This document shows, one piece after another, positions 1-64,000 of a stretch of DNA of 64,000 nucleotides (position 1 is the first letter of the stretch; each line of letters starts with the position of its first letter). The translations under genes were made by a program, and so were the position numbers. The notes under the pieces were generated by a model. It searched no databases, was not told where the DNA came from, and saw only the letters and a program-made list of their open reading frames with translations. The stretch comes from Sphingobium sp. EM0848 (GTDB lineage Bacteria; Pseudomonadota; Alphaproteobacteria; Sphingomonadales; Sphingomonadaceae). The stretch spans positions 62,001-126,000 of the forward strand of contig NZ_JABXWB010000001.1 of NCBI RefSeq assembly GCF_013375555.1, written 5' to 3'.

Positions 1-940
1 TCGGGTTCTGCGTCACGAAATAGACGCCCACGCCCTTGGAGCGGATGAGGCGGACGACCTGCTCGATCTTGTCGGTCAGCGCCTTGGGCGCGTCGTCGAA
101 CAGAAGGTGCGCCTCGTCGAAGAAGAAGACGAGCACGGGCTTGTCGGGGTCGCCCACTTCGGGGAGGGTTTCGAACAGTTCGCTGAGCAGCCAGAGCAGG
201 AAGGTGGCGTAGAGCTTGGGGCTCTGCATCAGCTTGACGGCGGCCAGGATGTTGACATAGCCGCGACCCTTGTCGTCGACCTTCAGCATGTCGTGAATGT
301 CGAGAGCCGGTTCCCCGAAGAAATGGTCGCCGCCCTGGCTTTCAAGCTGGAGCAGTTGCCGCTGGATCGCGCCGACGCTGGCCTTGGTCACATTGCCATA
401 TTGAGCGGAGAGGGTGTCGGCATTTTCCGCGCAATAGGCGAGCATGGATTGCAGATCGCCCAGGTCAAGCAGCAGCAGCCCCTGTTCGTCGGCATATTTG
501 AAGGCGATGGACAGCACGCCTTCCTGCGTTTCGTTAAGGCCCATCAGCCGGGAGAGCAGCAGCGGCCCCATTTCGCTGACGGTGGTGCGGACCGGATGGC
601 CCTGTTCGCCGTACAGGTCCCAGAAGATGGCCGGATTATCGGCATAGCTGTAATTTTCGACGCCGATTTCTCTGGCGCGCTCGACCAGTTTGTCGGCATT
701 TTTCGCTGTGGGGGAACCGGCCATGGAAATGCCGGACAGGTCGCCCTTCACGTCCGCGAGGAAAACCGGGACGCCCAGCGCGGAGAAGCTTTCGACGATG
801 CCCTGCAGCGTCACCGTCTTGCCGGTGCCGGTCGCGCCCGCGATCAGGCCGTGACGATTGGCCCTGCGCAGATTGAGCATCTGGGGGATGCCGCCATCCT
901 TGTCCGGTGCGCCAAGGCCGATGAAAATGCCGTCGCTCAT
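1..940 (-). CDS. HerA/DUF853-family ATPase, N-terminal part (cut by window edge)
   Basis: The reading frame is open from the window edge to a start near 940. It encodes about 313 residues beginning [10 protein letters not shown], with a Walker A motif GATGTGKT in the first 50 residues and a Walker B-like run [15 protein letters not shown] near the edge. Both are typical of the YjgR/DUF853 branch of HerA-FtsK-type DNA-translocating ATPases, which are usually about 500 residues, so roughly the C-terminal third lies outside. Two in-frame ATGs exist, at 949 and 940. A GAGGAG ribosome site ends one base before 949 but ten bases before 940, so 940 is preferred. The cellular role of this branch is not well defined. 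The assignment to the family is firm, any function is not. Confidence 0.85.
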
Positions 941-1077
941 CTGCGTCATGCTCCTCAAATGCTGCGGGCCGCGCTCGCCGGAGTCCGTCTTCTCCCGTTT
1001 AACGGGGAGTTGGCACCTCCGGCAAGCGCGACCCGTAACGATCGGCCCAAATATCCGATTAAAGGCGTTTCAGCCGT

Positions 1078-2613
1078 TTATTTGTCGCGCAGGCGCACCG
1101 GCAGGAAGACGGCGGGCTGGCCCCGGCGCAGCACCTGAAGCAGGATCGCGGTGCGGCCCTGAGCGGATACGGCCTTCACTTGCGCATCCAGTTCCGCCTG
1201 GCTGGCGACCGGGCGGTTGTTGGCGGTGATGATGACATCGCCCCGGCGCAGGCCCTTGGCACCGGCATCGGTCGACCCGTCGACGGCGGTGATGACGATC
1301 CCGCGCGTATCGGCCGCGATGCCGAGTTGGCGGATGATGTTCGAGGTCAGCGGAATGGCGGAGATGCCGAGCGACTGCCGGGTTGCCTGGCTGTTGCCGG
1401 ACTGATCGTCCTGCTGCTGTTGCTGGCTGAAATCATCGTCCTGCTGCTGGGCAAAGGCGTTCAGCTCATCTTCGGACGGACGCTCGCCGACCACGGCGGT
1501 CACCGTCTGGCGCTGGCCGTTGCGCAGCAGCACGATCGGTACGCGCCCGCCGATCGGCTGGTTGGCGACGATGGACGAGAGATTCTGGTCCGGCGTCACT
1601 TCCTGACCCGCGACGCTGACGATCACGTCGCCCGCCTTGATCCCGGCCTTGTCCGCGCCCTTGCCGGGTTCGACGCCCTGCACGAATTCGCCGCGATTCT
1701 TGGCGAGGCCCAGCGAATCGGCCAGATCTTCACCCAGCGGACTGATCTGGATGCCCAGATAGCCGCGCTTGACGGCCTGCCCCTTGCGCAGCGTTTCGAC
1801 GATCGGTTGCGCCTGTTCGGACGGGATCGCGAAGCCGATGCCGACATTGCCGCCCGAGGGCGACAGGATCTGGCTGTTGATGCCGATCACATTGCCGCGC
1901 ATGTCGAACATCGGGCCGCCGCTATTGCCCTGGTTGATCGATGCGTCGGTCTGGATGAACTTGTCGTAGGTGCCGCCGGTGCCGCGATGCACGGCGGAGA
2001 TGATGCCCGCCGTCACCGTGCCCGAAAGCGCGAAGGGGTTGCCGATGGCGATCACCCAGTCACCGACGCGCGCCTTGGTGCTGTCGCCGAACTTGACGAA
2101 GGGCAGGGCCTTTTTCGGTTCGATCTTGAGGACCGCGATGTCGGTCGCGGGATCGCGGCCGATCAGCTTGGCGGGATATTCCTCGCGGTTGGTGAGGGTG
2201 ACGGTGATCGAATCCACCGTGGCTCCCTCCGCGCCCGCGGACACCACATGGTTATTGGTGACGATATAGCCGTCAGCCGAGATGATGAAGCCCGAACCCA
2301 GCGACTGCGCCTGACGGGTCTGCGGCTTGCCGCCCTGACCCTGGCCGAACAGATCGCCAAAGGGGGTGCCTGCAAAGGGGTTCTGCACCTGCACGCGCTG
2401 TTTGGTCGAGATGTTGACCACGGCCGGTTGCAGCTTTTCGACCATATCGGCTAGGCTGGCGGGCGCTCCGGCGGGGGCGGCGGCCTGCATGCCCTCATTC
2501 TGGGCGACCTGCGCCCCGACATGGGAGCTGGTGGTGACGGCAATGGCGGTGCCGCCGAGCAGCAGGGCGCCGGTAATGGCATAAGCGTAACGCACTCGTG
2601 ACGGTCCTCTCAT
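1078..2613 (-). CDS. degP: Do/DegQ-type periplasmic serine endoprotease with two PDZ domains
   Basis: A 511-residue HtrA-family protease. Residues 11-35 form a signal peptide or signal anchor. The trypsin-like domain carries the catalytic triad His122 (TNNHVV), Asp158 (TDIAVLK) and Ser231 (GNSGGPM). Two PDZ domains follow, separated by a Gln/Asp-rich linker. This layout matches DegP/DegQ/MucD, which degrade or hold misfolded envelope proteins in the periplasm. The neighbouring hflC and hflK on the same strand also belong to membrane and envelope protein quality control, a common grouping in alphaproteobacteria. Family and activity are well supported; the choice between DegP, DegQ and MucD as a name is not decided by the sequence. 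Confidence 0.93.
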   Translation of the reverse strand: MRGPSRVRYAYAITGALLLGGTAIAVTTSSHVGAQVAQNEGMQAAAPAGAPASLADMVEKLQPAVVNISTKQRVQVQNPFAGTPFGDLFGQGQGGKPQTRQAQSLGSGFIISADGYIVTNNHVVSAGAEGATVDSITVTLTNREEYPAKLIGRDPATDIAVLKIEPKKALPFVKFGDSTKARVGDWVIAIGNPFALSGTVTAGIISAVHRGTGGTYDKFIQTDASINQGNSGGPMFDMRGNVIGINSQILSPSGGNVGIGFAIPSEQAQPIVETLRKGQAVKRGYLGIQISPLGEDLADSLGLAKNRGEFVQGVEPGKGADKAGIKAGDVIVSVAGQEVTPDQNLSSIVANQPIGGRVPIVLLRNGQRQTVTAVVGERPSEDELNAFAQQQDDDFSQQQQQDDQSGNSQATRQSLGISAIPLTSNIIRQLGIAADTRGIVITAVDGSTDAGAKGLRRGDVIITANNRPVASQAELDAQVKAVSAQGRTAILLQVLRRGQPAVFLPVRLRDK

Positions 2614-2735
2614 GAACTTGGCGAAGGAAAGGCGGGACTCTGCGAAGAGAGCGGGATGCGCCGCCTTGCCTTAACCGTCATTGAATGGCGCGGGTTCCGT
2701 AATGAAATCAACGCCCAATCAACGCCTTTGATGTA

Positions 2736-3584
2736 TCAGCGTCCCTGAAACTGCTTCAGGAAATCATTGTCGCGGGACAGGACCATGCTGGTCGATCCCT
2801 GCTTGTCCGGCGCGAATGTATAGCGATAAGCCTGCATCGCGCGATAGAAATCGTAGAATTGCGCGTCCTTGCCGAAACTTTCCGAATAAATGCGCGCGGC
2901 ATTGGCGTCAGCCTCGGCCCGGATGATCTGGGCCTGCTTGGCGCCCTGGGCGCGGATGGTCAGCGCTTCCTGTTCCCGCGCGGTGCGCATGCGGGTGAAG
3001 GCGCTTTCCAGCGGCGCGCCATCGGGCAGGTCGGCGCGCTTGATCCGCACGTCGACGATCTGCGCGCCATATTGGCGGGCGACGCGGTTCAGCCCCGCCT
3101 CGATATTGTCCATCACCTGGCCGCGCTCGGGCGAGAGCAGGGCCGCGAAGGGACGCTTGCCCAGTTCGTTGCGCAGCGCGGAGCCCAGGATCGGCCGCAG
3201 CGCGTCGGACACGCGTTCCTCGCTGCCCGCCGCAATGTACATGCGCAACGGATCGACGATGCGGTAGCGGGCGAAAGCATCGACCTGCAAGCGCAACTGG
3301 TCGGTGGAAAGCACCTGCTGGCGCTCCATCTCGACCGACAGGACGCGCTTGTCGATCCAGACGATCTGATCGATGAACGGCCAGCGCAGGATGATGCCCG
3401 CGCCGGTCTTGCCGAAATCCTCATTCGGGCGATAGCGGTTGATGATCTTCTTGGGATCGCCGAAGCGCACGATCACGCCCTGCTTGGTTTCGGGCACGAT
3501 GGCGATGGTGCTGCCGATCAGCAGCAACGCGGCGATGGCCAGCAGCGCGAGCGCGACGGGATGACGGACAAGGGTCTGCATCAC
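2736..3584 (-). CDS. hflC: HflC, FtsH-protease modulator (SPFH/band 7 protein)
   Basis: A 282-residue protein with one N-terminal membrane segment (about residues 10-30) followed by a band 7/SPFH domain with the typical run GVIVRFGDPKKI and a long charged coiled-coil-like region (REQEALTIRAQG). HflC pairs with HflK in a large periplasm-facing complex around FtsH that limits its access to membrane substrates. The start codon overlaps the stop of hflK by four bases (ATGA), so the two are translationally coupled. The degP-type gene lies downstream on the same strand. Confidence 0.93.
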   Translation of the reverse strand: MMQTLVRHPVALALLAIAALLLIGSTIAIVPETKQGVIVRFGDPKKIINRYRPNEDFGKTGAGIILRWPFIDQIVWIDKRVLSVEMERQQVLSTDQLRLQVDAFARYRIVDPLRMYIAAGSEERVSDALRPILGSALRNELGKRPFAALLSPERGQVMDNIEAGLNRVARQYGAQIVDVRIKRADLPDGAPLESAFTRMRTAREQEALTIRAQGAKQAQIIRAEADANAARIYSESFGKDAQFYDFYRAMQAYRYTFAPDKQGSTSMVLSRDNDFLKQFQGR

Positions 3585-4696
3585 TGGCCCCCCTCGGTCG
3601 TATTCCCGTTCTGGGCGGTCGCCGCCTGTGCGCGGCGCTTGAGTTCGGGCAGCGGCAGGAACGGCGTCACATTGCCGCTTTCGACGATAGTCTTGTCGAC
3701 GTTCGCCAGGACACCCTCCATGGTTTCATAATACATACGGCGGCGGGTTACGTCGGGCGCGAGCTTGTACTGCTCATACACCTTGTCGAAGGCGGCAGCC
3801 TCGCCCTGCGCCTTGGCCGTCACCTGCTGCGCGGCGGCGCGGGCTTCGTTGAGATAGGTCTGGGCGGTCTGCTGCGCGGCGGACACGGCCTTGAACGCGT
3901 CGTTGACGGCGGTCGGCGGGTCGGCCTGCTTGATCGCGACGCCCTGCACGCGGATGCCCGACTTATAGCCGTCGAGGATTTCCTGCATGCGCTGTTCGAC
4001 CTGCTGCTCGATCTCGCTACGGCCGGCGCCCAGCGCGTCCTCCAGGCTGACGCTGGCGACGACCGAGCGCATCGCGCTTTCCGCGACCTCGCGGACCGAG
4101 GCGTCGGGATCGGACAGCTGGAACAGGTAGAGTTCCGGGCTGCGGATGTTCCACCGCACCGAATAGGCGAGGTCGATGATGTTCTGGTCGCCGGTCAGCA
4201 CCAGATTTTCGCTTTCCGCGCGGGTCGATCCGATGTCGATGGTGCGGATTTCCTCCACATCCACGGTCGTCACATTTTCGAACGGCGCGGGCAGGGTCAG
4301 GCTGATGCCGGGTGAGAGGGTACGGCTATATTTGCCGAGCAGGGTGACGACGCCGCGTTCCTGCGGGCCGACGCGATGGAAGCAGGTCAGCACCAGCCAC
4401 AGCAGCACGAGGATGCCGATGGCGGCGGGCCACAGCGTCCGGCCGGTAGGCCGCGGCGGCAGATTGCCGAAGCCGCCGCCCTGTCCAAAGCTTTCCTTGC
4501 TGCGGCGGAGAAGTTCCTCGATCGCGGAAGGCCCCTTGGAACCGGAGGGACGGCCCGGTTGCGTCCAGGGATTGCGCGGACCGCCTTCGCGTCCACCGTC
4601 CCCGCCCTGTCCGTCCGGCCCGTCGCCCTTGCCACCCCAGGGACCCTGGGTCATGGCGCTTGCAATGCGGGGCATCCACCCGAAAATTCTGTTCAT
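3581..4696 (-). CDS. hflK: HflK, FtsH-protease modulator (SPFH/band 7 protein)
   Basis: About 371 residues. The frame is open further upstream, but ATG 4696 is chosen because it is preceded by GAGGAGCG and begins MNRIFGWMPR. The N-terminal 90 residues are rich in Gly, Pro and charged residues, as in other HflK proteins. One membrane segment follows (WPAAIGILVLLWLVLTCF), then the SPFH domain. It forms the HflKC complex with its overlapping partner. The divergent gap to mrp (4697-4814) must contain both promoters. Confidence 0.92.
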   Translation of the reverse strand: MNRIFGWMPRIASAMTQGPWGGKGDGPDGQGGDGGREGGPRNPWTQPGRPSGSKGPSAIEELLRRSKESFGQGGGFGNLPPRPTGRTLWPAAIGILVLLWLVLTCFHRVGPQERGVVTLLGKYSRTLSPGISLTLPAPFENVTTVDVEEIRTIDIGSTRAESENLVLTGDQNIIDLAYSVRWNIRSPELYLFQLSDPDASVREVAESAMRSVVASVSLEDALGAGRSEIEQQVEQRMQEILDGYKSGIRVQGVAIKQADPPTAVNDAFKAVSAAQQTAQTYLNEARAAAQQVTAKAQGEAAAFDKVYEQYKLAPDVTRRRMYYETMEGVLANVDKTIVESGNVTPFLPLPELKRRAQAATAQNGNTTEGGQ

Positions 4697-4814
4697 CGCT
4701 CCTCTATAGGAAGGCTCTTCCGCGAAAAACAGTGCCCTTCGCAACGATTATTGTTTCGAATGATGTCGCTGAAGGGATTTCGCGGGGAGGCGATAGGTTC
4801 TACAGGGCTGCCCC

Positions 4815-5813
4815 ATGACCGAGCTTGAAGATTTTGCCGCCCGCCTGAAAACGCTGACCGATGGCCGCGCCAGCGCGCCGCGGATGAAGGATGGCGTGAT
4901 GTCGCTGGCGCTGGATGTGGCGGGCCTGTCGCCTGAACAGCGCGACGCCGTGGCCGCCGCGATCCGCGAGGGCGCGCTGACCGTGCCGGGGGTGAGCGAC
5001 GTGCGCATCGCCATGACCGCCGAGCGTTCGACAGGAGGAAAGGGGCCAGAGAAGAAGGAGGCGGTGAAGATCATTGCCGTCGCCTCCGGCAAGGGCGGGG
5101 TCGGCAAATCGACGCTTTCGGCCAATCTGGCGGTTGCGTTGCAACGATTGGGCGTGCGGGTCGGACTGGTCGACGCCGATATCTACGGCCCCTCGCAGGC
5201 GCGGTTGATGGCGAGCGAGGACCGCAAGCCCCAGGCAAAAGACAAGCAGCTTATCCCGGTGCAAAGCCCCTTCGGCATTCCGATGCTGTCGATGGCGCAT
5301 CTGGTGGAACCGGGCAAGGCGCTGGCATGGCGCGGGCCGATGGCGGGCAATGCGCTTGCCCAGTTGATCGATGCGGACTGGGGCGAGGCGGAGGTGCTGG
5401 TGGTCGACATGCCGCCGGGCACCGGCGACGTGCAGCTTTCCATGGTGCAGAAGCACAAGCCGGCCGGCGCCGTCATCGTCTCGACGCCGCAGGATCTGGC
5501 GCTGATCGATGCGACCCGCGCGGTCAGCCTGTTCGAGCAGACCCATGTGCCGATGATCGGCCTGGTCGAGAATATGGCGGGCTATGCCTGCCCCCATTGC
5601 GGAGAAGTATCCGATCCCTTCGGTCAGGGCGGTGCGGAAGCCGCCGCCGGGGAAATGGGCATGCCTTTCCTTGGCCGCATTCCGCTCGCCATCGATATTC
5701 GCCGGCGTTCGGATGCCGGCGATCCTCTGGCGGCGGGTGACGATGCGCATGGCGCTGCTTTCCGCGCCATTGCGGAGAAGGTGGTGGAGTGGCTCAAGGG
5801 AAGTCCCCGCTGA
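4815..5813 (+). CDS. mrp: Mrp/NBP35-type P-loop ATPase for Fe-S cluster handling
   Basis: A 332-residue protein. The N-terminal 75 residues form a MIP18/DUF59-like domain. The deviant Walker A SGKGGVGKST spans residues 91-100, followed by VDADIYGPS and the family motif CPHC with Cys259 and Cys262, the pair that bridges the dimer and binds a 4Fe-4S cluster in this family. Mrp/ApbC proteins carry and deliver Fe-S clusters to apo-proteins in the cytoplasm. It sits divergent from hflK and 62 bases upstream of a broken CoA-binding protein gene. Confidence 0.93.
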   Translation: MTELEDFAARLKTLTDGRASAPRMKDGVMSLALDVAGLSPEQRDAVAAAIREGALTVPGVSDVRIAMTAERSTGGKGPEKKEAVKIIAVASGKGGVGKSTLSANLAVALQRLGVRVGLVDADIYGPSQARLMASEDRKPQAKDKQLIPVQSPFGIPMLSMAHLVEPGKALAWRGPMAGNALAQLIDADWGEAEVLVVDMPPGTGDVQLSMVQKHKPAGAVIVSTPQDLALIDATRAVSLFEQTHVPMIGLVENMAGYACPHCGEVSDPFGQGGAEAAAGEMGMPFLGRIPLAIDIRRRSDAGDPLAAGDDAHGAAFRAIAEKVVEWLKGSPR

Positions 5814-5875
5814 GGGAACGGCTTGCGCGCGCCCTGCGTCTTTCCCATGTGGGACAGCATATGGAGGGCCGTTAC

Positions 5876-6310
5876 ATGCCGTTGACCGCAGCGCAGGATA
5901 TCGCCGATCTGCTGAATGAAACCCGCACCATCGCGCTGGTCGGCATTTCCGACCGGCCGGATCGGCCCAGCTATGGCGTGATGAAAAGCTTGCAGGACCA
6001 TGGCTATCGCGTCCTGCCGGTCAATCCGTAGATTGCGGGCGAGCATGTCCATGGCGAATTCGTCTGGGGGCGCCTGTCGGACATCGGTGTGCCGATCGAC
6101 ATGGTCGACATCTTCCGCCGGAGTGAGGCCGCGGGCGAAGCGGTGGACGATGCTATAGCCGCCGGCGCGAAATCAGTCTGGATGCAGCTTGCCGTGGTGG
6201 ATGAGGCGGCTGCCGCCCGCGCGGAGGCGGCGGGGCTGAAGGTGGTGATGGACCGCTGCCCGGTGATCGAGATACGTCGCCTCCGGCTTGCGCCCGTCAG
6301 CGCGCAATAG
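5876..6310 (+). pseudogene. CoA-binding (YccU-type) protein gene broken by one amber codon
   Basis: A single reading frame encodes a typical 144-residue CoA-binding domain protein: TRTIALVGISDRPDRPSYGV at the start, [10 protein letters not shown] and [10 protein letters not shown] at the end. It is interrupted by TAG at 6029-6031, right after LPVNP. Relatives usually carry a sense codon there, most simply CAG, so one C-to-T change explains the break. Everything after it continues in the same frame to a normal stop. The ATG at 5876 has GGAGG eight bases upstream. Either this is a recent pseudogene, a sequencing error, or an amber that is read through. The function of the family is a Rossmann-like CoA-binding fold of uncertain role. 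Confidence 0.85.
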
Positions 6311-6349
6311 GGCTTTCCAGAGCTTCCAAGCCTCTTTATCAGCGGGAAT

Positions 6350-8614
6350 ATGGGGCGCGCACCGCGGAAGCAGGGTCAGCAGACAGAGAAGGGGTTGAAC
6401 CGGCGCACGCTGTTGATCGGCGGAGGCGCGGCGGCCGGGCTGTTGCTGGCCTGGGGGGTATGGCCGCGCTCCTATCGTCCCAATCTCAACACGGCCCCCG
6501 GCGAAACCGCCTTCAACGCCTTCCTCAAGATCGACAAAGCGGGGCAGGTCATCGTGATCGTGCCGCAGACGGAGATGGGGCAGGGGATCAGCACCCTCTT
6601 GCCGCAGATATTGGCCGACGAACTGGGCGCTGACTGGCGCACCGTGGGCGTGCAGAGCGCGCCGGTCGGCCCGCTATACGCCAACACGCTGCTGGCGCGC
6701 GAATGGCTGGCCAATGACTGGAGCCGCCTTGCCGGGGGCGCGGGCGAATGGACCATCGATCAATATGCGACGCGGCGTGCGCTGATGCTGACGGGGGCGG
6801 GCACTTCTCTCCCCATGTTCCATCAGGCCTATCGGGAGGCAGGTGCGGCGGCGCGGGTGCTGCTGTGCAAGGCGGCGGCGGCGCGGTGGGACGTGGCCTG
6901 GGAAAGCTGCGACATCCGGGACGGCATCATTTCCGATGGCGGGCAGCGCAGGCTGAAACTGGGCGAAGTGGTGGAGGATGCCGCCACCTACGACCTGCCC
7001 GACATATTGCCCTTCCGTCAGGGGGAGGTGGACCGGCTGGCGGGGCAGGATCTGCCCCGGCTCGACACCCCGTCCAAGATCGACGGCAGCCATAATTTCT
7101 CGGCCGACATCCGCCTGCCCGATATGGTGTTCGCATCGATCCGGCAGGGACCGATCGGTGACGCGGTGCTGAAAAGCGTCAATGAGGGCGCAGCGAAGTC
7201 CGTCACCGGCTTTCTGAAGCTGATCCGGCGGGACCGCTGGGTGGCGGCGGTCGCCAGCAACTGGTGGGCGGCGAACAAGGCGCTGGATCTGGCCGATCCG
7301 GTCTTCGCGCTTTCCGGCCAGCCGGTGGACAGCGCGGGGATCGACGCGGCGCTGAAACAGGCCTTTTCCAGCTCGTCCGGCGAACGGCTTTATGCGCAGG
7401 GCGATCTGAAGCCGTTCGACGGGGCGGCGGTCGTCACCGGCGAATATCGGGTCCGGCCGGGGCTGCATCTGGCGCTGGAGCCGATGAGCGCGACGGCGCG
7501 GATCACGGAGGATGCGGCGGAAGTGTGGATGGCGACGCAGGCCCCCGGCTTTGCGCGGGGGGCCATTGCGAAGGCGCTGGGGCTGTCGGCGGGGGCGGTG
7601 ACGCTCTATCCGCTGCATGCGGGCGGCGGCTATGGACGCCGCATGGATTTCGAGGCGGGCGTGCAGGCCGCGCTCCTCTCCCGCGAGATGGGGCGGCCGG
7701 TGCAACTGCTCTGGTCGCGGCTGGAGGATGTGATTCAGGACCGGCCCAGCGCCCCCGCCCTTGCCCGCATGGCAGGGAAGATCGGCCGCAACGGCGCGAT
7801 CGAGGGCTGGTCGGCCAAGGTCGCCGCGCCTTGCGCCATGACCGAAACCTGGGCGCGTATCGCCCATGGCAAGCTGCCGCACGAGGCCAGTGCCGAGGTG
7901 GGGGGCGTTTCGACCCGGCTGGCGGTGGCGGGCATGGAATTGCCCTATGCCGTGCCGAACTGGGCGGTGGATCACTTCCCCGCCGCGACCGGCCTGCCGC
8001 TCGGTTTCACGCGGGGCAATGCGCATATGCACGGCGCCTTCTTCACCGAAAGTTTCATGGACGAGCTGGCGCATCAGGCGCAGATGGAGGCGATGTCCTT
8101 CCGCATCCAGATGCTGGGCAGCAATGCGCGCCTGGCCCATTGCCTGACAACGGTCGGCGCCATGGGCGGCTGGCAAGGCGGGATTGCAGGCAGCGGGCAG
8201 GGGCTGGCGGCGCATGTGATGGGTGGCGCCTTTATCGCGATCATGGTGGAGGCTGGGATTTCGCAAGGGAAATTGCAGGTCGGGCGGATCGTTGCTGCCG
8301 TCGATGGCGGGGAACAGGTCAACCCCGATATCGCCCGGCAGCAGATTGAAGGCGGCCTGATCCACGGCCTGGCCCATGCCATGGGCGCGTCCGTCCCCTA
8401 TGCGAAGGGGATGCCGACGCGCGCGATCCTCGGCCGCATGGGGCTGCCGCGGCTGGGTGATGTGGGGGAGGTGACGGTCGAACTGATCCGCAGCACGGCG
8501 TCGCCCGCTGGTCTGACCGACGTGGCCGCGCCACTGGTTGCCCCGGCTGTCGCCAATGCTCTGTTCACCACGGTTGGGCGGCGCTTTCGCAATCTGCCGC
8601 TGATGGAGGGATAA
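6350..8614 (+). CDS. Molybdopterin-binding oxidoreductase large subunit, IorB-like, exported
   Basis: A 754-residue protein of the xanthine dehydrogenase superfamily, closest in layout to the beta subunit of isoquinoline 1-oxidoreductase. The N-terminus has a twin-arginine-like signal (LNRRTLLIGGGAAAG), pointing to periplasmic or membrane location. Molybdopterin-binding segments are recognisable: EMGQGISTLLPQILADELG, GGGYGRRMDFEAG, and a C-terminal block ending VAAPLVAPAVANALF. Members normally work with a small 2Fe-2S subunit (IorA); none is encoded next to this gene. The stop codon overlaps the hemH start by one base (TAATG). The substrate cannot be told from sequence: the family oxidises N-heterocycles and aldehydes. 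Confidence 0.85.
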   Translation: MGRAPRKQGQQTEKGLNRRTLLIGGGAAAGLLLAWGVWPRSYRPNLNTAPGETAFNAFLKIDKAGQVIVIVPQTEMGQGISTLLPQILADELGADWRTVGVQSAPVGPLYANTLLAREWLANDWSRLAGGAGEWTIDQYATRRALMLTGAGTSLPMFHQAYREAGAAARVLLCKAAAARWDVAWESCDIRDGIISDGGQRRLKLGEVVEDAATYDLPDILPFRQGEVDRLAGQDLPRLDTPSKIDGSHNFSADIRLPDMVFASIRQGPIGDAVLKSVNEGAAKSVTGFLKLIRRDRWVAAVASNWWAANKALDLADPVFALSGQPVDSAGIDAALKQAFSSSSGERLYAQGDLKPFDGAAVVTGEYRVRPGLHLALEPMSATARITEDAAEVWMATQAPGFARGAIAKALGLSAGAVTLYPLHAGGGYGRRMDFEAGVQAALLSREMGRPVQLLWSRLEDVIQDRPSAPALARMAGKIGRNGAIEGWSAKVAAPCAMTETWARIAHGKLPHEASAEVGGVSTRLAVAGMELPYAVPNWAVDHFPAATGLPLGFTRGNAHMHGAFFTESFMDELAHQAQMEAMSFRIQMLGSNARLAHCLTTVGAMGGWQGGIAGSGQGLAAHVMGGAFIAIMVEAGISQGKLQVGRIVAAVDGGEQVNPDIARQQIEGGLIHGLAHAMGASVPYAKGMPTRAILGRMGLPRLGDVGEVTVELIRSTASPAGLTDVAAPLVAPAVANALFTTVGRRFRNLPLMEG

Positions 8615-9582
8615 TGGGCAGAACCGGCATCCTTCTCATCAATCTGGGTACGCCCGACGCGCCCGATGCGGCGTCGGTTCGGCGCTATCTCAAGGAATTT
8701 CTGTCCGATCCCCGCGTGGTCGAGATTCCGCAATGGCTCTGGCAGCCGATATTGCGCGGTCCGATCCTGATGACGCGTCCGCGCAAATCGGCCCATGCCT
8801 ACAGCCAGGTGTGGATGAAGGAAGGGTCGCCGCTGGCGGTCCACACCCGCGCCACCGCGACTGCCCTGCAACAGCGTCTGCCGGAACTGACGGTGGACTG
8901 GGCGATGCGTTACGGCAATCCGTCCATTGCATCCCGTCTGGAGGCGATGGCGGCGGCTGGATGCGACCGTATCCTGCTGGCGCCGCTCTATCCGCAATAT
9001 TGCGCGGCGACGACTGCGACGGCGCTGGACGCTGCCTATGCGGCGCTGGGCAAGATGCGGGCGCAACCCGCCGTTCGAACGCTGGCGCCCTATTTTGCCG
9101 ACCCGGCCTATATCGAGGCGCTGCGCGCCTCCACGCTGGCGCAACTGGCCGCGCTGGATTTCGCGCCCGACCTGCTGATCGCCAGTTTCCATGGCATGCC
9201 GGAGCGGACGCGGTTGCTGGGCGACCCCTATCGCGATCAATGCGTGGAAACCGCGCGGTTGCTGGCGGAAGCCTTGGGTCGGGAAGTTCGCGTGACATTT
9301 CAATCGCGTTTCGGGCGCGCGAAGTGGCTGGGCCCCGCAACCGATGACAGTTTGAAGACTCTGCCTGGGCAGGGGGTGAAGAACATCGCCGTGCTGACAC
9401 CCGGATTTGCCGCGGATTGCCTGGAAACCGTCGAGGAGATCGCCATTCGGGGCAAAGCCGAATTTATCTCCGCCGGCGGTAATAATTTTGTCCATTTGAG
9501 TTGTTTGAACTCAACTCCGGACGCTATGACCCTTTATGAGATTCTGGTCCGCCGTGAGTTGGCTGGTTGGTTGGAGAGGTAA
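8614..9582 (+). CDS. hemH: Ferrochelatase
   Basis: A 322-residue ferrochelatase, inserting Fe2+ into protoporphyrin IX in the last step of heme synthesis. The N-terminus GILLINLGTPDAP and the active-site run ASFHGMPERT, with the metal-binding His, are clear. A C-terminal acid-rich segment VEEIAIRGKAEF follows the usual C-terminal TPGFAADCLET. The length fits the family. It begins within the stop codon of the molybdoenzyme gene, suggesting co-transcription, and is followed after 36 bases by phaB with its own ribosome site. Confidence 0.95.
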   Translation: MGRTGILLINLGTPDAPDAASVRRYLKEFLSDPRVVEIPQWLWQPILRGPILMTRPRKSAHAYSQVWMKEGSPLAVHTRATATALQQRLPELTVDWAMRYGNPSIASRLEAMAAAGCDRILLAPLYPQYCAATTATALDAAYAALGKMRAQPAVRTLAPYFADPAYIEALRASTLAQLAALDFAPDLLIASFHGMPERTRLLGDPYRDQCVETARLLAEALGREVRVTFQSRFGRAKWLGPATDDSLKTLPGQGVKNIAVLTPGFAADCLETVEEIAIRGKAEFISAGGNNFVHLSCLNSTPDAMTLYEILVRRELAGWLER

Positions 9583-9618
9583 GTTTCGTCCGTCACTTTT
9601 TTCTTGAGGGAGAGCGTT

Positions 9619-10341
9619 ATGAGCAAGGTTGCAGTCGTCACGGGTGGAACGCGTGGTATTGGCGAGGCAATCAGTCTGGCGCTCAAGGAAATGGGGTGCA
9701 CAGTCGCCGCCAATTATGCGGGCAATGATGCCAAGGCGCAGGCCTTCGCCGAAGCGACCGGCATTGCCGCCTTCAAATGGGATGTGGGCGATCATCAGGC
9801 CTGTCTGGACGGCTGCGCCCAGGTGGCCGAAGCACTGGGGCCGATCGACATTGTGGTCAACAATGCAGGCATCACCCGCGACGGCGTGCTGGCGAAGATG
9901 AGCTTCGACGACTGGAATGATGTCATGCGCATCAATCTGGGCGGTTGCTTCAACATGGCGAAGGCGACCTTTGGCGGCATGCGGGACCGTGGCTGGGGCC
10001 GTTTCGTCAATATCGGGTCGGTCAACGGTCAGGCCGGTCAATATGGACAGGTCAACTATGCCGCCGCCAAATCGGGCATCCATGGCTTCACCAAGGCGCT
10101 GGCGCAGGAAGGCGCGAAATATGGCGTGACCGTCAACGCCATCGCGCCCGGCTATATCGATACCGACATGGTCGCCGCCGTGCCCCCGGCCGTGCTGGAG
10201 AAGATCGTTGCCAAGATTCCGGTCGGCCGCCTGGGCCATGCCGATGAAATCGCCCGCGGCGTCGCCTTCTTCTGTAGCGAGGAGGCGGGCTTCGTGACCG
10301 GCAGCACGCTGTCGATCAACGGCGGACAGCATATGTACTGA
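9619..10341 (+). CDS. phaB: Acetoacetyl-CoA reductase (NADPH)
   Basis: A 240-residue short-chain dehydrogenase. ATG 9619 is used because GAGGGAGA lies just upstream. The nucleotide-binding motif is TGGTRGIGEA, and the catalytic residues lie in NIGSVNGQAGQYGQVNYAAAKSG (the Ser, the YxxxK pair). The region around NAGITRDGVLAKM and the C-terminal INGGQHMY are characteristic of PhaB, which makes (R)-3-hydroxybutyryl-CoA for polyhydroxybutyrate. No phaA or phaC is adjacent. The stop overlaps the start of the next gene (TGATG). Confidence 0.92.
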   Translation: MSKVAVVTGGTRGIGEAISLALKEMGCTVAANYAGNDAKAQAFAEATGIAAFKWDVGDHQACLDGCAQVAEALGPIDIVVNNAGITRDGVLAKMSFDDWNDVMRINLGGCFNMAKATFGGMRDRGWGRFVNIGSVNGQAGQYGQVNYAAAKSGIHGFTKALAQEGAKYGVTVNAIAPGYIDTDMVAAVPPAVLEKIVAKIPVGRLGHADEIARGVAFFCSEEAGFVTGSTLSINGGQHMY

Positions 10342-10616
10342 TGCAGGAGGGCGATGTTTCCTCCGACGTTTCGGCGTTTCCGGCATCGCCCTTCGCGCCG
10401 CCTGTCAAGCGCAGCGTGACCATTGCGGGGCATCAGACCGCAATCAGCCTTGAACCGATATTCTGGGAAGCCCTCCGTGCGGTCGCCGCGCGTGAGGGCT
10501 TGCCTGTCAATGCGCTGATCGCACGCATCGACGTTGCCCGCATGGCGGTGGGCGATCCCCCCAATCTGGCGAGTGCGATAAGATGCTGGCTTTTCAGGGA
10601 TATTATGCAGCCATAA
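10341..10616 (+). CDS. Small ribbon-helix-helix domain protein
   Basis: A 91-residue protein. Residues 22-90 (VKRSVTIAGHQTAISLEP onward) match the RHH_4-type ribbon-helix-helix domain found in alphaproteobacterial small proteins: a beta strand TISLEP-like followed by two helices. Such proteins are predicted DNA binders, but targets are unknown. It overlaps the phaB stop codon by one base, so it is probably co-expressed with phaB. A link to polyhydroxybutyrate regulation is only a guess from position. Confidence 0.75.
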   Translation: MQEGDVSSDVSAFPASPFAPPVKRSVTIAGHQTAISLEPIFWEALRAVAAREGLPVNALIARIDVARMAVGDPPNLASAIRCWLFRDIMQP

Positions 10617-10626
10617 AACAATAATA

Positions 10627-10668
10627 ATTCGCAATAGCATTGACTATGCGAACGAGTCGCAATAGCAG
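10627..10668 (+). promoter_or_regulatory. Probable iron-responsive promoter/operator of the first TonB receptor
   Basis: A -35-like TTGACT at 10640-10645 is followed by the palindrome TGCGA-acgag-TCGCA at 10647-10661, which fills the spacer region. A half copy TTCGCAATAG lies just upstream at 10628-10637. The same arrangement recurs before the second TonB receptor and in the PepSY operon leader. A Fur-type repressor is the likely ligand given the target genes. Confidence 0.6.
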
Positions 10669-10703
10669 GACCCTCAGGGATTGAGAAAAGGGGTTCTGTC
10701 TTC

Positions 10704-13127
10704 ATGTCCAAAGCAATGTCACGTCCTTCCTTCCTGGCGCTTGGCTGTGTCGGCGCGATGGCCTTCGCCTCGACCGCGCAGGCGCAGGATAGCGCGCAGG
10801 GGGCCAAACTCGGGGGGATGACGGTCACCGATACGGCCATCGATGAATCGCCCGTCAAGGTCGAGAAGGCGGAATCGCCCAAATATAGCCGGCCCTTGCT
10901 GGACACGCCGCAGACCATCACCGTCATCGGCAAGGAAACCATCCAGCAGCAGAATCTGCTGACGCTGCGTGATGTGCTCTCCACCGTGCCGGGCATCACC
11001 TTCGGCGCGGGCGAGGGCGGTTTCGGCTATGGCGACCGTATCATCCTGCGTGGTCAGGATGCCAAGAACGATGTGACGGTCGACGGCGTGCGCTCGGGCG
11101 CATTCCTCAACCGCAACGAAGTCTATAATATCGAGCAGGTCGAAGTCACCAACGGCGCCAATTCGGTCATGAACGGGGGCGGTTCCGTGGCGGGCACGAT
11201 CAATCTCGTCACCAAGCGTCCCTTGGCCGATGATCGGACCGTACTGAATGCCGGGATCGGCACGGACAATTATTATCGTGCGACCGTCGACGCCAACCGG
11301 CGGATCAACGATCTGATCGCCGTGCGCATCAATGCCGTCTATCATGAAAATGACGTGCCGGGCCGCGACGTGGAAAATTACAAGCGCTGGGGCATCGCGC
11401 CCGCCATCACCATCGGCATTGACGGTCCGACCAGCCTGACGCTTCAGGCCGAGCATCTCGATGACAAGGGCATGCCGCAATATGGGCTTCGCTACTATGC
11501 CAATAATGGCGGGTTCCTGAAGGATTTCGACCGCAGCGGCTATTATGGCTTCGCCAATCTCGACCAGCAGAACAGCAAGACGGATTCGCTTCAGGCGATC
11601 TTTTCCCACGCATTCAGCGATGCGGTGAAGATCCGCAACCTGACGCGTTACGAACATGTCCGCCAGAACACGATCACCAGCCAGCCGACCGGCACATTCT
11701 GTCTGGCCTCGACCGGGCTTCAGCCGATGGACATTAACGGCGTCAGCGCGGCCTGTCCGGCAACGGTGCCGGCGGGCTATTATCTGCCGACCGGCGGACG
11801 CGGCGTGCAGCGCCTGATCTCCAACGAAACGGCCTATAATCAGCTTGACCTGAGCGCGGATTTCGCGACCGGCGGTATCCGGCACAGCCTGGTGCTGGGC
11901 GCGTCCGCCTTGTGGGAGAAATATCGCCAGACGCAGGGCACGCTGCCCCGCAATGCCGACGGTTCGACGCCCGCTTTCCCGCTGGTCAACATCGCCAATC
12001 CGGGGGAGGTCGTGCAGGGACCGGCAGGTTTCACCTATGGCAGCAATGTCTATACCGGCCCGGTCAATTTCATCCTGGCCAGCCGGAATGTGGGTGAGCA
12101 GACCAGCTATGCGGCTTATCTGTTCGACACGATGAAGTTCGCCAACTGGTTCGAACTGAATGGCGGCATCCGCTATGAGCGGATCGAGGGCAGCAATCGT
12201 AGCTTCAGCTATGTCACCACCGCAGGAGCGGCCAATCTGGGCCAGTTGAGCGACGTGACCGGTCCGTTCCGGGTCAAGGACAACCTCTTCTCCTATCGCA
12301 TCGGCGCGGTGGTGAAGCCGACGCCGGACACCAGCCTTTATATCGCTTATGGCAACAGCAAGCTGCCGTCCAAGTCATCGGTCGACGGCGCCTGTTCGGC
12401 GCTCACCTGCAACGTCAAGCCGGAGACGACCGAGAATTATGAGATCGGCGCCAAGGCGGATCTGTTCGGCAAGAAGCTGCTGCTGACCGCTGCCCTGTTC
12501 CGCAACGACCGCAACCAGATCAAGCTGGTTTCCGGCGATCCGACGCTGCCCGACCAGGCGACTGACGGATTCCAGCGGGTGGAAGGTGTTTCTCTTGGCG
12601 CGTCGGGCAATATCACCGCCAACTGGACGATCTCCGCCAATTACATGTACCTCAAGAGTGAGGTGAAGCAGGGCGTTTCCGATTACTGCCTTGCCCATCC
12701 CGGCGCTGTCGACGGGACGGCCGGCACCTGTGCCAACAGCGCGGCGGTCCTCGACCCCACGCGGGGCCACGCGCTCGTCAACACGCCCAAACATTCGGGC
12801 AGCCTGTTCACCACCTATCGCTTCGGCTTCGGTTTGGAATTGGGCTATGGCCTCACCTATCAGGGCCGGTTCCTGATGAACCAGCCGACGCTGGCGCAAC
12901 TGACGCCCGGCACGACCACGCCCTATGTGGCCTATTATGTGCCGAGCTACACCATTCACCGCTTCATGGCGTCCTATCCGATCACGGACAAGCTGAAGGC
13001 GCAGGTGAATATCCAGAACTTCACCAACGAAAAATATGTGACGACCGTGCGCAACAGCACGAACCAGAGCTGGGCACAGCCCGCGCCGACGCGGTCGGCG
13101 GTGTTCAGCCTGAACTATATGTTCTGA
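10704..13127 (+). CDS. TonB-dependent siderophore receptor
   Basis: An 807-residue outer-membrane receptor. Residues 1-27 are a signal peptide ending STAQAQ. The plug domain includes DTPQTITVIGKETI and VPGITFGAGEGGFGYGDR, followed by a beta-barrel ending in the aromatic C-terminus SLNYMF used for outer-membrane insertion. The family is the catecholate/ferric-siderophore type (Fiu/PiuA-like). Together with the nearby piuC-like gene and the ApbE/PepSY operon this resembles the piu iron-uptake cluster of pseudomonads. The ligand cannot be assigned from sequence. The upstream palindrome suggests iron repression. Confidence 0.92.
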   Translation: MSKAMSRPSFLALGCVGAMAFASTAQAQDSAQGAKLGGMTVTDTAIDESPVKVEKAESPKYSRPLLDTPQTITVIGKETIQQQNLLTLRDVLSTVPGITFGAGEGGFGYGDRIILRGQDAKNDVTVDGVRSGAFLNRNEVYNIEQVEVTNGANSVMNGGGSVAGTINLVTKRPLADDRTVLNAGIGTDNYYRATVDANRRINDLIAVRINAVYHENDVPGRDVENYKRWGIAPAITIGIDGPTSLTLQAEHLDDKGMPQYGLRYYANNGGFLKDFDRSGYYGFANLDQQNSKTDSLQAIFSHAFSDAVKIRNLTRYEHVRQNTITSQPTGTFCLASTGLQPMDINGVSAACPATVPAGYYLPTGGRGVQRLISNETAYNQLDLSADFATGGIRHSLVLGASALWEKYRQTQGTLPRNADGSTPAFPLVNIANPGEVVQGPAGFTYGSNVYTGPVNFILASRNVGEQTSYAAYLFDTMKFANWFELNGGIRYERIEGSNRSFSYVTTAGAANLGQLSDVTGPFRVKDNLFSYRIGAVVKPTPDTSLYIAYGNSKLPSKSSVDGACSALTCNVKPETTENYEIGAKADLFGKKLLLTAALFRNDRNQIKLVSGDPTLPDQATDGFQRVEGVSLGASGNITANWTISANYMYLKSEVKQGVSDYCLAHPGAVDGTAGTCANSAAVLDPTRGHALVNTPKHSGSLFTTYRFGFGLELGYGLTYQGRFLMNQPTLAQLTPGTTTPYVAYYVPSYTIHRFMASYPITDKLKAQVNIQNFTNEKYVTTVRNSTNQSWAQPAPTRSAVFSLNYMF

Positions 13128-13286
13128 TTCATATTCTCCCCCGGCATCCGTCCCTTGCCGGGGGAAACGGGCGGGTGGCGATACACTCCTCTCCTCCTCG
13201 GGTCGCCACCCGTCCGGTCCCTTTGGGGATGTTCTTACGATGCGATCGGCCCCGAATGGACGGGTGGCCGCAAAAGGGAATCTGCC

Positions 13287-14042
13287 ATGCTTCACGGTGC
13301 GGATAGGCTGACGGAAATCGTTGCGGATGATCCGATTGTCGCGTCTCCGCCGAAGCTGGCTCTGGTTCGCCCGGATGCCGCTGCAACTCCCGGCATTCTG
13401 GGTTCGCGCTATGGGATGCGGCGAGGGGTCAATGTGCCGATGGTCGTCCTCCTCCTCCTTGTGCACATCATCCTGATCGCTGCTTTGATGCAGGCGCGCC
13501 ATTATGTCCGTCACGTGCGGGAAGTGCGCTTGTCGGTGGTGAACCTGATGCCGCCGCCTCCGCCCCCCGCCGCCGAAGTGCCACCGCCGCCCTCGCAGCC
13601 CAAAGTCGTTGCGCCGCCGCTGGTGCAGGTGCCCACGCCGATGCAGGCCGTCGCGACGACGCCTGATATCGCCCCTGTTCCGGCCGCGATCGCTCCGGTT
13701 CCTGCGCCGGCGCCGGTGGTCGCTTCATTCGCACCGCCAGCGCCGCCCGGCATATTGGAGGGCGGAGAACTCGGCACGCAGATGGTGGCGGGCCGACCGC
13801 CCCGTTATCCGGTCGAAAGCCGCCGCAAGCGGGAGCAGGGCACGGTGGTGCTGACGCTGACGCTGGGGGTTGGCGGAACGGTGGAAAGCCTGGCCGTCAC
13901 ACGGAGCAGCGGTTTTTCCCGGCTCGACAAAGCCGCAGGCGACGCGGTGCGCAGTTGGCGATGGAAGCCGACAATTCGGGACGGGCAGCCCGTTCGCGTG
14001 AAGGGTATCGTAGAGATTCCCTTCGTTCTGCTGCCGGAATGA
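13287..14042 (+). CDS. tonB: TonB-like energy transducer
   Basis: About 251 residues from ATG 13287, which follows AAAAGGGA; the frame is open further upstream but the extra residues are not TonB-like. One membrane segment (PMVVLLLLVHIILIAALMQA), then a Pro-rich periplasm-spanning linker, then the C-terminal TonB domain with the typical RPPRYPVESRRKREQGTVVL and WKPTIRDGQPVRVKG. It transmits proton-motive force to TonB receptors. Its position between two receptors suggests a dedicated TonB; exbB and exbD are not in the window. The N-terminal cytoplasmic stretch of about 45 residues is longer than in E. coli TonB. Confidence 0.9.
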   Translation: MLHGADRLTEIVADDPIVASPPKLALVRPDAAATPGILGSRYGMRRGVNVPMVVLLLLVHIILIAALMQARHYVRHVREVRLSVVNLMPPPPPPAAEVPPPPSQPKVVAPPLVQVPTPMQAVATTPDIAPVPAAIAPVPAPAPVVASFAPPAPPGILEGGELGTQMVAGRPPRYPVESRRKREQGTVVLTLTLGVGGTVESLAVTRSSGFSRLDKAAGDAVRSWRWKPTIRDGQPVRVKGIVEIPFVLLPE

Positions 14043-14082
14043 GCGGAAACGTCCTTTCTGCTGCTGATGAAACTGATTTTGT

Positions 14083-14120
14083 TTCGCAATAGTGTTTGAC
14101 TATGCGAACGCGTCGCAATA
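14083..14120 (+). promoter_or_regulatory. Probable iron-responsive promoter/operator of the second TonB receptor
   Basis: TTTCGCAATAG at 14082-14092, TTGACT at 14096-14101, then the palindrome TGCGA-acgcg-TCGCA at 14103-14117. This matches the region before the first receptor base for base over most of its length, with conserved spacing. This supports a shared repressor that occludes the promoter. Confidence 0.6.
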
Positions 14121-14162
14121 ACTGGTCCGCAAGATAGAGATTCTACAAGGGGGCCAACCGAT

Positions 14163-16655
14163 ATGCACAACGATAACCGCCGCCGCGCGGCGCCAGCTTT
14201 TCTGGCCCTGGGCTGCGTGGGAGCGTTCGTTTCGAGTCCCGCAGTAGCGCTGGACAAGGCCGACGATATGGCTGGCGCAGCAGTGGACCAGCAGGCTGAC
14301 GCGAGCCAGATCGTCGTCAATGGCCGTTATAATCAGGACATTATTTCTCCCAAGGCGACCGCGCCGCTGATCAACACGCCGCGCTCGGTCGCGATCGTCA
14401 GCGAAAATGTGATCAAGGATACCGGATCGGCCACGCTGGTCGATGCGCTGCGCACCGTGCCGGGCATCACCTTCGGCGCGGCGGAGGGCGGCAATCCCAT
14501 CGGCGACCGTCCTTTCATCCGTGGCTTCGACAGTCAGGGCAGCACCTATGTCGACGGGGTTCGCGACAGTTCGGCGCAGTCGCGCGAAGTCTTCGCCGTC
14601 GAACAGATTCAGGTGGTGCGCGGCTCCGACAGTTCGCTGGGCGGACGCGGCAGCGCCGGCGGCTCGCTCAACATCATCACCAAGCTGCCGCGCGACCGCG
14701 ATTTCGCGAGCATGGACCTGTCCTACGGCACCGCAGACTATAAGCGGATCACGGCGGACCTGAATTACAAGCTGACCGACACGGTCGCCTTCCGCGTGGC
14801 GGGAATGTGGCATGATCAGGATGTGGCCGGTCGCGACGCCATCTGGCAGAAGCGCTGGGGCGTCGCGCCCTCGCTCACCATCGGTCTCAACACGCCGACT
14901 CAGCTCACGCTCTCCTGGTATCATCTCGATACGGATGAACTGCCCGACAGCGGTATTCCCTATCTCTACACCATTGCCAACGCGCCCACCGGCTTCAACT
15001 ATTCGCAGCCCGCGATTGGCGACCTGACCCTTGCCAACGGCACAACGGGCCATGTCGATCGCGACACTTATTATGGCCTCAAGGATCGGGACTTCCGCAA
15101 GAGCAAGACGGACCAGTTCACCGTTCGGGCGCAGCATGATTTCGGCGGCGTGACGCTGCGGAATACGGCGCGTTACAGCCATAACAACCAAGCCTATATC
15201 TATACCCAGCCCGACGATAGCCAGAGCAATGTCTACGGCACTGGTCAGGTCTGGCGCCGTGCCAACACCCGCTATGGTTATGTCGACACGTTGACGAACC
15301 AGATCGACCTGTTCGGCAAGTTCAACACCGCCGGGATCGAGCACAGCTTCTCCGTCGGCGCGGAACTCAGCTGGGAAAAGGCGCGGCGCGGCACCTATAA
15401 TGTGACGACACGCCATTTCACGTCCGGCACGACGACCAACGGCCCGGCCTGCAGCGCGGCGCAGGTTTCGACCTTCGACTGCACCAGCCTCTTCGCTCCG
15501 AACCCGTCCGATCCGTGGGTCAATTATGTGAACGGCAATTATGCCGCCACCGGCCCGATCACACGCACCACCCCGGCGCAGGAAACCCAGAACAACGCCA
15601 ATACCAAGGCGATCTACGCCTTCGATTCGATCAGCATTGGCAAGTCGCTGATCGTCAATCTCGGCGCACGTTATGACGATTATCGCTCGAAGCTGACGCT
15701 GCCGGTCATTAACGGCGTTTCTCCGACAGTCAGCCGCGACGACGGCGTGTTCAACTGGCAGGCGGGGCTGGTGTTCAAGCCGACCGCGAACACCAGCATC
15801 TATGCCTCCTATGCTACTTCGGCCACGCCGCCCAACAGCCTGCTGGGCGAAGGGCAGGACGCCAATGCGCTGGGCACGATCGCGGCTACCACGACCCCGG
15901 GGCAGACCGCCGCCGCCATTGAAGCGCTGCGTGTCGCCGCGGAAGAAACGCTGAAGGTCGAGCGCACCAAATCCTACGAAATCGGCGCCAAGGCAGACCT
16001 GTTCAATTCGCGCCTGTCGCTGAACGTTGCGCTGTTCCAGACCGAGACGAAGAACGCCCGGGTCACCGGCGCCGACAACAGCATACAGTTCATCGGTGAA
16101 CGCCGGATCAAGGGCGTGGAACTGGGCTTCAACGGCGAAATCCTGCCCAAGTGGAGCGTGTTTGGCGGCTATACCTATATGGACGCCAAGATCGTGGATG
16201 GCGGCTTCACCGCGCTGACGGCGGCGGCGGTGCCGGGGCAGGCGGCCAAGACGGTGCTGGTGGAATCGGTCAATACCGGCCGCCAGTTCCCGCAGACCGC
16301 CAAGCACAGCTTCTCGCTCTGGACCAATCTGGAAGTGCTGCCGGGGCTGAATGTGGGCGGCGGCGCCTTCTACATGAGCCGGGTGTTCGGCGGCTATGCC
16401 GACAACCGCACTGCGACGCAGGACAGCACGGGCGTAGTCACGGTCAATCCGGCAACGAAGATCATCGCCCGCTCGGTGCCCAGCTATTGGCGCTTCGATG
16501 CCCGCGCGAGCTATGACTTCAATGAGAAGATCAGTCTTGCGGTCAACATCCAGAACCTGACCGACAAGACCTATTTCACCCAGGCCTACACTAACCACTA
16601 TGCCGCGATTGCGCCGGGTCGGTCGGCCTTCGCGACGCTCAGCGTCAAATATTGA
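14163..16655 (+). CDS. TonB-dependent siderophore receptor (Fiu/PiuA-like)
   Basis: An 830-residue outer-membrane receptor with a signal peptide in the first 30 residues, a plug domain (NTPRSVAIVSENVI, VPGITFGAAEGGNPIGDRPF, IRGFDSQG) and a barrel ending in TLSVKY. The plug resembles catecholate siderophore receptors. It is followed five bases later by a Sel1 protein gene and a PiuC dioxygenase gene, the order seen in piu-type loci, so uptake of ferric siderophores or their mimics is likely. It shares a nearly identical promoter region with the first receptor. Confidence 0.92.
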   Translation: MHNDNRRRAAPAFLALGCVGAFVSSPAVALDKADDMAGAAVDQQADASQIVVNGRYNQDIISPKATAPLINTPRSVAIVSENVIKDTGSATLVDALRTVPGITFGAAEGGNPIGDRPFIRGFDSQGSTYVDGVRDSSAQSREVFAVEQIQVVRGSDSSLGGRGSAGGSLNIITKLPRDRDFASMDLSYGTADYKRITADLNYKLTDTVAFRVAGMWHDQDVAGRDAIWQKRWGVAPSLTIGLNTPTQLTLSWYHLDTDELPDSGIPYLYTIANAPTGFNYSQPAIGDLTLANGTTGHVDRDTYYGLKDRDFRKSKTDQFTVRAQHDFGGVTLRNTARYSHNNQAYIYTQPDDSQSNVYGTGQVWRRANTRYGYVDTLTNQIDLFGKFNTAGIEHSFSVGAELSWEKARRGTYNVTTRHFTSGTTTNGPACSAAQVSTFDCTSLFAPNPSDPWVNYVNGNYAATGPITRTTPAQETQNNANTKAIYAFDSISIGKSLIVNLGARYDDYRSKLTLPVINGVSPTVSRDDGVFNWQAGLVFKPTANTSIYASYATSATPPNSLLGEGQDANALGTIAATTTPGQTAAAIEALRVAAEETLKVERTKSYEIGAKADLFNSRLSLNVALFQTETKNARVTGADNSIQFIGERRIKGVELGFNGEILPKWSVFGGYTYMDAKIVDGGFTALTAAAVPGQAAKTVLVESVNTGRQFPQTAKHSFSLWTNLEVLPGLNVGGGAFYMSRVFGGYADNRTATQDSTGVVTVNPATKIIARSVPSYWRFDARASYDFNEKISLAVNIQNLTDKTYFTQAYTNHYAAIAPGRSAFATLSVKY

Positions 16656-16659
16656 TGCG

Positions 16660-17421
16660 ATGACTGAATCGTCCCCGCTTTCACTGGCTGAATTGAGCGC
16701 GATGAGTGCCGAGGCACTTGCCGCGCGGCTGGTGGAGCCGGGGGCGGATCGTGTCGCGCTGATCCGCGCCGCGGCGGAAGGCGGCGTGGCGCAGGCCCAG
16801 CTTATATTGGGCCAGATGCTGTTGGACGGGGTGGAATTGCCCGCCGATCCGCGCGCGGCCTTTGGCTGGTTCAACCGGGCGGCCGCCAGCCATGACATGT
16901 TCGCGCTCAACATGGTCGGGCGCTGCTATGAACTGGGCTGGGGCGTCGCCGTCGATCCTGAGCGGGCGGCGGAATGCTATCGCGTCGCGGCCGGGCAGGG
17001 CGTGGCCGAAGCCATGTATAACCATGCCACGCAGCTTGCCTTGCGGGGCGAGCATGCGGCGGCGCTGGACTGGTTCCGCCGCGCGGCGGGCGAACCGGGG
17101 CTGATCGGCGCCAAGGCCGCCAATTATATCGGCAGCTTCCATGAAGACGGCTGGGCCGTTGCGGCGGACCGGGCCGAGGCGCTGCGTCATTACCGGATCG
17201 CGGCGGAGGGCGACGATTTTCGCGGGCAGTTCAATCTGGCGCGATTGCTGGCCGAGGATGGCGCGACCGAGGAAGCACTGCTCTGGCTCGGGCGTGTGCG
17301 GAATAGGGCGACGCCCGCCTTCCTTGACAAGGCCGCCGAGCATCTGCGTCATTGGCCCGACGAAATATTGCGGCAGGCGGGGCTTGCCGCCCTGCTGGGC
17401 AAGGAGGCCCCGACATGCTGA
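16660..17421 (+). CDS. Sel1-like repeat protein
   Basis: About 253 residues from ATG 16660, chosen because it lies just after the receptor stop codon; the frame opens earlier inside the receptor gene. Several Sel1-type alpha-alpha repeats are visible, for example [30 protein letters not shown] units and [18 protein letters not shown]. Sel1 repeats mediate protein-protein contacts. Homologues sit beside piuC in iron-uptake loci, but their role is not established. The last seven bases overlap the start of the next gene, so the two are translationally coupled. Confidence 0.85.
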
Positions 17422-18098
17422 CCGTCATTCCCGATCTGCTCGACGCCGACACTCTGGTTCGCGTCCGTTCGTTGATCGACGCGGCGGAATGGGTCGACGG
17501 CAATGTCACCTCCGGCCATCAGTCGGCGCTCGCCAAGCGCAACCTGCAATTGCCGGAAGAGTCTCCGCAGGCAAAGCAGGCCGGGCAGATCGTGCTGGAT
17601 GCGCTGGGCAGCTCGCCCTTGTTCATTGCCGCCGCCTTGCCGCTCAAGGTCTTTCCGCCGCTGTTCAACAGCTATGCGGGCGGTCAGGCCTTCGGCACCC
17701 ATGTCGACAATGCCGTGCGCATTCAGGCGGGCACAGGCTTTCGCGTGCGATCGGACCTGTCGATCACGGTCTTTCTGGAGGAGCCGGAAAGCTATGATGG
17801 CGGCGAACTGACCGTGGAGACGAATTTCGGCGTTCAGCGCGTGAAGCTGCCCGCCGGTCATGCGGTGCTCTATCCGTCCTCCTCGCTCCATCGTGTCGAG
17901 CCGGTGACGCGGGGGCGGCGGGTGGCGAGCTTCTTCTGGCTTCAGTCCATGGTCCGGGACGATGCGGCGCGGCAGATGCTGTTCGACCTCGACAGCAGCA
18001 TCCAGCAACTGGCGGTCGATCTGGGGCATGACAATGCGCAGGTCATCCGGTTGACCGGGGTATATCACAATCTGTTGCGGCGCTGGGCGGAGGCCTGA
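17415..18098 (+). CDS. piuC: Fe2+/2-oxoglutarate-dependent PKHD-type hydroxylase
   Basis: A 227-residue dioxygenase of the PiuC/YbiX family. The iron ligands are visible as His-x-Asp in GTHVDNA and a distal His in [14 protein letters not shown], with the Arg that binds 2-oxoglutarate in the latter. PiuC proteins are iron-regulated and linked to siderophore-receptor loci; their substrate is unknown. It overlaps the Sel1 gene by seven bases and forms an operon with the receptor upstream. Confidence 0.9.
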
Positions 18099-18126
18099 TG
18101 TCACCCGAATGAGGGTGGGAGGTCAT

Positions 18127-18999
18127 TCAATCCAGCATCGCGGCGAGGGCGGGGGTCAGATATTCCGTTCCCCCTGTTTCCGTTCGCCGGATCAGCATTG
18201 CGGCCAGGCCGTGCCGGGTGGCGAGGGCCATGCCGCGTTCCGGGCCGAGGATGGTGATCGCGGTCGCCCACGCATCGGCCAGCATCGCGCTTTCATGAAG
18301 CACGGTGACGGAGGCGACGTTATGGGCGATGGGCGCGCCGGTCGTCGGATCGATGCTGTGGGAGAGGCGGGTCCCGCCTTCCTCGCGGAAGCGGCGATAA
18401 TCGCCCGAGGTTGCGATCGACAGGCCGCACAGCGCCACACGTAGCGTCGGCAGCGACAGGCCCGGTGGTGCTTCCACATCGACCCACCAGGGCTGGAGGT
18501 CGGACTTGATGCCCTGTCCCCGCAATTCGCCGCCGATCTCGATCAGGAAATGCGCGCCTCCCAGGTCGCGCAGGGCCGCCGCCACGGCATCGACGGCAAA
18601 GCCCTTGGCGATGCCGGAAAAGTCCAGCGTCACATCGGCCATGCGGCGGGCGCGCTGGCCGTCCAGTTCGATGGCGGTCCAGGGCGAGGGAAAATGGGGC
18701 ACGGTGGAAAGGCCGGTCAGACCGCCGGGGCCGAAGCCCCATTGCGCGACCATGCGCCCGACCGCCGGATCGAAAGCGCCGCCCGAGAGCCGAGCGATGT
18801 CGAGGCCGGTGCGCAGCACCAGCGCCATATCGTCGGGCAGCGTCATCCATTGACCGACCGGCGTGGCATTGAAGCGGCTGATGGCGGAATCGGCTTCCCA
18901 GTTGCTCATTTCGGCAATGATATTGGAAAGCACGGCCTCTATGGCTTCGACGCTGCCCGGAGGCGCGTCGACGATGCGGGCCGACCAGCTTGTGCCCAT
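18127..18999 (-). CDS. apbE: ApbE-type FAD:protein FMN transferase
   Basis: About 290 residues from ATG 18999 (MGTSWSARIV, the conserved family N-terminus after a G-x-T-MGT motif). ApbE enzymes attach FMN covalently to Thr or Ser of target proteins outside the cytoplasm, using FAD. Motifs include AISRFN, GAFDPAVGRMVAQWGFG, LDFSGIAKGFAVDAV and the C-terminal HSIDPTTGAPI. The similarity to the family seems to start about 30 codons earlier (LRIALPPGLS), but no ATG, GTG or TTG is present there in frame; a CTG at 19089 is the nearest candidate. It is the last gene of the operon with DUF4198, DUF2271 and PepSY genes, which supplies a likely flavinylation target. Confidence 0.85.
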   Translation of the reverse strand: MGTSWSARIVDAPPGSVEAIEAVLSNIIAEMSNWEADSAISRFNATPVGQWMTLPDDMALVLRTGLDIARLSGGAFDPAVGRMVAQWGFGPGGLTGLSTVPHFPSPWTAIELDGQRARRMADVTLDFSGIAKGFAVDAVAAALRDLGGAHFLIEIGGELRGQGIKSDLQPWWVDVEAPPGLSLPTLRVALCGLSIATSGDYRRFREEGGTRLSHSIDPTTGAPIAHNVASVTVLHESAMLADAWATAITILGPERGMALATRHGLAAMLIRRTETGGTEYLTPALAAMLD

Positions 19000-19100
19000 G
19001 GTCGGCCCGCCAAAGTCGCTGATCCGGCCCAGCCTGTTCAGGCCCGCAAACTGGTCGGGCGACAGGCCGGGTGGAAGGGCGATGCGCAGAGGGGCAGCGG

Positions 19101-19994
19101 TCAGCCCTGCACCTCGACCGTCATGGCATAGGTTGCACGGTCCTGCGGCGGACCCATGGGGCGCGGACCTTCCCCGCCGCCCTGACCCTGTGGGCCGCCA
19201 GCACCCGGAGCGCCGCCCGCGCCGCCTTCGCCCGGTCCGCGCCGTCCGCCGGAGCTGACGCTGACCCAATACATGCCCGCTTCCGGCCAGGTCAGCGTGA
19301 CCTTGCCCTCGGCATCGGTCTTGCCGTCCATCTGCTTCAGGTCGGCGCGGTAGCGGATGCCGCCGGGAATGGCGACCACGTCCAGTCCGGCGGCGGGCTT
19401 GCCGTTGAGCAGGAACTTGAACGTGGCCGGCTCGCCTACGGCGACGTCATTGGGATGGGTGACGGGAACCATTTCCAGCCCCTTGCCGGTCGTCGCGAAC
19501 ACGCTGTTGGTCGGTTCGCCCGCCGTCACGAAGGTTTCGATGCGGGTCGTCGCCGTCGCGGTCTGCACATCGGTCGCGCCCTGCGGCACGGCGCTCGCCA
19601 GCGTGGCGGCGTTGGTGCCACGCGGCAGCATCTTGCGCTCGCCGTTCAGCATATAGCTGCCCATCAGCGTTTCGTTGACGATGGCGATCTTGTAGGTGCC
19701 CTTGGCCTTGATGCCGAGGTCGAAGGTCTGGCGCAGCTTGCCCACGGTGCGGTTTTCGACCTGCGTCGTGCTGCCGTCGGGGGCGGTCACGACCGGCTGC
19801 CAGTTCTGACCGGGATGATCGAAATAATAAAGATCGCTGGAAATGGCGGCGTCGACCGTCAGCCATTCATTGCCGGACCCCGCGAACATGGTTTCGGACG
19901 GCAGCATCCACGGGCGCGCGGCGCCCACCATTTGCGGCATCGCCATGGCGGCGGTGGCGGCGAGCAGCAGCAGCGGCTTGCGGAACTTCATCAT
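19101..19994 (-). CDS. DUF4198-family exported protein
   Basis: A 297-residue protein with a signal peptide (KPLLLLAATAAMAMPQMVGAA). It has an N-terminal metal-uptake-associated beta domain as in NikM-like/DUF4198 proteins (WMLPSETMFAGSGNEWLTVDAA) and a C-terminal run of Gly/Pro with the MYWVSVSS motif. Proteins of this family accompany TonB receptors and PepSY proteins in metal-uptake loci and probably act in the periplasm. It lies between the DUF2271 gene and apbE on the same strand, with spacing of 16 bases to the former. Confidence 0.85.
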   Translation of the reverse strand: MMKFRKPLLLLAATAAMAMPQMVGAARPWMLPSETMFAGSGNEWLTVDAAISSDLYYFDHPGQNWQPVVTAPDGSTTQVENRTVGKLRQTFDLGIKAKGTYKIAIVNETLMGSYMLNGERKMLPRGTNAATLASAVPQGATDVQTATATTRIETFVTAGEPTNSVFATTGKGLEMVPVTHPNDVAVGEPATFKFLLNGKPAAGLDVVAIPGGIRYRADLKQMDGKTDAEGKVTLTWPEAGMYWVSVSSGGRRGPGEGGAGGAPGAGGPQGQGGGEGPRPMGPPQDRATYAMTVEVQG

Positions 19995-20010
19995 GGCATC
20001 CCCCTTTTCG

Positions 20011-20535
20011 TCAGCGTGACAGGACGGCGCTGACGGCGCCCAGTTCGAACTGGCCCGTCGCGCTGCCCTTCGCGCCCGCGGCGGTCATGTTGAGCGGCAC
20101 GCGCACCAGTTCGCGGCCGCCATTTTCACGGGCGGCTTCCACCACCAGCGTATATTTGCCGGGCGTCAGGGTCGGCATCCCGCCCTTGCCGGACGTGAAG
20201 CTCAGCTTGTGGGTGCCGGGCGCGCGCGTCGCGCCGGACACGCCATCGGCGGGCACGGTCAGCGAACGGCCCGATGCGCGCCACCACATGCGCACGTCGC
20301 GCAGCCATTTGGCGCCGCCATTGTTGCGCTTGTCGACATCGTAGAGGATGGTGAGCGTGCGGGCCGGGGCGCCCTCCTTCTCCAGCCAGATCGCTACATA
20401 GGGGCGGTGATATTCGGCCACCGACAGGCGGGGGAGGGTAAGCGTGACGTCCAGCGTCTGGGCCGTCGCCGGCGCGGCCATGGCGCCGGCCGCGCTCACG
20501 GCGCCGGTCAGGACGATCTTGTGGCTGATCTGCAT
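20011..20535 (-). CDS. DUF2271-family exported protein
   Basis: A 174-residue protein from ATG 20535 (MQISHKIVLTGAVSAAGA), a clear signal peptide ending ATAQ. The frame is open further upstream inside the PepSY gene, but that part is its shadow. The mature part carries the DUF2271 features: VTLTLPRLSVAEYHRPYVAIWLE-type strand and GVSGATRAPGTHKL. In related loci it is coded beside a PepSY membrane protein and ApbE; the Ser/Thr in SGATRAPG is a reasonable flavinylation site to test, by inference only. Confidence 0.8.
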   Translation of the reverse strand: MQISHKIVLTGAVSAAGAMAAPATAQTLDVTLTLPRLSVAEYHRPYVAIWLEKEGAPARTLTILYDVDKRNNGGAKWLRDVRMWWRASGRSLTVPADGVSGATRAPGTHKLSFTSGKGGMPTLTPGKYTLVVEAARENGGRELVRVPLNMTAAGAKGSATGQFELGAVSAVLSR

Positions 20536-20552
20536 GAGGTGAACAGTCCCCC

Positions 20553-21200
20553 TTAATGGATGAAGATGATGGCGAGGATCGCCGGAACGGCCAGGCCCAT
20601 GGCGACCATCGGCCAGGTGGTCGGGCGCTTTTTGGAATGAAGCCAGAGCAGCAGCAGGCCGGTCAGGGCGAAGAGGAAGCAGGCGACGGCGAAAATATCG
20701 ATGAACCATTTCCACACATTGCCCGCATTGCGGCCCTTGTGCAGGTCGTTCAGGTAACTGATCCAGCCGCGGCTGGTCGCCTCGCTCGTAACTTCGCCGC
20801 TGTGCCGGTCGATCGACACCCATCCGTCGCCGCCGGGACGGGGCAGGGCGAGATAGACTTCGTCCGCCGACCATTCCGCTTCGCCCTTGCCGCTCTGGCC
20901 GATCTGCTTTTCCACCCAGGATGCGATGGGGGCGGGCAGCGGTTTCTTGGCGTCGGGCGCTTCATCGGCGGCGACCTGCCGCAACAGCGCCGGGGGCAGG
21001 ATGGCGGATTGGGTGACGGTCTGCGGAGACCCCTCGACATCGGCGGCGTGATTGAGCGTGATCCCGGTAAAGGCGAACAGCAGCAGGCCGATCAGGCTGA
21101 TCGCGCTGCTCACCCAATGCCAGGTGTGAAGCTGTTTCAGCCAGAAGGCCTTGGCGCTCTTTTTCTTCTTCGGGGTTTGAGCGCGGACGGGGGCATGCAT
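20553..21200 (-). CDS. PepSY-associated membrane protein
   Basis: About 215 residues from ATG 21200 (MHAPVRAQTPKKKK). It has an N-terminal Lys-rich cytoplasmic stretch, a membrane segment with HTWHWVSSAISLIGLLLFAFTG, a periplasmic domain of about 100 residues, a second segment (FIDIFAVACFLFALTGLLLLW) and a third (MVAMGLAVPAILAIIFI). The His residues before and in the helices fit heme or flavin-linked electron transfer, as proposed for PepSY reductases in iron uptake (PiuB-like). The frame opens further upstream, but the iron-box-like palindrome lies there, which argues for the shorter start. It heads the four-gene operon. Confidence 0.85.
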   Translation of the reverse strand: MHAPVRAQTPKKKKSAKAFWLKQLHTWHWVSSAISLIGLLLFAFTGITLNHAADVEGSPQTVTQSAILPPALLRQVAADEAPDAKKPLPAPIASWVEKQIGQSGKGEAEWSADEVYLALPRPGGDGWVSIDRHSGEVTSEATSRGWISYLNDLHKGRNAGNVWKWFIDIFAVACFLFALTGLLLLWLHSKKRPTTWPMVAMGLAVPAILAIIFIH

Positions 21201-21243
21201 CGGGGGCGGGACGAGTCCTGAGGGGAATGATTGGGCCGTCAAT

Positions 21244-21263
21244 AACGCGAACGACTCGCAATT
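21244..21263 (-). promoter_or_regulatory. Third copy of the iron-box-like palindrome, PepSY operon leader
   Basis: GCGA-acgac-TCGC at 21247-21259, 40 to 50 bases before the PepSY start on the minus strand. It shares the 16-base block with the two receptor promoters except one central base, which ties the operon to the same presumed regulon. Confidence 0.55.
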
Positions 21264-21458
21264 GCAAACCTGCGTCAGCGGAAAAAATGTATCAAAATGT
21301 ATGGGATGGCGCCGGGACATGGCGCGCGAACGGCGGTAGACACGGGACGATGACGTCAGGCTATTGACGGTTGGTCCCATCCCAACTAGCCGCCATCGCT
21401 ACGGGGGTGACATGAACAGGGCGTCGGCTCTCAGGGCCTGCCCATAAAGGACGAAGAC

Positions 21459-22448
21459 ATGCTGCTGCCGGCCGTTGCCGCTGGAATGATGATGGGCGCG
21501 CAGGCGGGGGCGGTCGATGCCCTGCCGCAGAGCGCGCCCGTGGCCGAAACCTCTGTGGTTGAGACGTCCCAGGCCAGTCCTCCTGAAGTCATTCCCCCTC
21601 AGGCCAGCCTGGGGCAGTCCACGCAGGATAGCACGGTCGTCACCCTTCCGCCGCCGCCGGTGCTGCCGAACCTGCCGGGAACGGCGGTAACGCCTGCCGT
21701 CCCCGCGCGGCTGCCGAGCGACATCGTCGTCACCGGCCGGACGCGCCCGCCGCCGGGCGATCCGTTGGAGCGGCTCAACGAACAAAGCTTCCAGACGGTG
21801 CAGGCGGTCGACAAGGCCGTCATCGAACCTGTGGCCAAGGCCTATAACAAGGGCCTGCCCAAGCCGATACGCAAGGGTTTCCGCAACTTCTTCTCCAACT
21901 TGCAGGAACCCGTGGTGTTCCTTGCCTATATGCTGGAGTTCAAGCCCGGCAAGGCGATGGAGACGGTGGGGCGTTTCACCGTCAACACGACGCTGGGCGT
22001 GGCGGGCCTGTTCGACGTGGCGAAACGCAAGCCCTTCTTCCTGCCCTATCGGCCGAATGGCCTTGCCGATGTGCTGGGCTATTATGGGGTGGGGCCGGGG
22101 CCGTATATGTATCTGCCGCTCGTCGGGCCGACGACGCTGCGTGACATCATCGGCGATACGGTGGACAAGATGATCGTGCCTTTCGCGATCGGCAAGCCGT
22201 TCACCCAGCCCAAATATGTGATCCCGGCGGGTATCCTCAATCAACTGGGCGAGCGAGCGGCCTTTGACGAGACGGTCCAGAAGATCCGTGCTGAGGCAGA
22301 TCCCTATTCGACCTATCGTGAACTGTATCTGAATCAGCGCAAGGCCGAGATCGAAGCGCTGCATGGCCGAACGGTCGAGGGCGTTACGCCGGTTTACGGG
22401 CCGTCCATGGGCAAGGTGCCGGTGAATATTCCCGACAACGCGCAATAG
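21459..22448 (+). CDS. mlaA: MlaA/VacJ-family outer-membrane lipid-asymmetry protein
   Basis: A 329-residue protein. The C-terminal two thirds show the MlaA fold: DPLERLNEQSFQTVQAVDKAV, IRKGFRNFFSNLQEP, VGRFTVNTTLGVAGLFDVA and YYGVGPGPYMYLPLVGPTTLRD. MlaA removes mislocalised phospholipids from the outer leaflet of the outer membrane and passes them to the MlaC pathway. The first 110 residues are a weak signal segment and a Pro/Val-rich stretch; no lipobox Cys is visible, unlike the E. coli lipoprotein, so the start or the anchoring differs. No other mla genes are next to it. Confidence 0.88.
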   Translation: MLLPAVAAGMMMGAQAGAVDALPQSAPVAETSVVETSQASPPEVIPPQASLGQSTQDSTVVTLPPPPVLPNLPGTAVTPAVPARLPSDIVVTGRTRPPPGDPLERLNEQSFQTVQAVDKAVIEPVAKAYNKGLPKPIRKGFRNFFSNLQEPVVFLAYMLEFKPGKAMETVGRFTVNTTLGVAGLFDVAKRKPFFLPYRPNGLADVLGYYGVGPGPYMYLPLVGPTTLRDIIGDTVDKMIVPFAIGKPFTQPKYVIPAGILNQLGERAAFDETVQKIRAEADPYSTYRELYLNQRKAEIEALHGRTVEGVTPVYGPSMGKVPVNIPDNAQ

Positions 22449-22461
22449 GGGCATTTTCGGA

Positions 22462-22503
22462 ATGATACCGTCATTCCCGCACAATGGGGAATGACGGTAT
22501 CAT
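22462..22503. terminator. Bidirectional terminator-like hairpin between mlaA and gdh
   Basis: A perfect 17-base inverted repeat (ATGATACCGTCATTCCC and its complement) with an 8-base loop lies between two convergent genes. No long T-run follows, so it is either a symmetrical terminator or a short dispersed palindromic repeat. Confidence 0.65.
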
Positions 22504-22518
22504 GTCCGGGCTGGAGCG

Positions 22519-25500
22519 TTACCGCCCCAGCAGCCCGCGCGCCTGTCCCGCGATTTCGGCGAGCATGGCGACATTGGGCGTCGCGGCGGCCTTGGCACGG
22601 TGGACGAGGGCGCGGAATTGCTGGATGCGCGCGCCCTTGGTCTTCAGCCACTCCTCGACATGCTGGGCGACCTCCTTGCCCTTGCCTTGGCTCAGGAAGT
22701 CGAGGCGCACCTGCTGCATGTCGCGGGCCACGCCGGAGATGAGCAGCCGCTCCCAGGGATCGGAGGGTTCCATGCGGGCGGCGGAGGACTGGACCCAGTC
22801 GATGCCGACGGCTTCGCCCAGATGGGTGAAGGCGCGGGTCAGCGCGACTTCATCCACGCTCATCCGCCCGGCCAGCGCGGCGATGCCGACCGCGCCGTCC
22901 AGCTTGAACAGGCCGGCGGTGCGGCGGGCAAGTTCCTCCGGCGCGCCCAGAGAGAGCAGCCGGTCGGTGACGGCAGCCGTGCGACGCAGCGCTTCGCTGG
23001 TGAGGAGGTCGTCGACCTTCTTCGCCAGCTTGTCGACGCCCTTGGCCAGCAGGCTGTGGCCGGTTTCGGGCAGCGTGCCCGTTGGCAGGGCGCGCAATAT
23101 GTCCGCGATCTGCGCCCGCATCCCGCTGGCGATGTCGCCGAACAGCGCCAGACGCGCCGCTTCGGACATGTCCGCCGCGTCGATGTCAGCCCATAGCGTG
23201 CCGATATCGTAGAGCCGTTCCGCGATGAGGAAGGCGCTGGCAAGGTCAGCGAGCGAACAACCCTCTTCCTCTGCCAGCTCGAACGGGTGGATGATGCCGA
23301 GGCGATTGATGATCCGGTTCGCGACCTTGGTGGCGATGATTTCCTTTTTCAGCGCATGGGCGGCGATAGCGTCCGCTTCCTTTTTCTGCATCGCAGGCGG
23401 GAAAGCGACGGCGAGTTCGCTGCCCATCGACGGATCGGTGCCCAACTCGCCATGTTCGATCGCGTCCTGAAGCGCGAGCTTGGCGGTGGAGAGCAGCACG
23501 GCCAGTTCGGGGCGGGTCAGGCCAAGCCCATCCTGCCCGCGCCGCAGAAGCTGGTCGTTGGCGGCCAGCCCTTCAACCTGGCGGTCCAGCCGCCCCGACT
23601 CCTCGAAGGTCTCGATCAGGCGCACATAGCTGGCAAGGTCGGCGGCCCCGCCCGCTTCCGCGATGGAGAGGCCCAGCGCCTGCAGCCGGTTATCCTCCAG
23701 CACGATGTCGGCGACCGCATCGGTCATGCTGACCAGCAGTTTGTTGCGATCCTCGAAGGGAAGGCGGCCTTCCACCATTTCCTTGTTGAGCGCGATCTTG
23801 ATGTTGACCTCATTGTCCGAGCAGTCGACGCCCGCGCTGTTGTCGATGAAGTCGGTGTTGATCCGCCCGCCCCGCAAGGCAAAGGCGATGCGCGCGGCCT
23901 GGGTCACGCCCAGATTGGCGCCTTCGCCCACCACCTTGACGCGCAGTTGTTCGGCGTTGACGCGCAGACGGTCATTGGCCGGATCACCGACATCGCCATG
24001 GCTCTGCGCGGTGGCCTTCACATAGGTGCCGATGCCGCCGAACCAGAGCAGGTCATTGGGACTTTTCAGGATTGCGGAGATGAGCGCGGTCGGCTCCATT
24101 TCCATGTCGGTGACGCCCAATATCGCCTGTACCTCCGGGGTCAGGGGGATTTTCTTCAGGGAGCGGGCGAAGACGCCGCCGCCCTTGGAGATCAGCTTCT
24201 TGTCATAATCGTCCCAGCTCGAACGGGGGAGCTGGAACAGGCGGTTGCGTTCCTCCCACGATTTTGCCGGATCGGGATCGGGATCGAGGAAGATATGGCG
24301 ATGGTCGAAGGCGGCGACCAGCCTGATCGCCTTGCTGAGCAGCATGCCGTTGCCGAACACGTCGCCCGACATGTCGCCGCAGCCGACGACGCGCACCGGC
24401 TCGTTCTGCACATCGACGCCCATTTCCGCGAAGTGGCGCTTCACGCTGATCCACGCGCCTTTGGCGGTGATGCCCATGGCCTTATGATCATAGCCGTTGG
24501 AGCCGCCGCTGGCGAAGGCGTCGCCCAGCCAGAAATCGCGTTCCAGCGCCAGAGCGTTGGCGACGTCGGAGAAGGTCGCCGTGCCCTTGTCGGCGGCGAC
24601 GACGAAATAGGGATCGTCTCCGTCCAGCACGACCACCTGCGCGGGATGCTTCACCTTGCCCTTGACGATATTGTCGGTGACGGAAAGCAGCGCGCGGATG
24701 AAGATGCGGTAGCTTTCCGTGCCTTCCGCGAACCAGGCGTCGCGGTCGACCTGCGGGCTGGGGAGCTGCTTGGGATAGAAGCCGCCCTTGGCGCCGGTCG
24801 GCACGATGACGGCGTTCTTCACCCGCTGCGCCTTCATCAGGCCAAGGATTTCGGTGCGGAAATCGTCGCGCCGGTCGGACCAGCGCAGGCCGCCGCGCGC
24901 CACGGGTCCAGCGCGCAGATGAATGCCCTCCACGCGCGGCGAATAGACCCAGATTTCCCGCCATGGCAGCGGTGCGGGCAGGCCGGGAATCTGTACGCTG
25001 TCCAGCTTGAAGGCGAGCGCTTCATTGGCTGCATCGCTGAAGAAATTGGTGCGCAGCGTCGCGGTGATGACGGCGCGCAGCAGGCGCAGCACGCGATCCT
25101 CATCGATGGCCGTCACCTTCTCCAGTCCCGCCTCGATCTCCAGTTGCGCGGCGGCGGCGCGGGCGGCGCCATCCTTGGCGGCGGGATCGTGCAATGCCTG
25201 GAACAGTTCGATCAGCTGGCGCGCAATGCCCTGTTCGCGCCGCAGCGTTTCGGCGAAGGTCGCCATGCCATAGGCCATGCCGGTCTGGCGCAGATAGCGG
25301 AACAACGCCCGCAGCAGCACGACCGAGCGCTGGTCGAGGCCGGCCGTCACGATCAACTCGTTGAAGCGGTCATTCTCCGCCACGCCTTCGGTGACCTGCG
25401 CAATCGCTTCGGTCACGATGTCGGCGCGGGCAATGACCGTTTCGGCATCGCCGCCCGCGGGCAGTTCCAGCACGAAGCGCTGGACATAGCCCAATGCGCT

Positions 25501-27192
25501 CCCCTCTTCCCTGGTGGCCACCGGCGTCATCATCTCCTCGATCACGCGGAAGCCGAAATTCTCGAATGCGGGCACGACTTCAGACAGGGCGATGGCGTCA
25601 TGGCTGTAGAGTTTCAGCCGCAGCTGTTCGCGCGTATCCTCGCCATTGCGGTAGATGCGGATCGATTTGTCGCCCGGACCCGACAGGCCGTGCAGCAGGC
25701 GGATGTCGATCGCTGCCTCGACCGGGCCGGCGCCGTTGCGATAGGCCATGGGGAAGCCGTTGGCATAGCGCTGCGCCAGCGTGGCGGCGCGGCCGGCCTC
25801 CTCGGTCTCGGCCAGCGCTTCCTCGACGGCGGGCAGCCAGCCGCGCACCATCTGCTTCAACTGCCGGTCGAGTGGGGCTTCGTCGGGCACCACGCCTTCG
25901 CCGCGCAGGTCGAGCGTGATGCGGAGCAACGCCAGCCCGCTTTCCTCCAGCGCGATGGACCAGCTCAGTACCGGGCCGTTGGCGGCCTGCGACAGCATAT
26001 CCTGCACCGCCACGCGCCGCGCCGTGGTCAGTTCCTCACGCGGCAGCCAGGCGAAGGCGTAGAGATGCCGGTCGAGCGCACTGGTGCCCAGCACCAGCTT
26101 CGGGCGAGGACGGTCGGTCAGCGACATGAAGGTCAGAACCAGCCGCTCCAGCGTCTCGCGGTCGAAGCCGATCAATATGTCATGGGGCAGCGCGGTCAGC
26201 GCATGGGTCAGCACCTTGCCCGCATGGCCGTGCGGATCGAAGCTGAACTTATCCATCAGCGCGGAGAGCGCCGAGCGCAGCAGCGGCACCTTGTCCGGCG
26301 TCGTCGCCAATCCCGCGCTGGTCCACATGCCCGCATGGATGGAGAGGGCGACGACCTGCTTGCCCTCGCGCACCGGCACAATGATGAGGTCCAGCAGCAC
26401 CGGGCGATGCACCCGCGACAGCCGGTTGGACTTGATGATGAGGGGCGTGCGCTTGCCTTCCTCGAACCAGGTGAAGGCAGCTTCCAGCGATGCCGGGGCC
26501 AGCAGCGACTGGTCATGCAGGGCGCAGATGCCGATGCGCGCCTCCGCCGTGCCGCCGCGGGTCCGGCGCTCATGACCGATCTGGGTGAAATGGCGGGCCA
26601 GGAACCAGCGCAGCAGCGCCGCGCCTTCCTCATCGGTGACGGTGTCGGCGTCATTGCCCATCGCCTCGCGCATCTTCGGCCAGTCGGCGACGGCGGCGCG
26701 GACATCCTGCAGCGTGTCTTCCAGCGCCTTTTCCAGCGCGCGGCGGGCCTTTGCATCGGCGCGGTCCGCCTCGATATAGATCATCGATTCCCGCCGTGCC
26801 CCGGCGGCTTCATCGTCCAATATGGCCTTCAAATGGCCGTTGCCGTCGCGCTCGACCGACAGCACCGGATGCAGCAGGCGATGGATGATGATGTCGGCGG
26901 CGGCGAGCGCATTGGCGATCGAATCCACCAGGAAAGGCATGTCGTCATTGACGATGGCGATCCGCATGAAGCGCCCGCTGACCCCTTCGCCCAGCGTTTC
27001 CGTGGCGATGGCGACGTGGCCGGACTTGCGGCTGGCGGCGGTGCGGCCGATGAAGGTCGCGGCCTCCAGCACCGCGACATGATCGAACCCCTCGCTCTCA
27101 CCGGGCAGGGCGCCCCGTGCCAGCGCCGCTTCCAGCGCGTCACGAATGGAAATGTCGACTTCCTTGATCTTCGGCTCAGCCAATGCCGTCAT
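22519..27192 (-). CDS. gdhB: NAD-specific glutamate dehydrogenase, large (about 180 kDa) class
   Basis: About 1557 residues from ATG 27192, where AAGAGG precedes; the frame opens slightly earlier. This is the large GDH class of proteobacteria and actinobacteria, converting glutamate to 2-oxoglutarate and ammonia with NAD+. The long N-terminal ACT-like regulatory part (about residues 1-700) precedes the catalytic core with GGLRWSDRRDDFRTEI, IVPTGAKGGFYPKQLP (substrate Lys), YDHKAMGITAKGAWISVKRHF and VVGCGDMSGDVFGNG (nucleotide fold). The C-terminal 500 residues are helical. It is mostly catabolic in the family. An antisense frame of 1356 codons across it is a composition artefact. Confidence 0.95.
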   Translation of the reverse strand: MTALAEPKIKEVDISIRDALEAALARGALPGESEGFDHVAVLEAATFIGRTAASRKSGHVAIATETLGEGVSGRFMRIAIVNDDMPFLVDSIANALAAADIIIHRLLHPVLSVERDGNGHLKAILDDEAAGARRESMIYIEADRADAKARRALEKALEDTLQDVRAAVADWPKMREAMGNDADTVTDEEGAALLRWFLARHFTQIGHERRTRGGTAEARIGICALHDQSLLAPASLEAAFTWFEEGKRTPLIIKSNRLSRVHRPVLLDLIIVPVREGKQVVALSIHAGMWTSAGLATTPDKVPLLRSALSALMDKFSFDPHGHAGKVLTHALTALPHDILIGFDRETLERLVLTFMSLTDRPRPKLVLGTSALDRHLYAFAWLPREELTTARRVAVQDMLSQAANGPVLSWSIALEESGLALLRITLDLRGEGVVPDEAPLDRQLKQMVRGWLPAVEEALAETEEAGRAATLAQRYANGFPMAYRNGAGPVEAAIDIRLLHGLSGPGDKSIRIYRNGEDTREQLRLKLYSHDAIALSEVVPAFENFGFRVIEEMMTPVATREEGSALGYVQRFVLELPAGGDAETVIARADIVTEAIAQVTEGVAENDRFNELIVTAGLDQRSVVLLRALFRYLRQTGMAYGMATFAETLRREQGIARQLIELFQALHDPAAKDGAARAAAAQLEIEAGLEKVTAIDEDRVLRLLRAVITATLRTNFFSDAANEALAFKLDSVQIPGLPAPLPWREIWVYSPRVEGIHLRAGPVARGGLRWSDRRDDFRTEILGLMKAQRVKNAVIVPTGAKGGFYPKQLPSPQVDRDAWFAEGTESYRIFIRALLSVTDNIVKGKVKHPAQVVVLDGDDPYFVVAADKGTATFSDVANALALERDFWLGDAFASGGSNGYDHKAMGITAKGAWISVKRHFAEMGVDVQNEPVRVVGCGDMSGDVFGNGMLLSKAIRLVAAFDHRHIFLDPDPDPAKSWEERNRLFQLPRSSWDDYDKKLISKGGGVFARSLKKIPLTPEVQAILGVTDMEMEPTALISAILKSPNDLLWFGGIGTYVKATAQSHGDVGDPANDRLRVNAEQLRVKVVGEGANLGVTQAARIAFALRGGRINTDFIDNSAGVDCSDNEVNIKIALNKEMVEGRLPFEDRNKLLVSMTDAVADIVLEDNRLQALGLSIAEAGGAADLASYVRLIETFEESGRLDRQVEGLAANDQLLRRGQDGLGLTRPELAVLLSTAKLALQDAIEHGELGTDPSMGSELAVAFPPAMQKKEADAIAAHALKKEIIATKVANRIINRLGIIHPFELAEEEGCSLADLASAFLIAERLYDIGTLWADIDAADMSEAARLALFGDIASGMRAQIADILRALPTGTLPETGHSLLAKGVDKLAKKVDDLLTSEALRRTAAVTDRLLSLGAPEELARRTAGLFKLDGAVGIAALAGRMSVDEVALTRAFTHLGEAVGIDWVQSSAARMEPSDPWERLLISGVARDMQQVRLDFLSQGKGKEVAQHVEEWLKTKGARIQQFRALVHRAKAAATPNVAMLAEIAGQARGLLGR

Positions 27193-27475
27193 GTGCTTGC
27201 CTCTTGCTCGCGGGATGGATCCCGCCTGGGTGAACGGAGAAGGCGCAGGAGAACCGCCACGCGACTTCTCAAACCGATGCCGTCCACTATGCGCTACTGC
27301 GTCTCGAGGCTCAACCCAGCACAAGAAATAAAATTACGGAAAATTGTAATATTATGATGCAGCGCAGCATGGCAAGGCGACATGCTTCGGGAATAGCCGC
27401 AAGGAATCGGCCCATGATCGCCTTCTGTCAATCCGGCGTGGCGGTTCCCGCCGATAAAGGGCGGCTTCCGCGCGA

Positions 27476-28753
27476 TCAACTGGCGGCGGCGACGATGGCT
27501 CGCTGGCTGAGGTCCGATCCTTCGGGCAGGGCGCCGACGATGACGAGCGAGCCGTCCTTTTCCCGGCGAGCGACGACCACGGCCAGACCGTCTCCATCGG
27601 TGGCAACGGCGAAGGGATCGAGCGCGGGGGCCGCCTTCATCGCGGTGCGGGCGGTCTGCTGACGATCGGGTTTGGCCGGGCTGTCGCTCCGGCGCTGGGC
27701 GCGTTCGTCACGGACCAAGGCTTTGAGGCCGCCGTCATAATGGGCGAGATAGTCGCCGAAAGCGCCAAGCCCTATGCCGTTCGCTCGGGCATGGTCTAGT
27801 GCGGTCGCATATTCGGTGATGCGCGTTTTGTCATAGGTGGAGCCGAAGACCAGCTTCACCACGGCAGTCATCGGCGCGCGCGCCTGAACCTTCAGCCCGC
27901 TATTTTCGAGCAGTTCGGCATATTCCTCCGGACGGGCGATGGTGACGAGCGCGAAGTCATAGCTGAGGCCGATGGCGCGATAGAGCGCGGCATGGCTGCG
28001 CGCTTCGCTGGTGCGGGCCTGCTCCGCACTGTCGCGGGCGAGAGCTAGCCAGTCGACCAGCGGCGCGTCCTCCGCAGGGCTTTCCATGCCGCTGAGGTCC
28101 AGCGTACCGAATTCGTCGTCGTCCGCGGCGGGGCCGTCTGCCCAGATTGGCGCGACCGGCGGCGCGCTGGGCGCGGAGCGAAGGGCTTCCTCCACCTCCC
28201 GGTCGATCTCGGCGCTGACGTCGCGGTTGGCCACTTCCTTCCAGTTGATGACGCCGAAGACGAAATCGATCGTCTGGTCGTCGGAGGAGAAGGGCATCAA
28301 TATGCCGCGATACAGAATCTCCGCACCGCGCTGGTTGACGAAGCCGGCCTCGAACCCGATCGGCGCGGCATTGGCGATGATCTGGAGATAATGGTCGGTC
28401 AGGCGCGAGAGCAGCGAGCGGGACGGGACATCGTTGATGAACTGGATCGGCCCGGTGATTTCGCACTCCGCCCGCAGCGCCGTGCCGAGATAGACGACGG
28501 CAGGGTTGTCGAGGCCGGTGCTGAAGTCCAGCAGGACGCTGTAAGGGCCGAAATCCTCCAGGTCTTCGGGGGACAGATCCTCGATTGACGGCAGGTTGCG
28601 ATCGCCCAGCAACGACGCCCAATAATTATAGGCGCGCACCTGCATGCGGCGCTCGTCCGCTCCGACCAGGGGCGGCGTTTCGATCGCTGCGTCGTTCGCG
28701 GACTCGAAATCGTCCGCTTCACTGGCGATTCCATATCCCCGCAGAATGTCCAT
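27476..28753 (-). CDS. PAS_5-domain protein of unknown role
   Basis: About 425 residues from ATG 28753, with AGGGA just upstream. Residues 45-190 match the PAS_5 type sensor domain seen widely in alphaproteobacteria: YNYWASLLGDRNLPSIEDL and LDFSTGLDNPAVVYLGTALR. The rest is acidic linker and helical, ending with a short beta-rich segment. No output domain such as a histidine kinase, HTH or cyclase is recognisable, so it may act through protein contacts. It lies alone, on the strand opposite to the tRNA-Thr gene that follows. Function is not known. Confidence 0.7.
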   Translation of the reverse strand: MDILRGYGIASEADDFESANDAAIETPPLVGADERRMQVRAYNYWASLLGDRNLPSIEDLSPEDLEDFGPYSVLLDFSTGLDNPAVVYLGTALRAECEITGPIQFINDVPSRSLLSRLTDHYLQIIANAAPIGFEAGFVNQRGAEILYRGILMPFSSDDQTIDFVFGVINWKEVANRDVSAEIDREVEEALRSAPSAPPVAPIWADGPAADDDEFGTLDLSGMESPAEDAPLVDWLALARDSAEQARTSEARSHAALYRAIGLSYDFALVTIARPEEYAELLENSGLKVQARAPMTAVVKLVFGSTYDKTRITEYATALDHARANGIGLGAFGDYLAHYDGGLKALVRDERAQRRSDSPAKPDRQQTARTAMKAAPALDPFAVATDGDGLAVVVARREKDGSLVIVGALPEGSDLSQRAIVAAAS

Positions 28754-28937
28754 CCAATCGGTCCCTAGGCCAGATAAAAAGCTTTTCTCGAGACTCGACA
28801 GTGCCACAGGATGGTAAACGTCGGGTAAAGGCGGGGGCGGAATGATGGTCCGATGCGGTTTGGCGGGGCATGAGCATGGGAAAGTGGAATTGAACGCTTG
28901 TTCTTCGCTCAAAGCGCTGTTATCTGCCCGCCCCAAC

Positions 28938-29013
28938 GCCGCTTTAGCTCAGTTGGTAGAGCATCGCATTCGTAATGCGAGGGTCACGTGTTCGAGTCAC
29001 GTAAGCGGCACCA
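28938..29013 (+). tRNA. tRNA-Thr (anticodon CGT), CCA encoded
   Basis: A complete cloverleaf: acceptor GCCGCTT/AAGCGGC, D arm GCTC/GAGC, anticodon stem TCGCA/TGCGA with loop TTCGTAA, T arm ACGTG/CACGT with loop TTCGAGT, discriminator A at 29010, CCA at 29011-29013. The integrase gene starts 95 bases downstream in the same orientation, the standard layout for an island inserted at the 3' end of a tRNA gene. Confidence 0.96.
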
Positions 29014-29034
29014 GCCCCCTCTAAGGGGTTGATT
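29014..29034 (+). terminator. Terminator-like hairpin after tRNA-Thr
   Basis: CCCC-tcta-GGGG-type stem at 29015-29028 followed by a T-rich stretch. It probably ends tRNA transcription and lies in what would be the attachment-site region of the island. Confidence 0.6.
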
Positions 29035-29107
29035 TTCTCAGGAAAACACGGATTTCTGCGGTTTCGGTGCTCGCCAAGGTACATGGCATGGGTACAAGGA
29101 AGCTGCT

Positions 29108-30772
29108 ATGGGATGGCTCGTGAAGCATATCCAGGAACATCCGGGAGGCAGAAAATCCTTCCGCCGTCAATACCCTCCACACCTCCGTCCTTATCTTTCT
29201 GGGACGCAATTGAGGGTCTCCCTGGGCCGTCCTGATTCGCCAGATTTCCACGAGCGGTACGCGAAGGCAGCGCGGCAGTGGGAGGATGACGTGGCGCTCG
29301 CCGAGAGGAAGCACGCGGGGTCCTTTGTGGCCCTCGACGGCCCCACCATATTGCACCTTGCGGCCGCTTTTCATGCTGAGGCTCTGGAGGAGGACGATCA
29401 GGCCCGGTGGGATGCCGAGGAGCGGGAGCAGTTCAAGGCCATCGCCGTCCGTGTGGATGAGGCCGGAGGGGTGAACTCTTGGGCTGGCTCGGAGCGCTCT
29501 CGCTGGGCAGCGAAGGCGCGGGAAACGCAAGCGGCCGCGCTGGCCTCCTGCAAGGCTCTGAAAGCCAGCGGGGACCTTGAAGGCGTCCTGGAGGAATGGA
29601 CTGAGGAGTCCTTGCTCCTAGCCGAGGCTCGGGGTTTTCTTGTCAGTCCCTCCGATCCCCTCCTGCCGGAGCTTTGTCGCGCACTCAACGATGCTGCTAT
29701 ATTGGCATCCCAAGACAGGCTGAAGCGCCTAGAGGGCGAAGACGTGCCGACGCCTGCCGAACCGGAACCCCCTACGACTCCCGCAAAGGCTGCCAGGAAG
29801 AAGGGCGGCGAGGTTCTCCTCATGCCTACCTTCGAGGCCTATGCGACCGCCCAGGGCATCTCGGAAGGGGTCCGCAGGGAATGGCGCAAGTACATCCAAA
29901 GTCTGATCGGGTTCGTAGGCCATGATGACGCCCGGAGGCTGACACGGGACGATGTGGTCGCGTGGCGCGACCATCTCCAGACAACCCCGATGCGGAATGG
30001 TGCGTTACGTAAGCCGGTGACGGTCCGGGATAAGTACATCACGGCCCTGCGCTGCACTCTTGCCTGGGCAACGGAAGAGAAACGCCTAGACGAGAACGTT
30101 GCGTCGGATGTGAAGGTCCGCATCCCGAAGGTGGCTAAGGTCCGGGACAAGGACTTTACCATGGACGAGGCCAAGGCGATCCTCAAGGCGAGCCTTGTGG
30201 CCCCGACTGGCCGCCTCTCGGCTCCGTATGTCAGGGCGCGGCGGTGGATACCATGGCTCTGCGCCTACAGTGGGGCACGGGTGAATGAACTAAGCCAGCT
30301 CCGCAAGGAGGACATATTCCAGTCCGAGGGCGTGTGGGTCATGCGGATCACCCCCGAGGCGGGCAGCGTTAAGACGCGAGAGGCGCGGCTGGTCCCACTG
30401 CACCCGCATGTTATTGAGCAAGGCTTCCTCGGGGTTCTGAAAGGGCTGAACAAGGGGCCGATTTTCTATGAGCCGCTAAACCTTCGTGCGATTGGGGACG
30501 AAATCAAGGGAAACCGCCACGTCAAGAAGGTGGGCGAGCGTCTGGCCGAATGGGTCCGCAAGGACGTGGGCATTACCGATCCGGACATCAAGCCCAACCA
30601 TGCATGGCGGCACCTGTTCAAGACCCTCTCTGCGGACGCCGGAATAGAGGAGCGGGTGGCAGATGCGATCCAAGGCCACGCGCCGGGGACCACGGGGCGT
30701 AAGTACGGGAAGATTTCAGTCCAAGCTAAAGCGGCGGCGCTGGAGCGGTTCCCTCGGTTCAAAGTGGACTGA
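29108..30772 (+). CDS. Tyrosine-family site-specific integrase
   Basis: A 554-residue integrase. The N-terminal 230 residues are a divergent, highly charged part seen in DUF6538-type integrases. Then comes a SAM-like core-binding domain (EYATAQGISEGVRREWRKYI-like run) and the catalytic domain: first Arg in YSGARVNELSQL, His-x-x-Arg in HAWRHLF, a later His in QGHAPGTT and the nucleophile Tyr in TGRKYG. It lies just after tRNA-Thr in the same orientation, as expected for an element that uses the tRNA 3' end. No excisionase is recognisable. Confidence 0.93.
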   Translation: MGWLVKHIQEHPGGRKSFRRQYPPHLRPYLSGTQLRVSLGRPDSPDFHERYAKAARQWEDDVALAERKHAGSFVALDGPTILHLAAAFHAEALEEDDQARWDAEEREQFKAIAVRVDEAGGVNSWAGSERSRWAAKARETQAAALASCKALKASGDLEGVLEEWTEESLLLAEARGFLVSPSDPLLPELCRALNDAAILASQDRLKRLEGEDVPTPAEPEPPTTPAKAARKKGGEVLLMPTFEAYATAQGISEGVRREWRKYIQSLIGFVGHDDARRLTRDDVVAWRDHLQTTPMRNGALRKPVTVRDKYITALRCTLAWATEEKRLDENVASDVKVRIPKVAKVRDKDFTMDEAKAILKASLVAPTGRLSAPYVRARRWIPWLCAYSGARVNELSQLRKEDIFQSEGVWVMRITPEAGSVKTREARLVPLHPHVIEQGFLGVLKGLNKGPIFYEPLNLRAIGDEIKGNRHVKKVGERLAEWVRKDVGITDPDIKPNHAWRHLFKTLSADAGIEERVADAIQGHAPGTTGRKYGKISVQAKAAALERFPRFKVD

Positions 30773-30789
30773 TATTCTCGGGATGACGT

Positions 30790-31548
30790 TTAAAACGGGA
30801 CCTCATCGTCAAAATCTTCGCTTAACTTCCATCCAGGCTGGCTCATGGCGGGAAGGCCCGAGGTAGGAGGCGGCGGGAGTGCGGGACGAGCTGGAGGTGG
30901 CCCCAGTCGGCTGCGCTCGGCTTCTTCCGCGTCCTTATCGGCGCCTACGAGGCGCTGTATGGTCATAATGGCTTGAGGGGCGTCGGCTAAAAAGCTTGTG
31001 CCAATCGCCACCCCGGACGCCAGCGTCGCTAGGATCACGCCCACCTGTGCGAAACTTGTGCGAGGCTCATTCAACGCCGAATTGAGTTCATCCAGTTTAC
31101 GGAGCAGCGTTCTACGCCGCGCTTCCGGTATGTCCGCCTTTTCGATGATGGACCGGAGCTTGTTAATCTGCAGCTCGACGGCCCCTCTCGTCCTGGCCGC
31201 GAGTTGAACTGTAAACGGACGAGATCGTGTTGCCTTCCGCAGTCGTGCCCGCGTCACTGCTCCGCTGGTTTGTAACAGGAAGTCGTCAAAGCCTAGATGA
31301 GGCTCCCGATGCCCGTTCGGATATTCAACTCCTGAGATATTGAGTTCTGCCGCCGCTGCCGAGACGGTTGTCATGTACTGTAATTGTATCATTTTATAAG
31401 ACCACGAGTCGTTCTCGTCTAAGGTCCGTAAAATGGAGTTAAGATTGATTCGGCACGTCCGTTCGATTGCAATGAATTTCTCTTCTGGTTCTTCCGGAAG
31501 ATTGTCATAGTCATCGGGTGACATCAGTTCATATTCGACCACGCGCAC
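30790..31548 (-). CDS. Hypothetical island protein with a C-terminal membrane segment
   Basis: A 252-residue protein with no domain that I recognise. Residues 1-40 are acidic, the middle is helical and basic (RARLRKATRSRPF, then a coiled-coil-like run INKLRSIIEKADIPEARRRTLL), and residues 170-190 are a hydrophobic segment VGVILATLASGVAIGTSFLAD. The tail is Pro-rich. The layout suggests a cytoplasmic helical domain anchored by one segment. It is last in a minus-strand run of small genes; its start follows the preceding gene stop by 37 bases. Confidence 0.6.
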   Translation of the reverse strand: MRVVEYELMSPDDYDNLPEEPEEKFIAIERTCRINLNSILRTLDENDSWSYKMIQLQYMTTVSAAAAELNISGVEYPNGHREPHLGFDDFLLQTSGAVTRARLRKATRSRPFTVQLAARTRGAVELQINKLRSIIEKADIPEARRRTLLRKLDELNSALNEPRTSFAQVGVILATLASGVAIGTSFLADAPQAIMTIQRLVGADKDAEEAERSRLGPPPARPALPPPPTSGLPAMSQPGWKLSEDFDDEVPF

Positions 31549-31585
31549 TCCCCGCTTGCTGGCATCTCCTTCTAGCCGATCAACA

Positions 31586-31825
31586 TTATTCTACCAATAG
31601 CCCTTTGTCGGGCATCGATGCTTCCAGGTCCCCATAGCTGATCGCCGTAAGCCGAGCGGCCGCTATGCCCGTCTGTCGCGCCAACTTGGCGGTAGGCATA
31701 CATTTCTGCATCTGCCACGCAGCGAACCAACTGGACCCCGTGCGGACCATGTTGGCGACGGGATGGTCTTGGGACCATGTGTCCAAAAGGCGCGGGATGG
31801 GCTGCTCGCCCTTGCGGCGGCTCAC
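31586..31825 (-). CDS. Small hypothetical protein, HTH-like segment
   Basis: A 79-residue protein with a GTG start that overlaps the stop of the preceding gene (GTGA). The segment CMPTAKLARQTGIAAARLTA looks like a helix-turn-helix, so a DNA-binding role is possible. It is not otherwise recognisable. The overlap on both coding logic and strand supports a real operon with its neighbours. Confidence 0.5.
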   Translation of the reverse strand: MSRRKGEQPIPRLLDTWSQDHPVANMVRTGSSWFAAWQMQKCMPTAKLARQTGIAAARLTAISYGDLEASMPDKGLLVE

Positions 31826-31992
31826 CGCAGGACCTCATAGGTCCATATCATTTCCTGGAGCCTCGCAGCGTCATAGGACACCACGCCGTCCCCCCAAGGC
31901 AACGGAAAGTCCCTGCCGTCCTCCAGCCGTATCCGGGCCATGGCCTCGCACATCGCTACCCATTCGCCCTCAACGGCCTCTACGGAGTCCAT
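31822..31992 (-). CDS. Small hypothetical protein, cut upstream by IS21
   Basis: A 56-residue frame (MDSVEAVEGEW to YEVLR), acidic, of unknown function. Its ATG at 31992 lies exactly at the IS21 border, so the native leader, and perhaps some N-terminal codons, have been lost. The frame continues into the IS, where it is not meaningful. It overlaps the following gene by four bases. Confidence 0.45.
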   Translation of the reverse strand: MDSVEAVEGEWVAMCEAMARIRLEDGRDFPLPWGDGVVSYDAARLQEMIWTYEVLR

Positions 31993-32197
31993 GAGTGCGC
32001 GGCGACTGACAGGATGCGAGCGTAGCGACAATCAAGATGAGAATCGGTTGTTGGGGTGTCGGTGAAGGGCGGAGGGCGTAGCCCGAAGCCCGTAGCCGAG
32101 ACCCCAACAACCGATGGCCCTTTAATGGAGGAGCCGCAGATCGTCGGGGCCGACCCAATATTCATTGGCATATCCAGATTGGAGGGAGATGCCGTGA

Positions 32198-34560
<2,363 letters not shown>

Positions 34561-34634
34561 CCCGGCACCATGAACCCGCCGCGACAATCTGTTCTCATCC
34601 TGATAGTCGCTGACCTCTCACCCAGATCGTCGCG

Positions 34635-34874
34635 CTATACCATGAGGCCCCCAAGGAGAGCCATTCGGACTGAGAGGGCCTCAGCGGCCACGGCGGACGG
34701 CTTCAAGCGGTGATGGGCCGCAAAACGCTTCAGACGGGCACGCTGCTCTTCTGTCGGACCTTGGGCGCAGGCGAAGGTGTCGATTAGCTGGCTCCCGGTC
34801 AACTCCACGGCGTTGATTTGGTCCAGCGGGACCCGGCAGGGCGATGGGGCAGCGGTGAAGGGCATTGCGTGCAT
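34635..34874 (-). CDS. Small hypothetical island protein
   Basis: A 79-residue protein from ATG 34874, which has a strong GGAGG six bases upstream. The sequence is helical in its second half (TEEQRARLKRFAAHHRLKPS), resembling a short DNA-binding or ribbon-type helix, but no family is recognised. Its stop is 14 bases from the IS21 right end, and before the insertion it was probably upstream of the minus-strand gene now ending at 31822. Confidence 0.55.
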   Translation of the reverse strand: MHAMPFTAAPSPCRVPLDQINAVELTGSQLIDTFACAQGPTEEQRARLKRFAAHHRLKPSAVAAEALSVRMALLGGLMV

Positions 34875-35011
34875 TTCGATCCTCCAAGGCGACTCAGTGC
34901 GTGGATGGAGGATAGAACAAAAAGAGAACATATGGAACGGTCGTCGGCGGGGAAGTAACTTCGGCAGCAAGGCGCGACATAAGCGTCCAGATGGCTGCGT
35001 CCGTCCGGACC

Positions 35012-35656
35012 CTATCGAGCCTTCGCTTTGGTGGTGACGCGCTCCAATAGTTCATCATTGAGACGCGGGAGCTTCTTAAATTCTTTAGGGTCCGAGCGGG
35101 TAAGGGCGGCGGTATCCGGAAAATAGCGCTGAGACTGTTTCAGGACCTGGAACGATAGGCCGTCATCGGCCTCCCGCTGAAAGCGCAGTCGAGCAATGAT
35201 TACCTTTTCGCCCCCTATAGTGTCCCAGACGTCCACATCGGCAGTCGATCCGCTGACAGTACCCTCCATCATAGCGGCGGGCCAGGGATGATGCCTAGCA
35301 AGCCCCCCGGAGAGAATTTCCCCCGAGATGCTGCCTCGGGAAAACTCTATCTCCATATTCAGCGGCAACACATCCTCGTTTTCCTCCAACTCCCGGTTTT
35401 CAGCAGCAATCACGCTGCAACATTCGGGGCCTTTCCAGGTCCCTGCGTAACGGCCATCTAGGGGCCTCCAAGCCCCGAGAGCCTCGCCAGCCTTGGGGGC
35501 CTCGGCCATAAACTCGTTGATCTTCGCAGGCAGTTGAAGGACCCCCATGGTCCCCGCCGCAATCCAGCCTGAGGCTGTTACAGCCCACCGGCCGCGTCTT
35601 ATCCATCGGGATGCCTCGGCTAATTCCCCCGTTGCCACTGAGTCCGCCACGCCCAT
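35012..35656 (-). CDS. Hypothetical island protein with an N-terminal membrane segment
   Basis: About 214 residues from ATG 35656, preceded by GGGGGAAAGG. After a short helix there is a weak hydrophobic segment WAVTASGWIAAGTMGVLQL, so membrane anchoring is possible. The rest is beta-rich (WKGPECCSVIA, MEIEFSRGSISGEILSGG, VDVWDTIGGEKVIIARL) with a helical tail. No known family. The frame is open for another 94 codons upstream but those residues lack coding character and contain the repeat palindrome. Confidence 0.6.
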   Translation of the reverse strand: MGVADSVATGELAEASRWIRRGRWAVTASGWIAAGTMGVLQLPAKINEFMAEAPKAGEALGAWRPLDGRYAGTWKGPECCSVIAAENRELEENEDVLPLNMEIEFSRGSISGEILSGGLARHHPWPAAMMEGTVSGSTADVDVWDTIGGEKVIIARLRFQREADDGLSFQVLKQSQRYFPDTAALTRSDPKEFKKLPRLNDELLERVTTKAKAR

Positions 35657-35806
35657 CCTTTCCCCCGAAAAACAGTGTGCGACCTTAACGGCTTCCGCTT
35701 CAGAACGGCAATGCCAAAGGGACGCTGGGGGCGGGTGCGAATGATTTAGTGCTGAGATATGCGCAGCCGCCGCCGACGACAGGGCTAAAGCAGGTGCTCG
35801 TCCCCC

Positions 35807-35822
35807 CACCGGAAATCTGGTG
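35807..35822. promoter_or_regulatory. Operator-like palindrome, copy 1
   Basis: CACCGGAAATCTGGTG, one mismatch from the perfect palindrome CACCAGA-NN-TCTGGTG. It lies in the divergent region between the gene starting at 35656 and the one starting at 36127. Flanking bases resemble copy 2 too (upstream C-run, downstream GGCCG), so the repeat extends to about 40 bases. Confidence 0.5.
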
Positions 35823-35934
35823 CGCCCATATGGCCGAACAAGGTTCCTCCAAGCCCCAAAACGGCCCTTTCCGGCGCTCCGGCCAGGAAATCCGCTGAAA
35901 CCCGCAGAAAACTGCCGAAAATGGGCGCATCTGG

Positions 35935-35957
35935 GCATTTAGTCCCCACGTATGCAT
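35935..35957 (+). repeat. Island direct repeat, copy 1 of 3
   Basis: GCATTTAGTCCCCACGTATG followed by CAT. It matches the copies at 36468 and 36855 (consensus GCATTTAGCCCCCATCTATG). The ends GCAT/ATGC are inverted. Confidence 0.5.
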
Positions 35958-36044
35958 AAGTGCTCACTTCAGCGGCCCTGCCTGGACCTTAAATCCGGAC
36001 GCTCCTGACGCCCATTTATCGGCGCTCCAGGCTGCCCGCTCCCC

Positions 36045-36060
36045 CACCAGAAATCTGGGC
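36045..36060. promoter_or_regulatory. Operator-like palindrome, copy 2
   Basis: CACCAGAAATCTGGGC: left arm perfect, last two bases differ from the palindrome. It is 238 bases from copy 1 and 67 bases before the 36127 start. Confidence 0.45.
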
Positions 36061-36126
36061 GCGTCTTTCGGCCGCCATTCCGCCCCACTATGCTGCCCAG
36101 GGACCGCAGGATCAAAGGGGGACATC

Positions 36127-36465
36127 ATGGGCGCAGTGGAGATCAAGCAGGTGGGCCGGATAGTGAAATCACTATGCCTTTTGCTGGGCGATAAGTTCTC
36201 CTTTGAGGTAGCTGCCGTGGTTCTGGAGGTAATGAACGAGGAGGACCTCAGTCCAGAAGCATATTGCAGGCGGCTGTCATGGCTCGAACCTGCGCAGACA
36301 ATGAGAATCCTCAAGAGGCTGACAGGCGAGCCGAACAATTGGAGGCAGCATCGCCAGATCATCTGGTGGCGTCGGAGCAAGGAAGGGGTGGACACCATCC
36401 GCCTCGTGCAACGTGGGAGGTCCTTCCGGGGGAGCCTCATGGATGCCATCAGAGACCCGCATTAA
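36127..36465 (+). CDS. Small hypothetical protein, possible winged helix
   Basis: A 112-residue basic protein with a strong GGGGGACATC ribosome site. The pattern of two N-terminal helices, a helix-turn-helix-like part (LSPEAYCRRLSWLEPAQTM) and a wing-like strand (VDTIRLVQRGRSF) suggests a winged-helix DNA-binding fold, but similarity to a named family is not evident. It is divergent from the gene at 35656 across the palindrome region, the layout of a regulator beside its operators. Confidence 0.55.
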   Translation: MGAVEIKQVGRIVKSLCLLLGDKFSFEVAAVVLEVMNEEDLSPEAYCRRLSWLEPAQTMRILKRLTGEPNNWRQHRQIIWWRRSKEGVDTIRLVQRGRSFRGSLMDAIRDPH

Positions 36466-36467
36466 GG

Positions 36468-36490
36468 CCATTTAGCCCTCATCTAAGGGC
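36468..36490 (+). repeat. Island direct repeat, copy 2 of 3
   Basis: CCATTTAGCCCTCATCTAAG and following bases, immediately after the stop of the 36127 gene. It is the most divergent copy at its 3' end. Confidence 0.45.
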
Positions 36491-36862
36491 ATCGCGTGCA
36501 GCATCCGCGCAATTGACTTCAAGGGCCAACAGCTCCGAGGCGTAAAGATCGACGGACAACCATGGTTTGTCGCTATTGACGCCTGTAAGATTCTTCGCCT
36601 GGACATCTCTTCCGGAACGACCATGGCGCTCAAGGCGCTGGATGCCGACGAGAAGCAGGTTATTCGCCACACGGCTGTCCCTGAAGATTTCTTGGGGTCA
36701 AAATGCTACGCGGCCAGCTTCATCTCCCGCCCAGGCCTCTTCAAGCTCATCGCCCGCAGCTCCAAGCCCCAGGCCAAGGCCTTCGACCGCTGGGTTCGCC
36801 ACGAGGTCCTGCCATCCATCATGGACACCGGGGCCTATGTGGCTGCCGATGCGAGCATTTAG
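36491..36862 (+). pseudogene. BRO-N (Bro-N antirepressor) domain fragment
   Basis: The open frame encodes a recognisable Bro-N domain: IRAIDFKGQQLRGVKIDGQPW, FVAIDACKILRL, then LISRPGLFKLIARSSKPQAKAF and FDRWVRHEVLPSIMDTGAYV. Bro-N proteins are phage antirepressors or regulators. Upstream of the conserved part the frame has no ATG, GTG or TTG; only ATC and ATT codons exist (36491, 36503, 36512). The first ATG in frame is at 36623, within the domain. The frame stops right after the Bro-N domain, where most members continue into an ANT or KilA-C domain. The gene is therefore probably truncated at both ends, or uses a rare start. Confidence 0.7.
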
Positions 36863-36877
36863 CCCCCATCTATGCAC
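36855..36877 (+). repeat. Island direct repeat, copy 3 of 3
   Basis: GCATTTAGCCCCCATCTATG followed by CAC. The TAG in it is the stop codon of the Bro-N frame. Confidence 0.5.
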
Positions 36878-37117
36878 GCAGCGCCTAGTCAGACTGGAGC
36901 GGATTTGGTGCTCACGTATGGGCATCCGTTCCGGCGAGGCGACGGGTTCCTACCGTCTCCTGATTTACACCGACCGTGTGATGAATTCGGACCAATGAGA
37001 CCGGACCCAACGACACAACCCCAACAAGTCCCATTAAGACACCCTTATGGAAACCGTTGGGGTCCTGAAGTGAACCTCAAGGGAGGTCATTCTGTGGAAT
37101 AATAAAATATGAAAATC
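36878..37117. other. Intergenic stretch before IS1380
   Basis: 240 bases without a supported gene. A frame from 36872 to 37102 is open but has no family features. A GGGAGG at about 37080 and an ATG at 37109 (ATGAAAATCC) run straight into the IS border; this ATG could be the original start of the helicase-like gene on the other side of the IS. Confidence 0.4.
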
Positions 37118-38771
37118 CTTAACCCGCCTTATTCGTGACGCTCTCCCTTCTGCCGCTCACTGGCCTTTTGCACCATCGGGCTTATGATCAGGACAAGCGA
37201 TCATGCTGCGTCTATTTCAGCGCGAGTGTCTGATAGGCTTTCGGATTGAGGGACGGGGCTTTGCGGTTCGGCGGCGCGGCCGCGCGGGCTATGTCTGGGT
37301 GGCCCTGAGCGCGGTGGCGATGGTCCGGAACACGGCGGCGTCGGGACAGGCCGAAGCGAAGGCGACCCGGACGCGGGAGGCGGTTTCGATGACGCGGGCG
37401 GCGATCTTGAGAAGCCGCAGGCGCAGGGTTGCGAACTCGGCGGTGGCGAGCGCGGTGGTCTTGGGGATGACCTGCTGGATGCGCCACATTAGCCAGTAGG
37501 CCGCGGTGTGCAGAATGAGCCGCATCTGATTTGCGTTGGCTGATCGGCACGAAGTGCGATCACTGCTGAGCTGTGTCTTGTGCTGTTTGATCAGGTTCTC
37601 GGCCTGGCCGCGGGCGCAATAGAGGCTGTCGTAGATGTGTTCAGCGGAGCCTTCTGCCAGGGAAGTGACGACATAGCGGATATCCATGCCCATGATGCTG
37701 GCTTCGATCCGGGTTACGACGCGGCGCTGGCATTTCCAGCTTTTCGCCCCATAGCGGATCTCGGCATAGCTGCGCAGGACAACCCGGTCTTGCTCGGCGC
37801 GCTTGACGGCGCAGGCATCAGCGGCAGCGACAATGTCTGTATTGGCGCGCAGCGCGGCATTGGTGGGAAGGCCGAAGACATAGTCGATGCCGTGCGCCTC
37901 GCAGAAGGCCATGACCTCTGGCCGGCCATAATGCCCATCGCCGCGGATGGTGATGTGCGTTTGCGGCCAATGCCGACGGATATGCCGGACAAGCCGTCGA
38001 ATGTGCCCCGCAGCCTCCGCGCCTGACGGCGTCTTGCCGGTACGCAGCAGCATGGCGACCGGCCGTCCCGTCGCCGTGTCATAGATGTGGATCGGCAGGA
38101 AGCAGCGCTCGCCGTGATGGCCGTTCCAGAACGAAAGCTGTTGGTAGCCATGCACGACATCACACGTATCATCGATGTCCAGTATCACCGCCTTGGGCGG
38201 CTCGGGGTAGCTGGCGCAGTAGATGCCGACCATCGCGACCAGCATCCGCGCCAATTCGCGCGTGGTCGGCGCATTCTCCCAGCGGCTCATTGTCGGCTGG
38301 CTCGCCAGGCCTGCGCCTGAACCCAACAGTTTGCCCAGCGCCAGGCGAAAGCCTGGGTCGTCGCGCAGGGCGTCGAGATCATCGGCATCCTCGTAGCCGC
38401 AGGCAATAGCCAAAACCCGCGCTCGCAGAATGTCATCGAGCCTGTGGGTCACACGGGAAGGATCGCGCGGATCGGCAATGCAGGTGGCGAGCTGCCGGCA
38501 GATACCCATCTCGCGCTCGGCTTGCGCCAGTAGCAAAACCCCGCCGTCCGAGGTCAACCGGCCACCATCAAAGGCGGCCGTGACTTTCTTGCGCGCGACC
38601 GCTGGAAACGAAATCAGAGGCGCGCTATCGTCGCCCCCGGCGGGTGTGGCCTGTGGCATTTTTTGCCTCGTTGCAGGTTGGTCTAGACATCCAATTTCCT
38701 ACAACAAGACAAAGTCTTACGCCACTCCCGCCACCCCTTCACGTCCAGCCTCATGAATACGACGGGTTAAG
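37118..38771. mobile_element. IS1380-family insertion sequence
   Basis: One transposase gene bounded by imperfect inverted repeats: CTTAACCCGCCTTATTCGTG at the left and the complement of CTTAACCCGTCGTATTCATG at the right. No clear target duplication was found. It lies between the Bro-N fragment and the helicase-like gene whose frame is open up to its right border. Confidence 0.85.
37289..38659 (-). CDS. IS1380-family transposase
   Basis: A 456-residue DDE transposase of the IS1380 group. Visible landmarks are SDGGVLLLAQAEREMG near the N-terminus, VILDIDDTCDVVHG (first Asp region), IRGDGHYGRPEVM (second Asp) and CARGQAENLIKQHKT (Glu region). Full length for the group and with no internal stop, so it may be active. 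Confidence 0.93.
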   Translation of the reverse strand: MPQATPAGGDDSAPLISFPAVARKKVTAAFDGGRLTSDGGVLLLAQAEREMGICRQLATCIADPRDPSRVTHRLDDILRARVLAIACGYEDADDLDALRDDPGFRLALGKLLGSGAGLASQPTMSRWENAPTTRELARMLVAMVGIYCASYPEPPKAVILDIDDTCDVVHGYQQLSFWNGHHGERCFLPIHIYDTATGRPVAMLLRTGKTPSGAEAAGHIRRLVRHIRRHWPQTHITIRGDGHYGRPEVMAFCEAHGIDYVFGLPTNAALRANTDIVAAADACAVKRAEQDRVVLRSYAEIRYGAKSWKCQRRVVTRIEASIMGMDIRYVVTSLAEGSAEHIYDSLYCARGQAENLIKQHKTQLSSDRTSCRSANANQMRLILHTAAYWLMWRIQQVIPKTTALATAEFATLRLRLLKIAARVIETASRVRVAFASACPDAAVFRTIATALRATQT

Positions 38772-38891
38772 TCTGATAGGAGCCAAGAGCTTCTTTCAGG
38801 GGCCTTAAGTAATCTAAAGACCAGCCTTCAGCCCAATGGTTCATCTATTGGCGACACTGAAGAGACGGCTCTCCATAAGGTCCTCGGCCTC

Positions 38892-40505
38892 ATGGTCCAG
38901 ATGCTTTCTGGTCCATCTCCAAGCCCCGTCTTTCATTTGGCGTCACTCGACCCAGGGACCGGAAAGACGGAAGCGCTGTGTTCATTCCTGAAGACCTGGA
39001 AGGATGCCAGCTTTCAGCCCTCCGGAGGCGCTCTTATCGTCCTCGCCACCTACGACGAAATCGCAAGCTGCATATCCCGCTCTGGCCTCGCTCCGATCGA
39101 CTACGCTGTCCTCGTCACTGATGGGCACGAGTTGAACGGCAGGGGCTTGCAGGTCCCCGAGGCTGCCCCCGTTCTCTTCACGACCCAAGAGATGCTCCGC
39201 AGGCGCTGCCAGGGCCGATCGTTCGCCGACGTGGCCGAGCTGCACTTCAAGGGCGCTCCCCGGTCCCTTCGCGTCTGGGACGAGGCTTTCCTCCCGGCTT
39301 CCCCGGCGACCCTCCGCAAGGATGCCCTGGTCCAGCCGCTGGAAGACTTCAGGCTCCACGCCTCCCGAGCGGCGATGACCGTCCTGGACGCCCTCTCAGA
39401 CTCCATGAGGGCCGAAAGCGTCGGCGAGGTGGTCGAGGTGCCCGAAGCTGCCGAGCACGCCCACAAAGCCCTACAGGGGCGCTACAAAGACCCCGCCGAA
39501 AAGTGGGCTGCCCTGACGACCCTCGCAGGCAAGGAGGCAGTCGTCTCTGCCTGCAATCAGAAGGGCCTGCACCTCGTGGGGGCCGCCATGCTGCTCCCTG
39601 CCGACTTCGCCCCCGCTCTGATACTCGACGCCTCCGGCAGGGTCCGCGAGACCTACAGGAGCCTTGAGGCCAGCGGGAAGCTCAAGCGCCTCGCCAGCGC
39701 CCCAATGGACTACAGGAATCTCCACATCCGCCACTGGGACCGCTCGGCCAGCCGTTCGGCGATGGACGACCCTCAGGCCCGCCAGGAGGTCCTTGAGGGA
39801 ATAGCCCAGGCCATCAACGTCAGCGGCGCAGACGAGCCGTGGCTGATCGTCCATCACAAGGCACGGGACGGCCAGGGCTACGACATCCTGCAGGACCTGG
39901 GCGAGCTGATAGACGGCCCCCAACGCCTCGCAGGTATCCACTGGGGCAACCATCACGGAACCAACGAATACCGCGACATCCGCCGCGTGGTCGTCCTGGG
40001 GCCGTGGAGTTTCCCGCAGCCTGCCTATTCGGCCCTGCATGTCGCCGCTGGGGGGCCGCTGGAGCTGGCGACCGATAAGCCGACCCTGGACGCCGTCAAG
40101 CGCGGGGAGCACGCTCACCACCTCTTGCAGGCCATCTGCCGCGCCTCGGTCCGTAAGGGGTCTGGGGGCATCTGCGGGGACTGTGAGGTCCTGGTGGTCG
40201 GGAAGCTCGGACCGGAAGCCACTGGCCTCCTGGAGGAGACCTTCCCCGGCGCTCATGTGTCCGGCTGGACGCCTGCGGGGATGGAGCTGAAAGGCAGCGC
40301 CCTCAAGGTCGCTCGGGCCGTGGAGGACGCCTTGACGCTCTCAGGGGACCATGCGGTTCCTAAGGGGGCCATTCGGGCGGCTCTGGGCTGGGGGACCAAC
40401 GAGGCCTTGGCTAAGGTCCTGCGGCGGGCCGACTTCAAAGCCTGGGCAGCCAAAGAGGGCCTGGAGGTGACGAAGTGGGCTATCGGGAGACGCGAGGCCG
40501 CTTGA
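38892..40505 (+). CDS. Helicase-like P-loop ATPase of the island (5' end disturbed)
   Basis: A 537-residue protein from ATG 38892. Walker A is DPGTGKTEAL (residues 20-29). A motif-Ia-like VLFTTQEML (94-102), a Walker B-like RVWDEAF (127-133, DEAF rather than DEAD or DEAH), an LDASGR segment (245-250) and a motif-VI-like QAICRASVRKG near 414 follow. This order fits a superfamily 1/2 helicase-type ATPase of the sort found in phage and satellite replication modules. The frame stays open upstream all the way to the IS1380 border at 38771 (SDRSQELLSGALSNLK...), so the natural N-terminus probably lies beyond the IS. Its closest role is unknown. Confidence 0.65.
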   Translation: MVQMLSGPSPSPVFHLASLDPGTGKTEALCSFLKTWKDASFQPSGGALIVLATYDEIASCISRSGLAPIDYAVLVTDGHELNGRGLQVPEAAPVLFTTQEMLRRRCQGRSFADVAELHFKGAPRSLRVWDEAFLPASPATLRKDALVQPLEDFRLHASRAAMTVLDALSDSMRAESVGEVVEVPEAAEHAHKALQGRYKDPAEKWAALTTLAGKEAVVSACNQKGLHLVGAAMLLPADFAPALILDASGRVRETYRSLEASGKLKRLASAPMDYRNLHIRHWDRSASRSAMDDPQARQEVLEGIAQAINVSGADEPWLIVHHKARDGQGYDILQDLGELIDGPQRLAGIHWGNHHGTNEYRDIRRVVVLGPWSFPQPAYSALHVAAGGPLELATDKPTLDAVKRGEHAHHLLQAICRASVRKGSGGICGDCEVLVVGKLGPEATGLLEETFPGAHVSGWTPAGMELKGSALKVARAVEDALTLSGDHAVPKGAIRAALGWGTNEALAKVLRRADFKAWAAKEGLEVTKWAIGRREAA

Positions 40506-40600
40506 GGGCGGCTAGGTCCCTCTCGGGCTTGCTGCCGCGCCGGTTCTTCATGCCTGACCACCACACAGTGGAATGTGTCTCTCGAATCTAGGATTTTCGC

Positions 40601-40674
40601 GCATCTCATATGCGAGATAACCCTTGCCTTTTGCATTGGGTGTGAGGATTATCGCGTCTCTGAGATGCGGGATA
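40601..40674 (+). promoter_or_regulatory. Paired inverted operator-like sequences before the AbiEi-HipA gene
   Basis: Copy 1 at 40597-40620 contains ATCTC-atatgc-GAGAT. Copy 2 at 40649-40672 contains CGCGTCTC-t-GAGATGCG. Copy 1 read on the minus strand (TTATCTCGCATATGAGATGC) matches copy 2 (TTATCGCGTCTCTGAGATGC) at most positions, so they form a head-to-head pair about 50 bases apart. Copy 2 ends only a few bases before the start codon. An autoregulatory site for the DNA-binding domain of the encoded protein is likely. Confidence 0.6.
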
Positions 40675-40678
40675 TTCT

Positions 40679-42532
40679 ATGGCGATTCATCTTGTTGGCG
40701 AGACGGTCGATGCCAAACGTGCGCACCAACGTGCGCAGGCGGGCGAACTCGTCCAACTCATGCGGGGCATCTACCTCGAACAGGATGTGGATGCCGACGC
40801 CGCTGTTATCAACCATGCGGTCCGCATAGCGCATTATCTCTATCCCAAGGCTTATCTCTCATCAGCGAGCGCGGCGCTGCTTGCCCCCACGCCGGACGGA
40901 CGGCTGTTCATCAGTGGGCGTCGCAATCAGCGGACCCGGATACGTAGCCTGGAGATCGTTCAGAACGAGGCGCCGCCGCATCCCTCGACAGCCATGGCGG
41001 TGGTCGGCGATGACCTAGGCGAATTGAGGGTCGATGTCTCTTCACCGAGGCAGCGCTTCCTCGAAGCCTTTCGCATGCGCAGCGAACATGCCAGCGCGAT
41101 CACGGTCGAGATGCGCGTACAGATGGCTGCGCGTTTAGTCGAGGAGCATGGCGCGCCCAAAGAAGCCGCCGATGCTGTCTGGGCGTTGGCGCGCGAGAAT
41201 GGCTGGTATCGTGAAGGCGAAAGTGCCGAACGCTTCCTTCTGGCGCAACCGGGAACGGTCAAGGCACCCGCGAACAAGGCCGCACTTGATCTGCTGGTCG
41301 CCTGGCATGGCGAACCGCTCGGGCGCCTGAGGCACGATGGTTTTGAATGGCGCTGGAAGCCGGCGAGGCGCTCAGGACCGGCGCTGGTTCGCGAGACCAC
41401 TCCGGGCAAACTCCCGGCCTTTGTCGAATCGCTGCTGCCGGAAGGTTGGCTGGCCCAGGTGCTGCATGAGCGCGACGACCGCGAGGCACTCAAGCGTGGG
41501 CGGCGCTATATGTCCAATATCACCGTGGTCGAGGCCCGAAACGAGTTGGCGGCCCTCCCGGCGGATATCCTGACGACGAGATTGGACGGCTTCGTCGAGG
41601 TTGGTCGCTTCACCGGCAGCTACGAGGGGCCGACGCGCGGCGCGATCGACGAAAATTTCGAGCAGAATCTCGCGCGGATCTTTGCCCGCGCCGAGACGCC
41701 GCGTCTGTCTGGCGTCCAGATTAAGGCGCCGATGCACCTCGCAGCCGACGGCGCTCTGCTGCCGGCCATTGACCTGCCATTCACCCATATCCTGAAGCCT
41801 GCGGGGACGGCGGGCTTCGAGATGCTGCCGATCGTCGAGTGGCTCTGCCTGGCGCTGGGCCGCGCAGCCGGCTTTGATGTGCCCGATATCGCACTGGCCC
41901 CGATGCCGGACGGCATGTCGCCCGCGCTCATCGTCGAGCGTTTCGACATTCGCAGTGGCGCGGGCGATCAGCGCCGGCTCGCGCTGGAGGATTTCTGTTC
42001 GGTCCTCGATCTCCCGGCATCGGCGAAATATGACGGCACGATCGAACGCATGGCACGCGGGCTGCGGCCGCTCTCAACAGATCCCGCCGCCGACCTCGAC
42101 ATTCTGTTTCGCCGCGCGGTGTTCGCCTGGCTGATCGCTGACGGAGATATGCATCTCAAAAATCTCGCACTCCTCAAGATCGTCGAGCCCGAGGTAAAGG
42201 TCTTCACGTCGGTTCGGTTCGCGCCGCTCTATGATGCGGTCACGACGCGGGTCTTCCCAGGCCTGGGCGGCGACCGGATGGCGCTCAAGCTTAACGGCAA
42301 GGATGATCGGCTGACGCGCCGAGATTTCATGGCGCTGGCGCGCACTATAGGTTTGCCTCGAGACGACGCAGAGAGAGCCATCGCCGAACTGATCGACCGC
42401 CTGACAAACGCCGTGGAGATCGTCAGGCTGCCGGGCTTCGCATTGGAACCCGAGGCTGCCGCCACTGTTCAAGGCCAAGTGCTGGCGCTTGCCGGCGAGC
42501 GCTGCGCTGCGCTCGCCGGCAATGCAGATTAG
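40679..42532 (+). CDS. AbiEi-type antitoxin domain fused to a HipA-family kinase
   Basis: A 617-residue protein. Residues 1-100 resemble the winged-helix N-terminus of AbiEi-type (type IV) antitoxins: GELVQLMRGIYLEQD, then AHYLYPKAYLSSASAALLAP. Residues 100-195 are helical. Residues 203-285 match the HipA N-terminal subdomain (VAWHGEPLGRLRHD, LVRETTPGKLPAFVESLLPEGW). The kinase core has the P-loop-like RLSGVQIKA (342-350), FTHILKP, the catalytic ADGDMHLKN with Asp490 and Asn495, and the metal Asp519 in APLYDA. HipA kinases phosphorylate aminoacyl-tRNA synthetases or other targets and stop growth; a separate HipB normally represses and neutralises. No hipB is adjacent. The N-terminal part may replace it. 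Domain boundaries for the first 200 residues are my reading without a search. Confidence 0.75.
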   Translation: MAIHLVGETVDAKRAHQRAQAGELVQLMRGIYLEQDVDADAAVINHAVRIAHYLYPKAYLSSASAALLAPTPDGRLFISGRRNQRTRIRSLEIVQNEAPPHPSTAMAVVGDDLGELRVDVSSPRQRFLEAFRMRSEHASAITVEMRVQMAARLVEEHGAPKEAADAVWALARENGWYREGESAERFLLAQPGTVKAPANKAALDLLVAWHGEPLGRLRHDGFEWRWKPARRSGPALVRETTPGKLPAFVESLLPEGWLAQVLHERDDREALKRGRRYMSNITVVEARNELAALPADILTTRLDGFVEVGRFTGSYEGPTRGAIDENFEQNLARIFARAETPRLSGVQIKAPMHLAADGALLPAIDLPFTHILKPAGTAGFEMLPIVEWLCLALGRAAGFDVPDIALAPMPDGMSPALIVERFDIRSGAGDQRRLALEDFCSVLDLPASAKYDGTIERMARGLRPLSTDPAADLDILFRRAVFAWLIADGDMHLKNLALLKIVEPEVKVFTSVRFAPLYDAVTTRVFPGLGGDRMALKLNGKDDRLTRRDFMALARTIGLPRDDAERAIAELIDRLTNAVEIVRLPGFALEPEAAATVQGQVLALAGERCAALAGNAD

Positions 42533-42536
42533 ATTA

Positions 42537-42840
42537 TGGCTGTAGCTGAATATGCGGTCCGCCGAGATCCTCGGCGCTCATATCTGACCCGAGAAGGAGG
42601 CGCAGATATTCTGGCAGGTCTGCGGCGCGGCTGATCGAATGCGAGGCGATACAGGACCAGGCTGCTCTTGAGCCATTCCAAGGCGCGCACCTCGCGGCTG
42701 AGTGGCAGCATCGGAACGCATGGCTTAACCTTATCCGGCTGCACCGAAACGCCCGTCGCTGGCCAGCGGAATCCAAGGTACCTTGGCAGGATCGAATCAC
42801 GGGATACCCCGGTCTGATTGGGTGGCCGTGACTCGAACAC
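42537..42840 (-). pseudogene. Frameshifted remnant of an unknown gene
   Basis: On the minus strand a frame reads PMLPLSREVRALEWLKSSLVLYRLAFD and then loses sense, while the overlapping frame takes over with ISRAADLPEYLRLLLGSDMSAED and ends in a stop at 42534-42536. Joining them by one shift near 42650 gives a coherent C-terminus. The family is unknown to me. It lies convergent with the HipA fusion gene. Confidence 0.35.
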
Positions 42841-42841
42841 G
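42827..42841 (-). repeat. Inverted 15-base copy of the tRNA-Thr T-arm
   Basis: CGTGACTCGAACACG is the exact complement of 28987-29001 in tRNA-Thr (CGTGTTCGAGTCACG). It could be a leftover attachment site in inverted orientation or a fragment of another tRNA; 15 bases of a conserved T-arm are not decisive. Confidence 0.35.
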
Positions 42842-43062
42842 CGCCTAAAACCGCCAAAAAGGTCCGGGGGTAAGTGCGGGGGTATCGGTCAACTTGACTT
42901 TTCGCAAAGACGAAAAATAAGCTAAATCAAGGCACTATTCGAGGATCGTAAGCCACCAGTACCTTGGCCTTATCGGCCGGATTTTCCGTATCGCTCCGGC
43001 GAGGGCCGCCTTGCGATGATCGGCTGATATTTCGAGATGGCACCGGTGCAAGGGACGGTGCG

Positions 43063-43392
43063 ATGAGCCAGATCACGGTAATTTCGGGGCCGGAGCGGCG
43101 GCGGGTATGGAGCGACCAGCAGAAGCGCGAGTTGGTGGCAGCAGTTTCGGCGCCCGGCGCGAATGCAGCGGAGATTGCCCGCCGTGCTGATCTGCGGCCG
43201 AACCAGATCTACAGGTGGCGGTGACAGATGGAGCAGGCAGCGCGGGGCTTTGCCGAGGTGCAGCTACAAGCTGATCCGGCACCAGTGACCGGATCGGCGA
43301 TCACCGTGGAGTTTGAGCGGGTGATTGCGCGCATCCCCGCTGGCGCCACGCCTGGGCTGGTGTCGGCAGTGCTGCGGTCGGTCAAGCCGTGA
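43063..43392 (+). pseudogene. tnpA: IS66 tnpA with an internal stop
   Basis: MSQITVISGPERRR... reads through the HTH part (ANAAEIARRADLRPNQIYRW) to TGA at 43222-43224, then continues in frame (QMEQAARGF to LVSAVLRSVKP) to a normal stop at 43390. One base change, CGA to TGA, explains the break. Its stop overlaps the tnpB GTG start. Confidence 0.75.
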
Positions 43393-43626
43393 TCCCAGTC
43401 CCCTCTGGCGTTCGGATATGGATCGCGACCGGGCACACGGACATGCGGCGCGGTATGCACAGCCTGGCCTTGCAAGTGCAGCAGAGTTTCGGGCGTGATC
43501 CCTTCGCTGGGAATCTGCCACGCGAGCGCGTCGTCATCGCCGCGTCCGAGGCCTGTCCCTGCTGCGGTTCGGATCGGCTGTGCAAGCTGGGTGAGGTTAT
43601 CACCGAGACGCTTCAGGTGGTGCCGC
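43389..43626 (+). pseudogene. IS66 tnpB-tnpC deletion fusion
   Basis: A GTG-started frame begins as TnpB (MIPVPSGVRIWIATGHTDMR, MHSLALQVQQSFGRDPF) and after about 42 residues continues as a TnpC segment (RVVIAASEACPCCGSDRL, KLGEVITETLQVVPR). The rest of both genes is missing at the junction, which marks an internal deletion. Beyond about 43626 the sequence is in inverted orientation. Confidence 0.7.
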
Positions 43627-44478
43627 GATCAGCAGGTAGAGCGGCATCAGCGCCGCAGTGCAGGTGCCGACCTGATCGGCCAGGGTGGAAAGGCTCAGGT
43701 CCACGCCTTCCCGGGCATAGCGATCACGCTGGCGGTTGAGCGGTTGATGCGCGCCGAACTTCTCGAACAGCAGCATCGCCAGGAAGCTGGGGCCCAAGAG
43801 TCCTCGGGGCGTGACGTGGAAAGGCGCCCGCAGCAGCTTCTCACCAATGGCCTTGGTCGCCGCGGACATGCTACCCCCCATGCGCCTGAAGATGTTGGCG
43901 ATGGCGCCTTCGGAGATGGTCAGGCCGAGCAACTCGGCGGAAATACGTGACAAGCGCTCGAAGCCGACATGATGGCTGTGATGCAGATAGGTCAGCAGCG
44001 AACGGATGCCGGGGCCGAACGGCGTTCCCGGCTCCATGCCCAATGGCGCCGGGGCACGATAGCGCTTGCCACATCCGCCACAACGACCACCAAACAGCTC
44101 TATCCGCGTCACGGTCGGACGGATCGGCGGCAGATCAATATGGTCGTAGCGGTGACGGCACCGCTGCGTCTGACCCGATACGTCCGTTCCGCAATGGCCA
44201 CAGGTGGCGGCGATCTTGTCCGGCGTCTTGGCAAGCGGCCGGACTTTGCCTTTGCGCGAAGGGCGCTTGCCCGTCGTCCGCTTGCGCGACTTCTTCCCCT
44301 TGCCAAATCCGTCCTTCGAAGGCGGAATATGCGAATTGGACGACGTCTTGCGCGGCTTGCCCACCAGCGCCTCAAGCTCGGATATCCGCGAAACCAAGCG
44401 CTCGATCATCTCCTGCTGTTGCGCCAGCAGGGCGTCCTTCTCGGCCTCACTCAGCCCAATGCGCGGTGGCGTCGCCAT
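43600..44478 (-). pseudogene. tnpC: Chimeric IS66 TnpC fragment
   Basis: A 292-residue frame. Residues 1-205 match one IS66 transposase type: the leucine-zipper-like ISELEALVGKPRKTSSNSH, a zinc-like TCGHCGTDV and the GGRCGGCGKRYRA pair. From about residue 220 it switches to another TnpC type (GLLGPSFLAMLLFEKFGAHQ, GVDLSLSTLADQVG). The DDE catalytic core is absent and the tail ends abruptly. A recombination product of two IS66 copies, not a functional transposase. Confidence 0.7.
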
Positions 44479-44823
44479 GCACAGGATGAATCAGAATGCC
44501 ATTCAGGCCGCACCTATTTCTGCCAACCCCGTGAGCAGTTACGTGGAGCCCGGCTCCATGGCGCGATGTCGCTGAAACCGAACCCGCCGATATGCCATCA
44601 GGTCGCTATGTTGCAGGGACTACCGAGACTGCGCCCCGATTGAGCATTGTGACACGCCCCCCATAAACGAACGGAATTTCCCCTCGCGCATCGCGAACAT
44701 AGCGAAACCGTCCCGGCATCCAACTGGAATTATCTCGATAGATATTTGGTCAATGGCGTTCGGCTCTGGGAAGTATGTCAATAGGCATAAGTATCCGATC
44801 TGCGGTCGATTTTACGGAGCCAG
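44479..44823. other. Intergenic, nothing recognised
   Basis: 345 bases with no supported gene, repeat or RNA. It may contain the lost end of the IS66 remnant. Base composition drops toward the right, as in the next two genes. Confidence 0.4.
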
Positions 44824-45066
44824 CTAGAGGCCCCGCGCCTTCCTGACGCGGACGATCTGCCGCCTTGTGTCTATGCCCCAGGAAATGCGGGCGTCGATCA
44901 GCACAATGGCCTGTTCATGCCGTCTATCAGGATGGATGGATTCCAGCAGGCGCCTAATCCTGCCCCGCCTGATCAGGGCATGGGTAAAGGGAAGATTCCT
45001 CCTCCCTTGCGTCACCATGTAAGTCAACCCGCTTCCTGCACACTTAATTGGCGGTACAAATTCCAT
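44824..45066 (-). CDS. Small hypothetical protein, uncertain
   Basis: An 80-residue basic frame from ATG 45066 (MEFVPPIKCAG to VRKARGL), preceded by AAAGGG. It overlaps the stop of the upstream gene by 23 bases. The frame is open further upstream but that part is inside the neighbouring gene. The Arg-rich content may be a composition effect. No family is known to me. Confidence 0.3.
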   Translation of the reverse strand: MEFVPPIKCAGSGLTYMVTQGRRNLPFTHALIRRGRIRRLLESIHPDRRHEQAIVLIDARISWGIDTRRQIVRVRKARGL

Positions 45067-46012
45067 CCCTTTCGCATGTGCGGGTATTGGATGAACTGCC
45101 GGGTGTTGGATCGGTCGTTTCTGGTGCGCCCGCAGAAGACGAAGAAAGAGATGTTTGTGCATTGGCGGCCCTCGCCGCAGCTTGAGCTATTGAATCTCGC
45201 ATATCTTCCGGCGAAATCGGCGTGCATTTACCGCCACCTGTCCGAATTTTATCACAAGCGGCTTGTGCGGAATTGAACGAAGTTTCGAGATTTGCGATTC
45301 TACGCTTGAACGCTTCCGCATCAGGGCAATATTTTCGGATCGTGTCTGTTTGCCCTTTCAGCGCCCACATGGTCACAGCGAGCATACCCGATGCGCCAAC
45401 GCTAGAATTGGGCGTATTATTCAAAAAATCGTCCAAACGACTGTCAAAACCGGCAATCTCCTGATTCATGTTTCCCAACTGCTCAGCAGCGCAGGCAATG
45501 CTGGGAACCTGTGATGCCAAGGGTTCTGAGGAACGCGATGGCGAAGTGGATTGTTCAAGCCTCGTTTTATGAAGGCATAACATCAGCCTTGCTCCGTCCG
45601 TCGCCGGTAGTGCATTGGTTCCTGCTATTGCTGACGTGTAAAAATGAAGGCTTTTCTGCAGCTCTTCGGGCGTTTCCTTATTAATCGCTTCAAGATTGGC
45701 ATCCAAAGTCAACTCAGCCGTTTCTTCATGTATGCCCCACTCAGATACCTGGGCATTTATTAGATTCTGTCGTTCGACAGCACAATCAAACTTGCTTACT
45801 ACACCGGAATTCGCCCGATCAGGCTGCGTATCATCATTAGATGATGTGTTTGACTTGCTGTCGTCCAAGGTGAATGTGTGGGGGGTAAAAGTCGGAACCT
45901 TCACTTGTGCTGGTGGTTGTGCCGGGGGAGCCTGTCCGGTGGCAGATGGAGGTATAAGTATCAGTGACAGGGCTAGTATGGCAGGGCTTCGCTTTAGCGC
46001 ATGTCCAATCAT
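45044..46012 (-). CDS. Exported hypothetical protein
   Basis: A 322-residue protein with a signal peptide (RSPAILALSLILIPPSATGQ), a Pro/Thr-rich stretch, then a largely helical domain with several Cys (FDCAVERQNL, ARLMLCLHKTRLE, SIACAAEQLG, RKYCPDAEAF, AACDKIR) that could form disulfides in the periplasm. The tail is Ser/Thr-rich. No family recognised. It overlaps the upstream gene by four bases (ATGA), so the two are an operon and probably work together. Confidence 0.65.
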   Translation of the reverse strand: MIGHALKRSPAILALSLILIPPSATGQAPPAQPPAQVKVPTFTPHTFTLDDSKSNTSSNDDTQPDRANSGVVSKFDCAVERQNLINAQVSEWGIHEETAELTLDANLEAINKETPEELQKSLHFYTSAIAGTNALPATDGARLMLCLHKTRLEQSTSPSRSSEPLASQVPSIACAAEQLGNMNQEIAGFDSRLDDFLNNTPNSSVGASGMLAVTMWALKGQTDTIRKYCPDAEAFKRRIANLETSFNSAQAACDKIRTGGGKCTPISPEDMRDSIAQAAARAANAQTSLSSSSAGAPETTDPTPGSSSNTRTCERDGICTAN

Positions 46013-47112
46013 TTTGCTGCTCCAGCCATATTGATATTGATGCCCGCCGTTTTCAGTCTGGCAAAGAGCGCCGTCAGGGCAGGTGTTGCCGCTATTTTTC
46101 CGTTGCGTGTGGCTTCTGATGCCGCATTCTCCGTCGCCATCCGACGTGCCGTCCGTTCCTTTGCCAGTAACTCAGCCTGGGCTTTTCGGGCGATTTCCAG
46201 TTGATCTTTCGCAGCCTTCAGCTTGCTTGGGGGAGAGTTCGCACCGGGCCGTGTCATGAGCACAACGGCCTCTGACAGATAGTGCTCTGCTTCCTTGATT
46301 CGCCCCAAGGTCAGCAATTCCGCGCCATATTCAAACAAAGTAGCCGCAAGCTGCGGCTTATCCGGCCTGCCATCTCCCTGCGCAGCGGACAATGCTGTTC
46401 TCAGCGTCATCTCGGCATCCAGTGGCCTATTTTTTGAACCGTAAAGAACTGCTAGTCTATTCAAAACCGCTACGTAATTATCTACATCAATCGGATTCTG
46501 TGATTTATAAAAGATCCGTACCTTATTGAATGCTTCTATACTGAAATCAACATTATCTCCAACGGTAATCATTTCGTAAGCATAGCTGTACCAGACATTG
46601 GCTGCTTCATTGTCGTGTATCGGACCAAGGGTATTAAGGATGGAGGCTGCCTGCTGCAAAGCCTGCGCGCGGACATTTTTATGACCATCATAATAGTAAG
46701 TTAGTTCTCCGGCGAACAGGATAAGGGCATTGGCATAAGCTAAGCCGTTTTTGTCCAGTTTCGCAGTTCGGAATGCCAGTAGCTTTTTGGCGATCTGCAA
46801 CTGTTTGTCATACGCTTCAGCAAAGCCCAGATAGCGGGCATGTGCTCTGAGCGTTGCCAAATGGGCACCGGACCCCGAGCCAAACTGACGTGCCGCCGAA
46901 CGTTCTGCTTGATCTACAAGTGCCAGAACGCCTTTATATTTCTTTGGATCGTAAGGCTTGGCAAATTCGACATTGAACAATTGTCTCGCTTGCGTGAGCA
47001 AGGCTTGCCACTCGGCGGGCTCAGATTGCTCTGATTTTACATTATTTTCCTGTGAGTTGGCAGGGTTGGCTATCAAAAGGCCGATGGCCATCATCTGTAG
47101 AATTGATTTCAC
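46009..47112 (-). CDS. Exported TPR-like repeat protein
   Basis: A 367-residue protein with a signal peptide (KSILQMMAIGLLIANPANSQ) followed by helix pairs that look like tetratricopeptide repeats: YANALILFAGELTYYYDGH, YVAVLNRLAVLYGSKNRPLDAE, AATLFEYGAELLTLGRIKEAE. TPR domains in the periplasm bind partner proteins; the next gene of the operon is the obvious candidate partner. GC content is well below that of the flanking chromosome, which points to foreign origin. Confidence 0.7.
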   Translation of the reverse strand: MKSILQMMAIGLLIANPANSQENNVKSEQSEPAEWQALLTQARQLFNVEFAKPYDPKKYKGVLALVDQAERSAARQFGSGSGAHLATLRAHARYLGFAEAYDKQLQIAKKLLAFRTAKLDKNGLAYANALILFAGELTYYYDGHKNVRAQALQQAASILNTLGPIHDNEAANVWYSYAYEMITVGDNVDFSIEAFNKVRIFYKSQNPIDVDNYVAVLNRLAVLYGSKNRPLDAEMTLRTALSAAQGDGRPDKPQLAATLFEYGAELLTLGRIKEAEHYLSEAVVLMTRPGANSPPSKLKAAKDQLEIARKAQAELLAKERTARRMATENAASEATRNGKIAATPALTALFARLKTAGININMAGAAK

Positions 47113-47420
47113 GCATCCCCTCCATGCGGAATTTCAAACCGGAATTAAGTCAACCATGAGACTCATATCGGTAATTCACAATAGCTTACTTATTCACTAT
47201 TGATCTGGCCAAATTTGAGATATCTTACAAGCTTTTGTCGCACTTTGCTTCCTAAGCGGAGGCAGTCGTCTTATGCACGCATGGCTGGATCTTTGCCGAT
47301 GGGATGCAACTGGATAAGCCGCCACGCAAATGGGGCGCTTATGTTAAAGTGGTTTCGCAGCGATCGGATTGCAGTTCGGCAAAGCCAACCGCTCTGGCGG
47401 TTTGCGATCCGTTGGTGACG
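47113..47420. other. Intergenic, 308 bases
   Basis: It contains short open frames on the plus strand (for example GWIFADGMQLDKPPRKWGAY) that I cannot assign. GC content rises again toward 47.4 kb, so the right border of the foreign region is likely here. No tRNA-Thr-derived direct repeat was seen. Confidence 0.35.
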
Positions 47421-48719
47421 CTACTTCCCTAAATAGCCGTGGAGAAAGGTCGCTGTGGCAAGGTGTGCATGATCGACCCGGTCCGCTTCCGTGGGTGATG
47501 GATCGAGAAGATAACGATTGCCGCCGGTCGCCAATATGACGAATTGATCGGCCGCCCACGTCGGGTCGTCCAGCGTCAGCAGACCTTCCGCCGAGCAATA
47601 GCGCAGATAATCTGCGATAGGCTGAACCAGCCTCTCGCGCGTCATGTCATGGATTGCATGCGCGACTTCCGGCATCGCTTTCGCTTCCGCGCTGACGGTT
47701 CGGTAGAGGCGCACGCCCGCATCCCCCTGCATCGCTGCGGAGACCGTGACCGCCGCACAATGCAGATTGTCGGCAACTGGTTGCGCGGTGGAAAGGATCA
47801 GGTGTATCTTCGCCATGATTTCGCCGGCGGCCTCCATCATCACCGCCTTGAACAGCCCCTTCTTGCTGCCGAAATGGCGGTATAATGTGCCCCGGCCGAC
47901 CCGGGCGATCGCGCCGATTTCATCCAGGCCCGCCCCGCGATAGCCCTGTTCGTAGAAATGGGCGCGCGCGACGGACATGAGGTGCGCGACATGGTTTTCT
48001 ACCGGACGGGCCGGTGCCGCCGGTTCGAGTGTGAATTCCCGAAGCGGGCCGCGCGTTTCCGCAATGCCCTGAACGTCTGCGGCACAGCCATGGAGGAACA
48101 GTTCAGCCACCCGCCGAGCCGCCAGTTCGCGATCAGCCTCGTCAAGTGCCGCACCGCCCATCAGATGCCGCATGCCCCCGGCCGACAAAGCGCCGAATTG
48201 CGCGACAATGTCGAGAGGAACGGCGCCCGTTCCTCCCCGCTCACGGGCCAGCCGCTCAAGAAATGCCTGAAGCGGGATGAGACTCTGGACGGCATCGAAG
48301 CCAACGGCGCGGGCCAGTTCGGGGAAGCTGGCGGCAGTCCCCACGGCCAGCCAGTTGGGCGAGGGATGATCCGTATCCGCCGCTCGATCGTAAATGGCGC
48401 GCGCGCAGCGGGCCAATATGGTCTCGGGCGTATCATCGTCCCGGAAAATATCGGCGAAATCATGCGCGAATTCGTCGGTGACGCCCTGCATCGCCGCACG
48501 GAAAAGCGCCTGCTTGTCGTCGAAATGCCGATAGATGGTTTCCTTGCTGACGCCCGAACTGCGGGCGAGGCCGTCGACGCTGACATGCTGATAGCCCTGT
48601 TTCATAAAGGCGTGACGCGCCGCCAAAAGCAGGTGGTTGAGCCGTTTCGAGCCTTTTGATTGATCTTCGTCGTCAATCTTCATGCGCATCATTGCTGAGG
48701 CCACCCGCTCCAAAGACAT
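47421..48719 (-). CDS. Tandem TetR-family regulator (two TetR repressor units in one chain)
   Basis: About 432 residues from ATG 48719, holding two complete TetR/AcrR units. The first HTH is VSVDGLARSSGVSKETIYRHFDDK near residue 45, followed by its ligand-binding helices to about 205. The second HTH is LDEIGAIARVGRGTLYRHFGSK near 265, again with its own helical domain. Two HTHs in one polypeptide would let a monomer act like the usual TetR dimer. A perfect 7-3-7 palindrome lies upstream, between this gene and the divergent amidohydrolase gene. The start could also be the ATG ten codons in. The inducer is unknown. Confidence 0.85.
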   Translation of the reverse strand: MSLERVASAMMRMKIDDEDQSKGSKRLNHLLLAARHAFMKQGYQHVSVDGLARSSGVSKETIYRHFDDKQALFRAAMQGVTDEFAHDFADIFRDDDTPETILARCARAIYDRAADTDHPSPNWLAVGTAASFPELARAVGFDAVQSLIPLQAFLERLARERGGTGAVPLDIVAQFGALSAGGMRHLMGGAALDEADRELAARRVAELFLHGCAADVQGIAETRGPLREFTLEPAAPARPVENHVAHLMSVARAHFYEQGYRGAGLDEIGAIARVGRGTLYRHFGSKKGLFKAVMMEAAGEIMAKIHLILSTAQPVADNLHCAAVTVSAAMQGDAGVRLYRTVSAEAKAMPEVAHAIHDMTRERLVQPIADYLRYCSAEGLLTLDDPTWAADQFVILATGGNRYLLDPSPTEADRVDHAHLATATFLHGYLGK

Positions 48720-48777
48720 ATTTTTCCCAACTGGAGTTTTCTTGCTCCCATGACAAGGCCGGGCTTGCAAATAGCCG

Positions 48778-48794
48778 AACGGTAGCATACCGTT
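48778..48794. promoter_or_regulatory. Operator-like palindrome between the tandem TetR gene and the amidohydrolase gene
   Basis: AACGGTA-gca-TACCGTT, a perfect palindrome, extended to ten-base arms with one mismatch. It lies in the divergent region, 45 bases before the amidohydrolase start, the standard place for a TetR site controlling both genes. Confidence 0.7.
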
Positions 48795-48838
48795 TGGATA
48801 AATCCAGATAGCAGGACGAGGAAGAGGATCGCTGAAAA

Positions 48839-50569
48839 ATGGCGGAATTTGATCTGGTCATCCGCGGTGGACGTGTGGTCGACGGGACCGGCGGCGCGCC
48901 GTTCGTGGCCGACATTGCGGTGCAGGGTGGTCGCATTGCGAAAATCGGCACGTTCGATGGCCGGGGTGCGGAGGAAATCGACGCGAGCGGGCTGATCGTG
49001 ACCCCCGGCTTTGTCGACGCCCATACGCATTATGACGGTCAGGCGATCTGGTCGGACCGGCTGAACCCGTCATCGGCGCATGGTGTGACGACTGCCGTGC
49101 TCGGGAATTGCGGTGTGGGGTTCGCCCCCTGCCGCGCCGAAGATCGCGAGACGTTGATCAACGTGATGGAGGGGGTGGAGGACATTCCCGGCGTCGTGAT
49201 GGCGGACGGCTTGAGTTGGGAGTGGGAAAGTTTTCCCGAATATCTGGACACGCTCGACCGCCGCACGCTCGATATCGACGTCGCGGCCTATCTTCCCCAT
49301 TCTCCGCTGCGTGTTTATGCCATGGGCGCGCGCGGCGCGGAGCGCGAAGCGGCATCGGCGGACGACCTTGCCAAAATGCGGGTGCTGGCACGGGAGGCCG
49401 TGGACGCGGGCGCGCTGGGCTTCGCCACGTCGCGCCAGTTCATTCACCGGACCCGCGATGGCGCGCAGATTCCCAGCTTCGACGCTTCCCAGGCTGAGTT
49501 GGAGGCCATCGCGGCCGGACTGAGTGACGCGGGGAAGGGCATAATCCAGCTCGTGCTCGATGTGCCGCATCTGGACTGGAATAGCGAGGTCGAGGCGTTG
49601 ACGCGGCTGGTGCGTTCATCCGGCCGGCCCGCGACCTTCACGCTGGGTACGGCCAATGAAGGGCCGCCCGAATGGAATGCGGCGCTGGCCCAGGTCGCAA
49701 AGGCCAATGCGGAGGGCGCACGGATCACGGCGCAGGTCTTTCCCCGCCCCATCGGGCTGATCGTCGGCCATAATCTGTCGGTCAATCCATTCGGCCTTTG
49801 CCCAACCTACCAGTCCATCGAAAAGCTGCCGCTGGCCGCCAAGGTGGCGGAATTGCGGAAGCCCGAAACGCGTGCGGCCCTGTTGGCGGAAAAGCCCGTC
49901 GATGGCCATCCGCTGGCCGCGATCGGCCGGTCGTGGAACTGGATGTTCAAGCTGGGCAATCCGCCCAATTATGCGCCATCTCCGGACGAAAGCGTCGCCG
50001 CACAGGCTGAACGCGCGGGGATTTCGCCCGAAGAACTGGTTTATGACTGGTTGCTGGAGGATGACGGCGACGCCATGCTCTATGTTGCCATCGGTAATTA
50101 TTATGAGGGCAAGCTCGACGCGGTCGAAGAACTGCTCAACCATCCGGACACAATTGTCGGGCTTGGTGATGGCGGCGCGCATTATGGCGTGATCTGTGAT
50201 GCGAGTTATCCGACCTTCCTGCTGACCTACTGGACCCGCGATCGTGAAGGGACGCGGCTTTCATTGCCGCAAGCCATCAGAATGCTGGCGGCGGACCCGG
50301 CGCGTGCGCTTGGCCTCAATGATCGGGGACTGATCGCTCTCGGCTATAAGGGCGACCTCAACCTGATCGATGTAGAGAAGCTGGCGCTGCATGCGCCGCG
50401 CCTCACACGCGACCTGCCGGCGGGAGGGCGGCGTCTGGATCAGACGGCGGACGGCTATGTCGCCACCATCGTCAGCGGTGAAGTCATCGCGCGCAACGGC
50501 CAGCCCACCGGGAAGCTGCCCGGCCGTCTGGTGCGCGGGGAGCAGCCTGCGCCCAGTCTCGCGGCCTGA
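48839..50569 (+). CDS. N-acyl-D-amino-acid deacylase-like amidohydrolase
   Basis: A 576-residue metal-dependent hydrolase of the D-aminoacylase group. The metal ligands His62 and His64 sit in AHTHYDGQ, followed by the D-aminoacylase features GVTTAVLGNCGVGFAPC, GALGFATSRQFIHRT and a C-terminal LGDGGAHYGVICDASYPT. These enzymes remove acyl groups from N-acyl-D-amino acids or related amides. It is divergent from the tandem TetR gene and followed after 18 bases by a Coq4-like gene. The real substrate cannot be read from sequence. Confidence 0.85.
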   Translation: MAEFDLVIRGGRVVDGTGGAPFVADIAVQGGRIAKIGTFDGRGAEEIDASGLIVTPGFVDAHTHYDGQAIWSDRLNPSSAHGVTTAVLGNCGVGFAPCRAEDRETLINVMEGVEDIPGVVMADGLSWEWESFPEYLDTLDRRTLDIDVAAYLPHSPLRVYAMGARGAEREAASADDLAKMRVLAREAVDAGALGFATSRQFIHRTRDGAQIPSFDASQAELEAIAAGLSDAGKGIIQLVLDVPHLDWNSEVEALTRLVRSSGRPATFTLGTANEGPPEWNAALAQVAKANAEGARITAQVFPRPIGLIVGHNLSVNPFGLCPTYQSIEKLPLAAKVAELRKPETRAALLAEKPVDGHPLAAIGRSWNWMFKLGNPPNYAPSPDESVAAQAERAGISPEELVYDWLLEDDGDAMLYVAIGNYYEGKLDAVEELLNHPDTIVGLGDGGAHYGVICDASYPTFLLTYWTRDREGTRLSLPQAIRMLAADPARALGLNDRGLIALGYKGDLNLIDVEKLALHAPRLTRDLPAGGRRLDQTADGYVATIVSGEVIARNGQPTGKLPGRLVRGEQPAPSLAA

Positions 50570-50587
50570 ATTTCAGAAGAGGATCTG

Positions 50588-51403
50588 ATGGAAAATATTC
50601 CTTATCTGCTGCGCGGTGTGACGCCGGTTACGACTGAAAGCAGCGTACTTATCAGTTCGTCGAAATATCTGAACCATCCGCGCATGCGCGACTGGATGTC
50701 GACGATCACGCTCAAGCGCAATGGAGCCGACCGTCCGGCGCAGGCTGAAATGTATGAAGTCGTCGGCATTCTGAACGAAATACAGGATCTCGATCATATC
50801 GAGCATTTGTTCACCGAGGAACGCAGGCGCAATCCTGATCTCGACGACTGGTTCAGCCAGGGATTCCAGTCGACCTATGGCGCCGACGACTTCAGCGGAT
50901 TTGAAGAAGGCACTTTGGGGCATGTCTTCTATCGCGATGTGATCGCGAAGAATTTCGATCTGGTGATCTACGAACAGCCCCAGCCCAAGACCCAATATGA
51001 CTATTTCCGGTTCCGCAGCGGCCAGACGCATGACCTTGAACACATCATGACCGGCGGCGATTTCAACTATATGGGGGAACTGGTTCCGGCCTGGGCGCGG
51101 ATCACGTCGCATTTCAAGCATTTCAGTCCCGAACTTGCGGGCGAACTCTCGGTCCTCTCCATGTTCGTCACTTTGCGCTACACGGTTCGGACGATGCTGC
51201 ACTATCCGCAAGTCTGGCCGGTCTGCCAGAATGCCGTGGAGCGGGGCATGCGGGTCGGGCGGGAATCCGGCCCCTTCTTCATGGCGCGCTATGAAGACGC
51301 GTTCGACCTGCCGCTGGAGGAGGCCCGCGTGAAGCTGGGCTATGTCGGCGCCGAATATGTCGACACGACGGAGCCTTCAGCCCTGTGGGCAGAGCGAAGC
51401 TGA
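50588..51403 (+). CDS. Coq4-like protein
   Basis: A 271-residue protein of the Coq4 family. The motif HDxxH-x11-E is complete: His148, Asp149, His152, Glu164 (THDLEHIMTGGDFNYMGE). In eukaryotes Coq4 is tied to ubiquinone synthesis as a metal-dependent C1-decarboxylase/hydroxylase; bacterial relatives are of unclear role. Its position behind an amidohydrolase and a TetR repressor suggests a catabolic or detoxifying use rather than ubiquinone synthesis. AGAGGATCTG precedes the start. Confidence 0.8.
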   Translation: MENIPYLLRGVTPVTTESSVLISSSKYLNHPRMRDWMSTITLKRNGADRPAQAEMYEVVGILNEIQDLDHIEHLFTEERRRNPDLDDWFSQGFQSTYGADDFSGFEEGTLGHVFYRDVIAKNFDLVIYEQPQPKTQYDYFRFRSGQTHDLEHIMTGGDFNYMGELVPAWARITSHFKHFSPELAGELSVLSMFVTLRYTVRTMLHYPQVWPVCQNAVERGMRVGRESGPFFMARYEDAFDLPLEEARVKLGYVGAEYVDTTEPSALWAERS

Positions 51404-51413
51404 CCGCCGGACC

Positions 51414-52169
51414 TTAGTTCCTGGCCGGTTCCGCCAGCGCGATATCCATGTCCGCCAGCGCCAGCCGCAACAGTTCCACCATGCTGTTGCGCGCGGCGGC
51501 GGTGTCGCGAGCGGCGATGGCCTGATAGACCGCCTTGTGATCGGGCAGGGGATCGCGGGGCAGCAGCTTCTTGCGATGCTTGAAGGTGGTGGTCCAGCCC
51601 ACCGCCGCGCCGACGGAGCTGGCCAGCGCGGCTAGCGCGTCATTATGCGTCGCGGCCAATATGGCATGGTGGAACCGTTGGTCGGCTGCCCGGCCGTCCG
51701 GGGTGGACAGGCCATGGCTTTCCATATCCGCCAGCGCCAGCGTCATGACGGCAAGCTGTTCCTCCGTGCGTCGGCGCGCGGCGAACTCCGCCGCCGCCGG
51801 TTCGATCACGCCCCGCAGTTCGAACAGGTCGCGGATGAAGTCGCGATCCGGCTCGCCCGCGAACATCCAGGCCAGCATCTCCGGGTCCAGCACATTCCAG
51901 CGGCTGCGCGGCAGCACGCGGGTTCCTGCCTTGGGGCGGCTTTCCAGCATGCCCTTGGCGATCAGAATGCGCACCGCCTCCCGATAGGCGGTGCGGGAGA
52001 CGTGGAGCCGCTCCGACGCCTCGATCTCCCCTTCGAACAGGTCGCCGGGTTTGTGGGTGCCCATCAGGATCGCGGTGCCCAGTTGCCGGGCAATGGCCTG
52101 ATGGATGCGGAGCGAGCCTTCCTCCGTCGCAAACTGACGTTCCGTCCTGTCCTTGCGCTCGCTCCCCAA
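51414..52169 (-). CDS. FadR/GntR-family transcriptional regulator (FCD domain)
   Basis: A 251-residue regulator: winged helix at residues 20-95 (SERLHVSRTAYREAVRILIAKGML) and an FCD ligand domain (FELRGVIEPAAAEFAARR, RFHHAILAATHNDAL, DHKAVYQAIAARD) with the usual Asp and His metal ligands. It is the last gene of the sugar-acid operon and probably represses it, with an aldonate or keto-deoxy sugar acid as likely inducer. Confidence 0.9.
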   Translation of the reverse strand: MGSERKDRTERQFATEEGSLRIHQAIARQLGTAILMGTHKPGDLFEGEIEASERLHVSRTAYREAVRILIAKGMLESRPKAGTRVLPRSRWNVLDPEMLAWMFAGEPDRDFIRDLFELRGVIEPAAAEFAARRRTEEQLAVMTLALADMESHGLSTPDGRAADQRFHHAILAATHNDALAALASSVGAAVGWTTTFKHRKKLLPRDPLPDHKAVYQAIAARDTAAARNSMVELLRLALADMDIALAEPARN

Positions 52170-52187
52170 AATTCCGGCTCCCTTTCG

Positions 52188-53111
52188 TCAGTCTTCGAAC
52201 CTTGTCGTAGGGCAATGCCGTCCGCAAAGGAAGGCATCCGCCACCAAACGCAGCGGTGCGATGTCGGCATCGATGGCGCGATCGGCCACCAGATCGACGA
52301 AGCGCCGGTACATGGCCGGATATTCCTCGTCCGGGGCCTTCATCTGGACTTCGCCGTCCAGCCTCAACATATTGCCGCCTTCAGAAAGCAGCAGGCTGCC
52401 GTTCGAGGTTTCGACGGCGATGTCCCAGGTCTGCGGCCCGGTCTGGCGCCAGTCGAACACAGCCTCCACCGGCGCGCCTGAAGCTGTCGCCATTTTGAGG
52501 TCCGCGCCGATGGGCGCGTCCTTGTTCTCCGGTACTTCCAGACTGGCGGAGAGCAAGGTGACGGGTTCCGGCACGATCTCCGTCAGGATCGACAGCGCGT
52601 TGATGCCGGGGTCGAACACGCCGAAGCCGCCTGCTTCCCAGATCCACGGTTGGCCCGGATGCCAGTGACGGACATCCTCCCGCCACTGGATGGAGATGCG
52701 CTCGATCCGCCGTTCCGCGATCCACGCCCTGGCCTGCGCGACGGCGGCGGCATAGCGGCTGTGCCAGCTTGCATAGAGGGTGACGCCCTGACGCCGCGCC
52801 AGCGCGATCAGGGCCTCCACTTCCGACACGGTGGCCCCCGGCGGCTTTTCGAGGAACACATGCTTGCCGGCAAGGATAGCTTGCCGCGCCGCCTGATAGC
52901 GCACCTGCGGCGGCTGGCAGAGGATGACGGCATCGAGTTCCGGCTCGCCCGCCAGCATGGCGCCGAGGTCATGATAATTGCTGACCCCTTCGCCCTGTGC
53001 ATTGCGGCTAGCGAGCGCGACCAGTTCGATGCCGTCGACCTTCCCGATCGCGGGCAGATGCTGATCGCGCGCGATCTTGCCCAGCCCGACCAGACCTGCC
53101 CGGATCGTCAT
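52188..53111 (-). CDS. D-galactose/L-arabinose 1-dehydrogenase (Gfo/Idh/MocA family)
   Basis: A 307-residue NAD(P)-dependent enzyme. Rossmann motif GLVGLGKIARDQHLPAI at the start, the conserved EKPPG and a substrate-side HWHPGQPWIWEAGGFGVFD. It resembles the dehydrogenase that oxidises D-galactose or L-arabinose to the 1,4-lactone. The start overlaps the stop of the aldehyde dehydrogenase gene (ATGA). It gives the first step of the pathway encoded by the cluster; a lactonase is not in the window. Confidence 0.85.
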   Translation of the reverse strand: MTIRAGLVGLGKIARDQHLPAIGKVDGIELVALASRNAQGEGVSNYHDLGAMLAGEPELDAVILCQPPQVRYQAARQAILAGKHVFLEKPPGATVSEVEALIALARRQGVTLYASWHSRYAAAVAQARAWIAERRIERISIQWREDVRHWHPGQPWIWEAGGFGVFDPGINALSILTEIVPEPVTLLSASLEVPENKDAPIGADLKMATASGAPVEAVFDWRQTGPQTWDIAVETSNGSLLLSEGGNMLRLDGEVQMKAPDEEYPAMYRRFVDLVADRAIDADIAPLRLVADAFLCGRHCPTTRFED

Positions 53112-54685
53112 GCCACGATTTCCAGCTTGCCCTCGACCCGGCGCGTCAGGCCCCAGGGATTGGCGGCCTGCAGCGCGGGCGGCAGCACGGCGTCGGCAAC
53201 ATCCTGATAGCAGACGGGTCGCAGGAATCGCATCATCGCCAAGGTGCCGACCGAGGTGGTGCGGCCGTCGGAGGTCGAGGGGAAGGGGCCGCCATGGACC
53301 ATGGCATGGGTCACTTCGACGCCGGTCGGCCAGCCATTGGCGAGGACGCGGCCTACCTTGCGGGAAAGAGTAGGCAGCAGCTTTGCGGCATTGTCGGTGT
53401 CGCTTGCATCCATCTGGAGCGTGGCCGTCAACTGGCCCTCCAACCGAGCGATGGTGGCGACGACTTCATCAATGGTCGCGCATTTGACGAGGATCGAGGA
53501 AGAGCCGAACACCTCATGCGCCAAAGCCGGGTTGGACCGGAACCGGTCGCCGGTGGTGGCGAACAGCGCATGCCGGCCACGGTTCACGCCTTCGGCTTCG
53601 GCGCCGCGCGCCAGGGTGGTGACGCCTTCCGCTCCCGCCAGCGCGGCGACGCCCTGCTCATAGGCGGCGTGGATGCCGGGCGTCAGCATGACCTGCGCGC
53701 CATTGGCGGACAGGGCTTCGGCGGCCGAGGTCACGAACCGGTCGAGATCGGGGCTGTCGAGCGCGATCACCAGACCCGGATTGGTGCAGAACTGGCCCGA
53801 AAAGAGCGTCAGCGATCCGACAAAGGCCGTGCCCAGCGCTTCGGCGCGGGCCGCGAGCGCGCCCGGCAGCAGCACGACCGGATTGATGCTCGACATTTCG
53901 GCATAGACCGGGATCGGTTCCTCGCGGTTCGCCGCGATCTTCATCAGGGCAAGGCCGCCGCCGCGCGATCCGGTGAAGCCGACCGCCTTGATGCGGGGAT
54001 CAGCGACCAGCGCCCCGCCCAGTTCGTTGGTGGTGCCGGGCAGATAGGAAAAGACGCCTTCATGCAGGCCGCTTGCCTTGACGGCGGCGGCGATGGCGCG
54101 GGCGACCAGTTCGCCGGTGCCGGGGTGGGCCGGGTGGCCCTTGACGACGACCGGGCAACCGGCGGCGAAGGCCGATGCGGTGTCGCCGCCCGCGACGGAG
54201 AAGGCCAGCGGGAAGTTGGAGGCGCCGAAGACGGCGACCGGACCGACCGCATGGTTGACGCGGCGCAGGTCGCTGCGCGGCAGCGGGGTCCGGTCTGGCA
54301 GGGCGGAATCGATGGTGGCGTCCAGCCAGTCGCCCTGACGGACATAGCTGGCGAACAGCCGGAGCTGGCCGACGGTGCGCCCGCGCTCTCCCTCCAGACG
54401 GCCGCGCGGCAGGCCGGATTCGCTCATGGCGGTGGTGATCAGCAGGTCGCCAATGGCCATGATCTGGTCGGCCACCGCCTCCAGAAAGGCGGCGCGGTCA
54501 TTGGGCGTCAGTGTCGAGAAGCTGTCGAATGCGGCGTCGGCCAGCGCGCAGGCGTCGGCAACGTCGCTGGTCGAGGCGTTGTGAAAGGCGACGTCGCCTT
54601 TTGCGCCGGTGGCCGGATCGATGGCGTGGAAGGACTCGCCGCCCTGGCGCTCAGTCGCGCCGATGAGAATGGCTCCGTTGAACAT
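53108..54685 (-). CDS. 2,5-dioxovalerate (alpha-ketoglutaric semialdehyde) dehydrogenase
   Basis: About 525 residues from ATG 54685, preceded by CAGGAGA. An NADP-type aldehyde dehydrogenase with catalytic Cys in LFSGQFCTNPGLV and Glu in PVYAEMSSINPV, plus the N-terminal swap features of the KGSADH group. It forms 2-oxoglutarate from 2,5-dioxopentanoate, the last step of Weimberg-type oxidative pentose or uronate degradation. The gene starts 29 bases after the dehydratase stop and overlaps the dehydrogenase gene. Confidence 0.88.
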   Translation of the reverse strand: MFNGAILIGATERQGGESFHAIDPATGAKGDVAFHNASTSDVADACALADAAFDSFSTLTPNDRAAFLEAVADQIMAIGDLLITTAMSESGLPRGRLEGERGRTVGQLRLFASYVRQGDWLDATIDSALPDRTPLPRSDLRRVNHAVGPVAVFGASNFPLAFSVAGGDTASAFAAGCPVVVKGHPAHPGTGELVARAIAAAVKASGLHEGVFSYLPGTTNELGGALVADPRIKAVGFTGSRGGGLALMKIAANREEPIPVYAEMSSINPVVLLPGALAARAEALGTAFVGSLTLFSGQFCTNPGLVIALDSPDLDRFVTSAAEALSANGAQVMLTPGIHAAYEQGVAALAGAEGVTTLARGAEAEGVNRGRHALFATTGDRFRSNPALAHEVFGSSSILVKCATIDEVVATIARLEGQLTATLQMDASDTDNAAKLLPTLSRKVGRVLANGWPTGVEVTHAMVHGGPFPSTSDGRTTSVGTLAMMRFLRPVCYQDVADAVLPPALQAANPWGLTRRVEGKLEIVA

Positions 54686-54714
54686 GGATGTCTCCTGAAA
54701 GTTCGGAATGATGC

Positions 54715-56517
54715 TCAATGATTGTCGCGCGGCAGGCCCATGGTCTGGGCAATGCGCTGATATTTTTCGGCGCCTTCCAGAATCGCGCCGGTGTTCATCT
54801 GACCGACGACGGAGCGCTGGATTTCCTGCCAGGGCGTCTGGGAGGCAGGATATTTGAACCCGCCCTCCGCTACCAGCCTCACCCGGCGCGCTTCCAGTTC
54901 CTCATCGGAGATCAGGACGTTCACGGCGCCCTGGTTGAGGTCCATGCGCACCCGGTCGCCGGTCTGAAGCAGCGCGAGGCCGCCCATCGCCGCCGCTTCG
55001 GGCGAGGCATTGAGGATGGAGGGGCTGCCGGATGTGCCCGACTGGCGGCCGTCGCCGATGCAGGGGAGTGCGCTCACGCCCTCGGTGATGAGATAGGCGG
55101 GCGGCCGCATGTTCACGACCTCGGCCGCGCCGGGATAGCCGATCGGTCCCGCGCCGCGCATGAACAGCAGCGTGTCCGGGGTGATGCCGACCGCCGGATC
55201 GTCGATGCGGCGGTGATAGTCCTCCGGTCCGTCGAACACGACCGCCGGGCCTTCAAAGGCATTGGGGTCCCGCGGGTTGGAGAGATAGCGGGCGCGGAAC
55301 TCTTCCGAAATCACGCTGGTCTTCATCACCGCCGCGTCGAACAGATTGCCCGAGAGGACGAGGAAGCCCGCTTCCTCCCTGAGCGGCTGGGCGAAGGGAC
55401 GGATGACCTTCTCATCCTCGATCTCCACACCCTTGCAGTTCTGGCCCATGGTCCTGCCGTTGACGGTCATCGCGTCTTCGTGGATCAGGCCCTGTTCGAT
55501 AAGCTGGCTGACCACCGCCGGCACGCCGCCGGCACGATAATAATCCTCGCCCAGATATTCGCCCGCAGGCTGGAGGTTGACCAGCAGCGGAACCTTGTGC
55601 CCGACCGTTTCCCAGTCCTTGAGCGGCAGCTCGACGCCGATATGGCGCGCAATGGCGGCAAGGTGGATCGGCGCGTTGGTCGATCCGCCAATGGCCGAAT
55701 TCACGACGATGGCGTTGTGGAAGGCATCGAGCGTCAATATGTCCGAAGGCTTCAGATCCTCCGCCACCATCTCGACGATCCGCTTGCCCGTCAGATAGGC
55801 GACCTCCTGCCGGTCGCGATAAGGTGCCGGTATGGCCGCCGATCCGGGCAGCATCATGCCCAGCGCCTCGGCCAGCGAGTTCATCGTCGTCGCCGTGCCC
55901 ATGGTGTTGCAATAGCCGGTCGAGGGCGCCGAGGACGCCACCAGCTTGATAAAGCCCTCATCGTCGATCTTGCCCGCCGCGAGCAATTGCCGGGCGTGCC
56001 AGACGATAGTGCCGGAGCCCGTGCGCTCGCCCTTGTGCCAGCCGTTCAGCATCGGCCCGACCGACAGGGCGATGGCCGGGATGTTGACGGTCGCCGCCGC
56101 CATCAGCAGCGCTGGCGTCGTCTTGTCGCAACCCGTGGTCAGCACCACACCGTCCAGCGGATAGCCGTAGATCGCCTCGACCAGCCCCAGATAGGCAAGG
56201 TTGCGGTCCAGCCCCGCCGTCGGCCGCTTGCCGGTTTCCTGAATCGGATGCACCGGAAATTCCAGCGCGATACCACCCATTTCGCGAATGCCGTCCCGAA
56301 TACGCTCGGCCAGCACCATATGGTGGCGGTTGCAGGGCGACAGGTCACTGCCGGTCTGGGCGATGCCGATGATCGGCTTGCCGCTGCGCAGTTCTTCCAG
56401 AGAGAGGCCGAAGTTCAGATAGCGCTCCAGATAGAGCGCGGTCATGTCGATATTGTCGGGGTTGTCGAACCAGGCGCGACTGCGCAGCTTATTGGCAGAT
56501 TTGGGCGAATCGTTCAT
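54715..56517 (-). CDS. L-arabonate/galactonate-type dehydratase (IlvD/Edd family)
   Basis: About 600 residues from ATG 56517. An Fe-S dehydratase with the cluster and active-site Cys in TGCDKTTPA and [12 protein letters not shown], and the C-terminal [17 protein letters not shown]. Together with its neighbours, an aldonate dehydratase (L-arabonate, also acting on D-fuconate or D-galactonate in relatives) is more likely than the branched-chain amino acid enzyme. First gene of the minus-strand operon. Confidence 0.87.
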
Positions 56518-56600
56518 AGGAAGGGCATCCTGACGAAGAAAAGGGCAGATCGAATTGGGGGCACGTTGACGCGCTTTTCTCTCCGATATACTCATACAAA

Positions 56601-56611
56601 TTGGAATTCAA
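56601..56611. promoter_or_regulatory. Possible GntR operator in the divergent region
   Basis: TTGGAATTCAA, an 11-base palindrome with one mismatched pair, between the dehydratase and KDGal kinase genes. Its size and TTG/CAA ends fit FCD-type GntR sites. Only one site is obvious. Confidence 0.35.
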
Positions 56612-56627
56612 GGATGCTTGAGGACAA

Positions 56628-57548
56628 GTGCCAAATTTGATGAGTCGATATGTGGTCATCGGCGATTGGGGCACCAGCCGCCTGCGCCTGTTCCGCGTGG
56701 AGCAGGGGCGTGTCACGGCGCGCCGCGACGGCCCCGGTATCGGTGCGGTCGGTGGAGCGGGCGGCCACGCCGCCGAAGCCGCTTTTGCCGCCACCATCGC
56801 CCCCTGGCTGGAGCAAGGCGCGCCCACCGAAATCCGCCTCTCCGGCATGGCCGGTGCCCGCGACGGCTGGATGGAGGCGCCCTATGCCGACTGTCCCGCC
56901 GATATCGAAGCATGGCGCGCCGCCGCTGTCCGATCCGACTGGCGCGGCGTGCCGCTCAACATCATGGCGGGCCTTGCCTGCATGGGCGCCGATGGCGTGC
57001 CCGATGTGATGCGGGGCGAGGAAGCGCAGATTTTCGGTGCGATGGCTCGCGATCCGGCGCTGAAGCAGGGGCGTCGCCTCATCGTCCTGCCCGGCACGCA
57101 CAACAAATGGTCGGTGGTGGAGGATGGCCGCGTCCTGTCGTTCCGCACCGTGCCGACGGGGGAGTTGTTCGCCTTGCTGCGGGATCGTTCCACCCTTGGC
57201 CCGAAGATCGCTTCCAGCGATCCCGTGCAGGAGGCGGAAGGCTTTGCCGAAGGGCTGAAACGGGCAGGGGAGGGCCATCTTCTCTCCTCGCTCTTCGCCG
57301 CGCGTGTCATGCGCCTGCGCGTGGGCCGCTCGGCGGACTGGGCGACGGGCTATTTGTCCGGCCTCATCATCGGTTGCGAGATCGCGGAAATTCGCGACAT
57401 GTTGGGAGAAGCGGACGGCATTTTCCTGATCGGGGACGCGAAGCTGTCGGTTCGTTATGCGCAGGCGCTCGGGAAGCAGGGGCTGGCGTCACAACTGCTC
57501 GACGGCGATGCCTGCGCGCTCGCTGGCCTCGGTTATGTGGAGACCTGA
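56628..57548 (+). CDS. dgoK: 2-dehydro-3-deoxygalactonokinase
   Basis: A 306-residue kinase of the DgoK family, phosphorylating 2-keto-3-deoxygalactonate. The N-terminal YVVIGDWGTSRLRLF is the ATP-binding part; LPGTHNKWSVVEDGRV and VGRSADWATGYLSGLIIG are characteristic. The GTG at 56628 follows GAGGA closely; an ATG at 56640 is an alternative start. It is followed by the aldolase gene after three bases and is divergent from the dehydratase operon. Confidence 0.9.
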   Translation: MPNLMSRYVVIGDWGTSRLRLFRVEQGRVTARRDGPGIGAVGGAGGHAAEAAFAATIAPWLEQGAPTEIRLSGMAGARDGWMEAPYADCPADIEAWRAAAVRSDWRGVPLNIMAGLACMGADGVPDVMRGEEAQIFGAMARDPALKQGRRLIVLPGTHNKWSVVEDGRVLSFRTVPTGELFALLRDRSTLGPKIASSDPVQEAEGFAEGLKRAGEGHLLSSLFAARVMRLRVGRSADWATGYLSGLIIGCEIAEIRDMLGEADGIFLIGDAKLSVRYAQALGKQGLASQLLDGDACALAGLGYVET

Positions 57549-57551
57549 ACG

Positions 57552-58187
57552 ATGACCCTTGACGACCTGCTGGCCGAAGCCGTGCCACCCGTCTGCGCGA
57601 TCCTGCGCGGCCTGAAGCCCGAGGAAGCGCTGGACATGGGCGCCGCGTTGATCGAGGCTGGCATTCATATCATCGAAGTCCCTTTCAACTCGCCCGACCC
57701 GCTGAAGAGCATCGCCGCGATGCAGGTGGAATTTGGCGATCGCGCGCTGATCGGCGGCGGCACGCTGCTGTCGGTCGAGGCGGTGGAAAGCCTCCATGAT
57801 GTCGGCGGCCGCATCATGGTGACGCCCAATACCGACCCGCAGGTCATTGCGCGCGGCGCGCAACTCGGCCTTGAGCTGCTCCCCGGTTTCATGACCCCCA
57901 GCGAAGCCCTCGCCGCGGTCAAGGCGGGCGCGCGCCGCATCAAACTCTTCCCCGCAGCGCGTCTTGGCCCCGCCTATGTGAAGGCGGTGAAGGAGGTGCT
58001 GCCCAAATATGTCGGCATATGGGCGGTCGGCGGCACCGGCGCCGGAACGATCGGCGAATGGCTGGCGGCCGGCTGCGAAGGGATTGGCGTCGGCGGTGCG
58101 CTCTACCGTCCGGGCGACACCGTGGCGGTGGTCAGGGAGCGCGCGAGGGAACTGGTCGCGGCTTGGACGGCCATCAAAATGTGTTAA
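57552..58187 (+). CDS. dgoA: 2-dehydro-3-deoxy-6-phosphogalactonate aldolase
   Basis: A 211-residue KDPGal aldolase (KHG/KDPG family). The general-base Glu lies in GIHIIEVPFNSPDP, and the Schiff-base Lys in ARRIKLFPA; IGGGTLL and IWAVGGTGAGTI complete the barrel. It splits the product of the kinase to pyruvate and glyceraldehyde 3-phosphate. With the dehydrogenase and dehydratase across the divergent promoter it makes a De Ley-Doudoroff galactose route, lacking only a lactonase. Confidence 0.92.
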   Translation: MTLDDLLAEAVPPVCAILRGLKPEEALDMGAALIEAGIHIIEVPFNSPDPLKSIAAMQVEFGDRALIGGGTLLSVEAVESLHDVGGRIMVTPNTDPQVIARGAQLGLELLPGFMTPSEALAAVKAGARRIKLFPAARLGPAYVKAVKEVLPKYVGIWAVGGTGAGTIGEWLAAGCEGIGVGGALYRPGDTVAVVRERARELVAAWTAIKMC

Positions 58188-58233
58188 ATCTTGCCGGCCT
58201 GCCGCGTTTCGGCGCGATCCAGCATCTCGCGCA

Positions 58234-58389
58234 TTAATGGCCAGATTCAGCTAACGCTTTTTCCATCCGGTTGACGTCGACATCGATCGGCCAGATGCGT
58301 GCGCTCTGGATCGTCTCGACCTCCATGGCCTCGCCCAAAGTCCGGCGCAGCCGCGCCTGATCCTCACCCAGCCAGATGCGCCTGTCCAA
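58234..58389 (-). CDS. Possible 51-residue protein with a TTG start
   Basis: A minus-strand frame between dgoA and ctaA: LDRRIWLGEDQARLRRTLGE, MEVETIQSARIWPIDVDVNR, ending ESGH. Third codon positions are strongly G/C, as in the neighbouring genes, while the other frames lack this. There is no ATG; a TTG at 58389 follows AAGGATAG by about nine bases. The product would be acidic-basic mixed and helical. No family recognised. Confidence 0.4.
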   Translation of the reverse strand: MDRRIWLGEDQARLRRTLGEAMEVETIQSARIWPIDVDVNRMEKALAESGH

Positions 58390-58486
58390 CCATGTCTATC
58401 CTTTGGCGCAGTCGCCATCATGACCTTTTGTCCATGTTCGGCGTTACCCTTGCAACGGGGCGGACAAGGGGGCATGGATCGGCCCT

Positions 58487-59533
58487 ATGACTGCGCTGAC
58501 CCTTAGCCGCCCGGCCATAGCCGTTCCACGTCCCGCCTCGATCGCGCGCTGGCTGCTGGCTGTCGCGGCTCTGGTCTTTTGCATGGTGGTCGTCGGCGGC
58601 ATCACCCGCCTGACGGAATCCGGCCTGTCCATCACCCAATGGAAGCCGATCACGGGCGCCATCCCGCCGATCACGCATGACCAATGGATGGAGGCGTTCC
58701 ACGATTATCAGCAGATTCCCGAATATCAGCAGCTTCGGCAGGGCATGACGCTGGGCGATTTCCAGTTCATCTTCTTTTGGGAATGGGTGCACCGGCTGCT
58801 CGGGCGCCTGATCGGCGTGGCCTTTGCCCTGCCGCTGCTGTGGTTCGCGTGGAAACGGGCGATCCCGCAGGGCTATGGCCTGCGTCTGCTGGCGCTGTTG
58901 GCGCTGGGTGGATTGCAGGGCGCGATCGGTTGGTGGATGGTGATGTCGGGTCTGTCGGTGCGCACCGATGTCAGCCATTACCGGCTGGCCGTGCATCTGC
59001 TGACCGCGCTGTTCATCATGGGCGGCCTCATCTGGACCGCGCTTGACCTGCTGACCCGATCGAAGACACCGTTCGCCAAGCCGGCGATGCTGCACCCCTT
59101 CGCGATCGCGGCCCTTGTGGCGTTGCTGGTGCAGCTCATGTTCGGCGCCTTCACCGCGGGACTGGATGCAGGCTATGTCTCCAGCACCTGGCCGCTGATG
59201 AACGACCATTTCATACCGCAGGGCATCCAGTGGCTCGGCTCGCTCTGGGCCACGGTGTCGAGCGATCCCTATCTGGTGCATTTCATCCATCGCTGGTGGG
59301 CCTGGGTCGCCGCGATCATGCTGATCCTGCTGGCGCGCATGGCGAAGCAGGCCGGGGAGCGCGGCCCGTCGATCGCCCTCAATACCGCCGTCGGCACGCA
59401 GATCGTGCTTGGTATCGCCACGGTGATCAGCGGCATCGCGCTGCCGCTTGCGGTGCTGCACCAGGCGGTCGGCGCGCTGGTGGTCGCCTCCGCGACCTGG
59501 GCCGCACACAGCCTTGGCGAGCGGCGGGGATGA
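58487..59533 (+). CDS. ctaA: Heme A synthase (COX15/CtaA type)
   Basis: A 348-residue membrane protein with eight predicted segments, converting heme O to heme A for cytochrome oxidase. The heme-ligand His residues stand in EWVHRLLGRLIG, SHYRLAVHLL, FIHRWWAWV and VLHQAVGALV. The N-terminal GGITRLTESGLSI loop is the alphaproteobacterial COX15 signature. The stop overlaps the cutA start (ATGA). Confidence 0.95.
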   Translation: MTALTLSRPAIAVPRPASIARWLLAVAALVFCMVVVGGITRLTESGLSITQWKPITGAIPPITHDQWMEAFHDYQQIPEYQQLRQGMTLGDFQFIFFWEWVHRLLGRLIGVAFALPLLWFAWKRAIPQGYGLRLLALLALGGLQGAIGWWMVMSGLSVRTDVSHYRLAVHLLTALFIMGGLIWTALDLLTRSKTPFAKPAMLHPFAIAALVALLVQLMFGAFTAGLDAGYVSSTWPLMNDHFIPQGIQWLGSLWATVSSDPYLVHFIHRWWAWVAAIMLILLARMAKQAGERGPSIALNTAVGTQIVLGIATVISGIALPLAVLHQAVGALVVASATWAAHSLGERRG

Positions 59534-59850
59534 GCGGCGTCGCGCTGGTCTATACGCTGTTCGGCTCGCGCGAGGCGGCGATGCGGGCGGCGCGCCAGCT
59601 TATCGAGGAACGGTTGATCGGCTGCGCCAATCTGTTGGGGGAGGCGACCTCCCTTTATGAATGGAACGGCGTGCTGGAGGAGGCGGCCGAAACCCCCGTT
59701 CTCTTCAAGACCACGCCTTCGCGCCGCGACGCGCTCATGGCGCGCATCGCGCAGCTGCATGATTATGAGGTTCCCGCGATCCTCGCTCTGCCGGTGGAGG
59801 CCGCCGATAGCACCTTCGCCCGGTGGGTGGGCGACCAGCTCGCAAAGTGA
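59530..59850 (+). CDS. cutA: CutA-like divalent-ion tolerance protein
   Basis: A 106-residue CutA family protein. The trimer-forming core motifs ARQLIEERLIGCANLL, TSLYEWNGVLEEA and HDYEVPAILALPV are clear. The true start is the ATG overlapping the ctaA stop; the open frame before it is inside ctaA. CutA proteins are small trimers linked to copper tolerance in E. coli but of unsettled role. Confidence 0.9.
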   Translation: MSGVALVYTLFGSREAAMRAARQLIEERLIGCANLLGEATSLYEWNGVLEEAAETPVLFKTTPSRRDALMARIAQLHDYEVPAILALPVEAADSTFARWVGDQLAK

Positions 59851-59889
59851 CAGGTATTATTTTACCCGTCAGCAAAGCCGCCGAATCTC

Positions 59890-59918
59890 TTGACTTGGGG
59901 CACGTCACCCGTCATTAG
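59890..59918 (+). promoter_or_regulatory. Probable promoter of rplM-rpsI
   Basis: TTGACT at 59890-59895, a 17-base spacer and CATTAG at 59913-59918. The -35 is near consensus; the -10 is weaker. It precedes the ribosomal-protein start by 63 bases. Confidence 0.45.
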
Positions 59919-59980
59919 CGCGCATCTTCCGAAAGCCGGCGACGGCGATCGGTTTATGCATTTAAACGGAGATTGGCACC

Positions 59981-60460
59981 ATGAAGGCGCTGATGAAGAC
60001 CACGAAGCCGGCAACCCCGGCAACGGTCGAAAAGAAGTGGATCCTGATCGACGCGGAAGGTCTCGTCGTCGGCCGCCTCGCCTCGACCGTCGCGAACATC
60101 CTGCGCGGCAAGCACAAGCCGAGCTTCACCCCTCACGTCGATTGCGGTGACAATGTCATCATCATCAACGCGCAGAAGGTGAAGTTCACCGGCCGCAAGC
60201 TGACCGACAAGGTTTACTACAAGCACACCGGCTATGCCGGCGGCATCAAGGAAACCACCCCCCAGAAGGTTCTGGAGGGCCGTTTCCCCGAGCGCGTCCT
60301 GGAAAAGGCCGTTGAGCGCATGATCCCCCGTGGTCCGCTGGGCCGCCAGCAGATGCGCAACCTGCGCATCTTCGCCGGTGCCGAGCATCCCCACGAAGCG
60401 CAGAACCCCGAAGTGCTCGATTTCGCGTCGCGCAACCGCAAGAACAAGGTGGGTGCATAA
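59981..60460 (+). CDS. rplM: 50S ribosomal protein uL13
   Basis: A 159-residue uL13 with the usual [18 protein letters not shown] start and the [20 protein letters not shown] core. It has a clear GGAGA ribosome site. The stop overlaps the rpsI start by one base, the conserved two-gene operon. Confidence 0.97.
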
Positions 60461-60993
60461 TGTCCGATAACCGCCAGTCCCTGTCCGACCTCGCGTCGCT
60501 GACCGCCAACGCTCCGGCGCCTGCCGCTGCCGAAACCGTCGCCGCCGACGCGCCGATCGCTCCGGTTCAGCCTTCGGCTCCGCTGCGCGCCCAGGAAATC
60601 GACAGCCTCGGCCGCGCCTATGCGACCGGCCGTCGTAAGGACGCCGTCGCTCGCGTCTGGGTGAAGCCCGGCACCGGCAAGATCACGGTCAACGGCCGCG
60701 ATCAGGAAATCTACTTCGCTCGCCCGACCCTGCGTCTGGTGATCAACCAGCCTTTCGGCGTCACCGAGCGCGAAGGTCAGTATGACGTGATCGCCACCGT
60801 CAAGGGCGGCGGTCTGTCGGGCCAGGCCGGTGCGGTCAAGCACGGCATCGCTCAGGCTCTGTCGAAATATGAGCCGGCGCTGCGCAGCGCGGTCAAGGCC
60901 GAAGGCTTCCTGACCCGCGACAGCCGCGCCGTCGAGCGTAAGAAGTACGGTAAGGCCAAGGCCCGCCGCAGCTTCCAGTTCTCGAAGCGCTGA
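60460..60993 (+). CDS. rpsI: 30S ribosomal protein uS9 with N-terminal extension
   Basis: A 177-residue uS9. The core ([18 protein letters not shown] to RRSFQFSKR) is normal; the first 48 residues are an Ala/Pro-rich extension typical of alphaproteobacteria. The basic C-terminal tail that reaches the P-site tRNA is present, ending in Lys-Arg. Confidence 0.97.
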
Positions 60994-61014
60994 TCGGTTC
61001 GATCGAAACGATTT

Positions 61015-61049
61015 GGGGAAGGGGCCGGATTTCCGGTCCCTTTCTTTTT
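61015..61049 (+). terminator. Rho-independent terminator after rpsI
   Basis: GGGGCCGGA-ttt-CCGGTCCC stem followed by TTTCTTTTT, 28 bases after the rpsI stop. Confidence 0.85.
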
Positions 61050-61139
61050 GTCGCGATGGAATCCGCTTAAAGCCTTCATTTCGCTTCCGAACCCAAGGCA
61101 ACTTTTCCTTCCGCCCGCTGCTTGGTCCCGCAACAGCAA

Positions 61140-61236
61140 TCGAAAGGATGAACTGACCGACAAGGCAAAGGCGGCTGGCAACAAGGCGGCGGGCGCCATC
61201 AAGGAAGCCGTTGGCAAGCATCAGCGCGATCTCGCG
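61140..61236 (+). pseudogene. CsbD-like protein remnant
   Basis: The frame DELTDKAKAAGNKAAGAIKE, AVGKHQRDL matches the N-terminal half of CsbD-type stress proteins, but after about 30 residues it runs into unrelated sequence, and the only nearby ATG (61148) is in another frame. A frame-disturbed, shortened relic is the likely reading. Confidence 0.45.
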
Positions 61237-61357
61237 CTGCGCTCATCAAAGCAAGGCTTCGCCCCATGGCGAGGCCTTTACTGTATCAGTGCTCTCATAC
61301 GCCTCTTGCCGCTCGCTCCCTTTCATGCTCCTGTCCGGCGCAGCAAGGGAGATATTC

Positions 61358-62680
61358 ATGTATAATCGGCGGACCATGCTGGCGGGCGCTACGGCATCGC
61401 TGGTTCTTTCCACGCGACTCATCGCACAGACATTGCCGCCGCAGGGCTTCGCGACCCCGGCGGGTACATCGCCTTTCACCCCGGACGTGTTCCGTGAGCG
61501 CCGCCGCCATGTCATGGAGATGTTGAAGGATGGCGTCGCGGTCGTTTACGGGGCCGGGCCGGTGGAGAGCAGCGCCGCCGTCGCGCCGCCCTTCGTGCAG
61601 GACGGCGACTTCGCCTGGCTGACCGGCATCGTCGATGAACCGGGCGCGATCCTGGTGATGGCGCCTGCCGAGCGGACCGTCCGGGAATGGTTGCTGCTCC
61701 CCTCCCGCGATCCGGAGGCCGAACGCTGGGAAGTCGAGCGCCTGCCGCTCGGCACGATACTGGAACAGCGCACCGGCTTTGCCCGCGTGTCCCGCACCGG
61801 CAGTCTTGGCGGCCTGGTCACGACTCTCGCCGAGCGGTCCAAGACCCTGCATTTCCTCGGTCCCATCGTCGGCGCCTCCGCGCCGGTGCCTCCGGCGCTG
61901 GAGCTTTACGGCAGGGTGATGCAGCGGGTGCCGGGCGTCTCGCTCAAGGATGAGAGCGGCCTGCTGCCCTCGCTCCGCATCGTCAAGGAAGTGCGCGAAC
62001 TTGATCTGATGCGCAAGGCGGCGGCGGCAACCGCGCGCGGCCATATCGCGGCGATGAAGCAGGCGCGGCTCGGTATGACGGAAAAGCAGTTGAAGGCCAT
62101 TCTCGAAGACGCCTTCCGCGCCGGGGGTGGGGAGGGGCTGGCCTATGACAGCATCGTCGCCACCGGACGCAACGCGGCTTCCCTGCACTATACCGGCGGC
62201 AGTGGCGTGATCGGGGCCAATGACCTGATCCTGATCGACGCGGCGGCCTCGGTCGGCGGCTATGCCTGCGACGTGACGCGGACCTTCCCGGCCAACGGCA
62301 AGTTCACGGCGGAACAGCGCGCCGCCTATGAACTGGTCCTCGCCGCGCAGGCCGCTGCCGTCGCGAAACTCAAGGCCGGGGTCTATTATGAGGATCTGGT
62401 CGAGGCGGCGAAGGACGTGTTCCGCAAGGCCGGCCGGGTCGATGATTTCACCCATGGCCTCGGTCATCTGGTCGGCCTCGACGTCCATGACGCGGGCGAT
62501 CTGTCGAAGCCGCTGCCTGCGGGCGCGGTCATCACCGTCGAACCCGGCCTTTACGTCCAGTCCGCCAATTATGGCATCCGCATCGAGGATCTTTATCTCA
62601 TCACCCAAAGCGGATCGCAGCGGCTGAGCGAAGGCATTCCCCGGACGGTCGAGGAAATCGAGGCCGCGATGGCGCGTTAA
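61358..62680 (+). CDS. Exported M24-family (Xaa-Pro aminopeptidase-like) metallopeptidase
   Basis: About 440 residues from ATG 61358, preceded by AAGGGA. The N-terminus NRRTMLAGATASLVL looks like a Tat or Sec signal. An aminopeptidase P N-terminal domain is followed by the pita-bread catalytic domain with all five metal ligands: two Asp in DAAASVGGYACDVTRTF, His in GLGHLVGLDVHD, Glu in ITVEPGLY and Glu in GIRIEDLYLI. It should cleave Xaa-Pro peptides in the periplasm. It ends by overlapping the convergent symporter gene by four bases. Confidence 0.9.
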   Translation: MYNRRTMLAGATASLVLSTRLIAQTLPPQGFATPAGTSPFTPDVFRERRRHVMEMLKDGVAVVYGAGPVESSAAVAPPFVQDGDFAWLTGIVDEPGAILVMAPAERTVREWLLLPSRDPEAERWEVERLPLGTILEQRTGFARVSRTGSLGGLVTTLAERSKTLHFLGPIVGASAPVPPALELYGRVMQRVPGVSLKDESGLLPSLRIVKEVRELDLMRKAAAATARGHIAAMKQARLGMTEKQLKAILEDAFRAGGGEGLAYDSIVATGRNAASLHYTGGSGVIGANDLILIDAAASVGGYACDVTRTFPANGKFTAEQRAAYELVLAAQAAAVAKLKAGVYYEDLVEAAKDVFRKAGRVDDFTHGLGHLVGLDVHDAGDLSKPLPAGAVITVEPGLYVQSANYGIRIEDLYLITQSGSQRLSEGIPRTVEEIEAAMAR

Positions 62681-64000
62681 TCCTCTTCAGGCGTCGCCAG
62701 ATATTCCCGCACGTCGCGCCGCAACTCCCCGCCGCAAAGATAGAGCGCGATCACATTGGGGATCGCCATCAGGAAGAAGCTGCTGTCGACGATGCCGACC
62801 ACCCGGCCCAGATCGATGGCAGCGGCGGGAGGCAGGGCGACGATGTAGAGGATCTTGTAGGTCCACTGCGCCCTGGGGCCATTGCCGAACAGATAGCCCC
62901 AGGCCTGCAGGCCATAGAAACCCCAGGCCACCAGCGTCGAATAGGCGAACAGCACCACGACCACCGCCAGCAACCATGGGAAGGAGGGCGACACCTGCGC
63001 AAAGGCGGCGGAGGTGATGGCAATGCCCTCCAGCCCGCCCTGCCATGTGCCCGCGACCACCAGCGCCAGCCCGCCCAGCGCACAGACGATCATCGTGCCG
63101 AGCAGCGGTTCCAGCAGCGCGACCAACCCTTCGGACACCGGATGCCGCGCCCGCGCCAGACTATGTGCCATGACCGCCGAGCCGACGCCCGCCTCACTGG
63201 CAAACACCGCGCGCCGCATGCCCGCGACAAATGCGCCCACCGCGCCGCCCGTCGCGGCCTGTCCGCTCCATGCTCCGTGCCATATTTCCGCCAGCGCGCC
63301 CGGAATGGCGGTGGCGTGCAGGATCAGCACCGTCGCCACGCCGATCAGATAGACCGCGACCTTCAGCGGCGTCAGCCTTTTCGCCACTTCACCCAGCCAC
63401 GCCGCGCCGCCCAGCGTCACCAGCGCCACCGCCCCGGCGAGGATCGTGCCATAGGCCCAGCCATTGCTGAACCCCGTCACCACCTTCACCTGCGCGAAAC
63501 TCTGGTTGACCTGCACCATTGGGATGGCGCCGAACAGCGCGAAAAAGGCGTAGAGGCCGCCCAATATCAGCCCGATCTTCGGCCAGCCCCGCGCCGCGCC
63601 CACGGCCTTCAGCACATACATCGGCCCGCCATGGACATGGCCTTGCGCGTCGAAGGTGCGATATTTGAGGCCCAGCGTCACCTCGGCCATCTTCACCGTC
63701 ATCGCGAACCAGCCGATGATGAACATCCACAGGATCGCACCGGGCCCGCCCATGGTCAGCGCCACAGCCACGCCCGCAATATTGCCAAGGCCGATCGTGC
63801 CGGACAGTGCCGTGGACAGTGCGCCCCACTGGCTGACATCGCCCTTCGCCTCGCCCTCATGCGGCTGGGTCTTGAGGATGCGCAGCGCCCGGCCCACCGC
63901 CGTGACATTGGGGAAGCCGAGCCAGATGGTGAAGAAGAGCATCGGCAGGGCCAGATAGAGCACGATCAGTTCGATCTGCGTCTCCAGCACGGGAACCTTC
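62677..64000 (-). CDS. Alanine/glycine:cation symporter (AGCS), N-terminus beyond window
   Basis: At least 441 residues of a sodium:alanine/glycine symporter. Landmarks are GAIPMVQVNQSFAQ, LSGTIGLGNIAGVAVALTMGGPGAILWM and RRAVFASEAGVGSAVMAHSLA, with about ten membrane segments. A GTG at 63990 could be used, but the frame is open to the window end and family members begin with a further segment, so the gene is probably cut by the edge. Confidence 0.9.
   Translation of the reverse strand, partial: KVPVLETQIELIVLYLALPMLFFTIWLGFPNVTAVGRALRILKTQPHEGEAKGDVSQWGALSTALSGTIGLGNIAGVAVALTMGGPGAILWMFIIGWFAMTVKMAEVTLGLKYRTFDAQGHVHGGPMYVLKAVGAARGWPKIGLILGGLYAFFALFGAIPMVQVNQSFAQVKVVTGFSNGWAYGTILAGAVALVTLGGAAWLGEVAKRLTPLKVAVYLIGVATVLILHATAIPGALAEIWHGAWSGQAATGGAVGAFVAGMRRAVFASEAGVGSAVMAHSLARARHPVSEGLVALLEPLLGTMIVCALGGLALVVAGTWQGGLEGIAITSAAFAQVSPSFPWLLAVVVVLFAYSTLVAWGFYGLQAWGYLFGNGPRAQWTYKILYIVALPPAAAIDLGRVVGIVDSSFFLMAIPNVIALYLCGGELRRDVREYLATPEED

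Follow-up and report, generated by a model that had tools for sequence, protein, structure and literature searches.

A putative single-chain Hip toxin-antitoxin unit in Sphingobium: a weakly AbiEi-like domain, predicted to read its own operators, joined to a HipS-like domain and a HipA/HipT-type kinase

The window analyzed here, a stretch of 64,000 nucleotides from Sphingobium sp. EM0848, holds an ORF (40679-42532, + strand) that encodes a protein of 617 amino acids. By its sequence, the C-terminal part of this protein belongs to the HipA/HipT-type Ser/Thr kinases and has its motifs intact; it is preceded by a HipS-like domain and, at the N terminus, by a domain whose similarity to AbiEi appears real but weak (Table 1). 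The conserved unit consists of two operators and this one gene, without a conserved neighbour. The reading that we favor, at roughly even chances, is a single-chain, HipBST-like, self-repressing kinase toxin-antitoxin system in one polypeptide, in which an AbiEi-type DNA binder would stand in place of HipB; toxicity and inhibition in cis are properties that we infer.

Table 1. Coordinates of the gene's features and of its upstream region within the window
Feature	Positions	Strand	Residues or remark
Operator 1, 33-bp odd palindrome, 12/16 pairs complementary	40591..40623	.	abuts the -35 element
Proposed -35 element TTGCCT	40624..40629	+	read from the sequence; missing from the list of a generic promoter scan (8/12 matches)
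Operator 2, 33-bp odd palindrome, 11/16 pairs	40646..40678	.	ends at the start codon
Proposed -10 element GATTAT	40647-40652		inside operator 2
AbiEi-like domain	40679..41248	+	residues 1 to ~190; end approximate
Proposed recognition helix	40709-40744	+	residues 11-22
HipS-like domain (HipA N-subdomain 1)	41276..41608	+	residues ~200-310
PEGW motif	41438-41449	+	residues 254-257
HipA/HipT-type kinase	41666..42529	+	residues ~330-617
Gly-rich loop of kinase	41702-41725	+	residues 342-349
DGDMHLKN motif of kinase	42140-42163	+	residues 488-495
D519 of kinase	42233-42235	+	

Relatives were collected from GTDB species genomes, in which 324 stretches matched the pattern and 254 encode relatives. 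The best 80 of these 254 were taken together with the window copy (L001), and removal of 2 incomplete sequences and 7 near-copies from these 81 left an alignment (A1) of 72 rows. A Pfam search placed the HipA_C match at residues 343 to 577 (E = 1.1e-42; 146.6 bits against a Pfam cut-off of 30.5), catalytic motifs included. K349, K373, E387, D488, D490, H492, K494, N495, and D519, which by comparison with HipA we take to be the catalytic positions, are identical in 72/72 aligned copies, the window copy among them. The match and these nine residues bear out the statement of the first-pass annotation that the catalytic residues of HipA are intact. Among solved chains, a HipT (8ezr; E = 7.3e-18) gave the best sequence match, with E. 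coli HipA behind it (best E = 7.8e-14), and the 617-amino-acid kinase is the one HipA_C match in the host genome (5.64 Mb in 5 contigs). Selection is purifying on all three domains (dN/dS of 0 to 0.33 across 11 pairs). In the Gly-rich loop, R342 occupies the position of HipA Ser150 and HipT Ser57, replacing the usual autophosphorylated serine, and S344 that of HipT Ser59, both in 72/72 copies. Since R342 replaces Ser57 and, according to the available text of PMC10627512, a HipT with an AIS variant lost toxicity, growth toxicity of the kinase is not assured.

Profile-profile comparison found residues 206 to 610 collinear with residues 8 to 416 of HipA (probability 100), which indicates that N-subdomain 1 is present. 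The first-pass annotation had taken residues 200 to 617 as a HipA kinase; this stretch is more than a kinase, residues ~200 to 310 being a HipS-like domain. This domain, with its PEGW motif between the AbiEi-like part and the kinase, is new relative to that annotation. Compared alone with HipA N-domains, it reached 41%, against at most 1.4% for 20 controls. When a profile of 40 middle domains was compared with the PDB, the top two matches were both HipS proteins, HI_0666 (E = 0.0029) and HipS of E. coli O127 (E = 0.0055), with PEGWL aligned, and E255 and W257 fall on Glu63 and Trp65 of HipS (chain numbering). As described in the accessible part of PMC10627512, Trp65 is wedged at the Gly-rich loop and is essential for neutralising HipT. 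Trp257 is invariant (72/72), and Glu255 is kept in 71/72 copies. The local score of the window's middle domain was 94 against the HipS of a hipBST operon at L231:1351-3025 and 22 to 51 against 30 HipA N-domains. The operon at L231 is complete and carries PEGW in its HipS and SIS in its HipT loop. Both a sequence match to HipS and the antitoxin Trp motif are thus found, in a domain that sits in the kinase chain, with no separate gene. A W or F is also found at this wedge site in 13 of 29 long HipA kinases that were sampled, which all belong to one deep branch, so the Trp alone is no proof of cis-inhibition; neither residue stands there in the 16 others sampled or in E. coli HipA. We consider that the likelier cis-antitoxin would be the HipS-like domain, the AbiEi-like part probably serving mainly as a DNA-binding repressor.

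The AbiEi resemblance, which had also been suggested at first pass, stands on PADLOC and profile-profile evidence (71 to 84%), while Pfam AbiEi_4 stays below its cut-off. PADLOC AbiEi models matched residues 1 to 200 of the window protein with an E value of 0.00045; one such model matches 45/48 relatives and another matches 43/48 (best E = 2.3e-5). Profile-profile comparison with 15 AbiEi proteins gave a probability of 70.9%, or 84.2% with a wider query, and aligned residues 8 to 140 with AbiEi 46 to 184, across RGxY and an SSP-type motif; 22 control profiles reached at most 12.3%, and single AbiEi subfamilies, at 0.4 to 14.8%, did no better than the best control. Pfam AbiEi_4 matched 5/72 copies (best E = 0.012), the window protein itself being unmatched, and a comparison of the N-domain profile with solved structures returned no believable match (best, MutL at E = 0.51). 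The domain starts near the recognition helix, the first AbiEi helices being missing. A HipB-type repressor was considered for this position and rejected, as the HipB profile gave 0.5% (hhalign). In the window, whose ORFs of 50 amino acids or more number 426, a profile of three HipB proteins also found none (best E = 0.36), in line with the initial remark that no hipB is present. AbiEii partners were found neither as a conserved neighbour at the relatives' loci nor by a Pfam scan of window ORFs. Elsewhere in the host genome, two AbiEi_4-type ORFs of ~200 amino acids, each standing alone, score above the Pfam cut-off at G000:C5:140394-140513 and C2:106764-106874 (L139 and L152).

Directly before the start codon, the first-pass annotation had placed a head-to-head operator pair. 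The two copies are real; the pair starts at 40591 and not at 40597, and the term head-to-head is empty, each copy being palindromic in itself. They lie 55 bp apart, start to start, and the family operator pattern (up to 3 mismatches) matches the window at these two operators only, with 0 matches in 100 shuffles. The operator-pair score was compared with 20 mononucleotide shuffles per locus at 72 loci; it exceeded the 95th percentile of the shuffles in 68/72 and every shuffle in 59/72. The spacing equals 55 bp in 43/72 loci, and a pair at 53 to 56 or 62 to 65 bp was found in 63/72. Among the nine loci outside those spacings, an operator-like pair missed by the scoring is visible by eye in L043, L045, and L080, operator 2 alone seems by eye to be kept in L012, L056, and L064, L074 has unread bases in the operator region, and in L065 and L081 the assigned start codon lies upstream of the family's start. 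TTG[ACT] occurs between the operators in 60/63 loci and 22 to 23 bp before operator 2 in 52/63, which places the -10 element inside operator 2.

Residues of the N-terminal domain covary with these operators. For information shared with half-site position 4, residues 20, 12, and 17 rank at the top of 617 columns, and position 1 likewise has residue 17 as its best column and position 6 has residue 20. The best columns of the remaining half-site positions are scattered throughout the protein; all of these values are inflated by shared ancestry. Where residue 12 is K or R, all four half-sites carry C (17/17 loci), and where it is A or S, fewer than two do, most having T (46/46 loci), so that residue and operators are concordant in 63/63 loci of this first set. 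In 19 further loci an operator pair accompanies the N-terminal part; 3 of these loci duplicate the first set, and of the remaining 16, 14 are concordant, with L167 and L170 discordant. In this further group, L090 is a borderline case, with two of its four half-sites, the operator pair of L170 is weak, and L092 shares ~97% identity with one member of the first set; L168 lacks an operator pair and L171 lacks the N-terminal part. On a tree built without the N-domain, residue 12 and the operator trait each change three times; the well-supported branches carry one independent change pair only, and the sign test is uninformative. We regard this as good evidence that the N-terminal domain would read the operators, with about three evolutionary events behind it, and it fits a putative DNA-reading helix near residues 11 to 22. 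Together with the promoter geometry, the covariation supports, at the level of sequence, the predicted self-repression that had been proposed from the start.

Similarity to the window's DNA begins at operator 1 for 79/80 loci and runs out in the final stretch of the gene; at the sampled positions none align upstream of it, 50 align at 40600, 18 at 42400, and 7 to 8 past the stop codon. When neighbouring ORFs of at least 80 amino acids were clustered over 78 loci, shorter ORFs beside the relatives being left out, no cluster occurred in more than 9/78, and the largest, in 9/78, is an integrase-like ORF at varied places. One group of 17/78 loci shares upstream DNA and one of 11/76 shares downstream DNA, neither piece being in the window. 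Between 38500 and 44500, no Rfam family was found at E values up to 0.1. A regulon search of the 5.64-Mb genome returned one extra operator-like site, single and without the promoter geometry. This site (G000:C1:2630741-2630769; L199 ~3242-3270) is intergenic and is followed by an ATG-like stretch and no family gene; it may be the relic of a lost gene copy.

In the working that we propose, the AbiEi-like domain would bind the two palindromic operators framing its own promoter, repress the gene and replace HipB, a step well supported by sequence. The HipS-like domain would restrain the kinase in cis, with Trp257 at the Gly-rich loop like HipS Trp65 on HipT. Judging from the family, the kinase, once this restraint is released, might phosphorylate a translation factor, e.g., an aminoacyl-tRNA synthetase, so that growth stops, and such a stop could serve mobile-element maintenance or phage exclusion. 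More tentatively, and at less than even chances, the family may be an undescribed one-gene toxin-antitoxin class made of an AbiEi-type repressor, a HipS-type cis-inhibitor and a HipT-type kinase; operator occupancy, self-inhibition and toxicity would be coupled in one molecule, and the kinase would be freed when the DNA of the gene is lost or when a phage acts as trigger. A search by title and abstract, with subscription papers and supplements outside its scope, found no published account of a HipA-AbiEi fusion, and the available main text of the main Hip phylogeny (PMC8262856), in which HipH and HipL are described as monocistronic kinases, makes no mention of AbiEi.

Of the known systems, HipBST has a DNA binder, a PEGW HipS-like domain and a kinase in the same order, and the nearest solved chains are HipS and HipT; however, it consists of three genes instead of one chain, its HipB is of the Xre type, and its loop reads SIS where RLS is found here. 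HipH/YjjJ resembles the window protein as a single gene with a DNA-binding-like N terminus and no antitoxin gene, and a cis-antitoxin has been proposed for it (PMC8262856, in the text available). In contrast to the window protein, HipH is described as being without N-subdomain 1. Membership in HipH was rejected, the N-domains being unrelated (1.6 to 2.2% by hhalign) and the kinases distant (19.5%; one HipH sequence on a very long branch); the kinase trees included one HipT and one HipH, had long branches, and the HipH was left out of the second. With HipBA the collinear region (residues 206 to 610) is shared, but no HipB is present here, and W, F, or Y occupies the wedge position in 0/17 kinases of the E. 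coli HipA type. AbiE likewise has several operator copies overlapping its promoter, as far as the available text of PMC7319586 describes them, besides the domain itself; these are 23-bp inverted repeats 3 or 13 bp apart, whereas the family's are 33-bp palindromes 55 or ~63 bp apart, AbiEii is absent here, and the winged helix is shortened. HipL is set apart by its description, with the order kinase, HipS-like domain and HIRAN, the last instead of AbiEi. CapRel (PMC13423816, available text) and the single-polypeptide zeta-type systems (PMC4826407, available text) also unite toxin and antitoxin in one chain, but their enzymes are unrelated to the Hip kinase, and CapRel senses a phage protein, with no known sensing here. 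How HipH/YjjJ, without an antitoxin gene, stays harmless is posed as an open question in the accessible part of PMC8262856. An invariant HipS wedge motif in cis makes this question of antitoxin-less Hip kinases addressable by a point change, W257A, and two truncations. Moreover, the family offers a set of natural repressor-operator pairs whose specificity has changed, which helps in learning how AbiEi-type domains read DNA.

Other divisions of labor within the protein have to be weighed. It seems unlikely to us that the AbiEi-like domain is both the repressor and the cis-antitoxin of the kinase, with the HipS-like domain structural only. The AbiEi-like domain is fused to the kinase in every case seen, and AbiEi is both antitoxin and repressor of AbiEii in the available text of PMC7319586; yet the known AbiEi targets are AbiEii nucleotidyltransferases of type IV systems, a HipS-like domain with a known antitoxin motif adjoins the kinase, and no link between the AbiEi-like part and the kinase surface was found. 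We give a similarly low probability to there being no toxin at all, the protein being a repressor in which the kinase part adjusts DNA binding, e.g., by autophosphorylation of S344, and which would serve a mobile element as sensor or homeostatic switch. Operator reading indeed has the best support of any function, control falls mainly on the gene itself, given the one extra operator-like site in the genome, and R342 removes the usual autophosphorylated serine. Against this, no kinase motif has been lost, every domain is under selection, and a repressor of itself alone needs an effector, the kinase being the sole one present.

A kinase toxin held by a separate, unlinked antitoxin or host inhibitor, with the fused domains regulating transcription only, is the most improbable of these alternatives, and we think it very unlikely. 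E. coli HipA, which has N-subdomain 1, still needs HipB (PMC10627512 and PMC8262856, in the parts available), but the gene passes from one bacterial family to another with no companion, as judged from clustered neighbouring ORFs of at least 80 amino acids, a HipB-like ORF is absent from the window, and the middle domain resembles HipS more closely than it does the N-domains of HipA.

Some match to the gene was found in 696 plasmid records, 72 of which have a match covering at least 80%, and among the 40 matches listed, 39 are annotated as HipA domain protein or HipA family toxin and 1 is unannotated. Spread is patchy in the taxonomic family, where 6/298 genomes have a copy, the window's own included, and five other genomes of the window's genus among those listed have none. 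N-domain matches occur in 6/299 phylum genomes, namely, 3 with full copies (the window's included), two in which the match spans 22 residues and one with a pair of short pieces. With up to 4 candidates scored per genome, 28/385 class genomes gave 30 kinase matches. Five of these are intact at 51 to 100% identity, the window's included, and all five lie in frames of 600 to 622 amino acids; the rest are one 47% fragment with a stop and 24 matches at 30 to 36% identity in frames of 316 to 541 amino acids. No kinase at 51 to 100% identity without the N-terminal part was seen in the 385 class genomes. Among phage records there was no full-length copy, the one record matched being 39% covered and 28% identical, and one viral contig carries a gene copy (L090:4998-6833). 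The L090 copy lies near replication O-like, ParB/methyltransferase-like and terminase small subunit genes, with replication-type genes on one side and the terminase gene on the other. As part of the one-gene class reading, and with the same reserve, the gene may have been carried through the Alphaproteobacteria by plasmids, islands and one or more phage-like elements.

In the host, the gene lies on a 3.22-Mb contig, ~11.7 kb beyond a tRNA-Thr gene (28938-29013). After this tRNA gene come a tyrosine-integrase-like ORF (29108-30772; E = 1.6e-5, narrowly short of the Pfam cut-off) and an IS21 helper gene, and the kinase gene itself lies between a DDE transposase ORF (37289-38659) and IS66 element pieces (42964-44478), which together place it in a mobile-element region. 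It is possible that 28938-30772 marks the start of an integrated island holding the kinase gene; no second attachment-like repeat for the tRNA-Thr site was found within the window. Just upstream of the gene lies a 537-amino-acid ORF (38892-40505) for which Pfam gave no match above its cut-off and NCBIfam, PADLOC, and PHROGs gave none at the limits applied. In 6/78 loci, four of them near-copies, a convergent ORF lies 10 to 11 bp 3' of the kinase gene. At L010:3952-8932, this ORF matches ZacC and ends 11 bp off, with a ZacB-like gene beyond; ZacC and ZacB belong to the Azaca defence system. The phage-like contig L090 and this ZacC/ZacB neighbour hint at mobile-element or phage biology.
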